A DNA stretch of 64,000 nucleotides from Hydrogenophaga sp. (lineage in GTDB: Bacteria; Pseudomonadota; Gammaproteobacteria; Burkholderiales; Burkholderiaceae_C), in the NCBI RefSeq assembly GCF_025699295.1, contig NZ_JAILWB010000009.1, positions 62,001 to 126,000 on the forward strand, given 5' to 3'. The notes under the pieces were generated by a model. It did no database searches, was not told the DNA's origin, and was given only the letters and a program-made list of their open reading frames with translations. This document shows positions 1-64,000 of the stretch, one piece after another. The translations under genes were made by a program, and so were the position numbers. Numbering within the stretch: position 1 is the stretch's first letter; each line of letters opens with the position of its first letter.

Positions 1-2
1 GC

Positions 3-350
3 TACATCGTCGGCATCGTGATCACGGTGATCGGCGGGCGCTACGCGATCCAGGCGCTGCAGCGCTACCTGGAGCGCCAGCAACAGGCCGAAACCCTGCC
101 CGACCGGCAGCGCCGCCAGGAACTGGACTACGACCTGGCGCAGACCCGTCTGGCCAAGGGCGTGTGCCCGGGCTGCGAGCGCACGGTGGACCTGAAGGAC
201 CCGAAGAACGATTTCTGCCCGCACTGCGGGATGGGCCTGCACAACCGCTGCGGCGCCTGCCAGGCGCGCAAGAGCGCGTTCGCGCGCTACTGCTATGCGT
301 GCGGCGAGCCCGCAGCTCGAACGGACGCTGCCGGGGCGCCAACGGTCTGA
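3..350 (+). CDS. Zinc-ribbon protein, 3' part only
   Basis: The reading frame is open from the first complete codon of the window, so the start lies upstream. The visible part begins with a hydrophobic run (YIVGIVITVIGG) that looks like the end of a membrane segment, followed by a charged helical stretch. Then come two CxxC pairs typical of a double zinc ribbon: CPGC...CPHC and CGAC...CYAC. The ending suggests a small membrane-anchored protein with a cytoplasmic zinc-binding tail. Function is unknown. Confidence is good that it is a gene and low on its role. Confidence 0.7.
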   Translation, partial: YIVGIVITVIGGRYAIQALQRYLERQQQAETLPDRQRRQELDYDLAQTRLAKGVCPGCERTVDLKDPKNDFCPHCGMGLHNRCGACQARKSAFARYCYACGEPAARTDAAGAPTV

Positions 351-453
351 GCGCCGCTTTCTCTGAGGCGGGCGGGAACCATGGCGGGTGCGCCCCGCTC
401 TACGATCTGCCTTCCGCAGAGAAGGCGCACCCTTCCCCATCTGCCATCACCCC

Positions 454-2522
<2,069 letters not shown>

Positions 2523-2543
2523 TCAACGGAGGATGTCGGGTGT

Positions 2544-3758
2544 TCAGGGTTGGCGCGGCGCGATGAGGATCACGCTGCGGTTGCGGTCTTCCACGATCCA
2601 CAGGCGGCCTTGCGCGTCGAAGCTGGCGCCCGCGGGCGTGCCGAGTGGCCGGATGCCGGCTTGCGCGTGCCAGCCGTGCACGAGGTCCTCGCGCGGGCCA
2701 GTGGGGCTGCCGTGTTCGTCGAGCCGCCAGGCGACGATGCGGTGGCCACCCGCGCGGTAGCCGTGCCAGACCGCGAGCAGGCGGCCAGCGAAGGGGCCGG
2801 TGGTCACGTGGCCCGGTGCGGTGAGCAGTTGCAGCGGTGCGACGTGCGCCGGCCATGCCGCGTGTGCCGTGGTGTGGCTGGCGCAGCGCGCGCGGCCTTC
2901 GTAGCCACGGGCGGGCACCGCCTTGCCACGCGCGTCGCTCACGCAGTAGGGCCAGCCGTAGGAGGCGCCGTCCTTCAGCTCGTTGAGCTCTTCGGCGGGC
3001 AGCGTGGCGTCGGTGTAATCCACCGAGTTCTCCGCCTGCCACAGGCGCACCGTGCCGTCGCGCGCGGTGGTGCTGGCCAGGCCGAGCGAGTTGCGCAGGC
3101 CGGTGGCGAGAGGCTGGAAGCTTTGCAGCGCAAAGTCCGCGCCGCTGAAGCTGGCCACGTACACCGCCGCGTGCGGTTGCGGGCCGGTGAGTTCGGGACA
3201 GGGCACAGGCTGCTGCTGGTCGTCGCCCCGGCAGGCGTCGGTGAGTGATCCCATGTTGACCAGCAGGCGGCCATCGGGCGTGAAGGCCAGTTCCTTGAGC
3301 GGGTGCGCGCCGCCCGTGGGCAGGCCGGTGATCACGTCCTGGCGCTGCACCGCCTCGCCCACGGGCGTGCGCCAGACGGTGCCGGCTTCGCCGATGTAGG
3401 CGCGACCGTCTGGCCCCAGGGCCAGACCGTGCGGGCGGTCCAGGCCGCTGGCGAGCACGCGCAGGCGCCCAGGCTGGCCGCGCGGCACGTCGGTGCGCAG
3501 TTCGAGCAGGCGGCCGCGGCGCGGCTCCCAGTTGCCCATGTCGACGATCCAGAAGCGGCCGGGCGCAATTTCCAGCAGCCGGCGCGGCATGCGCAGGCCA
3601 TCGCGCGCATCGGCCACCAGACCCGCGCACCAGCCGTCGGGCACGGTGAGCGCCATGCCGGGGTGGCCGTCGCAGGGCGTTTGCCCGGCGTAGGGCGTTG
3701 CGGCCTGGGCCAGGGTGGCCAGAAAGGCAACCAGGGCCGCGACGCAGCGGCGGATCAT
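2544..3758 (-). CDS. PQQ-dependent sugar dehydrogenase-like beta-propeller protein, secreted
   Basis: A 404-residue protein with an N-terminal signal peptide (hydrophobic to about residue 19, ending AQA-A). The body matches the soluble glucose/sorbosone dehydrogenase propeller fold: [34 protein letters not shown], a [10 protein letters not shown]-type segment, YGWPYC, and a final [13 protein letters not shown] blade. Paired cysteines suggest disulphides in the periplasm. Substrate is unknown. Its ATG overlaps the queA TGA (ATGA), so it is translationally coupled between queA and tgt, an odd position for a periplasmic oxidoreductase. Confidence 0.82.
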
Positions 3759-4861
3759 GGGTGCCGCTCCAGCAGCATTGCGTCGCCATAGCTGAAGAAG
3801 CGGTAGCGCTGCGCGATGGCATGGGCGTACAGCGCCCGGATGGGGTCGAAGCCGGCGAAGGCGCTCACCAGCATCATCAGCGTGGACTGGGGCAGGTGGA
3901 AGTTGGTCAGCATGAGGTCCACCACGCGGAAGTCGAAACCCGGCGTGATGAAGATGTTGGTGTCGCCCGCCGTCTCGCCGCTGCGGGCCCAGCTCTCCAG
4001 CGTGCGCACGGTGGTGGTGCCCACGGCCACCACGCGGCCACCGCGCGCGCGGCAGTCGGTGATGGCCTGCAGCGTGGCCGGCGGGATGGCATAGCGTTCG
4101 TGGTGCATCACGTGGTCTTCGATGCGGCCGGCCTTCATGGGCGCGAAGGTGCCCGCGCCCACGTGCAGCGTGACGCTGGCGCGCTGCACGCCGCGCGCGT
4201 CGAGCGCGGCCAGCACGGCGTCGTCGAAGTGCAGCGCGGCGGTGGGCGCGGCCACCGCGCCGGGCACGCGTGCGAACACCGTCTGGTAGCGGCGCTCGTC
4301 GTCGGCGTCGTCGCTGTGATCGATATAGGGCGGCAGCGGCACGTGGCCGTGGCGCGCCATGAGCTCATAGGGCGTTTCGCCGGCCGGGCCCTGCAAACGG
4401 AAGCGGAACAGCTGGCCCTGTTCGTCGGGCCAGCGGCCGAGAAACACCGCATCGAAGCCGCCGCCGGCCAGGCCGCCGGCCATGTGCAGCACGCCACCCA
4501 TCTGCGGTTTCTTGCTCACGCGCAGGTGGGCCACCACCTCGTGCGCCGTGCCGTCGCTGGCCTCGTGCGGCAGCAGCACGCGTTCGATCAGCATCTCCAG
4601 CTGGCCGCCCGAGGACTTCTGACCGAACAGCCGCGCCTTCACCACCTGCGTGTCGTTGAACACCAAGAGGTCACCGTCCTGCAGCAGGGCGGGCAGGTCG
4701 CGGAACACACGGTCTGCCGGCGCGTTGCCCGTGCCGTCGAGCAGGCGCGAGCCGCTGCGCTCGGGCGCAGGGTGCTGGGCGATCAGCTCGGGGGGGAGGT
4801 GGAAGTCGAAGTCGGCGACGGTGTAGCGGCGCGCGACGGTGTCAGGAGAGGAAGCGGTCAT
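3755..4861 (-). CDS. queA: S-adenosylmethionine:tRNA ribosyltransferase-isomerase
   Basis: A 368-residue QueA, which transfers the ribosyl moiety of SAM to preQ1-34 of tRNA to give epoxyqueuosine. Recognisable segments are [15 protein letters not shown] at the N-terminus, [29 protein letters not shown], the HHERY motif, and [19 protein letters not shown] near the C-terminus. The ATG at 4861 is preferred over an in-frame ATG 28 codons upstream because QueA proteins begin just before YxxxDFDF. It is divergent from recG with about 70 bases between the starts. First gene of the queA, dehydrogenase, tgt group. Confidence 0.96.
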
Positions 4862-4932
4862 GCTGCTTGAGGGCCGAACAAGGCCCGTGCCAAGTGAAAG
4901 GGCGGCGGATGGGAACCGGGCAGAATTGTCCC

Positions 4933-7110
4933 ATGCCCGACGCATCCCCCGCCCGCAAGCCGCTCTCCGCCCCGCAGAAGGCCTTGCACAAGCTCGGGCT
5001 GGTGCGCGACATCGACCTGGCGCTGCACCTGCCGCTGCGCTACGAGGACGAGACCCGCATCGTCACGCTGCGCGGCGCGCGCGACGGGCAGCTGGCGCAG
5101 ATCGAGGGGACGGTCACGCACAGCGAGATCAGTTTTCGCCCGCGGCGCCAGCTGCTGGTGACGCTGGACGACGGCACCGACACCTGCACCCTGCGCTTCT
5201 TCACCTTCTACCCGGCGCACCAGAAAACCCTGGCGGTGGGCGCGCGGGTGCGCGTGCGCGGCGAGCTGCGGGGCGGCTTCCTGGGCTGGACCATGGTGCA
5301 CCCGGCCTTCCACGCCGCCGGCGGTGAACTGCCCGATGCGCTGACACCGGTCTACCCCACCAGCGCGCAACTGCCGCAGGCCTACATCCGCAAGGCGGTG
5401 GCCAGTGGCCTGAAGCGAGCCGATCTGGGCGAGACGCTGCCCCCCGCGCTGCTGGGTGGCCTGCAAGCCGTGGTGCGCGGCACCTGGACCTTGCGCGACG
5501 CCCTGCAGTACCTGCACCACCCGGGGCCGGACGTCTCGCTCGATGCGCTGGAAGACCGCAGCCACCCGGCCTGGCAGCGCCTCAAGGCGGAGGAGTTGCT
5601 GGCGCAGCAGCTCTCGCAGTGCACCGCCCGGCAGGAGCGCGCGGCCCTGAACGCCCCGGCCCTGCGCGCCGCGCCGGGTGGCCTGCACGAGCAACTGCTG
5701 GGCGTGCTGCCGTTCGCACTCACCACCGCGCAGCGCCGCGTGGGCGAGGAGATCGCGCGCGACCTGCTGCGCCAGGTGCCCATGCACCGCCTGCTGCAGG
5801 GCGACGTGGGTTCGGGCAAGACGGTGGTGGCCGCGCTGGCCGCCGCCATCGCCATCGACGCGGGCTGGCAGTGCGCGCTGATGGCGCCCACCGAGATCCT
5901 GGCCGAACAGCACTTCGCCAAGCTGATCGGCTGGCTGGAGCCACTGCTCGCTCCCCTGGGCAAACGCGTGGCCTGGCTCACCGGCAGCCAGAAGAAAAAG
6001 CAGCGCACCGAGATGCTGGCGCTGATCGCCAGCGGCGAGGCCGCGCTGGTGGTGGGCACGCACGCCGTCATTCAGGACCAGGTGCAGTTCAGCAACCTGG
6101 CGCTGGCCATCATCGACGAGCAGCACCGCTTCGGCGTGGCGCAACGGCTGGCGCTGCGGGGCAAGATGGGTGACGGGTTGGTGAGCCCTTCGACAGGCTC
6201 AACCCGAACGGAAGAAAACACCGTTCGGACTGAGCCTGTCTCCGTTCGGGCTGAGCCTGTCGAAGCCCTCGCCCAGGAGCCTCATCTCCTCATGATGACC
6301 GCCACCCCCATCCCAAGAACGCTCGCCATGAGCTACTACGCCGACCTCGACGTCTCCACCATCGACGAGCTGCCACCCGGGCGCACGCCCATCGTCACCA
6401 AGGTGGTGGCCGACAGCCGCCGCGCCGAGGTGGTCGAGCGCATCCGCGGACAGCTAGCGCAGGGCCGGCAGGTGTACTGGGTGTGCCCGCTGATCGAGGA
6501 AAGCGAGGCGATCGATCTCTCGAACGCGACCGCCACGCACGCGGAACTCAGTGCGGCCCTGCCCGGGGTGCTGGTCGGTCTCCTGCATTCGCGCATGAAA
6601 GTGACCGAGAAGAAGGCGGTGATGTCGCTGTTCACTGGCGGGCAGATGGGCGTGCTGGTGTCCACCACCGTGATCGAGGTCGGCGTGGACGTGCCCAACG
6701 CCTCGCTGATGGTGATCGAACATGCCGAGCGCTTCGGCCTTTCGCAGCTGCACCAGCTGCGCGGTCGGGTGGGGCGCGGTGCGGCGGCCTCGGCCTGTGT
6801 GCTGATGTACACGCCGCCCGACGGCGGGCGCCTGGGCGAGACCGCGCGCGAGCGCCTGAAGGCCATGGCCGACACCAGCGACGGCTTCGAGATCGCGCGG
6901 CGCGACCTGGAGATCCGCGGCCCGGGCGAATTCCTCGGCGCGCGCCAGTCGGGCGCGCCGCTGCTGCGCTTCGCCGACCTGGCCACCGACACCCACCTGC
7001 TCGACTGGGCGCGCGAGGCCGCGCCGGTGATGCTGGCGCAATACCCCGAGCTGGCCGAAAAACACATCGCGCGCTGGCTGGGCGGCAAGGCGGAGTACCT
7101 GAAAGCCTGA
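4933..7110 (+). CDS. recG: ATP-dependent DNA helicase RecG with an in-frame repeat insertion
   Basis: RecG branch-migration helicase for stalled-fork repair, 725 residues. The N-terminal wedge/OB domain leads into superfamily 2 motor domains: Walker A in [11 protein letters not shown] (about residues 293-303), the DEQH box in [22 protein letters not shown], and the C-terminal [12 protein letters not shown]. Between [17 protein letters not shown] and [12 protein letters not shown] there is a segment of about 35 residues (about 414-449) absent from ordinary RecG. It is encoded by a palindromic repeat that stays in frame and accounts for the extra length. No Shine-Dalgarno sequence precedes the ATG; a CAGAAT hexamer ends six bases before it. 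Confidence 0.95.
6181..6271. repeat. REP-like palindromic repeat inserted in recG
   Basis: Three partial copies of one motif lie here: a forward copy containing TTCGACAGGCTCAACCCGAA (from about 6188), then two reverse copies, CCGTTCGGACTGAGCCTGTC at 6221-6240 and CCGTTCGGGCTGAGCCTGTC at 6242-6261, continuing GAAGCCCT. The forward and final copies form a long inverted repeat. The reading frame through it gives STGSTRTEE...VRAEPVEA. Low-complexity, same-family repeats of this kind are common interspersed elements in Comamonadaceae genomes. No element-encoded protein is present. Confidence 0.9.
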
Positions 7111-7166
7111 GCGGCGCGCACAGCCACCGGCGACCGGGCCGGCGCGCGGGCGCAGAATAGTCCCCC

Positions 7167-8126
7167 ATGACGCTCACCGAACTCAAATACATCGTCGCCG
7201 TGGCCCGCGAGAAGCACTTCGGCAAGGCCGCCGAGGCCTGCTACGTGTCGCAGCCCACGCTGTCGGTGGCCATCAAGAAGCTGGAAGAGGAACTCGAGCT
7301 CAAGATATTCGAGCGCAACGCCAGCGAGATCGCGGTGACGCCGCTGGGCGAAGAGATCGTGCGCCAGGCGCAGACGGTGCTGGAGCAGGCGGCGGCCATC
7401 AAGGAGATCGCCAAGCGCGGCAAGGACCCGCTGGCAGGGCCGCTGCGCCTGGGCGTGATCTACACCATCGGCCCCTACCTGCTGCCCGACCTGGTGCGCC
7501 ATGTGATCGACCGCACGCCGCAGATGCCCTTGATGCTGCAGGAGAACTTCACCGTGCGGCTGCTGGAGCAACTGCGCCTGGGCGAGATCGACTGCGCCAT
7601 CCTGGCCGAGCCCTTCCCGGACACCAACCTGGCGATCGCGCCGCTGTACGACGAACCCTTTCTGGCCGCCGTGCCGCACACGCACCCGCTGGCGAAGAAT
7701 GCTTACATCACCAACGAGGAGCTCAAGCGCGAGACCATGCTGCTGCTGGGCACGGGCCACTGCTTCCGCGACCACGTGCTGGAGGTCTGCCCGGAATTCG
7801 CGCGTTTCTCCAACGATGCCGAGGGCATCCGCAAGAGCTTCGAGGGCTCGTCGCTGGAAACCATCAAGCACATGGTGGCCGCCGGCATGGGCGTGACGCT
7901 GGTGCCGCGCTTGTCGGTGCCGGGTTCGGCGCTGTGCGACACCGGCAAGCCTGGCACGGACTTCGGCGACTCGTCCTACGTGCGTTACCTGCCATTCGAG
8001 GGAGAGGCGCCCACGCGCCGTGTGGTGCTGGCCTGGCGCCGAAGCTTCACGCGCTACGAGGCGATTGCCGAATTGCGCAATGCCATTTATGCCTGCGAGT
8101 TGCCCGGGGTCAAACGCCTGTCCTGA
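7167..8126 (+). CDS. oxyR: Hydrogen-peroxide-sensing LysR regulator OxyR
   Basis: A 319-residue LysR-type regulator. The winged helix (residues 1-60, [20 protein letters not shown]) is followed by a sensor domain carrying [14 protein letters not shown], in which the redox cysteines fall at C199 and C208, exactly the positions in E. coli OxyR. Peroxide oxidises this pair and switches the protein to activate antioxidant genes. The neighbouring dps is a classic OxyR target. No Shine-Dalgarno sequence is seen before the ATG; CAGAAT at 7153-7158 sits eight bases upstream, so the message may be leaderless. Confidence 0.95.
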
Positions 8127-8129
8127 TCC

Positions 8130-8150
8130 CGTGCCTACACTGGAGGCACG
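8130..8150 (+). terminator. Hairpin between oxyR and dps
   Basis: A perfect 7-bp inverted repeat (CGTGCCT / AGGCACG) with a 7-base loop follows the oxyR stop at once. There is no U-tract, so it may be a weak terminator or an mRNA end stabiliser rather than a full intrinsic terminator. The dps ATG lies about 35 bases further on, with AGGAG as its likely ribosome binding site. Confidence 0.45.
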
Positions 8151-8184
8151 CAATCCGTTGTCTCTCAAACCCAGGAGTCCCCTC

Positions 8185-8688
8185 ATGGCCAAATCCGCCA
8201 CCAAGACCGCCGCGCCCGCCATCAACATCGGCATTGCCGAGAAAGACCGCGCGGCCATCGCCAAAGGCCTGTCCAAGCTGCTGGCCGACACCTACACCCT
8301 GTACCTGACCACGCACAACTTTCACTGGAACGTGACCGGGCCGATGTTCACCTCGCTGCACACCATGTTCATGACGCAGTACACCGAGCTGTGGAACGCG
8401 GTCGACCCGGTGGCCGAGCGCATCCGCTCGCTGGGCCATGCGGCCCCGGGAAGTTATGCCCAGTTCGGCAAGCTCAGCTCCGTGCCCGACGTGCCGGCCA
8501 CGCCCCCCAAGGCGCTGGAGATGGTGCGCATCCTGGTGCAGGGCCACGAGGCCGTGGCGCGCACCGCGCGCGAGCTGTTCCCCGTGGTGGACAAGGCCGG
8601 CGACGAACCTACGGCCGACCTGCTGACGCAGCGCCTGACGGTGCACGAGCAGACCGCGTGGATGCTGCGCTCCCTTCTCGAGGAGTGA
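8185..8688 (+). CDS. dps: Dps-family DNA-protecting ferritin-like protein
   Basis: A 167-residue Dps/ferritin-like protein that forms dodecamers, oxidises iron with peroxide and shields DNA in stationary phase or under oxidative stress. The inter-subunit ferroxidase motif is plain: [13 protein letters not shown] (His) followed by the helix bearing [19 protein letters not shown] (Asp and Glu). The N-terminus is Lys/Ala-rich ([11 protein letters not shown]), as in DNA-binding Dps tails. The ATG at 8185 is chosen for the AGGAG at a good distance; upstream in-frame starts would add oxyR-overlapping sequence. Adjacency to oxyR supports peroxide control. Confidence 0.94.
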
Positions 8689-8698
8689 CCCTCTGATC

Positions 8699-9571
8699 AT
8701 GGTCGACGCGACGTCCGCCGCGCCTTCGCGCCTCTCGCTCTACCTCGACCTGATCCGCTGGAACCGACCGGCGGGGTGGCTGCTGCTGCTGTGGCCCTCG
8801 CTGGGCGCGCTGTGGGTGGCGGCCGGCGGTTTTCCCGGCTGGCACCTGCTGGCGGTGTTCGTGCTGGGCACCATCCTGATGCGCAGCGCAGGCTGCTGCG
8901 TCAACGACGTGGCCGACCGCGAGTTCGACAAGCATGTGAAGCGCACGGCGCAGCGCCCGATCACCTCGGGCAAGGTCTCAGTGCGCGAGGCGCTCGCGCT
9001 GGGCGCGGTGCTGGCGCTGGCGGCTTTCGGGCTGGTGCTCACCACCAACACGCTCACGGTGCTGATGTCGTTCGCGGCGCTGGCGATCACCCTGATCTAC
9101 CCCTACGCCAAGCGCTTCGTCTCCATGCCGCAGGCGGTGCTGGGCGTGGCCTTCAGCTTCGGCGTGCCCATGGCCTTCGCGGCGGTGCAGTCGCACGTGC
9201 CGCCGCTGGCCTGGGTGCTGATGGCCGGCAACCTGTTCTGGGTGCTGGCCTACGACACCGAATACGCCATGGTGGACCGCGACGACGACCTGAAGATCGG
9301 CATGAAGACCTCGGCCATCACCCTGGGCGACGCCGACGTGCCCGCCGTCACCGCGTTCTACCTGGTGTTCCTCGCGGTATGGACCGCAGCGCTCTGGACA
9401 GTGGTGAACCCCTGGGTGTGGGGCGCCATGCTGATCGTTGCGCTGGCCCAGGTTGTGTGGCACTTCCAGCTCATCAAGGACCGCAGCCGCGACGGCTGCT
9501 TCAAGGCCTTCCGGCTCAACCACTGGTTGGGGTTCACGGTTTTTGTGGGTGTGGTGCTTGGCTTGGTTTGA
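8699..9571 (+). CDS. ubiA: 4-hydroxybenzoate octaprenyltransferase
   Basis: A 290-residue integral membrane UbiA prenyltransferase that attaches the polyprenyl chain to 4-hydroxybenzoate in ubiquinone synthesis. The first Asp-rich motif NDVADREFD and the second [12 protein letters not shown] are intact, and about eight hydrophobic segments are visible. It begins ten bases after the dps stop, so it may be co-transcribed with dps. Length and motifs are normal. Confidence 0.96.
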
Positions 9572-9875
9572 GCGCGCTGGGTTTCGGTCGTGGTGTTTCT
9601 TCGGCCCACGGACGCGGCGTGCCCTGCTCCGCGGCTGTCCCCCGGCGGCTGGCGCCGCCTCCTCCTTGATGCCGCTGCGCAGGGCACACCGCGTCTGTGG
9701 GCAGAGAGGTTGTCTGGCGCGCGGCCAGTGGGTTTTGGTGCAGTAGGATGGCGCCTATCGGCCACAAGCGGGCACTGATGGGGACCGGTCCGGATCGAGT
9801 CAGTTGATAAGCGTGGATCGTCTCGTATAACTCGCTGCCGAGCTCGACTTCGAGAACTGCTCGGACTGCACCGGG
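9572..9875. other. Gene-free stretch after ubiA carrying a structured repeat
   Basis: About 300 bases without a credible gene. The stretch holds the left copy of the structured repeat (9605-9701). The rest, up to the end of the orphan gene, shows lower GC but no clear promoter, tRNA or attachment site. Confidence 0.6.
9605..9701 (-). repeat. Structured repeat, copy 1 (inverted relative to copy 2)
   Basis: A 97-base element whose 22-base ends form an imperfect inverted repeat with two mismatches (CCCACGGACGCGG... / ...CCGCGTCTGTGGG). Inside lies an internal hairpin (GGCGGC...GCCGCC) flanked by a conserved core that reads, on the minus strand, GCAGCGGCATCAAGGAGG and later GGGGACAGCCGCGGAGCAG. 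The same core recurs at 11191-11288 in the opposite orientation with different but still self-complementary stems. Confidence 0.88.
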
Positions 9876-10946
9876 CTACCGCTCATACCCATAGATCATT
9901 TCAAACTCGTCGTCAGTCATTAGCGACGGGTTGCTTTCAAAGAACAGCTCTGCGGCGTCGGTTTCCCAGGTGCGACTTCTCGCGATTGAGTTCATGGCCG
10001 GGCCTGTGGCTGGAACTGTCGGCGTCCTGTCCGCACGCGCGAGGGACGTTTTCATCAGTTGAAGAGAAATCGAAGTCACGCTCTCTGCAAGCACCCCTTT
10101 GTATGGGGAAGAAACGCAAACGGCGAACACTGCACGCTGCTCTTTTCGGTCACTGAGGTACTCGTAAGCGCGCTGATGGTGCTCCGCCAGATGTGGCCTG
10201 GCGCTGAAAGACTGCAGGGTCACGTCGTCCCCATTGGAGCCGATGCACTTGACGTGAATGCGTCCATCAGACAGCCAAACGTCGCGCAGATAGGCGTCTG
10301 CAAAGACATACTGATATTTCGTCCTCAATGGGACTACCTCCGAGAACCTCGGTGGACCCTCAAGAGCCTCGGCTTGTGAGTCCGCAATTGCCTCTACCAA
10401 CCGAACCACCGGCTCAGCGCTGACGACAACTTGTTGCCCCAGGTTGTCGCCTGCATCGACCGCTGGGGTCGACTGCTCGAGGTGTTCTCTGAAAACTTCT
10501 TCGCAATCAGTTGAATCTGCAATCTTGCCCTGCGCGTACGCTGGGTGAAACACGTCAATCAGATCTTGCTTAGAAATGCGCCCCTTCTTGAGCATGCCCT
10601 CCAAGTGCCGAGTCACCGTAGCATCGCCCTTTGTGCTTGAGATGGAGAGCACCGTAATCACTGCGGGAACCCTTGAGTCATCCGTGGGCAACTCCAAAAC
10701 AATCCTGCAGTCCAGCGCGTAGGCTTCAGCAGCGGAGCCGGACGCGTGGGGCACTACGAGGCGGCCGGAGTAGTGCTTTCGCATACGCGCGATTTCATCA
10801 GGTCGCTGTGAATCCGTAGCTGCGGGATCGAAAACTGGATTCGAGAGAGTTGCGAATTGCTGATGCTGCTCCGTGAGGCTCACGCCGAACCGTAGCGGCA
10901 GCGAGACCTTGTTCGAGTGGCTGTTCAAACCAATGAAGACCTTCAT
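9876..10946 (-). CDS. Orphan hypothetical protein of lower GC
   Basis: A 356-residue protein I do not recognise. It begins MKVFIGLNSHSNK and ends in an acidic tail (SLMTDDEFEMIYGYER). It has no signal peptide, no membrane segment and no catalytic motif I can name. A charged region near residues 130-190 separates two more ordered halves. The ATG at 10946 is chosen because a GGAG lies suitably upstream; an in-frame ATG 11 codons earlier lacks one. Base composition differs from its neighbours: a 60-base sample at 10501 has 31 G/C, against 41 in a ubiA sample at 9301. It sits alone between ubiA and proC, bracketed by two inverted copies of a structured repeat, which suggests acquisition. Confidence 0.7.
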   Translation of the reverse strand: MKVFIGLNSHSNKVSLPLRFGVSLTEQHQQFATLSNPVFDPAATDSQRPDEIARMRKHYSGRLVVPHASGSAAEAYALDCRIVLELPTDDSRVPAVITVLSISSTKGDATVTRHLEGMLKKGRISKQDLIDVFHPAYAQGKIADSTDCEEVFREHLEQSTPAVDAGDNLGQQVVVSAEPVVRLVEAIADSQAEALEGPPRFSEVVPLRTKYQYVFADAYLRDVWLSDGRIHVKCIGSNGDDVTLQSFSARPHLAEHHQRAYEYLSDRKEQRAVFAVCVSSPYKGVLAESVTSISLQLMKTSLARADRTPTVPATGPAMNSIARSRTWETDAAELFFESNPSLMTDDEFEMIYGYER

Positions 10947-11298
10947 CTGCGACTCCAGGGATGTTCTTTTGGCAAGCAAGTAGATTCCACCGACTAACCA
11001 TAACTCACGTCACGAAGTCTGGACAAGCGTCGCATGGTCAACGCCGCTCAGTTGTGTGATGCATGCGAGATTGGGCGGCCGGCCAGTTTCTCGAAGTTCG
11101 CTTGCAAGACCGGATGGCTGCGTTGTAGGCGTGATTTCGAAGTTCTGCCCGACCGCTATGGGCCCTTTCCGGTCCTCGCTCTCCACTCCCGCTCGCGGAT
11201 GCGGTGCGCTCTGCGCAGCGGCATCAAGGAGGAGGGGCCGCAGGCCCCGGGGGACAGCCGCGGAGCAGAGCGCACCGCATCCGCGAGCCGAGTGAAGG
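10947..11298. other. Gene-free stretch upstream of the orphan gene
   Basis: About 350 bases that hold the probable promoter side of the orphan gene (no convincing -35/-10 pair found) and the right copy of the structured repeat (11191-11288). No open frame here looks like a gene by composition or homology. Confidence 0.6.
11191..11288 (+). repeat. Structured repeat, copy 2
   Basis: A 98-base element with perfect 23-base terminal inverted repeats (11191-11213 and 11266-11288; outer sequence GCTCGCGGATGCGGTGCGC). An internal hairpin GGGGCC-GCA-GGCCCC lies at 11234-11248, and the conserved core is shared with copy 1. It ends ten bases before the proC stop codon, so in the proC transcript it would fold directly after the gene and could act as a terminator. 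Confidence 0.9.
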
Positions 11299-12129
11299 CT
11301 ACTTCCCGAACTCGCGGCCCAACTCCTCGGCGCGTTTTTGCGCAGCGAACAGCGCCTCTTCAAACTTCGCCTTGACACCCGCCGCCTCCATCGAGGTCAG
11401 CGCTGCGTATGTGGTGCCGCCCTTGGAGGTGACACGCTCTCGCAACGTCTGCGGCGGATCGTCGGAGCGTTGTGCCAGGGTCGACGCGCCGATGAAGGTG
11501 CCCACGGCGAGCTGGTAGGCCACCTCGGGCGGCAGTCCCATGCGGGTGCCCGCGTCGCGCATCGCTTCGAGGAAATAGAACACGTAGGCCGGGCCCGAGC
11601 CCGAGAGCGCGGTCACGGCGTCGAGCTGTTCTTCTGCCGCGACCCACACCAGTTCACCGGTGGTCTTCACCACGGCTTCAACCAGCGCGCGGTCGCCGCT
11701 GCTGGCGCCGTCACGGGCGAACAGCCCCGTCATGCCCAGGCCGACGAGCGCCGGTGTGTTGGGCATGGCGCGCACGATGCGCTGGGTCTGCAGCCAGCCG
11801 GCCATGCTCTCGCTGGTGATGCCGGCGGCCACGCTCAGGTGCAGGGCGCCCTGTAGATAGGGCTGGCTGGCGAGCGCGGCGTCCTTGAAGGTCTGCGGTT
11901 TCACCGCCCAGACCACGAGGTCCGAGGGACGCAGTTCCGCGCTGGCGGCGGCGAGCAGCGAAACGCCGGGGAACTGCTGCGCCAGTTTTGAACGCTGCTC
12001 GTCCCAGGGTTCGACGATCTGCAGCACGCTGGCCGGATGGCCCTGGCGCAGCAGGCCGCCGACGATGGCGCTGGCCATGTTGCCGCCGCCGATGAAGGTG
12101 ATGGTGGGGTGGGAAGGCGTCGTGTTCAT
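11299..12129 (-). CDS. proC: Pyrroline-5-carboxylate reductase
   Basis: A 276-residue NAD(P)H-dependent enzyme for the last step of proline synthesis. The Rossmann motif ITFIGGGNMASAIVGGLL is at the N-terminus, VRAMPNTPA is in the middle, and the signature region ALSGSGPAYVFYFLEAM followed by TLRERVTSKGGTT lies in the C-terminal half. The ATG at 12129 is chosen over one nine codons upstream because it precedes the Rossmann strand closely. There is no Shine-Dalgarno sequence; GACAAT (reading minus strand, 12136-12141) ends six bases before the ATG, so this gene probably has its own promoter although glpK ends only 54 bases upstream. Confidence 0.95.
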   Translation of the reverse strand: MNTTPSHPTITFIGGGNMASAIVGGLLRQGHPASVLQIVEPWDEQRSKLAQQFPGVSLLAAASAELRPSDLVVWAVKPQTFKDAALASQPYLQGALHLSVAAGITSESMAGWLQTQRIVRAMPNTPALVGLGMTGLFARDGASSGDRALVEAVVKTTGELVWVAAEEQLDAVTALSGSGPAYVFYFLEAMRDAGTRMGLPPEVAYQLAVGTFIGASTLAQRSDDPPQTLRERVTSKGGTTYAALTSMEAAGVKAKFEEALFAAQKRAEELGREFGK

Positions 12130-12183
12130 CGCGCCATTGTCGCCCGCCGCCGTCACCCTGTTCAGGGCGCAGTCAGGCCACCG

Positions 12184-13677
12184 TCAGGGCGCCACGGTCT
12201 GGCGCACCGCGTGCTCCCACTGCGCCATCTTCTCGGCAGCGCGTTCGCGCGAGAGCGTGGGATGGAAAGTGCGTTCGGCGCGCCACTGTTTCGAGAGTTC
12301 GTCCAGCCCGCCGTACACGCCGCTGTGCAGGCCGGCGAGGTAAGCCGCACCCAGCGCGGTGGTCTCGATCACCGCTGGGCGTACCACCGGAATGCCCAGC
12401 AGGTCGGCCTGGATCTGCATCAGCAGGTCGTTGGCGCAGGCGCCGCCGTCCACGCGCAGTTCGGTCACCGGCACGCCGCCAGCGGCCACGGCGTCGCGGG
12501 CCATGGCGTCGAGCAGCGCCGCGCTCTGGAAGGCAATGCTCTCCAGCGCCGCGCGCGCGATGTGCGCAATGGTCGTGCCGCGCGTGAGGCCGGTGATGCT
12601 GCCGCGTGCGTCGGCTTGCCAGTAGGGCGCGCCCAGGCCGGTGAAGGCGGGCACCAGCACCACGCCACCGGCATCGGGCACGCTCTCGGCCAGTGCCTGC
12701 ACCTCGCTGCTGGACTGGATGGCTTTCAGGCCGTCGCGCAGCCACTGCACCACCGCGCCGCCGATGAACACGCTGCCTTCGAGCGCGTACTGCTGTGGCC
12801 CGGGGGGCTGGGCGGTGGCGGTGGTGATCAGGCCGTTCTGGCTGACCTGGAAACGCTCGCCGGTGTGCATGAGCATGAAGCAGCCGGTGCCATAGGTGTT
12901 CTTGGCCATGCCGCCGGCGAAGCAGGCCTGGCCGAAGAGGGCGCTCTGCTGGTCGCCCGCCACGCCGCCGATCTCCAGCGGCGCGCCCAGCCACTCGCTC
13001 TGCATCTCGCCGAAGTGCGCGCTCGACGGCAGGGCCTCGGGCATCAGGCTTTTCGGGATGTCGAGCAGGGCGAGCAACTCGTCGTCCCACTCGCGGGTGT
13101 GCACGTTGAACAGCATGGTGCGCGAGGCGTTGCTCACATCGGTGACGTGGCGCGCGCCGCCGGTGAGCTGCCAGATCAGCCAGCTGTCAACCGTGCCGAA
13201 GGCGAGTTCGCCGCGTTCGGCCTGCGCGCGCGCACCGGGCACGTGGTCCAGCATCCACTTGAGCTTGGTGCCGGAGAAGTAGGCGTCGATGCGCAGGCCG
13301 GTCTTTTTCAGCACGGTGTCGGCGTGGCCCTGCTCGCGCAGTGCGGCGCAGGTGCTCTCTGCACGCCGGTCCTGCCAGACGATGGCGTTGTACACGGGTT
13401 CGCCAGTCTTCCGGTTCCACAGCAGCGTGGTCTCGCGCTGGTTGGTGATGCCCACGGCCTGGATCTGGTCGGCGCGCAGCTTGGCCTGTTTCAGCGCCTC
13501 GCGCGCGGTCTCGAGCTGGGTCTGCCAGAGGTCGCGCGGATCGTGTTCGACCCAGCCTGGCTGCGGGTAGATCTGGCGGAACTCGCGCTGCGCCATGGTC
13601 ACGACGCGGCCGGCGCGGTCGAACACGATGCTGCGCGAACTGGAGGTGCCCTGGTCCAGGGCGAGCAGGTAGGTCAT
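12184..13677 (-). CDS. glpK: Glycerol kinase
   Basis: A 497-residue FGGY-family kinase that phosphorylates glycerol to glycerol-3-phosphate. Clear hallmarks are [17 protein letters not shown] at the N-terminus, the substrate-binding WQDRRAEST, and the late [21 protein letters not shown]. The start is placed at ATG 13677, which puts the phosphate-binding DQGTSSS at the normal position. It is 20 bases downstream of glpR and probably co-transcribed with it, divergent from the transporter operon. Length is typical. Confidence 0.97.
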
Positions 13678-13697
13678 GTCGGTGTCTCGAAAAAAAT

Positions 13698-14480
13698 TCA
13701 GGCGTTGTCGGTCTCGATGCCGGCGAGCGCGCATTCGACGTTGGCCGCGGCCAGCAGCTCGTCGAAGGGCGGCGGAGGGGGCAGGTCGGTGAAGACCACG
13801 TCGATGTCGTCCAGCCGCGCCAGTTCCACCATCGCGGGCCGGTTGAACTTGCTGTGGTCGGCCGCGAGCCAGACCTCGCGCGACTGCTCGACGATGGCGC
13901 GCGCCACCTTGACCTCGCGGTAGTCGAAGTCGCGCAGCGTGCCGTCGGCCTCGATGCCGCTGATGCCGATCAGTCCGATGTCGACCTTGAACTGGCGCAT
14001 GAAGTCCACTGTGGCCTCACCGACGATGCCCTGGTCGGCGCCGCGCACCAGGCCGCCGGCGACGATCACCTCGCAGTCCGGGTTGGTGCTCATGAGCGAG
14101 GCGATGTGCAGGTTGTTGGTGATCACGCGCAGGCCGCGGTGGTGCTGCAGTTCGCGCGCCACCGCCTCGATGGTGGTGCCGATGTTCATGATCAGCGAGC
14201 AGCCATTGGGCACGCGCCGCGCCACGGCGCGGGCGATGCGCGTCTTGGCGTCGGACTGCAGGGCCTGGCGCTGGCGGTAGGCGATGTTTTCGGTGGTCGA
14301 ACCCGGCTGCCGCACCCCGCCGTGAAAGCGCGAGAGCAGGCCGGCCTCGGCCAGGCGTTGCACGTCGCGGCGCACGGTCTGCAGCGTCACGCCGAAGCGC
14401 TCGGCCAGGGCTTCGATGGTCTGCGGGCCGTGGGCGCGCACTTCGTCCAGCAGCTGGGTGTGTCGGGGGTTGAGGTTCAT
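13698..14480 (-). CDS. glpR: DeoR-family glycerol-3-phosphate repressor
   Basis: A 260-residue DeoR-type regulator. The N-terminal helix-turn-helix ([20 protein letters not shown]) and the following GLLSRFHGG are diagnostic. The C-terminal sensor domain has [19 protein letters not shown] and the LAADHSKF motif of the sugar/glycerol-phosphate-binding fold. Position between glpK and the divergent glp transporter supports GlpR. Candidate binding sites lie in the 174-base divergent region. Confidence 0.93.
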
Positions 14481-14522
14481 CGGCAGGTGGGCGCAGGCAG
14501 GGAGCGCGAGAAGGAACCACCC

Positions 14523-14590
14523 GAACATAACGGAAATTCTTTTTGGGCTTCGTCAGGGTAAATACCGAATAAAAAGGAACATAAACGAAC
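14523..14590. promoter_or_regulatory. Divergent glp regulatory region with repeated GAACATAA motif
   Basis: An AT-rich patch in otherwise GC-rich DNA between glpR and the transporter operon. It contains two direct copies of a motif, GAACATAACGGAA at 14523 and GAACATAAACGAAC at 14577, plus a related CCGAATAAAAA between them. Such repeats between a DeoR-type repressor and its likely targets are the natural candidates for GlpR operators. The exact promoters are not certain. Confidence 0.55.
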
Positions 14591-14654
14591 AATAGAATTG
14601 CACAAGCGAAACGCAGCCGCGCCTTGGCGTGCGTTTTTTCACATTGGGACATGC

Positions 14655-15730
<1,076 letters not shown>

Positions 15731-15731
<1 letters not shown>

Positions 15732-16803
15732 TGGCGCGCATCGAACTGGACCTGGCGCACGCCTACCGGCCGAACCCGACGCGGGACGAGGACTACGCGC
15801 TGCTGCCGCTGAAGATGACGTTCGAGGACGGCGGCGCCTACGCGTTGCTCGGGCCCTCGGGCTGTGGCAAGACCACCATGCTCAACATCATCTCGGGCCT
15901 GCTCGTGCCTTCGCAGGGCTCGGTGCAATTCGATGGCCGGGACGTGACGCGGCAGAGCCCGCAGCAGCGCAACATCGCGCAGGTGTTTCAGTTCCCGGTG
16001 ATCTACGACACCATGACGGTGGCGCAGAACCTGGCCTTCCCGCTGAAGAACCGCAAGGTGCCCGAGGCCGAGATCCAGGAGCGGGTGGGCCGCATCGCCG
16101 AGATGCTGGAGATGAGCCACCAGCTCGACATGCGCGCGGCCGGCCTCTCGGCCGACCAGAAGCAGAAGATCTCGCTGGGCCGGGGTCTGGTTCGTTCCGA
16201 CGTGTCGGCCGTGCTGTTCGACGAGCCGCTGACCGTGATCGACCCGCACCTGAAATGGCAGCTGCGGCGCAAGCTCAAGCAGATCCACCATGAACTCAAG
16301 CTCACGCTGATCTACGTGACGCACGACCAGGTGGAGGCGCTGACCTTTGCCGACGAGGTGGTGGTGATGACGCGCGGCCGCGCGGTGCAGGTGGGCGCGG
16401 CCGAGGCCCTGTTCGAGCGGCCGGCGCACACCTTTGTGGGTCACTTCATCGGCTCGCCGGGCATGAATTTCCTGCCCGCGACCAGCGTGCGCGGCGGCCT
16501 GCTGGTGCTGGAGCAGCCGCTGGCGCTGACCGCGGGCCAGGTGCTGCCCGAAGGCGAGCTCAAGCTCGGCATCCGCCCGGAATACCTGGAGCTGGGTGCT
16601 GCGGGCGAGGTCAACACCCTGCCCGCGACCGTGACCCGGGTGCAGGACATCGGAACCTATGTGATGGTCACCTGCGAGGCTGGCGGGCACCGGCTCAAGT
16701 GCCGGCTGGCGCCCGAGGCGGCCGCGCCGCAGGCCGGCGAGACCGTGCACCTGCGCGTGCTCGGCCAGCACACCTGCTTCTACCGGAACGAGGTACTCGT
16801 GGC

Positions 16804-16807
<4 letters not shown>
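15731..16807 (+). CDS. glpT: Glycerol ABC transporter ATP-binding protein 2
   Basis: A 358-residue partner ATPase. Walker A is GPSGCGKTT and Walker B VLFDEPLTVID, but the ABC signature is LSADQKQKISLGRGL instead of LSGGQ. In a heterodimer with the first ATPase, one ATP site would therefore be degenerate. A MalK-like C-terminal domain with a TOBE-type region follows. Overlaps its neighbours at both ends (TGATG and ATGA), so it is tightly coupled. Confidence 0.85.
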
Positions 16808-18502
<1,695 letters not shown>

Positions 18503-18503
18503 C

Positions 18504-18812
18504 ATGTTTCAGTGGATGGTCTGGACCACGCCCGTGGCCGTTTTCTTCACCTGCATCGCGCTCATGCTCGCGGGCATGACGCTGTGGGAAATCAAGTCGC
18601 CCACGGTGGAGCGCAAGGGCTTCCTGCCCATGGTCACCACGCGTGGCGACCGCCTGTTCATCGGCCTGCTCGGCGCGGCCTACATCAACCTGGCCTTCAT
18701 CGGCATGGCGGGCTGGCTGGCCGAATGGCTCTCGCTCGAACAGGAGCCCAGCATCTGGATCGCCTTCGTGGTGTCCATGGCCTGGCTGCTGTGGGTGCTG
18801 CGCAAGGGCTGA
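18504..18812 (+). CDS. DUF2160 small membrane protein of the glycerol transporter
   Basis: A 102-residue protein with three hydrophobic segments, starting one base after the permease stop. It matches the DUF2160 family, which occurs almost only inside glycerol ABC operons (the glpU position in Rhizobium). It may be an accessory subunit of the permease. It has no catalytic motif. Confidence 0.82.
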   Translation: MFQWMVWTTPVAVFFTCIALMLAGMTLWEIKSPTVERKGFLPMVTTRGDRLFIGLLGAAYINLAFIGMAGWLAEWLSLEQEPSIWIAFVVSMAWLLWVLRKG

Positions 18813-18841
18813 CACCGTTTCGATTCCGACATTCGGCCCGT

Positions 18842-18882
18842 TGCTTCCCCGGGGCCGAGACCTGTCACACACCGGGGAAGCA
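18842..18882 (+). promoter_or_regulatory. Hairpin upstream of the glycerol receptor gene
   Basis: A perfect 11-bp inverted repeat (TGCTTCCCCGG / CCGGGGAAGCA) with a 19-base loop in the gap between the DUF2160 gene and the receptor. It lacks a U-tract. It could protect the 5' end of a processed receptor mRNA or attenuate read-through. Confidence 0.6.
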
Positions 18883-18903
18883 CCTACCGCTCGAGGAGAC
18901 AAC

Positions 18904-20637
<1,734 letters not shown>

Positions 20638-20665
20638 TGTGATGCATCGGTTTTTGTAGCAACCC

Positions 20666-20694
20666 GCCTCCTGCACCGCCCTGGTGCGGGAGGC
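20666..20694 (+). promoter_or_regulatory. Hairpin between receptor gene and glpD, covering the GGGAGG
   Basis: A 12-bp stem (GCCTCCTGCACC / GGTGCGGGAGGC, one G-T pair) with a 5-base loop. The 3' arm contains GGGAGG, the best ribosome-binding-site candidate for glpD, so folding would hide it. It could protect the receptor mRNA 3' end and lower glpD translation. Confidence 0.6.
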
Positions 20695-20707
20695 CATCCC
20701 CTCATTC

Positions 20708-22288
20708 ATGAAACGCGCAGAACTGCTTGAATCGCTGCCCCGGCATGGTGTGTTCGACCTGGCCGTCGTCGGTGGCGGCGCCACCGGCCTCGGGGTGGCG
20801 CTGGATGCGGCGCTGCGCGGTTTTTCCGTGGTGTTGCTGGAGTCGCACGACTTCGCCGGCGGCACCTCCTCGCGTTCCACCAAGCTGCTGCATGGCGGCG
20901 TGCGCTACCTCGCGCAGGGCAACCTCGCGCTCGTGCGCGAGGCGCTGGCCGAACGCGCCACCGTGCTGCGCATTGCGCCGCACCTGGCGCAGCCCCTGCC
21001 CTTCGTCATGCCGTCCTATCGTTGGTGGCAGACGCCGTTCTATGGCCTGGGCCTCAAGCTCTACGACCTGCTGGCCGGTGGCGCCGGCCTGGGGCGCACC
21101 GAATTCCTCGACCGCGAACAGGCGCTGCGGGCCTTGCCCGGCGTGAATCCGGCCGGTCTGCGCGGCGGTGTGAAGTACTGGGACGGCCAGTTCGACGACG
21201 CCCGTCTGGCTCTGGCCCTTGCACGCAGCGCCGAGGCGGCCGGCGCTCACGTGCTGAACTACGCCGAAGTCACGGCGGTGCGCCAGGTCTCCGGGGGCGA
21301 GGCACCGCTGTCGTCGCTGGATGTGGTTGACCGGCGCGGTGGCTTGGCGTTTCAACTGCAGGCGCGCTGCGTGGTCAACGCCACCGGTGTCTGGGTCGAT
21401 GCCTTGCGCGACCACACCCAGCCAGCGGCCACCCAGGGGGCGCCCTCGCGCATGGTCAGCCCCAGCCAGGGGGTGCATGTGGTGGTGGACCGCGATTTCA
21501 TGCCCGGCGGTCACGCCCTGCTGGTACCCCGAACGCGCGATGGCCGGGTGCTGTTCGCCGTGCCCTGGCTGGGCAAGCTGGTGCTGGGCACCACCGACAC
21601 CCCGCGCGGCGATCTGGCGCGTGAACCCGACGCGTTCGCCGAAGAACTGGAGTTCATCCTCGGCGAGGCCAGCCAGGCACTGAGTCGCCCGGTGCGCCGC
21701 GAGGACATTCGCAGCCTCTGGGTGGGGCTGCGTCCGCTGGTCGCGGCACCCGAGGCCGAGCAGGGCGGGACCAAGGTGCTGTCGCGTGAGCACACCATCG
21801 TCGTCGACGCCAATGGACTCGTCACGGTCACGGGCGGCAAATGGACCACCTACCGTGCCATGGCCGAAGACGTGCTCGAACGCTGCTTCGCCAGCCACTT
21901 GCTGCCACGCCGGGCAGGCGGCCTGAGCGCCACGCACGCGCTGCTGGGCGCGGCGGCGACCGCCAGCCCCGCCACGCCCCTGCACGCCACGCCGGGGCTG
22001 CATCTCTATGGCACCGAGGCGCCCCAGGTGGTGGCCTGCCCGGGGCAGGGCCACGTGCTCGGCGCGGGGCTGACCGAGGCCATGGTGCGCTACGCGGCCC
22101 GCTTCGAGCATGCCCAGACCGTGGAAGACGTGCTGGCGCGGCGCTGGCGCGTTCTCTTCCTGGACGCGGCCGAAGCCGCCCGCATGGCCCCGGCGGTGGC
22201 GGCCATCCTGGCGGAGGAACTGGACAATGACCCGGATCTGGTGCCGTTCCGGGCCCTGTGTGCCCGGTATTTGCCGGCCGCGACCTGA
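20708..22288 (+). CDS. glpD: Aerobic glycerol-3-phosphate dehydrogenase
   Basis: A 526-residue FAD-dependent membrane-associated enzyme that oxidises glycerol-3-phosphate to DHAP and feeds electrons to quinone. The FAD motif FDLAVVGGGATGLGVALDAA is at the N-terminus, followed by SSRSTKLLHGGVRYL, and later LVLGTTDTPRGD and VTVTGGKWTTYRAMAEDVL. The ATG at 20708 is preferred over a GTG eight codons upstream that lies inside a hairpin. It is the last gene of the glycerol operon. Confidence 0.95.
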   Translation: MKRAELLESLPRHGVFDLAVVGGGATGLGVALDAALRGFSVVLLESHDFAGGTSSRSTKLLHGGVRYLAQGNLALVREALAERATVLRIAPHLAQPLPFVMPSYRWWQTPFYGLGLKLYDLLAGGAGLGRTEFLDREQALRALPGVNPAGLRGGVKYWDGQFDDARLALALARSAEAAGAHVLNYAEVTAVRQVSGGEAPLSSLDVVDRRGGLAFQLQARCVVNATGVWVDALRDHTQPAATQGAPSRMVSPSQGVHVVVDRDFMPGGHALLVPRTRDGRVLFAVPWLGKLVLGTTDTPRGDLAREPDAFAEELEFILGEASQALSRPVRREDIRSLWVGLRPLVAAPEAEQGGTKVLSREHTIVVDANGLVTVTGGKWTTYRAMAEDVLERCFASHLLPRRAGGLSATHALLGAAATASPATPLHATPGLHLYGTEAPQVVACPGQGHVLGAGLTEAMVRYAARFEHAQTVEDVLARRWRVLFLDAAEAARMAPAVAAILAEELDNDPDLVPFRALCARYLPAAT

Positions 22289-22293
22289 TCCGG

Positions 22294-22322
22294 TTGACCG
22301 GCCTCGGAAGTCATGCCATAAT
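22294..22322 (+). promoter_or_regulatory. Promoter of the spc ribosomal operon
   Basis: TTGACC, a 17-base spacer, then CATAAT: a strong sigma-70-type promoter. It is followed by a leader of about 140 bases before rplN, with a small hairpin CGCTT-GAAA-AAGCG at 22332-22345. It shows that the operon starts at rplN here. Confidence 0.75.
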
Positions 22323-22470
22323 GCGCGGCTTCGCTTGAAAAAGCGGAGAGCTATCTGCCCACCGAAGCAGGTCCGCACGGCAAACGCCGGGCAGGCTTGC
22401 GACGACGGGCCCAAGACTGATCACTCCCGGCCGTGGTGGCTGGGGGGATTCAAGTTGGGACTTAAATCAA

Positions 22471-22839
22471 ATGATTCAAACGCAATCTCGACTCGATGTT
22501 GCTGACAACACGGGCGCGAAGTCCGTGATGTGCATCAAGGTGCTCGGCGGCTCCAAGCGTCGTTACGCCAGCGTGGGCGACGTCATCAAAGTCACCGTCA
22601 AGGAAGCCGCGCCGCGTGGCCGCGTCAAAAAAGGCGAGGTCTACAACGCCGTGGTGGTTCGCACCGCCAAGGGCATTCGCCGCCAGGACGGCGCCCTGAT
22701 CAAATTCGACGGCAACGCGGCAGTGTTGCTCAACGCCAAGCTGGAGCCCATCGGCACCCGCATCTTCGGACCGGTCACGCGCGAACTGCGCACCGAGAAG
22801 TTCATGAAGATCGTGTCGCTGGCACCTGAGGTTCTCTGA
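22471..22839 (+). CDS. rplN: Ribosomal protein uL14
   Basis: A 122-residue 50S protein at the uL14 position of the spc operon. It begins [17 protein letters not shown] and contains [16 protein letters not shown] and the conserved C-terminus REKFMKI-like [17 protein letters not shown]. It is the first gene of this operon, preceded by glpD rather than rpsQ. Confidence 0.98.
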
Positions 22840-22848
22840 GGAATCATC

Positions 22849-23169
22849 ATGAACAAGATTCGTAGTGGCGATGAAGTCATCGTGATTGCCGGCCGCGACA
22901 AGGGCAAGCGCGGCAAGGTGCTGCAGCGCAGCGACGACAGCCGCCTGGTGGTCGAGGGCGTGAACCTCGTCAAGAAGCACGCCAAGCCGAACCCGATGAA
23001 GGGCATCACCGGCGGCATCATTGAAAAGACCATGCCCATCCATCAGTCCAACGTTGCCATCTTCAATGGCGCCACGGGCAAGGCGGATCGCGTGGGCATC
23101 AAGCTCCTGGCCGACGGCAAGAAAGTGCGCGTCTTCAAGTCCAGCGGCGAAGAAATCAAGGTGGCATGA
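22849..23169 (+). CDS. rplX: Ribosomal protein uL24
   Basis: A 106-residue 50S assembly-initiating protein with the KOW motif ([19 protein letters not shown]) at the N-terminus and [12 protein letters not shown] following. It ends in an ATGA overlap region with rplE. Confidence 0.98.
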
Positions 23170-23171
23170 CC

Positions 23172-23711
23172 ATGGCACGTTTGCAAGAAGTTTTCCGCGA
23201 CACCATCGCCCCGGACCTCGTGAAGAAGTTCGGCTACAAGTCGACCATGGAGGTGCCGCGCATCACCAAGATCACGCTCAACATGGGCGTGAGTGAGGCC
23301 GTGGCCGACAAGAAGGTCATGGACAACGCGGTGGCTGACCTGACCAAGATCGCCGGCCAGAAGCCGGTGGTGACCAAGGCCCGCAAGGCCATCGCGGGTT
23401 TCAAGATCCGCGAACAGCAGGCGATCGGCTGCATGGTGACCCTGCGCGGCGCCCGCATGTATGAATTCCTGGACCGCTTTGTCACCGTGGCGCTGCCGCG
23501 TGTGCGCGACTTCCGTGGTATCTCTGGTCGCTCGTTCGACGGCCGGGGCAACTACAACGTGGGCGTCAAGGAGCAGATCATCTTCCCTGAGATCGAGTAC
23601 GACAAGGTTGATGCCTTGCGCGGTCTCAACATCAGCATCACGACGACCGCCAAGAACGATGAAGAGTGCAAGGCTCTTCTGGCTGGTTTCCGTTTTCCGT
23701 TCAAGAACTGA
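23172..23711 (+). CDS. rplE: Ribosomal protein uL5
   Basis: A 179-residue protein that binds 5S rRNA. It contains [34 protein letters not shown] and the [17 protein letters not shown] segment. An in-frame ATG two codons earlier (23166) overlaps the rplX stop. The ATG at 23172 gives the family-typical MARLQE start. Confidence 0.97.
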
Positions 23712-23719
23712 GGTGGCGC

Positions 23720-24025
23720 GTGGCTAAACAAGCACTACTCCAACGTGAACTCAAGCGCGAAAAACTCGCCGCCAAGTTCGCCAAGAAATACACCGAGCTC
23801 AAGGCAACGTCCAACGATGCCAAGAAGAGCGACGAAGAGCGCGATGCTGCCCGTCTGGCGCTGCAGAAGTTGCCCCGCAACGCGAACCCGACCCGCCAGC
23901 GCAACCGCTGCGAGATCACCGGCCGTCCGCGTGGCACCTTCGCCCACTTCGGCCTGGCCCGTGCCAAGGTCCGCGAAATGGCGTTTGCCGGTGAGATTCC
24001 CGGCGTCACCAAAGCCAGCTGGTAA
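23720..24025 (+). CDS. rpsN: Ribosomal protein uS14
   Basis: A 101-residue 30S protein of the long, zinc-free type. It starts with GTG (giving [13 protein letters not shown]); no in-frame ATG lies close by. The conserved [20 protein letters not shown] and [12 protein letters not shown] are present. Confidence 0.97.
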
Positions 24026-24043
24026 GCATTAGGAGAACCACAA

Positions 24044-24439
24044 ATGAGCATGAGTGATCCTATTGCCGACATGTTGACCCGCATCCGCAACGCACAGATG
24101 GTCGAAAAGGCCGTCGTGACGATGCCGGCCTCCAAGGTCAAGGCCGCCATTGCCCAGGTCCTGAAGGACGAGGGCTACATCGACGGCTTCCAGGTCAAGA
24201 GCGCCGATGGCAAGAACGAACTTGAGATTGCCCTCAAGTACTACGCCGGCCGTCCCGTGATCGAGCGCATCGAGCGCGTGAGCCGTCCCGGCCTGCGCGT
24301 CTACCGAGGCCGCAACGCCATTCCCCAGGTCCAGAACGGCCTGGGTGTGGCCATCGTCACCACGCCGCAGGGCGTGATGACCGACCGCAAGGCGCGCGCT
24401 ACCGGTGTCGGTGGCGAAGTCCTGTGTTACGTCGCCTGA
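24044..24439 (+). CDS. rpsH: Ribosomal protein uS8
   Basis: A 131-residue 16S rRNA-binding protein and the usual translational repressor of the spc operon. It begins [18 protein letters not shown] and ends with [12 protein letters not shown], both family hallmarks. AGGAG precedes the ATG. Confidence 0.98.
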
Positions 24440-24461
24440 TGCGGGCATTGAGGAGAAACTG

Positions 24462-24995
24462 ATGTCACGTATTGGAAAACTGCCGGTCGCCGTCCCAGCC
24501 GGGGTGGAGATCGCGTTCAAGGACAACCAGATCAACGTCAAGGGTGCCCTGGGTGCCTTGGCGCTGGCGCAGAACGCGCTGGTCAAGATTGAGAACAACG
24601 CTGGCACGCTGACGTTCGCTCCGGCGGATGAATCGCGTGAAGCCAACGCCATGTCGGGCACCATGCGCCAGCTGGTCAACAACATGGTCAACGGCGTGAG
24701 CAAGGGTTTCGAAAAGAAGCTGACACTGCTGGGCGTGGGTTACAAGGCGCAGGCGCAAGGTGCCAAGCTCAACCTGACGGTCGGCTACTCCCACCCCGTG
24801 GTGATGGATATGCCCGCTGGCATCAAGGTGGAAACCCCGACGCCGACAGAAATCGTCATCAAGGGTTCCGACCGCCAGCGCGTGGGTCAGATCGCTTCCG
24901 AGGTGCGAGCCGTTCGCCCCCCCGAGCCCTACAAGGGCAAGGGCATCCGCTACGCGGATGAGAAGGTCGTGATCAAGGAAACCAAGAAGAAATAA
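24462..24995 (+). CDS. rplF: Ribosomal protein uL6
   Basis: A 177-residue protein. The start at ATG 24462 gives [15 protein letters not shown], the normal N-terminus. The C-terminal [16 protein letters not shown] signature is intact. Upstream in-frame starts overlap rpsH and are rejected. Confidence 0.98.
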
Positions 24996-25006
24996 GGACC
25001 AGGATC

Positions 25007-25372
25007 ATGTTGACCAAGAAAGAGCAACGTCTCCGCCGCGCCCGCCAGACGCGCATCCGCATCGCGCAGCAAGGCGCCGTGCGCCTGAGCGTGAACCGCA
25101 CCAACCTGCACATCTACGCCAGCGTCATCTCCGACGATGGTGGCCGCGTGCTGGCGACCGCGTCGACGGCCGAAGCCGAGGTGCGCGCCCAGATCGGTGG
25201 TGCCGGCAAGGGTGGCAACACCGTCGCCGCAGCCCTTGTGGGCAAGCGCATCGCTGAAAAAGCGAAGGCTGCCGGTATTGAAAAAGTGGCGTTTGACCGT
25301 TCCGGTTTTGCATACCACGGCCGGGTGAAAGCCCTTGCGGACGCGGCGCGCGAAGCCGGTCTGCAGTTCTGA
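25007..25372 (+). CDS. rplR: Ribosomal protein uL18
   Basis: A 121-residue 5S rRNA-binding protein. It contains [16 protein letters not shown] and the C-terminal [20 protein letters not shown], as expected of uL18. Confidence 0.98.
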
Positions 25373-25390
25373 TCAAACGGAATACACAAA

Positions 25391-25909
25391 ATGGCTAAAT
25401 TTACGGCAAACATCAAGAACGAAGCGAACGAAGACGGTCTGCGCGAGAAGATGATCGCGATCAACCGTGTGACCAAGGTGGTCAAGGGCGGTCGCATCCT
25501 GGGTTTCGCTGCATTGACCGTGGTCGGTGATGGCGATGGCCGCGTCGGCATGGGCAAGGGCAAGGCACGTGAAGTGCCGGTGGCCGTGCAGAAAGCCATG
25601 GAGCAGGCCCGCCGCAACATGATCAAGGTGTCGCTCAAGAACGGTTCGTTGCACCACAGCGTGCATGGCGAGCACGGCGCATCCAATGTCATGATGCTGC
25701 CAGCATCCAAAGGTACCGGCATCATTGCTGGCGGCCCGATGCGCGCAGTGTTCGAGGTGCTGGGCATCACCGACGTCGTGGCCAAGAGCCATGGCTCGAG
25801 CAACCCCTACAACCTGGTGCGCGCCACGCTGGACGCGCTGAAGAACTCGACGACCCCTGCCGACGTGGCTGCCAAGCGTGGCAAGTCCGTCGAAGAGATC
25901 ATGGGTTGA
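25391..25909 (+). CDS. rpsE: Ribosomal protein uS5
   Basis: A 172-residue protein involved in decoding accuracy. The double-stranded RNA-binding part carries [20 protein letters not shown], and [19 protein letters not shown] follows. Standard length and position. Confidence 0.98.
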
Positions 25910-25920
25910 CTGGAGCGATC

Positions 25921-26103
25921 ATGACCACTCAAAACACCGTCAAAGTTCAACTGGTGCGCAGCCCCATTGGAACCAAGCAATCCCACCGCGATACCGTCCG
26001 TGGCCTGGGCCTGCGCAAGCTCAACAGCGTCAGCGAGCTGCAGGACACGCCCGCCGTGCGCGGCATGATCAACAAGATCAGCTACCTGGTCAAAATCGTC
26101 TGA
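25921..26103 (+). CDS. rpmD: Ribosomal protein uL30
   Basis: A 60-residue protein. The ATG at 25921 follows GGAGCGATC. The family motif [16 protein letters not shown] is plain. Confidence 0.97.
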
Positions 26104-26117
26104 TCGGAGTCACTGAC

Positions 26118-26555
26118 ATGCAACTCAATTCCATCAAGCCTTCCGAAGGCGCCAAACATGCCAAGCGCCGCGTCGGCCGTGGCATCGGCTCGGGCCTGGG
26201 CAAGACCGCGGGTCGTGGTCACAAAGGGCAGAAGTCCCGCTCTGGCGGTTACCACAAGGTCGGCTTCGAAGGCGGCCAGATGCCGCTCCAGCGCCGTCTG
26301 CCCAAGCGTGGCTTCAAGTCGGCGCAACTGCAGTTCAACGCCGAAGTCACCTTGGGCGCGCTCAATGCGCTCGACGTGGCCGAAATCGACGTGCTCGTGC
26401 TCAAGCAGGCAGGCCTCGTGCCCCACCTGGCCAAGCGTGTCAAGGTCATCAAGACCGGTGAGATCACCCGCGCGGTGACCCTCAAGGACATCACCGCGAC
26501 GGCGGGCGCCAAGCAGGCGATCGAAGCCGCTGGTGGCTCCCTGGCTGCGGCGTAA
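26118..26555 (+). CDS. rplO: Ribosomal protein uL15
   Basis: A 145-residue protein starting [18 protein letters not shown] and carrying the Gly/Arg-rich [19 protein letters not shown] segment that enters the large subunit. It lies directly upstream of secY, as in most bacteria. Confidence 0.98.
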
Positions 26556-26578
26556 TCAGAGACAGACGGAAAACTCCT

Positions 26579-27892
26579 GTGGCAACTGGATCCACGTCCC
26601 TGGCAAAAACCGGCAAGTTCGGCGACCTGCGTCGCCGGCTTGTCTTTCTGTTGCTGGCGCTGGTGGTCTACCGCATCGGGGCGCACATCCCCGTGCCCGG
26701 CATCGACCCCGCGCAGCTGGAGCAGTTGTTCCAGGGGCAGCAGGGCGGCATCCTCAGCCTGTTCAACATGTTCTCGGGTGGCGCATTGTCGCGTTTCACC
26801 GTGTTTGCGCTGGGCATCATGCCGTACATCTCGGCGTCGATCATCATGCAGCTGATGACCTACGTGGTGCCCACGTTCGAGCAGTTGAAGAAGGAAGGCG
26901 AGGCGGGTCGCCGCAAGATCACGCAGTACACGCGCTACGGCACGCTGGCGCTGGCGATCTTCCAGTCCATGGGCATCGCGTTGGCTTTGGAAGGCTCCGC
27001 CGGTCTGGTGATCGAGCCTGGCATGGGCTTTCGTCTGACTGCCGTGGTCAGTCTGGTGGCTGGCACGATGTTCCTGATGTGGCTCGGCGAACAGATCACC
27101 GAGCGCGGCCTGGGCAACGGCATTTCGATCCTGATCTTTGCCGGCATCGCCGCAGGTCTGCCGAGCGCCGTGGGCGGTCTGCTGGAGCTGGTCCGCACCG
27201 GTGCCATGAACATTCTGGTGGCCATCTTCATCATTGCGCTGGTGGTTCTCGTCACCTACTTCGTGGTATTTGTGGAGCGTGGCCAGCGCAAAATCCTGGT
27301 GAACTATGCGCGCCGGCAGGTGGGCAACAAGGTGTATGGCGGTCAATCGTCGCACCTGCCGCTCAAGCTGAACATGGCCGGAGTGATCCCCCCGATCTTT
27401 GCCTCGTCCATCATCCTGCTGCCCACCACGGTGGTGAGCTGGGTGAGCACGGGTGACTCGACCCGCTGGCTGCGCGACATTGCTTCGGCCCTGTCGCCGG
27501 GTCAGCCGATCTATGTGGCGCTGTACGCGGCCGCCATCATCTTCTTCTGTTTCTTCTACACCGCGCTGGTGTTCAATAGCCGCGAAACCGCGGACAACCT
27601 GAAGAAGAGTGGTGCGTTCATTCCTGGTATCCGCCCGGGTGACCAGACCGCCCGCTACATCGACCGGATTCTTTTGAGACTGACGCTGGCGGGCGCGATC
27701 TACATCACCGCCGTGTGCCTGTTGCCCGAGTTCCTGATCCTTGAATACAACGTGCCGTTTTATTTCGGTGGCACCTCCCTGCTGATCATTGTGGTGGTCA
27801 CCATGGACTTCATGGCCCAGGTTCAGAATTACATGATGTCGCAGCAATACGAATCGCTGCTCAAGAAGGCCAATTTCAAAACCTCCCCTTGA
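26579..27892 (+). CDS. secY: Protein translocase channel subunit SecY
   Basis: A 437-residue inner-membrane channel with ten hydrophobic segments that carries pre-proteins across or into the membrane with SecE and SecG. It starts with GTG ([10 protein letters not shown]). The plug-region and loop hallmarks [25 protein letters not shown] are split across residues 52-78, and the cytoplasmic loop [17 protein letters not shown] is intact. Confidence 0.97.
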
Positions 27893-27901
27893 ACTTCGCT
27901 T

Positions 27902-28120
27902 ATGGCCAAGGACGATGTGATCGAGATGCAGGGGGAGGTGGTTGAGAACCTCCCCAATGCAACCTTCAGGGTCAAGCTCGAAAACGGTCATGTGGTGCTG
28001 GGGCACATCAGCGGCAAGATGCGGATGCACTACATCCGGATCCTGCCAGGGGACAAGGTCAAGGTAGAGCTCACGCCCTACGACCTCACCCGAGCGCGAA
28101 TCGTGTTCCGCTCGAAGTGA
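27902..28120 (+). CDS. infA: Translation initiation factor IF-1
   Basis: A 72-residue OB-fold protein that binds the ribosomal A site during initiation. It shows [20 protein letters not shown] and [16 protein letters not shown]. It starts nine bases after the secY stop. Confidence 0.97.
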
Positions 28121-28163
28121 GTGGTCAGTTGTTGAATGTTTTAGGTATATCTAGGAGAAGACT

Positions 28164-28277
28164 ATGAGAGTTTCGGCTTCGGTCAAGAAAATGTGCCGCA
28201 ACTGCAAGATCATCAAGCGGCATGGTGTGGTGCGCGTCATCTGCACCGACCCGCGTCACAAGCAGCGTCAAGGCTGA
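28164..28277 (+). CDS. rpmJ: Ribosomal protein bL36
   Basis: A 37-residue zinc-ribbon protein: [14 protein letters not shown] start, with zinc ligands C11, C14, C27 and H32. Preceded by AGGAGAAG. It is the normal short form of bL36 between infA and rpsM. Confidence 0.96.
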
Positions 28278-28300
28278 CTGGTTAGTTAAGAGGACCCAAC

Positions 28301-28666
28301 ATGGCTCGTATTGCAGGCATCAACATTCCGCCGCACAAGCACGCCGAAATCGGCTTGACGGCAATCTTCGGCATTGGCCGCACCCGCGCTCGCAAGATCT
28401 GCGAAGCCTGCGGCATCGACTACGCCAAGAAGATCAAGGATCTGAGCGACGCGGAACTCGAGAAAGTGCGCGACCAGGTCGGTACGTTCACGATCGAGGG
28501 TGACCTGCGTCGTGAAACCACCATGAACATCAAGCGTTTGATGGACATCGGTTGCTACCGTGGCTTCCGCCACCGCCGTGGTCTGCCGCTGCGTGGTCAG
28601 CGCACCAAGACCAACGCCCGTACGCGCAAGGGCCCCCGCAAGGCTGCCCAGTCGCTGAAAAAATAA
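28301..28666 (+). CDS. rpsM: Ribosomal protein uS13
   Basis: A 121-residue 30S head protein contacting P-site tRNA. It begins [19 protein letters not shown], contains [20 protein letters not shown] and ends in the usual Lys/Arg-rich tail. Confidence 0.98.
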
Positions 28667-28684
28667 ACGGTTAGAAGGACCCTC

Positions 28685-29089
28685 ATGGCCAAGTCTCCCT
28701 CCAGCAGCGCATCTGCCCGCGTCCGCAAGAAAGTCCGCAAGAACGTTGCCGACGGCATTGCACACGTGCACGCGTCGTTCAACAACACGATCATCACCAT
28801 CACCGACCGTCAGGGCAACGCATTGTCCTGGGCGTCGTCGGGTGGCCAGGGCTTCAAGGGCTCGCGCAAGTCCACGCCGTTCGCCGCCCAGGTGGCTTCC
28901 GAAGTGGCCGGCCGCGCAGCCATCGAGCAGGGCATCAAGAACCTGGACGTCGAGATCAAGGGCCCGGGCCCGGGTCGCGAATCTTCGGTGCGCGCGTTGG
29001 GTGCCCTGGGCATCCGGATCAACTCGATCTCCGACGTGACGCCGGTGCCGCACAACGGCTGCCGTCCGCAAAAGCGCCGTCGCATCTGA
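28685..29089 (+). CDS. rpsK: Ribosomal protein uS11
   Basis: A 134-residue platform protein with [17 protein letters not shown] and the C-terminal [15 protein letters not shown], including the conserved Asn-Gly that becomes isoaspartate in some bacteria. Confidence 0.98.
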
Positions 29090-29108
29090 TGTGCGACCGC
29101 TGACGCGG

Positions 29109-29114
29109 TATAAT
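29109..29114 (+). promoter_or_regulatory. Internal -10 box TATAAT upstream of rpsD
   Basis: A consensus TATAAT lies 20 bases after the rpsK stop, in a GC-rich context. No good -35 is seen 17 bases upstream, so activity may rest on the -10 region. It would start a leader of about 120 bases before rpsD. Confidence 0.5.
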
Positions 29115-29132
29115 TGAAGGCTTTTTTCGAGC

Positions 29133-29217
29133 GCCACCGCAGATGCCTGCGGTGGCATTTTTGCTAAGCCCACCGCCACCTTCTTCGAAGGGTGGCTCCC
29201 GCAACAGCTGGTTGCGG
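29133..29217 (+). promoter_or_regulatory. rpsD leader with three successive hairpins (attenuator-like)
   Basis: Hairpin 1 (29133-29156, GCCACCGCAG / CTGCGGTGGC, loop ATGC) is followed by ATTTTTG and looks like an intrinsic terminator. Hairpin 2 (29175-29196, GCCACC / GGTGGC) shares complementarity with hairpin 1, since GGTGGC of hairpin 1 can pair with GCCACC of hairpin 2. Hairpin 3 is at 29199-29217 (CCGCAAC / GTTGCGG). Hairpin 1 may end rpsM-rpsK transcripts or attenuate rpsD-rpoA. Confidence 0.6.
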
Positions 29218-29238
29218 CAGTGAAACAAGGAAACCAAC

Positions 29239-29862
29239 GTGGCACGTTACCTCGGCCCCAAGGCCAAACTCTCTCGCCGTGAAGGCTCCGACCTGTTGCT
29301 CAAGAGCGCCCGCCGCTCCATCAGCGACAAGGCCAAGTTCGACTCCAAGCCCGGCCAACATGGTCGCACCTCGGGTCAGCGCACCTCCGACTTCGGCGTG
29401 CAACTGCGCGAGAAGCAGAAGGTCAAGCGCACCTATGGCGTGCTGGAGCGCCAGTTCCGCCGCTACTTCGCCGAGGCCGACCGCCGCCGCGGCAACACCG
29501 GCGCAAACCTGCTCTTCCTGCTGGAAGCGCGCCTGGACAACGTGGTGTTCCGCATGGGCTTCGCCTCCACCCGTGCCGAAGCCCGCCAGATCGTGTCGCA
29601 CAAGGCGATCACCGTCAACGGCAAGGCCGTGAACATTCCGTCCTACTCGGTGAAAGCCGGCGACGTGATTGCCGTGCGCGAGAAGTCGAAGAAGCAGGGC
29701 CGTGTGATCGAAGCGCTCGAGCTGGCCAAGCAGATTGGTTTCCCCGCCTGGGTCGACGTGTCTGCCGACAAGGTTGAAGGCGTGTTCAAGAAGGCGCCCG
29801 ACCGCGATGAGTTCGGCTCCGACATCAACGAATCGCTGATCGTCGAACTGTATTCCCGTTAA
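29239..29862 (+). CDS. rpsD: Ribosomal protein uS4
   Basis: A 207-residue 16S rRNA-binding protein that nucleates 30S assembly and often autoregulates its operon. It starts with GTG ([16 protein letters not shown]). The S4 RNA-binding domain is at [20 protein letters not shown]. It is separated from rpsK by about 150 bases containing a promoter-like box and hairpins. Confidence 0.98.
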
Positions 29863-29955
29863 TTCCGTTCCCGGCCTGCACCCTCGCGGTGCGGTCGGGC
29901 CATGCTCCGTCTGCCTTATCGGTGTAACGAGCCGAGGGTCCTGAAGGAAGTTTGA

Positions 29956-30942
29956 ATGCTGAACAATCTGCTGAAGCCCAAAACCATCAATGTCGAACAA
30001 GTGTCGACCAATCGCGCCAAGGTGACGCTCGAACCGTTCGAGCGTGGCTATGGCCACACGCTGGGCAATGCCCTGCGTCGGGTTCTGCTCTCTTCCATGA
30101 CCGGCCACGCGCCGACCGAAGTCACCATCGCCGGTGTCGTGCACGAATACTCGTCCATTGACGGCGTGCAGGAAGACGTCGTCAACATGCTCCTGAACCT
30201 CAAGGGCGTGGTGTTCAAACTGCACAACCGCGATGAAGTCACGCTGAGCCTGCGCAAGGATGGCGAAGGACTGGTCACCGCCGCCGACATCCAGACACCG
30301 CACGACGTCGAGATCGTCAACCCGGGTCATGTGATCGCGACGCTTTCGCACGGCGCCAAACTCGACATGCAGATCAAGGTGGAAAAGGGCCGTGGCTACG
30401 TGCCGGGCAGTCTGCGCCGCAACGACGACCAGACTCGCTCCATCGGGCGCATCGTTCTGGACGCGTCGTTCTCGCCGGTCAAGCGCGTGAGCTACACGGT
30501 CGAAAGCGCCCGCGTCGAGCAGCGCACCGACCTGGACAAGCTGGTGCTCGAGATCGAGACCAATGGTTCCATCGGTCCGGAAGAAGCGGTTCGCGCATCG
30601 GCCAAGATCCTGGTCGAGCAACTTGCGGTCTTTGCACAACTCGAAGGCGTGGAACTCTCCGCGTTCGACGCACCTGCCCAGCGCAGTTCGCAGCAATTCG
30701 ACCCGATCCTGCTGCGCCCGGTCGACGAGCTCGAGCTCACCGTGCGCTCGGCCAACTGCCTCAAGGCCGAGAACATCTACTACATCGGTGATCTGATCCA
30801 GCGCACCGAGAACGAACTGCTCAAGACCCCCAACCTGGGTCGCAAGTCGCTCAACGAGATCAAGGAAGTGCTCGCCTCGCGCGGCCTGACCTTGGGCATG
30901 AAGCTTGAGAACTGGCCGCCCGCCGGCCTGGACAAGCACTGA
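29956..30942 (+). CDS. rpoA: RNA polymerase alpha subunit
   Basis: A 328-residue alpha subunit. The N-terminal assembly domain has [20 protein letters not shown], and the C-terminal domain has the DNA/activator-contact region [21 protein letters not shown] and [22 protein letters not shown]. The gap to rpsD (93 bases) can fold into a GC hairpin containing GCACC-CTCGC-GGTGC. Confidence 0.98.
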
Positions 30943-31030
30943 AACCGCAGCGTCTGGCCACATAGGCCAGGCCCGGACGAACTTCCAGTACCTGATACGG
31001 CTGGGGGCAAAACACTGAAAGGATGAAAAA

Positions 31031-31426
31031 ATGCGTCACGGACACGGACTTCGTAAACTCAATCGCACCAGCGAGCACCGCCTCGCCATGCTGCGCAACA
31101 TGATGAATTCGCTGCTCACGCACGAAGTCATCAAGACCACGGTGCCCAAGGCCAAGGAGCTGCGCCGCGTGGTCGAACCCATGATCACCCTGGCCAAAGA
31201 ACCCACGGTCGCGAACCGCCGCCTGGCCTTTGACCGCCTGCGCGACCGTGACGTGGTCGTGAAGCTCTTCAACGAACTGGGCCCGCGCTTCAAGGCCCGT
31301 CCGGGTGGGTACACCCGCATCCTGAAAATGGGTTTCCGCGTGGGCGACAACGCGCCGATGGCGCTGGTCGAACTGGTGGATCGCGCTGAAGAAGCAGCGC
31401 CCGCTGCCGACGCGGATAAAGCGTGA
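31031..31426 (+). CDS. rplQ: Ribosomal protein bL17
   Basis: A 131-residue protein beginning [20 protein letters not shown], with the [17 protein letters not shown] segment, then an Ala-rich acidic tail. Last protein gene of the alpha operon. Its stop codon TGA lies just before the -10 box of the following tRNA gene. Confidence 0.98.
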
Positions 31427-31432
31427 TAGAAT
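31427..31432 (+). promoter_or_regulatory. -10 box of initiator tRNA
   Basis: TAGAAT preceded by TG-A (an extended -10) begins one base after the rplQ stop and ends 11 bases before the tRNA 5' end. This allows initiator tRNA to be transcribed separately from the ribosomal operon. The -35 region is weak. Confidence 0.55.
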
Positions 31433-31443
31433 AGCAGGCTTGA

Positions 31444-31520
<77 letters not shown>

Positions 31521-31547
31521 ACAAAATCAAGCACTTGCTTGTCATCG

Positions 31548-31575
31548 AAGCCCTCGGAAACGAGGGCTTTTTTGT
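31548..31575 (+). terminator. Intrinsic terminator after tRNA-fMet
   Basis: A 9-bp stem AAGCCCTCG / CGAGGGCTT with a GAAA tetraloop, followed by TTTTTTGTTT. It is a textbook rho-independent terminator, 27 bases after the tRNA CCA. Confidence 0.92.
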
Positions 31576-31661
31576 TTGTGACGAGGTCTGTACCGTCACA
31601 GAATCGGCGCTCGTACTTGAGACCATTGAGTGCCTTGAAGCGTGTGAGGACGCGCGAGCGG

Positions 31662-32576
31662 TCAGTCGATCGGATCTTCTGCGAACAGCTCAAACACCAC
31701 GCCACGCAGCCACTGGCTCGCGGGTGAGCGATGGGCCTTGGCGTGCCAGAACGCATTGATTGCGACATCTGGCAACTTGACCGGGTGCTGGACGGGCGAC
31801 AGACCAAACGGTTTCGCCAGCTTCTGCGCCAGCCGCTCGGGCACCGTGGTGATCAGATCCGTGCTTTGCAGGATGTGCCCCACGCTCACGAAGTGAGGCA
31901 CGGTCAGACGGATTGGGCGATCAATACCGGCCTGTCGAATGAGTTCGTCCACCTTCCCATGCCCGGTGCCCGCCGACACCACCACCAGGTGTTCGGCCGA
32001 GCGGAATTCGGCAACAGACAACTTCTTCTTGTTGAGCGCGTGACCCTTGCGCATGAGGCACACGTACTTCTGATGGAACAGCCGCCGCTGGAAGAAGCCG
32101 GCCTTCAGCTGGGGAAGCAAGCCAATGGCCAGGTCCACCTTGCCCGACTCCATGTCTTCACGCAGGTTGATGGCGGTGTTGCGCACGGTGTTCAGATTCA
32201 ATCCTGGGGCCTCCCGGCTGAGCCGCTCCACGAGGGCCGGAAGAAAGACGATCTCGCCGATGTCGGTCATGCCGATCGTGACCGAGCCCTTTGCCTTGGC
32301 GGGGTCGAAACTGATCTGCTGGTTCAGGCCGCTGTGGATCATCCCGAGCGCGTAACCCACGGGCTCGGCGAGCTGTTCCGCAAAAGGCGTTGGAACCATG
32401 CCGGAAGGGGTCCGCAGGAACAGTTCGTCACCCAGCCGCCGTCGAAGCTTGGCCAGCGAGTTGCTCACTGCCGGCTGGGTCAGCCCGAGGTTGTCCGCGA
32501 CTTTGGAGACCTTGCGCTCCACCATGAGCTGCTGAAACAACACCAGCTGGTTGAGATCGATATCGGTGAGTTCCAT
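31662..32576 (-). CDS. nagR: NahR/NagR-like LysR regulator of salicylate degradation
   Basis: A 304-residue LysR regulator closely following the NahR pattern: MELTDIDLNQLVLFQQL, GLTQPAVSNSLAKLRRRL in the helix-turn-helix, GMVPTPFAEQLAEP, TDIGEIVFLPALV, GLLPQLKAGFFQRRLF, and VSAGTGHGKVDELIRQAGI. These segments are shared with NahR, NagR and DntR, which respond to salicylate or related compounds. It is divergent from the oxygenase genes with 116 bases between, where a LysR-type box is seen. Confidence 0.85.
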   Translation of the reverse strand: MELTDIDLNQLVLFQQLMVERKVSKVADNLGLTQPAVSNSLAKLRRRLGDELFLRTPSGMVPTPFAEQLAEPVGYALGMIHSGLNQQISFDPAKAKGSVTIGMTDIGEIVFLPALVERLSREAPGLNLNTVRNTAINLREDMESGKVDLAIGLLPQLKAGFFQRRLFHQKYVCLMRKGHALNKKKLSVAEFRSAEHLVVVSAGTGHGKVDELIRQAGIDRPIRLTVPHFVSVGHILQSTDLITTVPERLAQKLAKPFGLSPVQHPVKLPDVAINAFWHAKAHRSPASQWLRGVVFELFAEDPID

Positions 32577-32590
32577 GGCTTGTTTCCATC

Positions 32591-32605
32591 ATCACGCTGA
32601 GTGAT
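32591..32605. promoter_or_regulatory. Candidate NagR/NahR binding box
   Basis: ATCACGCTGAGTGAT is a 15-base interrupted palindrome (ATCAC / GTGAT, T-N11-A-like) between the divergent genes. The ATCACGCT half resembles the ATTCACGCT half-site remembered for NahR, though spacing differs by a base. It lies 15 bases from the nagR start, where an autoregulatory LysR site is expected. Confidence 0.5.
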
Positions 32606-32692
32606 GGGCCTTATTCACGTGATTCTATTGGCTGATTGGTCAGGGCGCGAGATCATGCACTCCCCGCACCCACCCGACCCACCGGTCACGCC

Positions 32693-33679
32693 ATGGAAGT
32701 TCTTGTCCAGCCCCTCAATCGCATCGTGCAGGTCGAGCCTGGCGCCAATCTGCTCGACGCGCTTCGCGCCGCGCAGGTGCCGATGTCGTACTCGTGCATG
32801 GCGGGGCGCTGCGGAACCTGCCGATGCAGGGTGGTGTCCGGCGAGGTGATGGAAGGTGGTGTCGATCAGCAGCGACCCAACAACGGTGGCGACGCCTGTG
32901 TACTGGCCTGCCGGACATACATCACCCAGCCCTGCACCATCGAGATTCCCGAGCCCGATGAAATCGTGGTGCACACGGCGCGCATCGTCAAGGCAACGGT
33001 GGTTGCACTGGAAGACATGACGCACGACATCAAGCGCCTGGTGCTGAAACCGGCCAAGCCGATCGAGTTCTCTCCTGGCCAATACGTACAGCTGCAGTTC
33101 TCCGCGGAGCATGTCCGTCCCTATTCCATGGCCGGCCTCTGCGACGATGGCACGTTCGAGTTCCATGTCCGCCTGGTCGCCGGCGGCCGTGTGACGGGAT
33201 ACATCGCCAGCCGGCTGAAGATCGGGGATTCGGTGAAAGTCAGTGGGCCGCTCGGCTCGGCCTACCTGCGGCGAAAGCACGAGTTGCCCATGCTCTGTGT
33301 GGCTGGTGGCACTGGCCTGGCGCCGATCCTCTCGATTCTGCGTGGCGCCATCGGCGCAGGCATGCGCAATCCCGTTCATCTGTACTTTGGCGTTCGCTCT
33401 CCGAAGGATGTTTACGGTGTCGAGTGGCTGACGGAACTCCAGCGCGTGCATCCCGGGCTCAAGGTTCATGTGGTCATCGGTTCCGGGGGTGACCCTGCCA
33501 GGCAACGAAGCGGGTTGGTGACACAGGCCATTGAAGAAGACCTGGGTGATCTCGAAGGCTGGCGTGCCTACCTCTGTGGGTCGCCACCCATGGTCGAAGC
33601 GGTCTCTCTCGTGGCCAGGACGAAAGGGGTTGCGCCCGAGCATGTGCATGCGGACGCCTTCTATACCCAGGGGACCTGA
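32693..33679 (+). CDS. nagAa: Salicylate 5-hydroxylase ferredoxin reductase component
   Basis: A 328-residue electron-transfer protein. The N-terminal plant-type [2Fe-2S] ferredoxin has cysteines C35, C40, C43 and C73. A flavin domain follows (RPYSMAGL binds FAD), then an NAD domain (LCVAGGTGLAPILSIL and CGSPPMVEA). This is the NagAa/NdoR class. The start ATG at 32693 gives MEVLVQPLNR, very close to the family N-terminus. It leads the oxygenase operon. Confidence 0.88.
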   Translation: MEVLVQPLNRIVQVEPGANLLDALRAAQVPMSYSCMAGRCGTCRCRVVSGEVMEGGVDQQRPNNGGDACVLACRTYITQPCTIEIPEPDEIVVHTARIVKATVVALEDMTHDIKRLVLKPAKPIEFSPGQYVQLQFSAEHVRPYSMAGLCDDGTFEFHVRLVAGGRVTGYIASRLKIGDSVKVSGPLGSAYLRRKHELPMLCVAGGTGLAPILSILRGAIGAGMRNPVHLYFGVRSPKDVYGVEWLTELQRVHPGLKVHVVIGSGGDPARQRSGLVTQAIEEDLGDLEGWRAYLCGSPPMVEAVSLVARTKGVAPEHVHADAFYTQGT

Positions 33680-33725
33680 CAAACCCCGGAACCTCACATT
33701 CCCATTGCCCAAGCAGGAGACAGAT

Positions 33726-34991
33726 ATGAACGAATCACCCACGGTGTTCCCCAATGAAGTGACCTGGGAAACCGAAGGCACGCACCGCATCCCCTTCCTC
33801 ACCTACACGGACGAGGACATCTACAAGCGCGAGCTCGAACGCTTCTTCTACAGGGCTCACTGGTGTTACGTAGGCCTTGAGGCGGAAGTGCCCAGCCCGG
33901 GTGACTTCAAGCGCACGGTGGTGGGCGAGCGGTCGGTGATCCTCACCCGCGACGCCGAAGGTGGCATCCAAGTGGTGGAGAACGTCTGCGCGCACCGGGG
34001 CATGCGCTTCTGCCGCGAGCGCCATGGCAACCGCAAGGAATTCGTGTGTCCCTACCACCAGTGGAGCTACACCCTCAAGGGCGACCTGCAGGGTGTGCCG
34101 TTCCGCCGGGGCGTGAAGCAGGACGGCGAGGTGCACGGCGGCATGCCGGCGGACTTCAAGACCAGTGACCACGGCCTGACCAAGCTGAAGGTGGCCGTGC
34201 GCGGGGGCGTGGTGTTCGCGTCCTTCGATCACGATGTCGAGCCGCTGGAGACATTTCTCGGCCCCACCATCCTTGGCTACTTCGACCGGCTGTTCAATGG
34301 TCGAAAGCTCAGGATCCTGGGCTACAACCGCCAGCGCATTCCGGGCAACTGGAAGCTGATGCAGGAGAACATCAAGGACCCGTACCACCCCGGCCTGCTG
34401 CACACCTGGTTCGTCACCTTCGGCCTCTGGCGCGCGGACAACAAGTCCCAACTGCGCATGGACGACAAGTTCCGGCATGCGGCCATGATCAGCACGCGCG
34501 GCACCGCGGGCAAGTCCGACCAGGTCACGCAGGTCTCCAGCTTCAAGGAAAGCATGCAGCTCAACGACCCGAGCTTTCTCGACATCGTTCCCGAGCCCTG
34601 GTGGGGTGGTCCGACGGCGGTGATGACCACCATTTTTCCGAGCGTGATCCTGCAGCAGCAGGTCAACAGCGTCTCCACCCGGCACATACAGCCCAACGGG
34701 CACGGCAGCTTCGACTTCGTCTGGACGCACTTCGGATTCGAGGACGACACCGAGGAGATGACCGAGCGCCGCCTGCGCCAGGCCAACCTGTTCGGGCCAG
34801 CCGGCTTCGTGAGCGCGGACGACGGTGAAGTGATCGAGTTTTCCCAGCAGGCATTCGAGAGCAAACCTTTTCACCGCACACTGGCCGAGCTCGGTGGCAA
34901 GGAGGTCGAGAACACCGAACACATGGTGACCGAGACACTGATCCGTGGCATGTACCGCTACTGGCGCAGCGTGATGGAGGTCCCCGAATGA
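33726..34991 (+). CDS. nagG: Salicylate 5-hydroxylase large (Rieske) subunit
   Basis: A 421-residue ring-hydroxylating oxygenase alpha subunit. The Rieske centre C-x-H-x17-C-x2-H is at C88, H90, C108, H111. The mononuclear iron triad includes H221 and H226 in DPYHPGLLH, with D218 as the bridging Asp. Segments such as HWCYVGLEAE, GVPFRRGVKQDG and RRQRIPGNW-like NRQRIPGNWK match NagG, which converts salicylate to gentisate, rather than benzoate or naphthalene dioxygenases. The substrate call is by family and gene order. Confidence 0.85.
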   Translation: MNESPTVFPNEVTWETEGTHRIPFLTYTDEDIYKRELERFFYRAHWCYVGLEAEVPSPGDFKRTVVGERSVILTRDAEGGIQVVENVCAHRGMRFCRERHGNRKEFVCPYHQWSYTLKGDLQGVPFRRGVKQDGEVHGGMPADFKTSDHGLTKLKVAVRGGVVFASFDHDVEPLETFLGPTILGYFDRLFNGRKLRILGYNRQRIPGNWKLMQENIKDPYHPGLLHTWFVTFGLWRADNKSQLRMDDKFRHAAMISTRGTAGKSDQVTQVSSFKESMQLNDPSFLDIVPEPWWGGPTAVMTTIFPSVILQQQVNSVSTRHIQPNGHGSFDFVWTHFGFEDDTEEMTERRLRQANLFGPAGFVSADDGEVIEFSQQAFESKPFHRTLAELGGKEVENTEHMVTETLIRGMYRYWRSVMEVPE

Positions 34992-35470
34992 GCAGCAACA
35001 TGAACTTTGACGACTGGCTGGCGCTGAACCAGCTCTACGCCGACTACGCCTCGGCGGTGGACTCGGGCCAGTGGGACCTGTGGCCCGAGTTTTTCACCGA
35101 CGACTGCGTCTATCGTCTCCAGCCGAGGGAGAACCACGAGCGCGGATTCCCGCTGGCCACCTTGTCTTTCACGAGCAAGGGCATGTTGAAGGACCGCGTG
35201 TACGGCATCAAGGAGACCCTGTTTCACGACCCTTACTATCAGCGCCACGTCGTGGGAACGCCTGTGGTGCGCCGCACCGAGGACGGCCGCTTCGAGTGCG
35301 AGGCCAACTATGCGGTGCTGCGCACCAAGCTGTCGGAAGCCAGCACTGTGTTCAACGTCGGCCGCTACATCGATACCGTCGTCAAGACGCCGCAGGGCCT
35401 GAAGTTCGCCCGGCGCGAATGCATCTACGACAGCGAAATGATCCCCAATTCCATCATCTACCCGATCTGA
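34988..35470 (+). CDS. nagH: Salicylate 5-hydroxylase small subunit
   Basis: A 160-residue beta subunit of the ring-hydroxylating oxygenase (SnoaL-like cone fold). It starts in an ATGA overlap with the large-subunit stop, as expected for stoichiometric expression. It contains LNQLYADYASAVDSGQWDLWPEFFTDDC and the C-terminal RRECIYDSEMIPNSIIYPI in two parts. It stabilises the alpha3beta3 complex. Confidence 0.85.
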   Translation: MSSNMNFDDWLALNQLYADYASAVDSGQWDLWPEFFTDDCVYRLQPRENHERGFPLATLSFTSKGMLKDRVYGIKETLFHDPYYQRHVVGTPVVRRTEDGRFECEANYAVLRTKLSEASTVFNVGRYIDTVVKTPQGLKFARRECIYDSEMIPNSIIYPI

Positions 35471-35478
35471 GACACACC

Positions 35479-35799
35479 ATGAGCGAAGCACCCCAATGGA
35501 TCGACGCACTCGCCGCTGACGACCTGCCCAGCGACGACGTAATCGGCGTGGCCGTGGCAGGCAAGGACATTGCCATCTACACGGTTGGCGACGAGGTTTT
35601 TGCGACCGACAACCTGTGCACCCATGGTCATGCCCGCCTGTGCGACGGTTTCCTCGAAGACCACGAGATCGAGTGCCCTCTGCACCAGGGGAAGTTCGAT
35701 GTTCGCGACGGCCGACCCACTTGCGAACCCGCCATCGAGCCCCTTCACACCTACCCGGTGCGCATCGAAGGCCAGCGCGTTTTTCTGCAGATCGGTTGA
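35479..35799 (+). CDS. nagAb: Rieske ferredoxin of salicylate 5-hydroxylase
   Basis: A 106-residue Rieske ferredoxin with ligands C47, H49, C66 and H69 (C-x-H-x16-C-x2-H). It shuttles electrons from the reductase to the oxygenase. Eight bases after the small-subunit stop. It completes the order reductase, large, small, ferredoxin known from nagAaGHAb. No naphthalene dioxygenase or gentisate genes follow. Confidence 0.87.
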   Translation: MSEAPQWIDALAADDLPSDDVIGVAVAGKDIAIYTVGDEVFATDNLCTHGHARLCDGFLEDHEIECPLHQGKFDVRDGRPTCEPAIEPLHTYPVRIEGQRVFLQIG

Positions 35800-35817
35800 G
35801 CTCCGGCCGCCCTGGGC

Positions 35818-36255
35818 TCAGGCCCCGTGGGGAACCGGCTGTGCCGACGCCGGCAACCCGAAGACGCGGTCGAACACCAGGTTGAACACGAAGGTGTAGA
35901 GCAGGAAGAACGCGATAAGGCCGAGGTCGAGCACGAAGGCCTGCCAGAGCGAGATGTTCAGCCACCACGCGAACAGCGGCACCAGCGTGACCACCAGGCC
36001 GCCTTCGAAGCCGATGGCGTGCACGGCCCGGCGCAGCAGGCTGCGCCCGCGCTTCACCTGGCGCGCCTCCCAGCGCTCGAACAGCGTGTTGTAGACCAGG
36101 TTCCAGGCCACCGCGATGGCCGAGGCGGCGACCGCCGCCACGCTGGCGTGCCCCATGCCGCTGTCGGAGAGCAGGGCCAGCCCGGTGGTGGCGATGGCGA
36201 TGGCGATGAGCTCGTAGAGGGTGATGTAGATCACTTTGCGCTGGATGCCTTGCAT
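35818..36255 (-). CDS. PACE-family multidrug efflux protein
   Basis: A 145-residue membrane protein with four hydrophobic segments arranged as two repeats, including EWxxRxxxR-type ERWEARQVKRGRSLLRRAVHA between segments 2 and 3. This matches the proteobacterial antimicrobial compound efflux (AceI/BTP) family that exports biocides such as chlorhexidine or polyamines. The divergent LysR gene is its likely regulator, as in aceI/aceR. Confidence 0.82.
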   Translation of the reverse strand: MQGIQRKVIYITLYELIAIAIATTGLALLSDSGMGHASVAAVAASAIAVAWNLVYNTLFERWEARQVKRGRSLLRRAVHAIGFEGGLVVTLVPLFAWWLNISLWQAFVLDLGLIAFFLLYTFVFNLVFDRVFGLPASAQPVPHGA

Positions 36256-36328
36256 GGAACAGAGACCCGGGAAGGAAAAGAGCCCCGTGCAGTGGCTGGG
36301 GCGATGGGGGCATGTTATGGCGATCTGG

Positions 36329-36364
36329 CTGACGAAAAAAGTCAGATAATTTCAGAAATTCTGA
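36329..36364. promoter_or_regulatory. Two palindromes between the efflux gene and its LysR regulator
   Basis: CTGAC-N7-GTCAG at 36329-36345 and TCAGAAATTCTGA at 36352-36364 lie side by side in an AT-rich patch just before the LysR ATG. Both are near-perfect inverted repeats of the kind LysR regulators bind, and share the half-site TCAG. Confidence 0.55.
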
Positions 36365-36378
36365 TAAGTGTGGTGCAC

Positions 36379-37275
36379 ATGGCCTTCTCCAGCGACAACG
36401 TCCGGGTGTTTCTTGCAGTGCTTGACAGCGGCTCTTTTTCGGCCGCCGCGCGCCAGCTGGGTCGCGTGCCGTCGGCGGTCAGTATGGTGATTGCGCAGCT
36501 CGAGGCCGAGCTCGACCTCCAGCTGTTCGATCGCCGCACGCGCGAGCCCCGGCCCACCGACGTGGCGCGCGCGCTGGAGCCGCAGGCGCGCCAGTTGGCC
36601 AGCCAGCTGCGGCAGCTGCAGGCGCACGCGCAGGGGTTGCACCAGGGTCTGGAGCGGCAGCTCACCATCGCGATTGCCCCCGAACTGCTGTCGGCGCCCT
36701 GGAGTCAGCCGCTGGCGGTGCTCGCGTCGGAGTTTCCGTCCCTCATCGTGGAGGTGCTCTCGGCGCCGCAGGCGGACGCGCTGCGCATGCTGCACGCGGG
36801 CGATGCGCATCTGGCGCTGGTGTTCGAGCGCCCGGGCACCGACGAGCGCGAGGGTTTCCAGGAGCTGGGCCAGGAGATCCTGGTGGCCGTGATTTCGCCC
36901 GACCATCCCGCGGGGCAGACGCGTGAAGGCAAGCTGCAACTCAACGACCTGATCGACATCCGCCAGATCGCCGTGGTCGGCCGCGACACGCAGGGGCGCG
37001 ATCCGCGCCTGCTGCTGGCACGGCACATCTGGCGCACCGACAGCCACCTGGCCACCCTGAGCCTGGTGCAGGCCGGTCTGGGGTGGGCCTACCTGCCGCG
37101 CAGCCTGGTCGAACCGCTGGTGGCAGCGGGCTCGCTGATGGAGATCCGCTTCGGCAACATCAGCAACGAGCTGCGGGTATGGGTGGACGTGGTGTGGCAC
37201 ACCGAGCGCGCGATGGGGCTGGGTGCGAAACGGTTCATCGAGTTGATGCGCCAGGCCACCAAGGAAGATGGCTGA
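36379..37275 (+). CDS. LysR-family regulator next to PACE efflux gene
   Basis: A 298-residue LysR regulator. The helix-turn-helix GSFSAAARQLGRVPSAVSMVIAQ sits at residues 16-38 (shown here in the common LysR layout) and a periplasmic-binding-like sensor domain follows. GTG and ATG are both possible starts close together; the ATG at 36379 is used. The divergent arrangement suggests it controls the efflux gene. The ligand is unknown. Confidence 0.88.
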   Translation: MAFSSDNVRVFLAVLDSGSFSAAARQLGRVPSAVSMVIAQLEAELDLQLFDRRTREPRPTDVARALEPQARQLASQLRQLQAHAQGLHQGLERQLTIAIAPELLSAPWSQPLAVLASEFPSLIVEVLSAPQADALRMLHAGDAHLALVFERPGTDEREGFQELGQEILVAVISPDHPAGQTREGKLQLNDLIDIRQIAVVGRDTQGRDPRLLLARHIWRTDSHLATLSLVQAGLGWAYLPRSLVEPLVAAGSLMEIRFGNISNELRVWVDVVWHTERAMGLGAKRFIELMRQATKEDG

Positions 37276-37280
37276 GCCTT

Positions 37281-37484
37281 TCAGACCAGGGCGTTGACCT
37301 GTGTGCCCAAAGCGCCGTCCGGTGCCAGCGGCAGGCTGGCGGGCAGCGCGTTGAGCATGGCCATGGCACCGGCCGACTGGATGTCCATGGCCTTCTTCAG
37401 CACCAGCAGCTGGGCTTCGTGGGTGGTCTGGTCACGCTGCATGCCGGCGACGGCGGTGACCATGGCGACGGGGGAGACGTCCAT
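37281..37484 (-). CDS. YjfB-like putative motility protein
   Basis: A 67-residue protein matching the YjfB family: MDVSPVAMVTAVAGM start, then QLLVLKKAMDIQSAGAMAML. The family has been linked to motility by association only. It converges on the LysR gene with five bases between stops. No flagellar genes are nearby. Confidence 0.72.
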   Translation of the reverse strand: MDVSPVAMVTAVAGMQRDQTTHEAQLLVLKKAMDIQSAGAMAMLNALPASLPLAPDGALGTQVNALV

Positions 37485-37856
37485 GAGGGGCTCTGTAACA
37501 AGAATGCCTGTCTATCGGCCACATGGGAACGAACTTGACGGCACACACGCTCAGTCCTGCGGCAGCAGGCGCCCGGCGATGGTGTTGTGCGTTCAGACCG
37601 AGATGTCGCTGTTCTTCAGCAAGATCGGCGCAGGGCCCGGGATGCGGGGGTGGACGCCGTGAGCGGCTCTTGTTTCATGCCAGTCACGTGACACGTTCTG
37701 GCCAGGTCTGGCTTTGCCGGGCGCGCCGGCCCAGGCACTGTCCCTTCAGGCGTCCTGACGTGTCCCCCCGAGGGGCTGGATGATGTACCCCGGGAGGGTA
37801 TTCTTGACAGCGCTCCGGCCCGCGTCTCCAATGGCGCTTTCAACCCGGAGACTCCC
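37485..37856. other. Gene-free stretch between YjfB-like and PsiF-like genes
   Basis: About 370 bases without a credible gene. The only clear signal is the psiF-like promoter at 37804-37832. A GC-rich segment around 37710-37770 (TGGCTTTGCCGGGCGCGCC, CCCCCCGAGGGG) weakly resembles the repeat family that abuts stop codons at 48-55 kb, but is too diverged to assign. Confidence 0.5.
37804..37832 (+). promoter_or_regulatory. Promoter of the PsiF-like gene
   Basis: TTGACA, a 17-base spacer, then TCCAAT, 24 bases before the ATG. GGAG follows as ribosome binding site. The -35 is perfect and the -10 moderate. Confidence 0.6.
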
Positions 37857-38105
37857 ATGCGCCTTGTTGTCGCCTGTTCCCTTGCGCTTGCCGCCCTTGT
37901 GCCCGTTGCCGCCTTTGCCGAAGGCATGAGCTGCAACGCAGCCGCCATGGAAAAGAAGCTGGCCGGTGCGGCCAGGACATCGTTCCTGAAGAAGTGCACC
38001 CGGGACGCGGCCGCCGCCTGCGACGTGGCGTCGACCGAGAAGAAGCTCTCCGGCGCAGCGAAGACCAGCTTCACCAGGAAGTGCAACCGCGACGCCGTCG
38101 GCTGA
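37857..38105 (+). CDS. PsiF-repeat periplasmic protein
   Basis: An 82-residue secreted protein with a signal peptide (to about residue 21, AAFA-E). The mature part is two copies of the PsiF repeat: C-x5-EKKLAGAARTSFLKKC and C-x4-TEKKLSGAAKTSFTRKC. E. coli psiF is phosphate-starvation inducible, but its function is unknown. No convincing Pho box is seen here. Confidence 0.85.
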   Translation: MRLVVACSLALAALVPVAAFAEGMSCNAAAMEKKLAGAARTSFLKKCTRDAAAACDVASTEKKLSGAAKTSFTRKCNRDAVG

Positions 38106-38113
38106 CCCGGGTC

Positions 38114-38713
38114 TCAGACGCCGGTCAGCGCGGCGTAGGCCCGGCGCGTCCCGGGCGACACGGCCGCCAGTACCTGCGCGTGGCTGGTCTGGTGGCGCCG
38201 CAGCAGACGCGCCGAAGCGGTGGCCCGCGAGCGGCAGTACCAGTGGCAGGTGTGCTGCATCAGGAACAGTTCGGCCGAGAGCAGGAAAGCCTTGTCGCGC
38301 GGCGTGCGTTGCGCCTGGTTGGCCGCCGCGTCGGCGATGCCCCGCGCGTGAATGCGCAGAGCTTCCCGCAGGTCGAAGCTGGCACCCGGAAACAGCTGAC
38401 TGGCCCAGGGAAGGGTCAGCCGGCTCACCCGTGTGGATGCCGTGTCGACCTTGGAGAAATCGCTGGCGAAGCGGCCGAACTGCTCTGCAATGTCGCCCTC
38501 GGCGCCGGTGAGCAGGCTCCAGATCTGTTCACGGCGTTCGGGGTCGTCCTCGCCCAGCGCGCGCAGATAGCCCTGCGTGATGTTCTCCATCAGGGCTTCG
38601 ATCCGGTACTGGCCGAGGTGGCGGCCCAGCAGCGCGATGCGCCGCTTTTGCGCGTGGGCGTTGAAGAAGACGATGAGCGAGGCCACCGCCAGCGCGAGAA
38701 TCAGGATGTCCAT
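38114..38713 (-). CDS. Membrane-anchored protein of unknown function
   Basis: A 199-residue protein with one N-terminal membrane segment (ILILALAVASLIVFF) followed by a soluble, mostly helical, Arg-rich domain. I do not recognise the family. The ATG at 38713 is chosen because it places the membrane segment at the extreme N-terminus; longer in-frame starts add Trp/Arg-rich sequence unlike a protein. It converges on the PsiF-like gene eight bases away. Confidence 0.65.
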   Translation of the reverse strand: MDILILALAVASLIVFFNAHAQKRRIALLGRHLGQYRIEALMENITQGYLRALGEDDPERREQIWSLLTGAEGDIAEQFGRFASDFSKVDTASTRVSRLTLPWASQLFPGASFDLREALRIHARGIADAAANQAQRTPRDKAFLLSAELFLMQHTCHWYCRSRATASARLLRRHQTSHAQVLAAVSPGTRRAYAALTGV

Positions 38714-38814
38714 TGCAGGTTGTGGGGCGTGTAAGCAGGACGCCAGTGTAGTTACCCAAACTGGAGCGGGAATGCGAAAATCCCCGCTCTGCACCCCCCG
38801 ACGCCATTGCCCCC

Positions 38815-39039
38815 ATGTTTCGACGACTGTCGCTGATCGCCATTGCCATTGCCGTGTGGGCTGCCGGCCTCGCCGCCATCGCATGGGTCGCGGCGGCCTG
38901 GCTGGGCCGGGCCCTGTCCACTGGGGAAGGCGTGCTGGTGGGCGTCGCGCTGGCCATTGCGGTGTTTGTCGTCGTGCAGGGACGCCTGCAGCGCGACCGC
39001 CGCAAGCTGCAGGACATGCGCGATTCGGCGCTCTGGTGA
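38815..39039 (+). CDS. Small two-segment membrane protein
   Basis: A 74-residue protein with two hydrophobic spans (LIAIAIAVWAAGLAAIAWV and VLVGVALAIAVFVVV) and a basic C-terminal tail (RLQRDRRKLQDMRD). Family unknown. It is divergent from the membrane-anchored protein gene, with about 100 bases between. Confidence 0.65.
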   Translation: MFRRLSLIAIAIAVWAAGLAAIAWVAAAWLGRALSTGEGVLVGVALAIAVFVVVQGRLQRDRRKLQDMRDSALW

Positions 39040-39055
39040 ACGGCCCGCCGGTGTG

Positions 39056-39454
39056 TCACACAGGGTCCGGCACGACCGCCGTGACCTCGATCTCCACCTT
39101 GGCGCGCGCCTCCATCAGTGCGCTGACCTCCACGCAGGTCATGGCCGGGAAGTGGCGCCCCATCACCTCGCGGTAGACCTCGCCCAGTTCGCGCAGGCGC
39201 GCGTTGTACTCCACGCGGTCGGTCACGTACCACGTCATGCGCACCATGTGCTGCGGCCCGGCGTCGGCGCAGGCGAGCACGTCACGCACGTTGAGCAGGG
39301 TCTGGCGCGTCTGCGCGATGAAGTCGTCGCTCTCGAACGCCTGGGCGGCGTTCCAGCCGATCTGGCCACCGACATAGACGTGGGTGCCACGCGCGGCGAT
39401 GCCGTTGGCGTAGCCTTTGGGTGCTGCCCAGCCGGGCGGTTGCAGGTGTTTCAT
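39056..39454 (-). CDS. Rid-family (YjgF/UK114) protein in the 2-aminobenzoate operon
   Basis: A 132-residue Rid-fold protein with YVGGQIGWNA, FIAQTRQTLLNVRDVL and TCVEVSALMEARAKVEIEV. Classic RidA hydrolyses enamine/imine intermediates using an Arg in the motif PARSCVEV. Here the corresponding segment reads FPAMTCVEV, so that Arg is replaced by Met. This places it outside archetypal RidA. Last gene of the operon, 11 bases after the CoA ligase stop. The substrate of the pathway flavoenzyme product is an enamine, so a role on it is plausible. Confidence 0.82.
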   Translation of the reverse strand: MKHLQPPGWAAPKGYANGIAARGTHVYVGGQIGWNAAQAFESDDFIAQTRQTLLNVRDVLACADAGPQHMVRMTWYVTDRVEYNARLRELGEVYREVMGRHFPAMTCVEVSALMEARAKVEIEVTAVVPDPV

Positions 39455-39465
39455 CTCTCTCGGTC

Positions 39466-41108
39466 TCAAGGGGTCTTGTGGGCCTGCTGGCGCAGCGCGA
39501 AGCGCTGCAGCTTGCCGGTCTCGGTGCGCGGCAGCGTGGTCACGAAAACCACCTCGCGCGGGTATTTGTAGGGCGCCATGTTCTGCTTTACGTGGTCCTG
39601 CAGTGATTTCACCTGCGCGGCATCTGCGGCCTCGCCGGGCTTGAGCACCACGTAGGCCATGACGATCTGGCCGCGCTCGTCGTCGGGTTTGCCGACCACG
39701 CCGCACTCGGCCACGGCCGGGTGCAGCAGCAGCGCGGCCTCCACCTCGGGGCCGGCCACGTTGTAGCCGGCGGTGATGATCATGTCGTCGGTGCGTGCCT
39801 GGTAGAAGAAGTAGCCGTCGGCGTCCTGGCGGAAGGCGTCGCCGGGGTAGTTCCAGCCGTCCTTGACGTACTGCGTCTGGCGCGGTTCGTCCAGGTACTT
39901 GCAGCCGGTTGGGCCGATCACCGCGAGCTTGCCCACCTCGCCCACCGGCAGCGGCTCGCCGTCGTCGCCGACCACGCGCGCCTGGTAGCCCGGCACCACC
40001 TGGCCGATGGCACCCCGGCGCACCGCCTCGGGCGGCGAGGAGATGAAGATGTGGAACATCTCGGTGGCGCCAATGCCGTCAAGCATCTCCAGCCCGCTGG
40101 CTTCCTTCCAGAGCTGGCGCGTGGCGTCGGGCAGGCCTTCGCCCGCGCTCACGCTGATGCGCAGGCGGCCGATGCCGTGGCGCTGCGCGAACGGAGCCAT
40201 CTGGCGGTAGAAGGTGGGCGCGGTGTAGCAGATGGTCGCGCCCACGCGGCCGATGAGTTGCACCATCGCTTCGGGCGTGTAGGGAATGGAGGGGAAGTAC
40301 ACCGAGGCACCGGCCCACATCGGGAACACCAGCAGGCCGCCCAGGCCGAAGGTGAAGGCCAGCGGCGGTGAACCCAGCACGATGTCCTCGGGCGTGGCGC
40401 GCAGCACATGCCGTGGCCAGGTCTCGCAGGCGGCGAGCACGTCGCGGTGGGTGTGCACCGCGGCCTTGGGGGTGCCGGTGGTGCCCGAGGTGAAGGCCAG
40501 CAGCGCGATGTCGGTGGCGGCGGTGGGGCAGGGTGTAGCGTGTTCCGGCTGGCGTGCGGACAGCGACTCCAGCGACTGCGACCCGTCCGTGCCACCGGTG
40601 TTGAACACGCGCAATGGCATGCCCGCGTGGTCCGGGTCGGCCGACAGGGCGGCCTTGAGTTCGTCCTGCAGCTTGACGTCGCACAGCGCCACCGAGGGTT
40701 GCGCCTTGGCGATGATGGCGCCGAGTTCCTTGGCGCGCAGCAGTGGCATGGTGGCCACCGCGATCAGCCCCGCCTGCACCGTGGCCAGCCAGGCCAGCGC
40801 CATGGCCACCGAGTTGCCGCCGCGCAGCAGCACGCGGTTGCCCGGCACGAGGCCCAGCTCACCGGTCAACACGTTGGCAATGCGGTTGACTTCGGTTTGC
40901 GCCTGCGCGTAGGTGAGGGTGCGTTCGTCGCTGCGCAGCAGCGGGCGATCGCCATGGCCGGCCTGCAGCGCGCGGTCGAACAGGGCCTGCACCGCGTTGA
41001 CGTGGTCGGGTAACTGCAGTTCGGGCCGGTCGAAGCGCAGCTCGGGCCACTGCCCGGGTGGGGGGAGGCGGTCGTGAACGAAGCGGTCGGTTTGCGCGGA
41101 AGGGGTGT

Positions 41109-41112
<4 letters not shown>
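39466..41112 (-). CDS. abmG: 2-aminobenzoate-CoA ligase
   Basis: A 548-residue adenylate-forming aryl-CoA ligase. It activates 2-aminobenzoate (anthranilate) to its CoA thioester with ATP. The AMP motif [18 protein letters not shown], the core [13 protein letters not shown], and the C-terminal [17 protein letters not shown] and [12 protein letters not shown] (catalytic Lys) are intact. The sequence is of the benzoate/2-aminobenzoate ligase group. Substrate follows from the operon partner ACMR. Its ATG overlaps the stop of the acyl-CoA dehydrogenase gene. Confidence 0.85.
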
Positions 41113-42305
<1,193 letters not shown>

Positions 42306-42317
42306 CGTGCTTGTCCT

Positions 42318-43172
42318 TCAATCGCCTTCGAAGACGGGGCGCTGCTTCGCGGCGAAGGCTTCGTACGCGCGCCGGAAATCCTGCGTCTGCATGCAGATGG
42401 CCTGTGCCTGGGCTTCGGCTTCGATCGCCTGGTCCAGCGTCATGGCCCACTCCTGGTGCAGCATGGTCTTGGTCATGCCATGCGCGAAGGTCGGGCCCTG
42501 CGCGAGCTGGGCTGCGAGCTTGTGCGCTGCCGGCAGCAGCGCGGCGCTGTCGTGCAGCGCGTTGAAGAAGCCCCAGGCATGGCCCTCCTGCGCGGTCATG
42601 GCACGGCCCGTGAACAGCAGCTCGCTCGCGCGGCCCTGGCCGATCATGCGCGGCAGCAGGGCGCAGGCGCCCATGTCGGCGCCGGCCAGGCCGACGCGGG
42701 TGAACAGGAATGCGGTGTTCGTGCCGGGCGTGCCCAGGCGCAGGTCGGACGCCAGGGCCATCATCGCGCCGGCGCCGGCGCACACGCCGTCGATGGCGGC
42801 CACGATGGGCTGCGGGCAGGCGCGCATGGCGCTGACCAGCGCGCCGGTCATGCGCGTGAAGGCCAGCAGTTCGGGCATGCTCATCTTGGTGAGCGGACCG
42901 ATGATCTCGTGCACATCGCCGCCGGAGCAGAAGTTGTCACCCGCGCCAGTCAGCACCACGGCCTTGATGTCGGTGGCCTTCTGCAGGCCCAGGAACCAGT
43001 CGCGCAGCTCGGCATAGGAATCGAAGGTCAGCGGGTTCTTGCGCTCGGGCCGGTTGAGCGTGACGGTGGCCACGCCTTCGTTCACGCTGAGCGCGAAGTG
43101 CGTCGGGACATTGCTGGCCATGGGGCGGTACTGGCCGCGCATCGGGTTGTGGTCGGGGATGGGGTGCTTCAT
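42318..43172 (-). CDS. Enoyl-CoA hydratase/isomerase family protein
   Basis: A 284-residue crotonase-fold protein. The oxyanion-hole segments [14 protein letters not shown] and [21 protein letters not shown] are clear. Likely hydrates or opens the ring of the alicyclic CoA intermediate after ACMR. The ATG at 43172 forms an ATGA overlap with the marR stop, supporting this start. Earlier in-frame starts run into marR. Confidence 0.88.
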
Positions 43173-43675
43173 GTCGGGTCCTCGGCGTCCAGGCGCCGGT
43201 TGAGTTCGAGTTGCTGCTGCTTGACCTTGCCCAGCAGCCTGTGCAGGCTCTCCAGGTCGCGCGGGCTCATGCCTTCGAAGGCTTCGACGATCCACTGTTC
43301 GTGCTGGCGTGCCATGTCCACGAAACTGGCGCGACCGTGGTCGGTCAGGCGCACGCGAAAGGCGCGCCGGTCGCCGTCCACACCCATGCGTTCGACCAGG
43401 CCCTCGTTCACCAGCTGGTCGGTGATGCCGGTGACGTTGCCGCCGGTCACCATGAGCCGGTGCGAGAGCTCCTTCATCTTCAGCCCCTCGGGGTGCCGTT
43501 CGAGCTGGGCCATGAGGTCAAAGCGGGGCAGCGTGGTGTCGAACACCTCGCGCAGGCCGGTGCGCACGCGTTTCTCGATCAGCTGGGAACAGGTCAGCAA
43601 GCGCAGCCACAGGCGCAGCTCGTGCGCGTGTTCGCTGTGGGCGCGGGCTTCAAGGTCGAGTGGCGATCGGTTCAT
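43169..43675 (-). CDS. MarR-family regulator of the 2-aminobenzoate operon
   Basis: A 168-residue winged-helix MarR protein: [44 protein letters not shown] and the wing [15 protein letters not shown]. Such regulators sense aromatic CoA esters in several degradation operons. It is translated from inside the operon it probably controls, with ATGA overlaps at both ends. A 17-base palindrome at the operon start is its likely operator. Confidence 0.88.
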
Positions 43676-46032
43676 GGCGGCGTGGCGTTGAGCGCTTGCT
43701 GGCGGGCGATTTCACGGTAGAGCTGGTCGCGCCCGCTCTCGTAGGGGCGCGGCCATTCGATGGCGCGGGTCTGCAGCTTCGCCGCCTCGTGCAGCGTCCA
43801 GGCCGGGTCGGCCAGGTGCGGGCGCGCCACGGCGCAGAGGTCGGCGCGGCCGGCGGCGATGATGCTGTTGGCGTGGTCGGCCTCGCTGATCGCACCCACC
43901 GCCATCGTCAGGATGCCGGCCTCGTTGCGCACGCGGTCGGCGAACGGCGTCTGGTACATGCGGCCGTAGACCGGCTTCGCCAGACGCGTGGTCTGGCCCG
44001 AGGACACATCGATCACGTCGCAGCCCGCCGCCTTGAACAGGCGTGCCATCTCGACCGCGTCGTCCGGCGTGTTGCCGCCCGGTGCCCAGTCGTGCGCGGA
44101 GATGCGAATACTGAATGGCTTGTCCTGTGGCCACACCGCGCGCATGGCGGCGAACACCTCCAGCGGGTAGCGGCAGCGGTTCTGTAGTGAACCACCGTAC
44201 TCGTCGGTGCGCAGGTTGGTCAACGGGCAGATGAAGGCCGAGAGCAGGTAGCCGTGCGCGCAGTGCAGCTCCAGCCAGTCGAAGCCCGCTGCAGCGGCGC
44301 GCTGCGTGGACTCGACGAAGGCGGCGGTCATCGCGTCCATGTCGGCGCGCGTCATGGCGCGCGGCACCTGATTCTGTTCGCCATAGGCAACGGCGCTGGC
44401 CGAGAGCAGCGGCCAGTTGCCTTCGTGCAGGGGTTCGTCGATCTGTTCCCAGCCGAGCTGCGTGGAGCCCTTGGCTCCGCTGTGGCCGAGTTGCAGGCCA
44501 ATCTTCGCGCTGCTGCTGCCATGCACGAAATCGACGATGCGCTGCAGGCCCGCCTGCTGCGCATCATTCCACAGGCCGGGGCAGCCGGGCGTGATGCGGC
44601 CGTCGGGGGTGGGGCTGGTCATCTCGACCATCACCAGCGCGGCGCCGCCCATGGCGCGCGCGCCCAGGTGGACCAGGTGGTAGTCGCCCACCACGCCGTC
44701 CTTCGCGCTGTACTGCGCCATGGGCGAGACGACGATGCGGTTCTTCAGCGTGAGACCGCGCACCGTGAGCGGCAGCAGCATCGGAGGGGTGGGGTGCTTC
44801 TTCGCCGGCGTGCCCGGCCTGGTCTGGGTTTCGAGCCACGCTTCATACCCTTCGAGCCACTTCGCATCCCGCAGGCGCAGGTTCTCGTGGCTGATGCGCT
44901 GGCTGCGCGTGAGCAGCGAATAAGCGAACTGCTCGACCTCCATGCCGGTGTAGCGGTCCACGTGTTCGAACCATTCGGTGGAGTTGCGCGCGGCGTTCTG
45001 GATCTTGAGCACCTCGACGCTGCGGCGAGCCTCGTAGCCCTGCAGCACCTCGGCCACATCGGCGTTGGCGTGGCGCGAGAACTCGTCGGCCAGGTCGATC
45101 GCATCTTCCAGTGCGAGCTTGGTGCCGCTGCCGATGGAGAAGTGCGCGGTGTGCGCCGCGTCACCCATGAGAACGATGGGCGTCGGTTTGCCGGCGATGT
45201 CCTGGGTATGCACCCAGGTGTTGCAGATCACGCGCGGGAAGCGGATCCAGATCGCCGAGCCGCGCAGGTGGGTCGCATTGCTGATGAGCGCGTGACCATC
45301 CAGGTACGGGGCAAACAGCTTCTCGCAGAAGGCCACGCCATCTTCCTGGCTCATCTGGTCGATGCCGTGTGCCTTCCAGACGGCTTCGGGCGTCTCCACG
45401 ATGAAGGTGGAGGTCTCGCCGTCGAACTTGTAGGCGTGCGCCTGGAACCAGCCGTGCTCGGTCTGTACGAAGGCGAAGGTGAAGGCGTCGAATGTCTTCT
45501 TCGTGCCGAGCCAGACGAAGCGGCATTGCCGGGTGTCGATGTCGGGCTGGAAGGTGTCCGCGTAGCGCGTGCGGATGCGGCTGTTGAGGCCGTCGCTGGC
45601 GATCACCAGGTCGGCGTTGTATTGCGCGGCCAGGGCCTGGTCGTCGGTGACGTCGGTCTCGAACACCAGCTCCACGCCCAGCGCGAGGCAGCGTTCCTGC
45701 AGGATGTTGAGCAGCTTCTTGCGCCCGATGCCGCAGAAGCCATGGCCGCCCGAACGCACGCGGCCACCCTTGAAGAACACCTCGATGTCGTCCCAGTGGT
45801 TGAAGGCCTCGCCGATCAGCGCCGCCGATTCGGGGTCGGCGCCGCGCAGGTTGCCCAGCGTCTGGTCCGACAGCACCACGCCCCAGCCGAAGGTGTCGAA
45901 AGGCCGGTTGCGCTCGACCACGGTGATGGTCAGCGACGGGGCGCGCCGCTTCATCAGCAGGGCGAAGTACAGACCCGCTGGACCCCCGCCGATGCACAGG
46001 ATGCGCTGGAGCGCAGGAACCGATGTTTTCAT
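43672..46032 (-). CDS. abmA: 2-aminobenzoyl-CoA monooxygenase/reductase (ACMR type)
   Basis: A 786-residue fusion flavoenzyme. Residues 1-380 are a class A FAD monooxygenase ([18 protein letters not shown] near residue 13, and [23 protein letters not shown] near 290). Residues 415-786 are an old-yellow-enzyme domain ([23 protein letters not shown], and [13 protein letters not shown]). This is the architecture of Azoarcus evansii 2-aminobenzoyl-CoA monooxygenase/reductase, which hydroxylates and then reduces the ring. Similar fusions are also named salicylyl-CoA 5-hydroxylase. The ligase and Rid protein in the operon favour aminobenzoate. First gene of the operon; the ATG nearly abuts its operator. 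Confidence 0.85.
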
Positions 46033-46049
46033 GCCTAATTAGTTTAGGC
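46033..46049 (-). promoter_or_regulatory. Palindromic operator at the abm operon start
   Basis: GCCTAATTAGTTTAGGC has perfect 6-bp arms (GCCTAA / TTAGGC) around five bases and lies directly before the abmA ATG. On the minus strand a promoter TTGGCA-N16-TAAACT would place its -10 inside the palindrome, so a bound MarR protein would block it. Transcription would then begin within a base or two of the ATG. Confidence 0.65.
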
Positions 46050-46191
46050 TTAAAATATCAGGTGCCAACCGGGTAAACCCGTAGCCGACCACGGCCGCGG
46101 CACCCGCGAAACCCGTTTGCCCACAAGGCGATGGGTCTCAGCGGCGCATTGGTGCAAGAATGGTCTTGCACCTCACCACAGGAGGCACACG

Positions 46192-46518
46192 ATGTCTGTG
46201 TACCGATTCAAGTCCCGTGAAACGGGCGACCTTGTCATGCTGGAGCAGCATGGCCGCCGCATGCTCGAAATCATGGGCAAGGACCCCTCGGGTCCTGGCG
46301 TGGTTCAGCCCGACCAGATGCCCGCGGCTGTGCAGGCTATCCGAGCCGCGGTGGAGGAGGACGAGGCGCGCCAGAAGCGCCTGAAGGAGGAAGCGCAGAC
46401 CCGTGGCGAGCCACCGCCCCACTTCGACCCGGTCAGCCTGCGCATGCGCAGCACCCCGTTCATCGAGATGCTGCAGCGCTGCGAGAAGGCCGGGGTCGAG
46501 ATCGTCTGGGGCGTCTGA
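46192..46518 (+). CDS. DUF1840 family protein
   Basis: A 108-residue protein of the DUF1840 family, common in betaproteobacteria: YRFKSRETGDLVMLEQHGRRMLEIMGK at the N-terminus (family hallmark) and HFDPVSLRMRSTPFIEML in the second half. No known function. The GGAGG ten bases before ATG 46192 fixes the start. It is divergent from the abm operon. Confidence 0.83.
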   Translation: MSVYRFKSRETGDLVMLEQHGRRMLEIMGKDPSGPGVVQPDQMPAAVQAIRAAVEEDEARQKRLKEEAQTRGEPPPHFDPVSLRMRSTPFIEMLQRCEKAGVEIVWGV

Positions 46519-46527
46519 TCGACGCCG

Positions 46528-47541
46528 TCAGTCGACGCGTGCGCCCGAGGCCTTGACCACCGGCGCCCATTTCGCGATTTCCGCATCGATCATGCGGGTG
46601 AACTCCTGCGGCGTGTTGCCGCCCGGGATCGCGCCCTGCGCGAGCAGGCGCTCTTTCACGGCAGGTTGACTCAAGGCCTTGGCGGTTTCCTGTTGCAGGC
46701 GGCTCACCACGTCAGCGGGCGTGCCGGCCGGGGCCAGCAGGCCGAACCATGAACTGGCCTCAAAACCGGCGAGATTGCCCGCCTCGGCCACGGTGGGCAC
46801 GTCGGGCAGGGCCGCCGAGCGCACGCCGCTGGTCACCGCGAACGCCGTGAGCGCGCCCGACTTGATGTGCGGCATGGCCGAAGGCAGGTTGTCGAACATC
46901 ACGTCCATCGCGCCGGCCAGCATGTCGGTCATGGCCGGACCGGAGCCGCGGTAGGGGATGTGGGTCATGAAGACGCCGGTACGCGACTTGAACAGCTCGC
47001 CGGCCAGATGGATCGAGGTGCCGTTGCCGCTGGAAGCCATGTTGAGCTGACCCGGGCGGGACTTGGCGTACTTCACAAAGTCGGCCACGCTGTTGACGCC
47101 CAGCTCCTGTGCTCGCCTGGTGTTCATCACCATCACGTTGGGCACGCCGGCCACCAGGGTGATGGGCGCAAAGTCCTTCTGCGGGTCATAGGGCAGCTTC
47201 GAGTACAGCGACTTGTTGATGCCGTGCGTGCCCACCGTGCCCATGAGCAGGGTGTATCCGTCGCCGGGCGACTTGGCCACCACGTCGGCACCGATGTTGC
47301 CGCCGGCACCGGCGCGGTTGTCGACCACGAAGGGCTGGCCGAAGGCCTTGGTCAGCTCGGGCGCGAGCACGCGGGCCAGGATGTCGGTGGTGCCGCCGGG
47401 TGCGAACGGCACGACGATGCGCACCGGCTTGTTCGGCCAGGCGCCCTGCGCCGCGGCCAGTCCGGGCAGGACCATGCCGGCGACGGCCAGCGTGGCCAGG
47501 GCGACAAGGCGGCGGCGGGGGAAGGTGGTGGGTGTCGTCAT
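46528..47541 (-). CDS. Bug-family (TctC-like) periplasmic receptor
   Basis: A 337-residue solute-binding protein of the large Bug family, with a signal peptide ([15 protein letters not shown]... cleavage near AAAQG at 31). Typical segments: [39 protein letters not shown], and [22 protein letters not shown]. Ligands are usually carboxylates; the specific one is unknown. No TctA or TctB permease is adjacent. Its ATG overlaps the stop of the upstream small gene. Confidence 0.88.
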
Positions 47542-47909
47542 GCGGGTCTCCTGAACAGTCTTTCGATTTGGGAAGCCAGTGCCTGGCCGGTCCGCAGACC
47601 GAGTGCCAGGGCGGCGGCATTGGCGTGGCTGAGCACGCCATCGGCCAGTGTAGAAGCTGCCTGACCGATGCGCGCGCTCGTATGCGACACCGTGCAGGCG
47701 GCAATGCCATGGGTCTGCAGCAGCGCCAGGCCAGCGATGCCGGCGCCGTCCTTGCCGACCCCGGCATCGTTGAAGACCGCCAGCAGCGGCCGCGCGGCCA
47801 GGGCATAGCGCGCCGAGCTCAACCCGCCGTGCGATCCGCTCAAAGCAATGCAGCCCGCATCGGCGGGCTGCAGTTCGGTGATGGAGTCCACCACCCGGAT
47901 CGGGGTCAT
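47538..47909 (-). CDS. Small conserved protein coupled to a Bug receptor
   Basis: A 123-residue protein with a distinctive [13 protein letters not shown] near residue 25, [19 protein letters not shown] near 46 and [18 protein letters not shown] near 83. I recall proteins with these Gly-rich motifs as uncharacterised. No signal peptide or membrane span. It overlaps the following receptor gene by four bases (ATGA), so the two are co-translated and perhaps act on the same metabolite. Confidence 0.72.
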
Positions 47910-47940
47910 GTCGCTACCTCACCGGCGAGCGGGTCCCCTT

Positions 47941-48021
47941 CCAGCGGATGCCGTGGACCCGGCTCTGCCGGGCCACTGGCATCGCCCCCTGGAGGAGGTC
48001 GCGCGGAGCGCGGCGGGGGTG
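47941..48021 (-). repeat. Stop-abutting palindromic repeat, copy 1
   Basis: It runs from GGATGCCGTGGACCCGG to GCGCGGCGGGGGTG. Shared elements with the copies at 50.4, 51.4 and 55.0 kb are the CCCCCT-GAGG block, TCGCGC-GGA-GCGCGG and the final GGGGGTG. It ends nine bases from the stop codon of the receptor gene on the minus strand. Confidence 0.78.
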
Positions 48022-48029
48022 CTCAACAA

Positions 48030-49013
48030 TCAGTCCGCGAACTGGCCGGCCGCGTCGATCACGGCCTTGAGCTTGACGATCTGGTCGCCCACGAAGGCCT
48101 TGTGGCCGGCCGGGGTGACGCGGTTGTCGTTCACGACCAGCGCGCCCAGCGCTTCCTGGCGCTTGATGAACTCGGGGTCCTTCAGGGCCACCTGCAGCGC
48201 GTCGTTGATCTTCTTGACCACGTCGGCCGGCGTGCCCTTGGGCGCGTACAGCGCGTGCCAGATGGTCAGGTTGAAGCCCTTGAGGCCCATTTCCTGCAGC
48301 GACGGGTAGTCCTTGAGCAGCTTGTGCTTGGACAGGGGCTGGGCGGTGGTCACGGCGAAGGCCTTCACACGGCCGGCTTCGATCTGCGACGTGGTGTTGG
48401 TGGTCTGGTCGCACATCACGTCCACCTGGCCGCCGATCAGGTCGTTCATGGCCGGGCCGGTGCCGCGGTAGGCGATGGTGGTCATCGACTTGTCCAGCTT
48501 CACGGCCGACTGCCACATCAGGCCACACAGGTGCGAGGCCGAACCCAGGCCGGCGTGGGCCAGGTTGAGCTTGCCTCCGTTGGCGCGGATGTGGGCCTCG
48601 AAGTCGCGGTAGGTGTTGGCTGGCAGCTTGGGCGAGCCCAGCAGTGTCATGGGCACGTCGTTGATCATGCCCAGGTACTCGAAGTCTTCCAGCGGCTTGA
48701 ACTGCTGCTTGCGGTACAGGCTGGTGGTGGCGGCCATGCCAATGTGCCAGACCAGCAGGGTATAGCCGTCGGGCGTGGCGCGCGCCACCTTGGTGCCTGC
48801 GATGGTGCCACCGGCGCCGGCGGCATTTTCCACCACGATGTTGGCGTCGCCCAGGGGTTTGCGCATGGCCTCGGCCAGCTGGCGCGCCACGAGGTCAGTG
48901 GGACCGCCGGCCGCGAAGGGCACCACGAAGGTGATGGGCTTGCTGGGGAAAGCTTGCGCAAACGCGCCTGCCGATACGGCTGCAGTCAGGGCCAGCGTGA
49001 GAAGCTTCTTCAT
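48030..49013 (-). CDS. Bug-family periplasmic receptor
   Basis: A 327-residue solute receptor with a clean signal peptide (MKKLLTLALTAAVSAGAFA-Q). Contains KPITFVVPFAAGGPTDLVAR, VVENAAGAGGTIAG and YRGTGPAMNDLIGGQVDVMCD. The ATG at 49013 is the only one that gives the signal. It probably delivers an organic acid to a TTT permease encoded elsewhere, or serves as a sensor. Downstream of a PaaK-like ligase on the same strand. Confidence 0.9.
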   Translation of the reverse strand: MKKLLTLALTAAVSAGAFAQAFPSKPITFVVPFAAGGPTDLVARQLAEAMRKPLGDANIVVENAAGAGGTIAGTKVARATPDGYTLLVWHIGMAATTSLYRKQQFKPLEDFEYLGMINDVPMTLLGSPKLPANTYRDFEAHIRANGGKLNLAHAGLGSASHLCGLMWQSAVKLDKSMTTIAYRGTGPAMNDLIGGQVDVMCDQTTNTTSQIEAGRVKAFAVTTAQPLSKHKLLKDYPSLQEMGLKGFNLTIWHALYAPKGTPADVVKKINDALQVALKDPEFIKRQEALGALVVNDNRVTPAGHKAFVGDQIVKLKAVIDAAGQFAD

Positions 49014-49160
49014 ACGGTACTCCGGGGGTTGTAGATGGATGCGATGGTAGCGCCCCGAGCGGCACCCCAAATCGCGGAAATTACTTAGCGTGCAGAGCGG
49101 GAAAACCCTTTGCCGACCTGCAGCACCGCCATGGGCCATGCCGGATCCGGTCCGGGCGGC

Positions 49161-50414
49161 TCATTGGTAGGTTCGAGCGTCCTCGATCACCTTGCCATCG
49201 TTGGGGAGGCTGCCGGGCTGCACCAGTTCGACCTGACCGCGCAACTTGGTCACGTCGCGCACCGCGGTCTCGATCAGGGTGCGCAGTCCTTCGTCGGCCT
49301 CGCTGGCTTCGACCTGCAGGCACATATGATCGTTCGCCATTTCGCCACTGACCACCAGCCGGGCCTTGCGCACCTGGGGAAAGCGGCGTGCGATGTCGGC
49401 CACCTGCGAGGGGTGCACGAACATGCCGCGCACCTTGGTGGTCTGGTCCGCGCGCCCCATCCATCCCTTGATGCGGGGGGCCGTGCGCCCGGTGGGGCAG
49501 TGGCCAGGCAGGATGGCCGACAGATCGCCGGTGCCGAAGCGGATCAGCGGATAGGCGGGGTTGAGCGTGGTCACCACCAGTTCGCCGACCTCGCCCTCGG
49601 GCACCGGGTCGCCGGTACCGGGACGCACGATCTCCACGATCACGCCCTCGTCAAGCACCAGACCCTCGCGGGCCTTCGTCTCGTAGGCCACCAGGCCGAG
49701 GTCGGCGGTGGCGTAGCTCTGGTAGACCGCCAGGCCGCGTTCAGTGAACCAGTCGCGCAGGCTGGGCGGAAACGCCTCGCCGCCCACGACAGCCTTGCGC
49801 AGGCTGCCGATGTCGCTGTCCAGTTCCATCGCTTTGTCCACCAGGATGCGAAGGAAGCTCGGTGTGCCCGTGTAGGCGTCCGGCCGCAGGTCGGCGATCG
49901 CCTGCAGCTGCTGTTCGGTCTGCCCGGTCCCGGCGGGGAACACGCTGCACCCCACCGCGTGCGCGCCGGACTCGAGAATGAATGCGCCGGGGGTCATGTG
50001 GTAGCTGAACGCGTTGTGCACCAGGTCGCCTGCGCGAAAGCCCGCGGCGAACAGGCAGCGGCCCGCGCGCCAGTAATCCTGCGTCACGCCTTCGGGCTCG
50101 TAGATCGGTCCGGGCGAAGCGAACACGCGCCGCATCTGCGGGCCGCGCACCAGCGCGGAGAACCCGCCAAACACATCGGTGGTACGCTGCGCCCGCTGGC
50201 GCTCCAGCAGCGCGCTCTTGCGCGTCACCGGCAAGCGGGCCAGGGCGTCGCGGCTGTGGATCTCGGGCGCGTCCACCCCTTGCAGTATTTCGGCGAAGGC
50301 CGTGCTGTGCGCCTGTGCATGCGCGACCTGCCGCGCGAGCGCGGCCATCTGCTCGCTCTCGCGCTGTGCGGTAGAACGGGTTTCCAGTGCGTCGAAGAAT
50401 TCGGTCTGTGCCAT
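49161..50414 (-). CDS. PaaK-like aryl-CoA ligase
   Basis: A 417-residue adenylate-forming enzyme of the phenylacetate-CoA ligase class. Features: RVFASPGPIYEPEG (in place of the usual S/T-rich P-loop), DAYTGTPSFLRILVD, YATADLGLVAYE, RFGTGDLSAILPG, and KGWMGRADQTTKVRGMFVHP. The P-loop segment lacks the common SSGTTG sequence, as in one PaaK subgroup. Substrate is unknown, probably an aromatic acid. It follows the ABC transporter genes. Confidence 0.8.
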   Translation of the reverse strand: MAQTEFFDALETRSTAQRESEQMAALARQVAHAQAHSTAFAEILQGVDAPEIHSRDALARLPVTRKSALLERQRAQRTTDVFGGFSALVRGPQMRRVFASPGPIYEPEGVTQDYWRAGRCLFAAGFRAGDLVHNAFSYHMTPGAFILESGAHAVGCSVFPAGTGQTEQQLQAIADLRPDAYTGTPSFLRILVDKAMELDSDIGSLRKAVVGGEAFPPSLRDWFTERGLAVYQSYATADLGLVAYETKAREGLVLDEGVIVEIVRPGTGDPVPEGEVGELVVTTLNPAYPLIRFGTGDLSAILPGHCPTGRTAPRIKGWMGRADQTTKVRGMFVHPSQVADIARRFPQVRKARLVVSGEMANDHMCLQVEASEADEGLRTLIETAVRDVTKLRGQVELVQPGSLPNDGKVIEDARTYQ

Positions 50415-50447
50415 GGCTGCAATGTGCGAGTGAGGTGACTGGAACCA

Positions 50448-50534
50448 GGGATGCCGCGGAACCGGCTAGGCCGGGCCGCAGGCATCGCCCCCTTGAGGGG
50501 ATGACGCGCCGGCGGCGCGGCGCGGGAGTGGGCG
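50448..50534 (-). repeat. Stop-abutting palindromic repeat, copy 2
   Basis: GGGATGCCGCGGAACCGG, then GGGCCGCAGGCATCGCCC, CCTTGAGGGG, GACGCGCCGGCGGCGCGGCG and GGAGTGGG. It lies in the gap between the PaaK-like gene and livF, and ends three bases from the livF stop. Same layout as the other three copies. Confidence 0.78.
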
Positions 50535-50536
50535 CG

Positions 50537-51346
50537 CTACGCGAGCCACCTTTTCCTGCGCTTGTAGCTCTTGACGTCCTTGAAGGACTTGCGCTCGCCC
50601 CCGCCCATGCCGAGGTAGAACTCCTTGACGTCCTCGTTGTTGCGCAGCTCGCTGGCCACGCCGTCCATCACGATGCGCCCGCTCTCCATGATGTAGCCGT
50701 AGTCGGCGTACTTGAGTGCCATGTTGGTGTTCTGCTCGGCCAGCAGGAAGGTGACGCCCTCCTTCTGGTTGAGGTCCTTGACGATCTCGAACACCTCTTC
50801 GACGATCTGCGGCGCCAGGCCCATGGAGGGTTCGTCGAGCAGCATGACGCTGGGGTTGGTCATGAGGGCGCGGCCGATGGCGCACATCTGTTGCTCGCCG
50901 CCACTGGTGTAGGCGGCCTGGCTGGTGCGCCGGGTCTTCAGGCGCGGGAAGTAGGTGTAGACCTTCTCCAGGTTGCGCGCGATCTCGGCCTTGTCCTTGC
51001 GGGTGTAGGAGCCGGTCAGGAGGTTCTCTTCGATGGTGAGGTGGGCGAAGCAGTGGCGCCCTTCCATGACCTGCACCACACCGCGCTGCACGAGGTCGGC
51101 GGGCGAGAGGTTCTCGATGCGCTCGCCGCGCAGTTCGATACTTCCCTTGGTGACCTCGCCGCGTTCGGCGCGCAGCAGGTTGGAGACGGCGCGCAATGTG
51201 GTGGTCTTGCCCGCGCCGTTGCCGCCCAGGATGGCGGCGATCTTGCCCTCGGGCACGTTGAGCGAGACGCCCTTGAGCACGAGGATGACGTGGTTGTAGA
51301 TGACCTCGATGCCGCTGACGTTGAGGACGGTGCTGGGGGTGTTCAT
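50537..51346 (-). CDS. livF: Branched-chain-type ABC transporter ATP-binding protein LivF
   Basis: A 269-residue ATPase. Walker A GGNGAGKTTTLRAVS, the signature TSGGEQQMCAIGRAL and Walker B VMLLDEPSMGLAP are present. The C-terminal tail is slightly longer and basic (KSYKRRKRWLA). Start ATG 51346. Works with LivG, LivH, LivM and the receptor encoded next to it; the transporter class imports branched-chain amino acids, amides or aromatic acids. Confidence 0.92.
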   Translation of the reverse strand: MNTPSTVLNVSGIEVIYNHVILVLKGVSLNVPEGKIAAILGGNGAGKTTTLRAVSNLLRAERGEVTKGSIELRGERIENLSPADLVQRGVVQVMEGRHCFAHLTIEENLLTGSYTRKDKAEIARNLEKVYTYFPRLKTRRTSQAAYTSGGEQQMCAIGRALMTNPSVMLLDEPSMGLAPQIVEEVFEIVKDLNQKEGVTFLLAEQNTNMALKYADYGYIMESGRIVMDGVASELRNNEDVKEFYLGMGGGERKSFKDVKSYKRRKRWLA

Positions 51347-51396
51347 GAAATGTTCCTTGACGACCATTCGCAAGGCGCGGCGCGCCGGCCTTGCGA

Positions 51397-51457
51397 ATGG
51401 CGCCGCGACTGCGAGGACGACCCCTTGAGGGGGTCGCGCGCAGCGCGGCGGGGGTGC
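51397..51457 (-). repeat. Stop-abutting palindromic repeat, copy 3
   Basis: A shorter copy: CCCCTTGAGGGGGTCGCGCG, CAGCGCGGCGGGGGTG, preceded by a diverged first half. It ends four bases from the receptor gene stop codon. Confidence 0.75.
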
Positions 51458-51461
51458 TACA

Positions 51462-52799
51462 TCAGCTCTGGCAGTCGGCGCCCGTGCGGCGGGTCAGCTT
51501 CTTCTCGGCTGCGTACTTGTCCGCGGCTGCCTTGACCATGGGCTTGATGATCTGCTCATCGCCCTGCAACCAGTCGGAGGTCCAGACGAACTTGCTGCCA
51601 TCCCAGGTGTGCACGCGGGCCCACGAGGCACCCATGTGGTCCTGGCAGCTGGTGGAGATCGGGCGCATCACGCCCTTGAAGCCCAGTGCGTCGAGTTTGG
51701 CCTGGGTCAGGTTCAGGTTTTCGTAGCCCCAGCGCGCCTGCTCGCCGCTGATGACCTTGCCCTTGCCGAAGCGTTCCTGCGCAGCGCGCACGCCTTCCAC
51801 CGCCAGCATGGCCGCCTGCAGGCCGCGCATGTACAGCACCTGGCCCACCTCTTCCTTCGGACCCGTGCCGTTGCCCTTGCCGTGCACCTTGGTCAGGATT
51901 TCCTTGGCCACGGCGGAGTCGGGTTCGGCGCCGTGCTGCATCATGATGGCGTTGTAGCCCTTGGCGCCCGCGCCCACGTCCTTCACATCGGGTTCGGCGC
52001 CGGCCCACCACACGCCATACATCTTCTCGCGCGGGTAGCCGGTCGCCTGGGCTTCTTTCAGAGCGGTCGAGTTCATCACACCCCAGCCCCAGTTCAGCAC
52101 GTAGTCCGGACGGCTCTGGCGGATCTGCAGCCAGGTGGACTTCTGCTCCACGCCGGGGTGCGTGACCGGCAACAGGCTGAGCTTGAAGCCGTGCATGGCG
52201 GCACGCTCCTGCAGCAGCGGGATGGGTTCCTTGCCGAAGGGGCTGTCGTGGTAGACCAGCGCGATGTGCTTGCCCTTGAGTTTGTCCAGACCGCCTTCCT
52301 TCTTGGCGATGTGCTGGACCAGCGTGTCGGCCGCCACCCAGTAGGTGCCCGAGAGCGGGAAGTTCCACTTGAACACGCCACCGTCGGCCGATTCGCTGCG
52401 GCCATAGCCGGCCGTGATCAGCGGAATCTTGTCGCCAGGGGCCTTCTCGGTCAGCGCAAAGGTGATGCCGGTGGACAGCGGCTGGAACACCGTGGCACCG
52501 CCGTTCTTGCCCTTGAGGCGCTCATAGCACTCCACACCACGGTCGGTGGCATAGCCGGTCTCGCATTCCTCCCAGGAGACCTTCACGCCGTTGATGCCTC
52601 CGCGCTCGTTGACCAGCTTGAGGTAGTCCACGTAGCCGTTGGCGAAGGGCACGCCGTTGGGCGCGTAGGCGCCGGTGCGGTAGACCAGCACCGGAAAGAA
52701 CTGCTCCTTGGCCTGGGCCATGGCGCTCGGAGCGACCAGCGCGGCGGACAGGCCGGCGCAGGCCACGGACACGGAAAGTACAAGGTTTCGCAGCTTCAT
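51462..52799 (-). CDS. ABC transporter periplasmic receptor (Liv type)
   Basis: A 445-residue type I periplasmic-binding protein with a signal peptide ending SAMAQA at about residue 30. It has FPVLVYRTGAYAPNGVPFA, the Cys-containing EECETGYATDRGVECYE and YRGxL-like later segments. Longer than LivJ/LivK (about 345), a feature of receptors in aromatic-acid clusters. Ligand unknown. Sits between livM and livF. Confidence 0.88.
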   Translation of the reverse strand: MKLRNLVLSVSVACAGLSAALVAPSAMAQAKEQFFPVLVYRTGAYAPNGVPFANGYVDYLKLVNERGGINGVKVSWEECETGYATDRGVECYERLKGKNGGATVFQPLSTGITFALTEKAPGDKIPLITAGYGRSESADGGVFKWNFPLSGTYWVAADTLVQHIAKKEGGLDKLKGKHIALVYHDSPFGKEPIPLLQERAAMHGFKLSLLPVTHPGVEQKSTWLQIRQSRPDYVLNWGWGVMNSTALKEAQATGYPREKMYGVWWAGAEPDVKDVGAGAKGYNAIMMQHGAEPDSAVAKEILTKVHGKGNGTGPKEEVGQVLYMRGLQAAMLAVEGVRAAQERFGKGKVISGEQARWGYENLNLTQAKLDALGFKGVMRPISTSCQDHMGASWARVHTWDGSKFVWTSDWLQGDEQIIKPMVKAAADKYAAEKKLTRRTGADCQS

Positions 52800-52935
52800 C
52801 TCGTTGTCTCCTATAAAGATCACACACAAAAACACAGGGCCCTTCAGTTCAAACCGTCTGCCTCTGGCGGTCATCGGGAGTGACCCGGATCGGGTTCTCC
52901 CGGATCACGCCGGCGCAAAAGCGGCAGAGCCGAAC

Positions 52936-54012
52936 TCAGTGCGGAAAGGGCCAGAGCCGCAACTTCTGTTTGCCGATGCTCCACAGGCGGGCGAGGCCGT
53001 GGGGCTCGACGATGAGGAACCAGACGATCAAGGCACCGAAGACCATGAACTCGGTGTGGGAGATGGCCGCGGTGGAAATCTCCACGCCCACGAGCGAGCC
53101 CACGGCGGGCAGGAACTGGTTGAGGAAGATGGGCAGCACGACGATGAAGGCCGCGCCGAAGAAGCTGCCCATGATGGAGCCCATGCCGCCGATGATCACC
53201 ATGAACAGCAACTGGAAGGAGCGGTCGATGGAGAAGGCCGCGGGCTCCCAGGAGCCCAGGTGCACGAAGCCCCACAGGGCGCCGGCAACGCCCACGATGA
53301 AGCTGCTCACCGCGAAGGCGCTGAGCTTGGCGTACATGGGGCGGATGCCGATGACGGCTGCGGCCACATCCATGTCGCGGATGGCCATCCACTCGCGCCC
53401 GATGGCCGAGCGCACCAGATTCTTGGCCAGCAACGCGAAGACCACCAGGAAGCCCAGGCAGAAGAGGTACTTCTCCACCGGGGTGTTGATGGTCCAGCCC
53501 AGCACCGAGAGATTGGAGACCGAGACCGAGCCCGAGGCCGTGTTATTGGTGAACCAGCCGATGCGCAGGAACGCCCAGTCGCAGAAGAACTGCGCGGCCA
53601 GGGTGGCCACGGCCAGATAGAGCCCCTTCACGCGCAGGCTGGGTATGCCGAAGAGGATGCCCACCAGTGTGGCGAAGAAGCCGCCCGAGAGCAGCGCGAT
53701 GATCAGCGGCATGCCCTCGATGCGGATATAGGTGTTGTAGGCCATGTAGGCACCCACCGCCATGAAGGCGCCCGAGCCCAGGCTGATCTGGCCGCAGTAG
53801 CCCACCAGGATGTTCACCCCCAGGGCGGCCAGCGCCAGGATCAGGAAGGGGATGAGGATGGCGCGGAACATGTATTCGTCCACCAGCATCGGCACGCCGA
53901 TGAAGGCAAAGGCGACGAGCGCGAGGATGGCCCAGCGGTCCTGCGCGATCGGGAAGATCTGCTGGTCGGTGCGGTAGGAGGTCTTGAACTGACCGTTTTC
54001 TCTGTAGAACAT
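52936..54012 (-). CDS. livM: Branched-chain-type ABC permease LivM
   Basis: A 358-residue inner-membrane permease with about nine to ten hydrophobic spans. Typical segments: LGVNILVGYCGQISLGSGAFMA, and the ATPase-contact helix AIRDMDVAAAVIGI. It is preceded by 68 bases containing a palindrome. Confidence 0.92.
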   Translation of the reverse strand: MFYRENGQFKTSYRTDQQIFPIAQDRWAILALVAFAFIGVPMLVDEYMFRAILIPFLILALAALGVNILVGYCGQISLGSGAFMAVGAYMAYNTYIRIEGMPLIIALLSGGFFATLVGILFGIPSLRVKGLYLAVATLAAQFFCDWAFLRIGWFTNNTASGSVSVSNLSVLGWTINTPVEKYLFCLGFLVVFALLAKNLVRSAIGREWMAIRDMDVAAAVIGIRPMYAKLSAFAVSSFIVGVAGALWGFVHLGSWEPAAFSIDRSFQLLFMVIIGGMGSIMGSFFGAAFIVVLPIFLNQFLPAVGSLVGVEISTAAISHTEFMVFGALIVWFLIVEPHGLARLWSIGKQKLRLWPFPH

Positions 54013-54031
54013 GGTGTTTCCTGATCAGTTG

Positions 54032-54071
54032 GGGTCAGAGCACATTTGCTGCGCAAATCGTGGTCTGACCC
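54032..54071. repeat. Palindrome between livH and livM
   Basis: GGGTCAGAGCACATTTG, a three-base centre, then CGCAAATCGTGGTCTGACCC: a 40-base near-perfect inverted repeat. The GGGTCAGAGCAC end is characteristic of a short interspersed repeat in betaproteobacteria. It could act as an mRNA stabiliser between the permease genes. Confidence 0.8.
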
Positions 54072-54080
54072 ACAAGGCAT

Positions 54081-55010
54081 TCAGACTCGGTCAATGATCT
54101 TTTCGCCGAAGAGCCCCTGGGGCCGGAAGAGAAGGAAGACCAGCGCGAGCACATAGGCGAACCAGATCTCGATGCCGCCGCCCACGAAGGGGCCGAGATA
54201 CACCTCGGAGAGCTTCTCGCCCACGCCGATGATCAGTCCGCCGATGATGGCGCCGGGCACCGAGGTCAGGCCACCCAGGATGATCACAGGCAGCGCGCGC
54301 AGCGCCACCGTGGTCAGCGAGAACTGCACGCCCAGTTTGGAGCCCCAGATCACGCCCGCGACCAGCGCGGTGACGCCGGCGACGAACCAGACGATGACCC
54401 AGATGCGGTTGAGCGGAATGCCGATGGACTGCGCGGCCTGGTGGTCGTCGGCCACCGCGCGCAGCGCGCGCCCCGTGCCCGTCTTCTGGAAGAACAGCGA
54501 GAGTGCGCCCACCAGCAGGGCGGCCACGCAGGCCGCGTAGACATCCTCCAGATTGACCAGCACGCCGCCCTCGAAGGTGCTCTCGAACAGGAACACCGGA
54601 TCCTTGGGCATGCCCACATCGATCTGGTAGATGTCCGAGCCGAAGATGGTCTGGCCCAGACCGTCGAGGAAGTAGGTGATGCCCAGCGTGGCCATCAGCA
54701 GCGTCACGCCCTCCTGGTTGACCAGGTGGCGCAGCACCAGGCGCTCGATCAGCCAGGCCAGCACGAACATGAGTGCGCCGGCCAGCGCAAAGGCGACCAG
54801 GTTACCCAGGAACTTGCTCTCCAGACCCAGCCACTGCGGCACCCACTCCGCAAAGCGCGCCATGGCCAGGGCAGCGAAGAGCACCATCGCGCCTTGCGCG
54901 AAGTTGAACACGCCCGAGGCCTTGAAGATGAGCACGAAGCCCAGGGCCACGAGGGAATAAAGCATGCCGGCCATCAGGCCACCAAGAAGAGTTTCCAGAA
55001 AAAACGCCAT
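54081..55010 (-). CDS. livH: Branched-chain-type ABC permease LivH
   Basis: A 309-residue permease with eight or so spans: GMLYSLVALGFVLIFKASGVFNFAQGAMV in two parts, and the EAA-like loop ALRAVADDHQAAQSIGIPL. Start at ATG 55010; an earlier ATG ten codons upstream adds a polar tail. Last glycine-rich part GGLTSVPGAIIGGLIIG is family-typical. Confidence 0.92.
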   Translation of the reverse strand: MAFFLETLLGGLMAGMLYSLVALGFVLIFKASGVFNFAQGAMVLFAALAMARFAEWVPQWLGLESKFLGNLVAFALAGALMFVLAWLIERLVLRHLVNQEGVTLLMATLGITYFLDGLGQTIFGSDIYQIDVGMPKDPVFLFESTFEGGVLVNLEDVYAACVAALLVGALSLFFQKTGTGRALRAVADDHQAAQSIGIPLNRIWVIVWFVAGVTALVAGVIWGSKLGVQFSLTTVALRALPVIILGGLTSVPGAIIGGLIIGVGEKLSEVYLGPFVGGGIEIWFAYVLALVFLLFRPQGLFGEKIIDRV

Positions 55011-55043
55011 GGTTACATCCGTTCGCGAAGAGGGTGCCAATCA

Positions 55044-55120
55044 GGGGTGCCGCGGAACTGGCTTTGCCAGGCCGCAGGCGCCGCCCCCTTGAGGGGGTCG
55101 CGCAAAGCGCGGCGGGGGTG
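55044..55120 (-). repeat. Stop-abutting palindromic repeat, copy 4
   Basis: GGGTGCCGCGGAACTGGC, TTTGCCAGGCCGCAGGCGCC, GCCCCCTTGAGGGGGTCGCG, CAAAGCGCGGCGGGGGTG. It contains three nested inverted repeats (CTGGC-TTT-GCCAG, CCCCCT-TGA-GGGGG, CGCGC-AA-AGCGCG). It ends five bases from the livG stop. Confidence 0.8.
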
Positions 55121-55125
55121 TTCCA

Positions 55126-55935
55126 TCAGTGACTCGTGCCGAGGTAGGCGCTGATCACCTCCTCGTTGTTGCGGACTTCCTCGGGCGTGCCGTCGCCGAT
55201 CTTCTTGCCGTAGTCGAGCACCACCACGCGATCGGAGATGTCCATGACCACCCCCATGTCGTGCTCGATGAGCACGATGGTGGTGCCGAACTCGTCGTTC
55301 ACGTCCAGGATGAAGCGGCTCATGTCCTGCTTCTCCTCCAGGTTCATGCCCGCCATGGGCTCGTCCAGCAGCAGCACCTGCGGCTCCATGGCCAGCGCGC
55401 GGCCCAGGTCCACGCGCTTTTGCAGCCCGTAGGGCAACTGGCCCACCGGCGTCTTGCGGTGCGCCTGGATCTCCAGGAAGTCGATGATGTGCTCGACGAA
55501 CTCGCGCTGCGCCTCTTCTTCCTTCTGCGCCCCGCCCAGAAATTTCAGGTTGGCGAAGGGGTTGCGAAACGCCTGCGCAAACAGGTTGCTCCTGATGCGC
55601 AGGTTGCGCCCGGTCATGATGTTGTCGATCACGCTCATGCCCTTGAACAGCGCCAGGTTCTGGAAGGTGCGCGCAATGCCCATCTCGGCTACCTGTCGGC
55701 TGTTCATGTGCTTGAAGGTCTGCCCACGAAAGCTGATCGAGCCCTCTTGCGGCTGGTACACGCCGTTGATGCAGTTGAGCATGGAGCTCTTGCCGGCACC
55801 ATTGGGCCCGATGATGGCCCGCACCTCGTGCTCGCGCACGTCGAAGCTGATGTCGGTGAGCGCCTTGACGCCACCGAAGCTCAGGCTGATGTTGTTGACG
55901 TTGAGGATGACCTCGCCGATCTTCTTGTCGTTCAT
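55126..55935 (-). CDS. livG: Branched-chain-type ABC transporter ATP-binding protein LivG
   Basis: A 269-residue ATPase. Walker A GPNGAGKSSMLNCING, signature QLPYGLQKRVDLGRAL (LPYGLQ in place of LSGGQ, common in LivG), Walker B VLLLDEPMAGMN. ATG 55935 gives the normal LivG N-terminus. A longer in-frame start at 56034 would overlap the ligase stop (ATGA) and add 33 residues encoded partly by a palindromic repeat (VRAELVEA). The shorter start is preferred on length. Confidence 0.9.
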   Translation of the reverse strand: MNDKKIGEVILNVNNISLSFGGVKALTDISFDVREHEVRAIIGPNGAGKSSMLNCINGVYQPQEGSISFRGQTFKHMNSRQVAEMGIARTFQNLALFKGMSVIDNIMTGRNLRIRSNLFAQAFRNPFANLKFLGGAQKEEEAQREFVEHIIDFLEIQAHRKTPVGQLPYGLQKRVDLGRALAMEPQVLLLDEPMAGMNLEEKQDMSRFILDVNDEFGTTIVLIEHDMGVVMDISDRVVVLDYGKKIGDGTPEEVRNNEEVISAYLGTSH

Positions 55936-55993
55936 GGCAACTTCCGATCGCCCGGAGCCGGTCGGTGGGCTCTGGCGTTGTTGGCTTGGAGGG

Positions 55994-56020
55994 GCTTCGA
56001 CCAGTTCAGCGCGAACGGTG
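55994..56020. repeat. REP-like repeat at the acyl-CoA synthetase/livG junction
   Basis: GCTTCGACCAGTTCAGCGCG followed by AACGGTGG is a diverged single copy of the element inserted in recG (TTCGACAGGCTCAGCCCGAACGG class). On the minus strand its frame encodes VRAELVEA, the counterpart of VRAEPVEA in RecG. Confidence 0.75.
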
Positions 56021-56030
56021 GCAACGGCGC

Positions 56031-57977
56031 TCATGCGGCAGCCTTGACGGGTGCGAAGGTTTTTGCGTCGCGGATCTGCAGCGTCGCACTCACCGAACCC
56101 GTGCGCCCGTCCTCGAACTTCACCTGCGTCTCGATGTACTGCTCGGCCTTGCCGCCGTAGAGCGCATCGACCAGCACGCCGTACTTCTCGCCGATGAAGC
56201 CGCGGCGCACCTTGTTCGTGCGCGTGAGCTCGCCGTCGTCCGCATCGAGTTCCTTGTGCAGCACCAGGAAGCGGCTGATCTGGCTGCCCGCGAGCAGCTC
56301 GTCGCGCGACAGGTCGGCATTCACCTGCTCCACGCATTCGCGGATGAGCTCATAGACCTCGGGCTTCTGCGCCAGGTCGGTGTAGCCGGCATAGGAGAGG
56401 TTGCGTCGCTCGGCCCAGTTGCCCACGGCGTCGAAGTCGATGTTGATCATCACGCACACGCGCTCGCGCTGGTCGCCAAAGGCCACCGCCTCCTTGATGT
56501 GCGAGAAGAACTTGAGCTTGTTCTCCACGTACTTGGGCGCGAACATGGCGCCGTCGAAGTCGCCGCCCTTCAGGCGGCCGACGTCCTTGACCCGGTCGAT
56601 GATCTTCAGGTGTCCGCTCGCGTCGATGAATCCCGCGTCGCTCGTGTGGTACCAGCCATCGGCGCTGAGCACTTCGGCCGTGGCCGCCTCGTTCTTGTAG
56701 TAACCCTTGAGCAGTCCGGGTGACTTCACCAGGATCTCGCCCGAGTCCGAGAGCTTGATCTCCACACCCTCGCAGGGCACGCCTACGGTGTCCGCGCGCG
56801 CCTCATGATCGGGTTGTAGGCAGACGAAGACGGCGGTCTCGGTGGAGCCGTAGAGCTGCTTGAGGTTGACCCCGATGGAGCGGTAGAAGCTGAAGAGGTC
56901 GGGCCCGATGGCCTCGCCCGCGGTGTAGGCCACGCGCACGCGGCTCATGCCCAGGTTGTTTCTCAGCGGGCCATACACCAGCCAGTCGCCCAGGCGGTAC
57001 TTGAGCCGATCGAGCAGCCCCACTGCCTTGCCATCCATGAGATCGGGGCCCACGCGGCGCGCCACCTCCATGAAGTGATGGAACATCTGGCGCTTGATTG
57101 CACCCGCGTCCTCCATGCGGATCATCACGCTGGTGAGCAAGCCCTCGAACACCCGCGGGGGCGCGAAGTAGTACGTCGGCCCCACCTCCTTCAGATCGAT
57201 CGTCACGGTGGAAGCCGACTCCGGGCAGTTGACCACGTACCCTGCCACCAGCCATTGCGCGTAGGAGAAGATGTTCTGCCCGATCCAGGCGGGCGGCAGG
57301 TAGGCCAGCACCTCGTCGGCGCTGGTGAGCTTGTCGAACCGCGCGCCCACCGCGGCGCGGTCGATCAACGTGTGGTGGGTGTGCACCACGCCCTTGGGGT
57401 TGCCCGTCGTGCCGCTGGTGAAGAACATGGCGGCAACGTCATCGGGCCGGGCCTTGGCCACTTCGGTGCCAAAGAAGTCCGGCTGCGCGCTCGAGAACGC
57501 CTGGCCCGCCTCGATCAGCGCGCCCAGCGCGTCAAGCCCCGCCTGGTTGTAGTTGCGCAGCCCGCGCGGGTCGTCATAGTAGATGTGGCTGAGTTGCGGG
57601 CAGCGCTCGCGGATCTCCAGCATCTTGTCCACCTGCTCCTGGTCTTCCACCACGCAGAAACGCACCTCGGCGTTGTTGATCGGGAAGACGCACTCGCCCC
57701 CCACCGCGTCCTGGTACAGCGGCACGGGAATCGCCCCCAGCGACTGTGCCGCCAGCATCGTTGCATACAGGCGGGGGCGGTTCGCGCCAATGACCACCAT
57801 GTGCTCGTCGCGCCGCAAGCCTGCCTGGTGCAGGCCGCAAGCCAGCGCTTCCACCAGCTGCGCCATCTGCGCCCAGGTGGTGGTCTGCCAGATGCCGTAT
57901 TCCTTCTCGCGCATGGCGGCGCCTTCGGGGCGGCTGCGGGCGTGGCCCAGCAGCAACTGGGGAAAAGTGGTCTGCAT
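56031..57977 (-). CDS. Large AMP-forming acyl-CoA synthetase
   Basis: A 648-residue FadD/AcsL-like synthetase. AMP motif FTSGTTGNPKGVVHTHH, core AYTAGEAIGPDLFSFYR and YGSTETAVF, and the hinge/C-terminal segments DGWYHTSDAGF and KDVGRLKGGDF. The size fits long-chain or bulky aryl/alicyclic acyl-CoA synthetases of liv clusters. It forms the head of the transporter operon, divergent from a Crp/Fnr regulator. GGAGAC precedes the ATG at 57977. Confidence 0.87.
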   Translation of the reverse strand: MQTTFPQLLLGHARSRPEGAAMREKEYGIWQTTTWAQMAQLVEALACGLHQAGLRRDEHMVVIGANRPRLYATMLAAQSLGAIPVPLYQDAVGGECVFPINNAEVRFCVVEDQEQVDKMLEIRERCPQLSHIYYDDPRGLRNYNQAGLDALGALIEAGQAFSSAQPDFFGTEVAKARPDDVAAMFFTSGTTGNPKGVVHTHHTLIDRAAVGARFDKLTSADEVLAYLPPAWIGQNIFSYAQWLVAGYVVNCPESASTVTIDLKEVGPTYYFAPPRVFEGLLTSVMIRMEDAGAIKRQMFHHFMEVARRVGPDLMDGKAVGLLDRLKYRLGDWLVYGPLRNNLGMSRVRVAYTAGEAIGPDLFSFYRSIGVNLKQLYGSTETAVFVCLQPDHEARADTVGVPCEGVEIKLSDSGEILVKSPGLLKGYYKNEAATAEVLSADGWYHTSDAGFIDASGHLKIIDRVKDVGRLKGGDFDGAMFAPKYVENKLKFFSHIKEAVAFGDQRERVCVMINIDFDAVGNWAERRNLSYAGYTDLAQKPEVYELIRECVEQVNADLSRDELLAGSQISRFLVLHKELDADDGELTRTNKVRRGFIGEKYGVLVDALYGGKAEQYIETQVKFEDGRTGSVSATLQIRDAKTFAPVKAAA

Positions 57978-58077
57978 GCGTGTCTCCTGAGTCCGGTCTC
58001 GGGGTGCCGGCATCGCCCATGTCCCAAGCAGGACATTGCGTTCTGCAGCGCATGGTAGGTCTTCGTTTGACGTCATG

Positions 58078-58095
58078 TTGTCGGTTCGACGACAA
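58078..58095. promoter_or_regulatory. Candidate Crp/Fnr-family operator
   Basis: TTGTCG-GTTCGA-CGACAA is a perfect inverted repeat (6-bp arms, 6-base spacer) between the divergent synthetase and regulator genes. The geometry matches Crp-family sites while the sequence differs from the Crp (TGTGA) and Fnr (TTGAT) half-sites. A second 8-bp palindrome TGACGTCA lies at 58068-58075. Confidence 0.6.
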
Positions 58096-58165
58096 TTCCG
58101 GGTCATCCCTCCTAGGACTTTCCCCTAGCGTTGGGCTTCCGTCCGCGAGCCTCCCCCGTATCCCC

Positions 58166-58900
58166 ATGAGCCCCTTCACCCCTCACCGTTCCGGCAGCGT
58201 GCTGCGCGACCGCGCGCGGCCGCCCACCGAAGCGGAACTGGCCGAAATTCCCTGGCTGGAGCGCCTCACGCCGGTCGAACGCGAACGTGCCGTGGCCGCG
58301 CTGGTGGTGGGCGAGGCCGAGGCGGGTGACCACCTCTGCCGTTTCGGCCGGCCCGTGACCTACTGGTTCGGTCTGGTCGACGGCCTGCTCAAAATGAGCA
58401 ACGACGACTCGCAGGGGCCGTTGATCACCTTCACCGGCGTGGCGCCCGGTGGCTGGTTCGGCGAGGGCACGGTGCTCAAGCACGAGCACTACCGCTACAA
58501 CATCCTGGCGCTGCGCAAGAGCCGCGTGGCGGGCCTGCCGGTGGAAACCTTCGACTGGCTGCTGGACCACTCGATCGGCTTCAACCGCTTCGTCATGCAC
58601 CAGCTCAACGAGCGCCTGGGTCAGTTCATCGCGGCGCGCGAGATCGACCGCCTGAACAACCCGGACCTGCGCGTGGCACGCAACCTGGCTGCGCTGTTCC
58701 ACCCGCTGCTCTCGCCCAACGTGGCCGGGGTCCTGCGCATCACCCAGCAGGAGCTGGCCTATCTGGTGGGTCTGTCGCGCCAGCGTGTCAACGAGGCGCT
58801 GACCACGCTGGCCGCGAAGGGCTGGATCCGCGTGGAATACGGTGGTCTGCGTGTGCTTGATCTCGCCGCGCTGCGATCGGGCGTCCTTGATGAAGCATGA
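58166..58900 (+). CDS. Crp/Fnr-family transcriptional regulator
   Basis: A 244-residue regulator. An N-terminal cyclic-nucleotide-binding-like beta barrel ([20 protein letters not shown]) leads into a C-terminal winged helix with [21 protein letters not shown]. It lacks the Fnr cysteine cluster. Divergent from the synthetase/liv operon, of which it is the probable controller. Effector unknown. Confidence 0.88.
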
Positions 58901-58907
58901 TCGACCC

Positions 58908-60038
58908 ATGACGACCGACAAACCCGCTGCCCGCACGCTCAAGCTGAAACCGGGTGCTGCCAGCAAGACCCCCGCCGACCCGTTTGCGCCGCGCCGTGCT
59001 CCGGTGCGCCCGCCCGGCCCCGCGCGGGCAAAAAGCGTGTCGGCCTCGGCCCCCAAGCCGCCGCGCGAACCCTTGCCGGGCGCCGGCACCCAGCGGACGG
59101 GCCCCGCCGGTGAGCGCCCCGCGCGAGCGGCGCCGCGCCGCGCCGACCCGCCCTATGGCAACGCCGACCGACAGCCCCGTGGCCCAGCGGCCGCGCCGCG
59201 CCCGCCCCCGCCGCACCGGCCCGACCTCGCCCGCGTCGGCAACGTGCGCGGCGAAATCCGCCTCAACAAGCGCATGGCCGACCTTGGTCTGTGCTCGCGT
59301 CGCGAGGCCGACGAATGGATCGCGCGTGGCTGGGTGCTGGTCAACGGCGAGCCCGCGGTCATGGGCATGCCCGTGCCGCCCGATGCCCGGGTGGAGGTGC
59401 TGCCCCAGGCGCGCCACCAGCAGGCGGGGCAGGTCACCATCCTGCTGCACAAGCCGGTGGGTTATGTGAGCGGCCAGCCCGAGGACGGGCACGAGGCCGC
59501 CGCCACGCTGATCGGTGCGCCCAGCCAGTGGCGCGGCGACGCGAAGACCCCCGCCGACGGCCGGCGCTTTGCCCCGGAGCACACGCGTGGCCTGGCGCCC
59601 GCGGGCCGGCTTGACATCGATTCCACCGGCCTGCTCGTGCTCACGCAGGACGGCCGCGTGGCGCGCACGCTGATCGGTGAGAGCAGCGGCGTGGAGAAGG
59701 AATACCTGGTGCGCGTGCAGTTCGCGCCCAACGGCCCGCAGGGCGCGGGCGTGGTCGCGCAGAACGTGCAGGCGGTCTTCCCGCCCGCGCAACTGGCGCT
59801 GTTGCGCCACGGTCTGAGTCTGGACGGCCAGGCCCTGCGTCTCGCCCAGGTGGACTGGCAGAACCCCGAGCAACTGCGCTTCGTGCTCACCGAAGGAAAG
59901 AAGCGCCAGATCCGGCGCATGTGCGAGCAGGTCGGCCTGCATGTGGTGGGCTTGAAGCGCATCCGCATCGGCAAGGTGGTGCTGGGCAACCTGCCGGTGG
60001 GGCAATGGCGCTACCTGCGGGCGGACGAACAGTTCTGA
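58908..60038 (+). CDS. RluF/RsuA-family rRNA pseudouridine synthase with long disordered N-terminus
   Basis: A 376-residue pseudouridine synthase. The first 115 residues are Pro/Ala/Arg-rich and of low complexity. An S4 domain follows ([21 protein letters not shown]), then the catalytic domain with the Asp of [19 protein letters not shown] and [14 protein letters not shown]. The rRNA target (RluF-like U2604, or another) is not certain. It begins seven bases after the regulator stop; two other in-frame ATGs lie 18 and 66 bases upstream. Confidence 0.88.
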
Positions 60039-60114
60039 GTCCGGCCCGCGCCGTCGGCCGTCGGGCGGTGCCCGATGTCACACACTTTCGGGCCGCTCCC
60101 GTCCACAATGGCCC

Positions 60115-61392
60115 ATGGACCCACCCCAGCCGCCGCCCAAACCCAAGGCCCTGCTGCGGCACGTGCGGCCTACCGACCTGCGCGCGGCGGTGCGCCTGGC
60201 CGCGCAGGCCACCACCGGCGTGATCGGCGTGGCCGAGGGCGTGCACCAGTCGGTGCGCGACCGCCTGGGCCTGCCCGCGGGCACGGCGCCCGGGCGCACC
60301 GGTGGCCTCACGGGGCAGATCTACCAGGGCATCCGCGGCGTCACCCAGCTTGTCGGCCATGGCCTGGACAGCGCGCTGGCGGTCCTGCTGCCCATGGTGG
60401 ACGACCCTTCGCGCCACCCGGAACCCTCGCCCGCCCGCGAGGCCGTGCTGGCGGCCCTCAATGGTGTGCTGGGCGACCGGTTGCTGGAGAGCGGCAACCC
60501 GCTGGCGCAGGCCATGGAGTTGCGTCATCAGGGCCGTCGCCTGGTGCTGGAGCGCCCGCAGGCCCTGCAGGAACGCCTGGTCGGTGCCTCGCCGCACCTG
60601 CTCGTGCTGCTGCACGGCCTGTGCATGAACGACACGCAGTGGCTGCGCAACGGCCACGACCACGGCGCCTTCCTGGCGCAGGCGCTGGGCTGCACGCCGG
60701 TCTACCTGCGCTACAACAGCGGCCTGCACACCTCGACCAACGGGCGCGAGTTCGCGCGCCAGCTGGAATGGCTCGCCGCGCAGTGGCCGGTGCCGCTCGA
60801 ATCCATCACCCTGGTCGGCCACAGCATGGGCGGACTGGTGGCGCGCGCCGCCTGCGAGGTGGCGCAGCGGGACGCCCACCGCTGGCGCCCGCTGCTCAGG
60901 CACATGGTGTTCCTGGGCACGCCGCACCACGGCGCGCCGCTTGAGCGTGCCGGCCATGGGGTGGACGTGCTGCTGGCCGCGACCCCTTTCACCGCGCCCT
61001 TCTCCCGCCTGGGACAGATGCGCAGTGCCGGCATCACCGACCTTCGGCACGGCCACGTGCTCGACAGCGACTGGCAGGGCCGCGCGCGCTTTGGCTCCGG
61101 CGTGGACCACCGCGAACCCCTGCCCCTGCCCGAGGGCGTGGCCTGTTTCACCGTCGCGGCCACGCTCGCGCCCCAGCGCGGCCTGCTGGCCGACCGGCTG
61201 CTGGGCGACGGCCTGGTGCCGCTGCGCAGCGCCCTGGGCCAGCACGACGACCCGCACCACCGCCTGGTGTTCGCGCGCGAGAGCCAGCGCACCGTGTTCC
61301 GCACCGGCCACCTGGAGCTGCTGTCCAGCCCGGTGGTGGCGCAGCAATTGCTGCAGTGGCTGGGGCCCGTGGCGCACGATGAGGCGGATTGA
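60115..61392 (+). CDS. Alpha/beta hydrolase (lipase/PGAP1-like)
   Basis: A 425-residue alpha/beta hydrolase. The catalytic elbow is ITLVGHSMGGLVARAA (nucleophile Ser), with LLVLLHGLCMNDTQW as oxyanion strand, GTPHHGAPLERAG, DGLVPLRSA (acid) and FRTGHLELL (His). The first 140 residues are a helical extension of unknown role. No signal peptide. CACAAT ends five bases before the ATG and no ribosome binding site is visible. Substrate unknown. Confidence 0.83.
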   Translation: MDPPQPPPKPKALLRHVRPTDLRAAVRLAAQATTGVIGVAEGVHQSVRDRLGLPAGTAPGRTGGLTGQIYQGIRGVTQLVGHGLDSALAVLLPMVDDPSRHPEPSPAREAVLAALNGVLGDRLLESGNPLAQAMELRHQGRRLVLERPQALQERLVGASPHLLVLLHGLCMNDTQWLRNGHDHGAFLAQALGCTPVYLRYNSGLHTSTNGREFARQLEWLAAQWPVPLESITLVGHSMGGLVARAACEVAQRDAHRWRPLLRHMVFLGTPHHGAPLERAGHGVDVLLAATPFTAPFSRLGQMRSAGITDLRHGHVLDSDWQGRARFGSGVDHREPLPLPEGVACFTVAATLAPQRGLLADRLLGDGLVPLRSALGQHDDPHHRLVFARESQRTVFRTGHLELLSSPVVAQQLLQWLGPVAHDEAD

Positions 61393-61428
61393 ATGACCGT
61401 CTGAATCGTCAGATGCGCGCCGCCGACG

Positions 61429-61455
61429 CTTGAAAACCGGCGGCCCGCCCATAAT
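61429..61455 (+). promoter_or_regulatory. Sigma-32-type promoter of htpG
   Basis: CTTGAAA followed after 12 bases by CCCATAAT matches the heat-shock sigma consensus (CTTGAA, CCCCAT-T) better than sigma-70, for which 14 bases between TTGAAA and CATAAT would be too short. It lies about 60 bases before htpG, a known heat-shock gene. Confidence 0.7.
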
Positions 61456-61516
61456 TCCGCCTCGCGCCGCGCTCGCAGGCGCGTCCTTCCCCCTGTTTTC
61501 AAGTCAGCCGATTCCC

Positions 61517-63379
61517 ATGAGCAAACAAACCCTGTCCTTCCAGGCCGAGGTGGCGCAGCTGCTGCACCTCGTCACGCATTCGCTGTACTCCAACCCCGAC
61601 ATCTTCCTGCGCGAGCTGGTGTCCAACGCGTCGGACGCATGCGACAAGCTGCGCTTCGAGGCCCTGAACAACGCGGCCCTGTTCGAGGACGCGCCCACGC
61701 TGGAGGTGCGCGTGGGCTTCGACCGGGAGGCGAAGACCATCACCATCACCGACAACGGCATCGGCATGAGCGCGCAGGAGGCGATCGACCACCTGGGCAC
61801 CATCGCCAAGAGCGGCACCAAGGACTTCATGAGCCGCCTCAGTGGCGACCAGAAGCAGGACGCCCAGCTCATCGGGCAGTTCGGCGTGGGTTTCTACTCC
61901 GGCTTCATCGTGGCCGACAAGATCACCGTCGAGTCGCGCCGCGCCGGCCTGCCCGCGGCCGAAGGCGTGCGCTGGACCAGCGGCGGCACCGGCGACTTCG
62001 AGGTCGAGGCCATCGAACGCCCCGCGCGCGGCACCAGCGTGATCCTGCACCTGCGCGACGACGCCAGCCAGTACCTCGACCGCTGGAAGCTCAAGTCCAT
62101 CATCGGCCGCTATTCCGACCACATCAGCCTGCCCATCCTGATGCAGAAGGAGGAGTGGGACGCCGAGAAGAGTGAGCAGGTGCTCAAGGACGAATGGGAG
62201 GCGGTGAACTCGGCCAACGCCCTGTGGGCGCGCAGCAAGAAGGACGTGAGCGACGAGCAGTACACCGAGTTCTACAAGAACCTGAGCTACGACATGGAGG
62301 CCCCGCTGACCTGGAGCCACAACCGTGTCGAGGGCAGCACCGAGTACACGCAGTTGCTCTACATCCCGGCCAAGGCGCCGCACGACCTCTGGAACCGCGA
62401 CCGCAAGGCCGGCATCAAGCTCTACGTCAAGCGCGTCTTCATCATGGACGAGGCCGAGGCGCTGATGCCCTCGTACCTGCGCTGGGTCAAGGGCGTGGTC
62501 GACTCGGCCGACCTGCCGCTCAACGTAAGCCGCGAGCTGCTGCAGGAAAGCCGCGACGTGAAGGCGATCCGCGAGGGCAACACCCGCCGCGTGCTGGCCA
62601 TGCTGGACGACTTGAGCAAGGACGGCGACAGGTACACGAAGTTCTACGCCGAATTCGGGGCCGTGCTCAAGGAAGGCCTGGGCGAGGACTTCGCCAACCG
62701 CGACAAGATCGCGAAGCTGCTGCGCTTTGCCAGCACGCAGGCCACCGACCTCACGTCACTGGCCGACTACAAGACGCGCATGAAGGAAGGCCAGCAGGCC
62801 ATCTACTACATCACCGCCGACAACCGCGCCGCGGCGCAGAACAGCCCGCAGCTCGAGGTGTTCCGCAAGAAGGGCATCGAGGTGCTGCTGATGACGGACC
62901 GCGTGGACGAGTGGGCGCTGTCCTTCCTCACCGAGTTCGACGGCACCCCGCTGCAGAGCGTGGCCAAGGGCGCGGTGGACCTGGGCTCGCTGCAGGACGA
63001 GGAGGAGAAGAAGGCCGCCGAAGCCGCCGCCGAAACCTTCAAGCCGGTGCTGGAGCGCCTGAAGGAAAGCCTCAAGGACAAGGCCAAGGACGTGCGCGTC
63101 ACCTCGCGCCTGGTCGACTCGCCGGCCTGCCTGGTGGTCGAGGACGGCGACTACTCCACGCAGCTGGCCCGCATGCTCAAGCAGGCCGGCCAGCCCGCGC
63201 CCGAGGTGCGCCCCATTCTGGAGGTGAACGCGGAGCACGCGCTGGTGAAGAAGCTCGACGGCAGCGCGCATTTCGACGACCTGGCCCACATCCTGTTCGA
63301 CCAGGCACTGCTGGCCGAAGGCGGCCTGCCCGAGGACCCGGCGGCCTACGTGAAAAGGGTCAACGCGCTGCTGATTTGA
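61517..63379 (+). CDS. htpG: Hsp90 chaperone HtpG
   Basis: A 620-residue cytoplasmic chaperone. The N-terminal ATPase domain has [27 protein letters not shown] and [16 protein letters not shown]. The middle domain has [17 protein letters not shown]-terminal dimerisation is via the last 100 residues. Start ATG 61517 gives [11 protein letters not shown]; an upstream in-frame ATG lies before the promoter and is rejected. Normal length. Confidence 0.97.
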
Positions 63380-63390
63380 CAGCGAACCCG

Positions 63391-63414
63391 ACCGCCCGGC
63401 CGCCCCCGGGCGGT
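63391..63414 (+). terminator. GC-rich hairpin after htpG
   Basis: ACCGCCCGG / CCGGGCGGT, a perfect 9-bp stem with a 6-base loop, 12 bases after the htpG stop. No U-tract follows, so it is a weak or stabilising terminator. Confidence 0.55.
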
Positions 63415-63494
63415 TGACTACACTCTGGGCCGGGGAGTCCATCCAGGGTCAGTGCACCGCACCTGACCCATCCATCCGATTCACCGGCCACAAC

Positions 63495-64000
63495 GTGTAC
63501 CTACAGCGCCCCTTCGATCACGTCGTCACCTTCCGCAACAGCCAGGGCGAAAGTGCGCGTGGCACCCTGACGAGCCTGCAGCGCCGCTCGCTGGTGATGG
63601 AGATCTACAACCCCTACTCCATTGTTCAGGTCAGCGAGGTGCTCAACGAGCTGACGATCCGTTCGGGCGATCAGATCATCTACCAGGGCAAGGCGGTGGT
63701 GGTCAGCCTGCTCAACACAGGCCTCATGGCGGTGGTGTCGGTGGCATTGATCGACGAGTGGTCGGACCTCAATGCCATTCGCGGCGATATCCGCCAGGTG
63801 CACGACGAGGCGGAGCGCTTCGTGGCCAACTGGGAGTCGCGCTTCAGGATCAAGCAGAGCTACCAGGTTTCGATCAGCGAATTCCGGGCCTTTCTGGCCG
63901 AAACCGCACGCTGGACCGACCAGGCCGACATGTCTTCCGTACTGCCCCGCGAGGCCGATGGGCGCATCCGCTCTGACGTGTTCGACGAGTTGGCCGGACC
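63495..64000 (+). CDS. PilZ-like N-terminal domain protein, truncated by the window end
   Basis: The open frame from GTG 63495 runs off the window (about 168 residues visible). It has a small beta-barrel-like domain (VTFRNSQGESARGTLTSLQR and LVMEIYNPYSIVQVSEVL), reminiscent of PilZ-type domains, then a helical region (RQVHDEAERFVANWESRFR). It resembles the start of proteins annotated as PhcB-like/extracellular-factor methyltransferases, but the diagnostic part is outside the window. No ATG exists in frame nearby. Confidence 0.6.
   Translation, partial: MYLQRPFDHVVTFRNSQGESARGTLTSLQRRSLVMEIYNPYSIVQVSEVLNELTIRSGDQIIYQGKAVVVSLLNTGLMAVVSVALIDEWSDLNAIRGDIRQVHDEAERFVANWESRFRIKQSYQVSISEFRAFLAETARWTDQADMSSVLPREADGRIRSDVFDELAG

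Follow-up and report, generated by a model that had tools for sequence, protein, structure and literature searches.

The window, a 64,000-nucleotide stretch of a Hydrogenophaga sp. genome, contains two elements of about 100 nt between ubiA and proC, which face each other across a single orphan open reading frame (ORF). As the initial annotation had noted, this gene has a lower GC content than its surroundings (56.2% vs 66.3% for the window). The features of the locus are presented in Table 1, where G numbers stand for genomes, G000 being that of the window. Element 1 (E1) starts 32 nt past the ubiA stop codon, and Element 2 (E2) is located 10 nt past that of proC. The two are inverted repeats of each other (63 nt at 81% and 56 nt at 82%) and are the sole copies found in the window by a covariance model search at E up to 1. 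Each of the four strands folds strongly (-77.5 to -79.5 kcal/mol, z -6.7 to -9.9), with 0 of 200 shuffles as good in every case. The compensating changes that the initial annotation read from the outer stems (CCCTG/CAGGG vs CTCTG/CAGAG) and the inner hairpin (GGCGGC vs GGGGCC) are present in the sequence: 5 of the 24 arm pairs are altered on both sides between E1 and E2, 2 are altered on one side and 17 are identical. The arms of E2 form 24 Watson-Crick pairs, and those of E1 form 22 together with one G-U and one A.C.

Table 1 Features of the ubiA-proC locus (positions within the window)
Feature	Position	Strand	Remarks
ubiA (UbiA prenyltransferase)	8699..9571	+	PF01040, E 2.2e-66
Element 1 (E1)	9604..9702	minus (folded strand)	covariance model, 88.2 bits
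Border segment just inside E1	9729..9774	+	similar in the G014, G365, G359 and G378 ubiA-proC loci
Orphan low-GC ORF	9876..10979	minus	367 aa from TTG, 355 aa from ATG
Segment just inside E2	11150..11190	+	similar end by eye in G014, G021 and G025
Element 2 (E2)	11191..11288	plus (folded strand)	covariance model, 96.3 bits
proC (pyrroline-5-carboxylate reductase)	11299..12156	minus	PF14748, E 2.1e-37

Both elements share one architecture, which reads on the folded strand, from 5' to 3', as a 24-nt arm, GCA, GCGGC, ATCAAGGAGGAG, an inner hairpin, CGGGGGACA, GCCGC, GGA and a second 24-nt arm. GCA thus stands opposite GGA inside the arms and is followed by a 5-bp inner stem, while the inner hairpin varies in length. 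An exact core-pattern scan of genome contigs returned at least 116 stretches from records titled Comamonadaceae, Burkholderiales, Betaproteobacteria, Polaromonas, Rhodoferax, Hydrogenophaga and others, and a tolerant search of these stretches and the first loci yielded 200 copies, a set that leans to the exact core because the scan demanded it. The loops of the element are near-invariant (AUCAAGGAGGAG and CGGGGGACA); the arms vary in sequence around a stem of exactly 24 bp, with Watson-Crick pairing dropping from 81% in the final arm position to 24% in the one that follows.

The covariance model was built from 48 diverse copies. Applied to the genome of the window and its relatives, as the initial annotation had suggested, it recovered 16 copies in G000, all of them full length (73.8-98 bits), and no weaker ones there at E up to 0.1. 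Matches were present in 33 of 36 Hydrogenophaga genomes (G000 included) and in 1 of 24 genomes from other families. Across the taxonomic family, 137 of 299 genomes had a match, as did 76 of 141 genera; an order-level sample gave 13 matching genomes of 300, five from the same family and eight from two other families. Because few candidates were scored per genome, the copy counts from these large searches are minimum values. Three Variovorax records of 1.2-1.3 Mb were the only plasmids in which a match to the element was found. A phage origin was rejected, with 0 exact core-pattern matches in viral contigs. No Rfam family exceeded its gathering cut-off, the best match on an element scoring 17.5 bits against a cut-off of 80.

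Covariation extends through the whole structure. In the 48 sequences, from which the structure itself was derived, 95.6% of cells are paired vs 64.5% in shuffles, 29 of 34 pairs have changed on both sides, and the covariation score of 0.803 (vs 0.201) was reached by 0 of 500 shuffles and also exceeded the slid controls. In the 200 copies, the inner stem alternates between GCGGC/GCCGC (173), GCGAA/TTCGC (14), GCGGG/CCCGC (4) and others. A separate parse of 120 copies, 14 of which the parser set aside, showed that in 20 of the 106 parsed copies the stem is replaced on the folded strand by GCGAA with TGAGC, apparently tandem G.A pairs. GGNGG flanks the inner hairpin on both sides in 94 of these 106, with the two N positions covarying. 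Loop positions 40 and 70 covary as well (A/G 171, G/A 9, C/G 8 and A/A 1 in 189 distinct copies, four odd copies being dropped), and one copy in the second set of 106 has G at both.

These data raise the question of which strand is the selected one. On the forward strand, the arm cells of 180 distinct complete arm pairs comprise 3676 Watson-Crick, 421 A.C, 38 G.T and 185 other combinations; outside the arms, G.T is more frequent than A.C (494 vs 201). Since an A.C on one strand is a G.U or G.T on the other, the selected fold lies on the reverse strand, that is, minus for E1 and plus for E2. The proposal that pairing maintained through changing sequence reflects selection is thus borne out by the covariation and the wobble bias, and applies to one folded strand. 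The bias itself fits RNA and single-stranded DNA alike.

The elements are typically arranged as dyads. Of the neighboring couples less than 3 kb apart, 55 of 63 face each other (the remainder being 2 RF, 1 FF and 5 RR), with spacings of 40-61 nt in 28 facing couples, 74-107 nt in 13, 142-150 nt in 7, 186-198 nt in 2 and wider distances in 5. A hand count in six genomes (G000, G022, G024, G025, G029 and G035, with 20 of the 22 G035 hits taken in) assigned 78 of 111 copies to pairs. In these genomes, the linker measures 37-87 nt in 37 facing pairs; two more pairs are wide, both of them at ubiA-proC with a gene-sized insert, and G029 contains one further facing couple, 9.6 kb apart. Of 199 copies, all but one lie outside called ORFs, and 128 of the 184 with a known upstream gene come after a gene on the same strand, at a median of 49.5 nt past its stop codon. 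The 44 dyads whose context was counted stand between co-directional (28), convergent (14) and divergent (2) genes, compared with 21, 2 and 7 of the 30 gene gaps in the window. The same loci are often occupied in different species, by a dyad in one and by a lone hairpin in another, in one case next to a remnant of the partner.

Several additional observations concern particular dyads. In Polaromonas (loci L032, L034, L040, L049, L077 and others), linker lengths group near 48, 97, 147 and 198 nt, and these steps of ~49 nt may reflect stepwise linker duplication. Two of the 16 G000 copies are situated at the starts of contigs C8 and C10 (positions 2-103 and 101-202), and their neighbor genes match both neighbors of one G029 locus (L184); the two copies may be one dyad split by the assembly. 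The orthologous dyad L162/L195 of G025 and G029 has arms 83-88% alike, which by eye resemble those of Rhodoferax, and is perhaps an old subfamily common to genera.

Taken together, E1 and E2 are quite possibly two halves of one copy of a dispersed REPIN-like palindromic repeat, the folded single DNA strand of which would be read by a strand-specific DNA-processing enzyme; we adopt this explanation tentatively. The unit would be the dyad, two hairpins of ~100 nt facing across a short linker, each hairpin representing one folded single strand. We infer that this strand is single-stranded DNA rather than RNA. The fixed 24-bp stem would present the near-invariant, purine-rich loop core, AAGGNGGAG opposite CGGNGGACA, to the enzyme, which would recognize it and now and then copy or homogenize dyads within a genome; such enzymatic copying is again what we infer. 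Single hairpins would be remnants of dyads, and in G000 one dyad, at the ubiA-proC hotspot, would have come to hold an unrelated orphan gene in its linker.

When compared with the defining properties of REP sequences, the element shows two and lacks two. Inverted doublets are the common arrangement, and the copies are extragenic and rare between divergent genes. The foot tag was not found: in 192 copies, GTAG occurs once and CGTC never before the hairpin and neither occurs after it, the commonest tetranucleotide before it being GCCA (21 copies). Furthermore, no tyrosine transposase flanked by the repeat was found in 14 transposase loci. A REPIN is the best fit for the way in which this paired hairpin repeat works, although it fails two of the defining REP features. 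Integron attC sites likewise combine a folded single strand, a conserved core, a variable stem and a choice of strand; judged by this analogy, the element would differ in occurring in facing pairs, whereas attC sites stand in a cassette array. With REPINs, in the portion of PMC3116915 available here, the element shares the inverted doublet unit, singlets as remnants, the extragenic location and compensatory changes, but its monomers are ~100 nt long with variable arms of exactly 24 bp and a loop core that does not vary, a RAYT linked to it was not found, and likeness within a genome was seen in one genome only. With REPs and BIMEs as treated in the accessible part of PMC3733652, it shares the position downstream of genes, the placement between co-directional or convergent genes and the dimers in opposite orientation, but it exceeds their 20-40 bp and has no GTAG/CGTC foot.

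Likeness among dyads of one genome bears on copying. In G028, 14 of 20 fetched dyads are by eye of one sequence type, with linker and short flanks included; these 20 were chosen as facing pairs and so provide no test of the facing arrangement. Mean arm identity among the 14 is 0.87 and 0.90 for the two halves, with minima of 0.52 and 0.67, and G028 arms overall score 0.65 within the genome vs 0.50 between genomes. In G000, G024, G025 and G029, arm likeness within the genome is about the same as between genomes. Recent copying is suggested in G028 only. Arms at orthologous loci are scarcely more alike (0.574) than those at loci drawn at random from the own genome (0.539) or from the other one (0.538); arm sequence thus changes quickly while pairing is preserved. 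General concerted evolution was considered and rejected: a count in which the orthologue beat the most similar copy of its own genome in 5 of 44 cases, with 5 ties, overstated it through best-of-many bias, and under a fair control it is left for G028 alone.

For the gain and loss of dyads, we joined the flanks of five G028 loci, located the joined sequences in 12 genomes and inspected three of the sites. In the closest relative, one of these has no dyad but retains a piece of a dyad arm; at a second, the left border survives in a relative; in more distant genomes, the dyad is absent with no visible trace. None of the three sites is a clean pre-insertion site, and no convincing target duplication was found in the 14 G028 copies. 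Remnants of lost halves occur at L193 and in G372. Partial loss of dyads by deletion is thereby demonstrated at two sites, and gain at none.

Is the folded strand an RNA after all? The element could be a cis-acting RNA, a 3'-end structure terminating transcription or protecting mRNA, with a facing pair serving two convergent genes. The position shortly after same-strand genes and outside ORFs, the excess of convergent over divergent contexts relative to the window, the G.U over A.C bias and the tandem G.A variants on the folded strand all agree with such a role. However, in single hairpins flanked by co-directional genes, the fold is on the sense strand in 5 and on the antisense strand in 16 (excluding 17 copies near locus ends and 12 units with no called neighbors), and a second set, counted by hand in G000, G024, G025 and G029, gave 11 sense and 4 antisense, with one locus common to both sets. 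This absence of a consistent preference for the mRNA strand argues against a simple cis role in mRNA. Moreover, no Rfam family came near its cut-off, and a terminator scan of 9540-11330 gave two weak sites vs 1.5 in shuffles, both at 9708-9728 and hence outside the elements; a hairpin followed by a U-tract, as in intrinsic terminators, was not found, the other copies being judged by eye. A terminator or mRNA role is therefore not supported, and we consider the cis-acting RNA unlikely, albeit a serious competitor.

Alternatively, the element could be an immobile site for a host protein or the nucleoid, either BIME-like or forming a two-tetrad G-quadruplex in the hairpin (GGNGG...GGNGG), in which case the likeness in G028 would be due to gene conversion. 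The frequent GGNGG pairs with their covarying N positions, the loci common to species and the lack of a clean empty site are in line with this proposal, which we nevertheless regard as rather improbable: the alike tract in G028 stops at similar places in many copies, and these recurring ends look by eye more unit-like than random conversion tracts would.

A Y1 tyrosine transposase is encoded by one gene in each of 14 genomes of the genus; it is related to the REP-associated family but scores under the NCBIfam cut-off (75.6 vs 80 bits). GGGGTCAG or CTGTCCCC repeats lie near the gene in several loci, although the start pattern was not found in 3 of the 14. In a side observation, several transposases (L256-L268) carry a double 3' repeat, with CTGTCCCC followed ~48 nt on by CTGACCCC and then by a conserved TGCTTGGCATTGTTGTTGCAATGCAATATGCT. 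The element itself had 0 matches at E up to 10 in the 14 loci (45,065 bases), and among the 299 family genomes it is present in 131 of 282 with the transposase (called at E up to 1e-20) and in 6 of 17 without it. As the driver, the transposase was therefore rejected, being neither linked to the element nor co-occurring with it; as a candidate enzyme, the single-copy gene is a lead only. In the sections of PMC3733652 and PMC6006769 available here, TIRYT genes are described as having GGGGWSAS repeats and no REP-like partner nearby. The GGGGACA in the loop of most element copies resembles this TIRYT motif, but it points outward in the dyads and inward at the transposase, and its last base is not conserved in the element (11 of 200 copies read GGAGGACA). 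It is conceivable, though we think it very unlikely, that the dyads are the missing REP-like partner of a vertically inherited, single-copy TIRYT of Comamonadaceae, a domesticated enzyme that would read the folded single-stranded DNA with a GGNGG...GGNGG two-tetrad quadruplex between the 24-bp stem and the inner hairpin and would copy dyads between chromosomal sites.

Another question is whether the hairpins have any part in the presence of the orphan gene. Its codon-position GC (60/44/64) shows a coding-like pattern, compared with 65/45/93 for ubiA and 69/51/87 for proC. Searches of the protein against Pfam and PADLOC (E up to 1) and NCBIfam (E up to 0.01) returned nothing, the gene had no match in phages or plasmids, and the only one of the 299 family genomes with a protein match is its own; the structure model (mean pLDDT 32.5) was set aside. 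None of the 44 other ubiA-proC loci contains the gene. In four of them, the orthologous element pair encloses other candidate ORFs instead (~277 codons in G017, ~93 in G014, ~307 in G021, where one half of the pair is broken, and ~186 in G025; DNA of 54-60% GC). Among 40 further ubiA-proC loci, 12 have at least one element (four have both, one of these with a 31-nt linker), 10 have inserts of 416-3585 nt and no element (longest ORFs 85-538 codons, GC 51-72%), 11 have gaps of less than 140 nt and no element, and 7 remained ambiguous; hits of 16-31 bits inside ubiA were considered weak and left out of the count.

The initial annotation had interpreted the inverted flanks as possible ends of a mobile unit carrying the gene between them. 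The foreign-looking orphan gene, and the different ORFs held by the orthologous pair in its own genome and four others, speak for such a unit. Against it stand the observations that the initial annotation had itself named as refuting: both copies are still present where the gene is absent, in G017, G014, G021 (one broken), G025, G011, G359, G337 and G362; and the element is widespread with no inserted gene. Nearly all other dyads are empty, and in the six hand-counted genomes only the two wide ubiA-proC pairs hold gene-sized inserts; long inserts occur where elements do not; and the gene has no match elsewhere in the 299 genomes. From the orthologous pairs lacking the gene, the element-free long inserts and the empty dyads, it follows, for the loci studied, that the elements are not the ends of a unit that moves it, and we regard such a unit as highly improbable. 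The emptiness of nearly all other dyads and the long inserts found where elements are missing also disfavor cassette swapping by the elements. The other suggestion, a shared insertion target, finds weak support in the different ORFs between one pair in several species and the border of ~40 nt common to some of them.

This border, a conserved GCAGTAGGATGGCGCCTATCGGCC segment between E1 and differing inserts, is common to the window and four other genomes (L005, L196, L215 and L228 among the loci) and is possibly a shared promoter or an old recombination border; for the segment inside E2, BLAST at 1e-3 connects G021 with G025 only. Across ubiA-proC loci (L004, L005, L008, L009, L197-L201, L210, L211, L218, L224 and L230), the ORFs differ from species to species, one of them resembling by eye a trypsin-like protease. 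The interval looks like an insertion hotspot in the genus, and the orphan gene looks like a passenger that is not carried by the hairpins.

Finally, divergently transcribed small RNAs starting in the dyad linker would explain why both folded strands point outward from it, but the 40-60 nt linkers vary from one genome to another and could hardly accommodate two promoters, and a sigma-70 scan of 9540-11330 found none, which makes this extremely doubtful.

No published description of the family was recognized in the literature searched, and sequence strings gave no match (cf. the available portions of PMC3733652, PMC3116915, PMC2817692 and PMC6006769); the main text of PMC3733652 does not name Polaromonas, Rhodoferax, Acidovorax, Delftia or Variovorax. 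A family this widespread and with very strong covariation has thus had neither an Rfam match nor a recognized description. The ubiA-proC locus illustrates that two repeats flanking a foreign gene may be misread as the ends of a mobile element. The family as a whole is a system in which to ask how palindromic repeats choose their strand, keep their shape during arm turnover and persist, and it is a test case for the recognition of a folded strand that lacks the GTAG tag.
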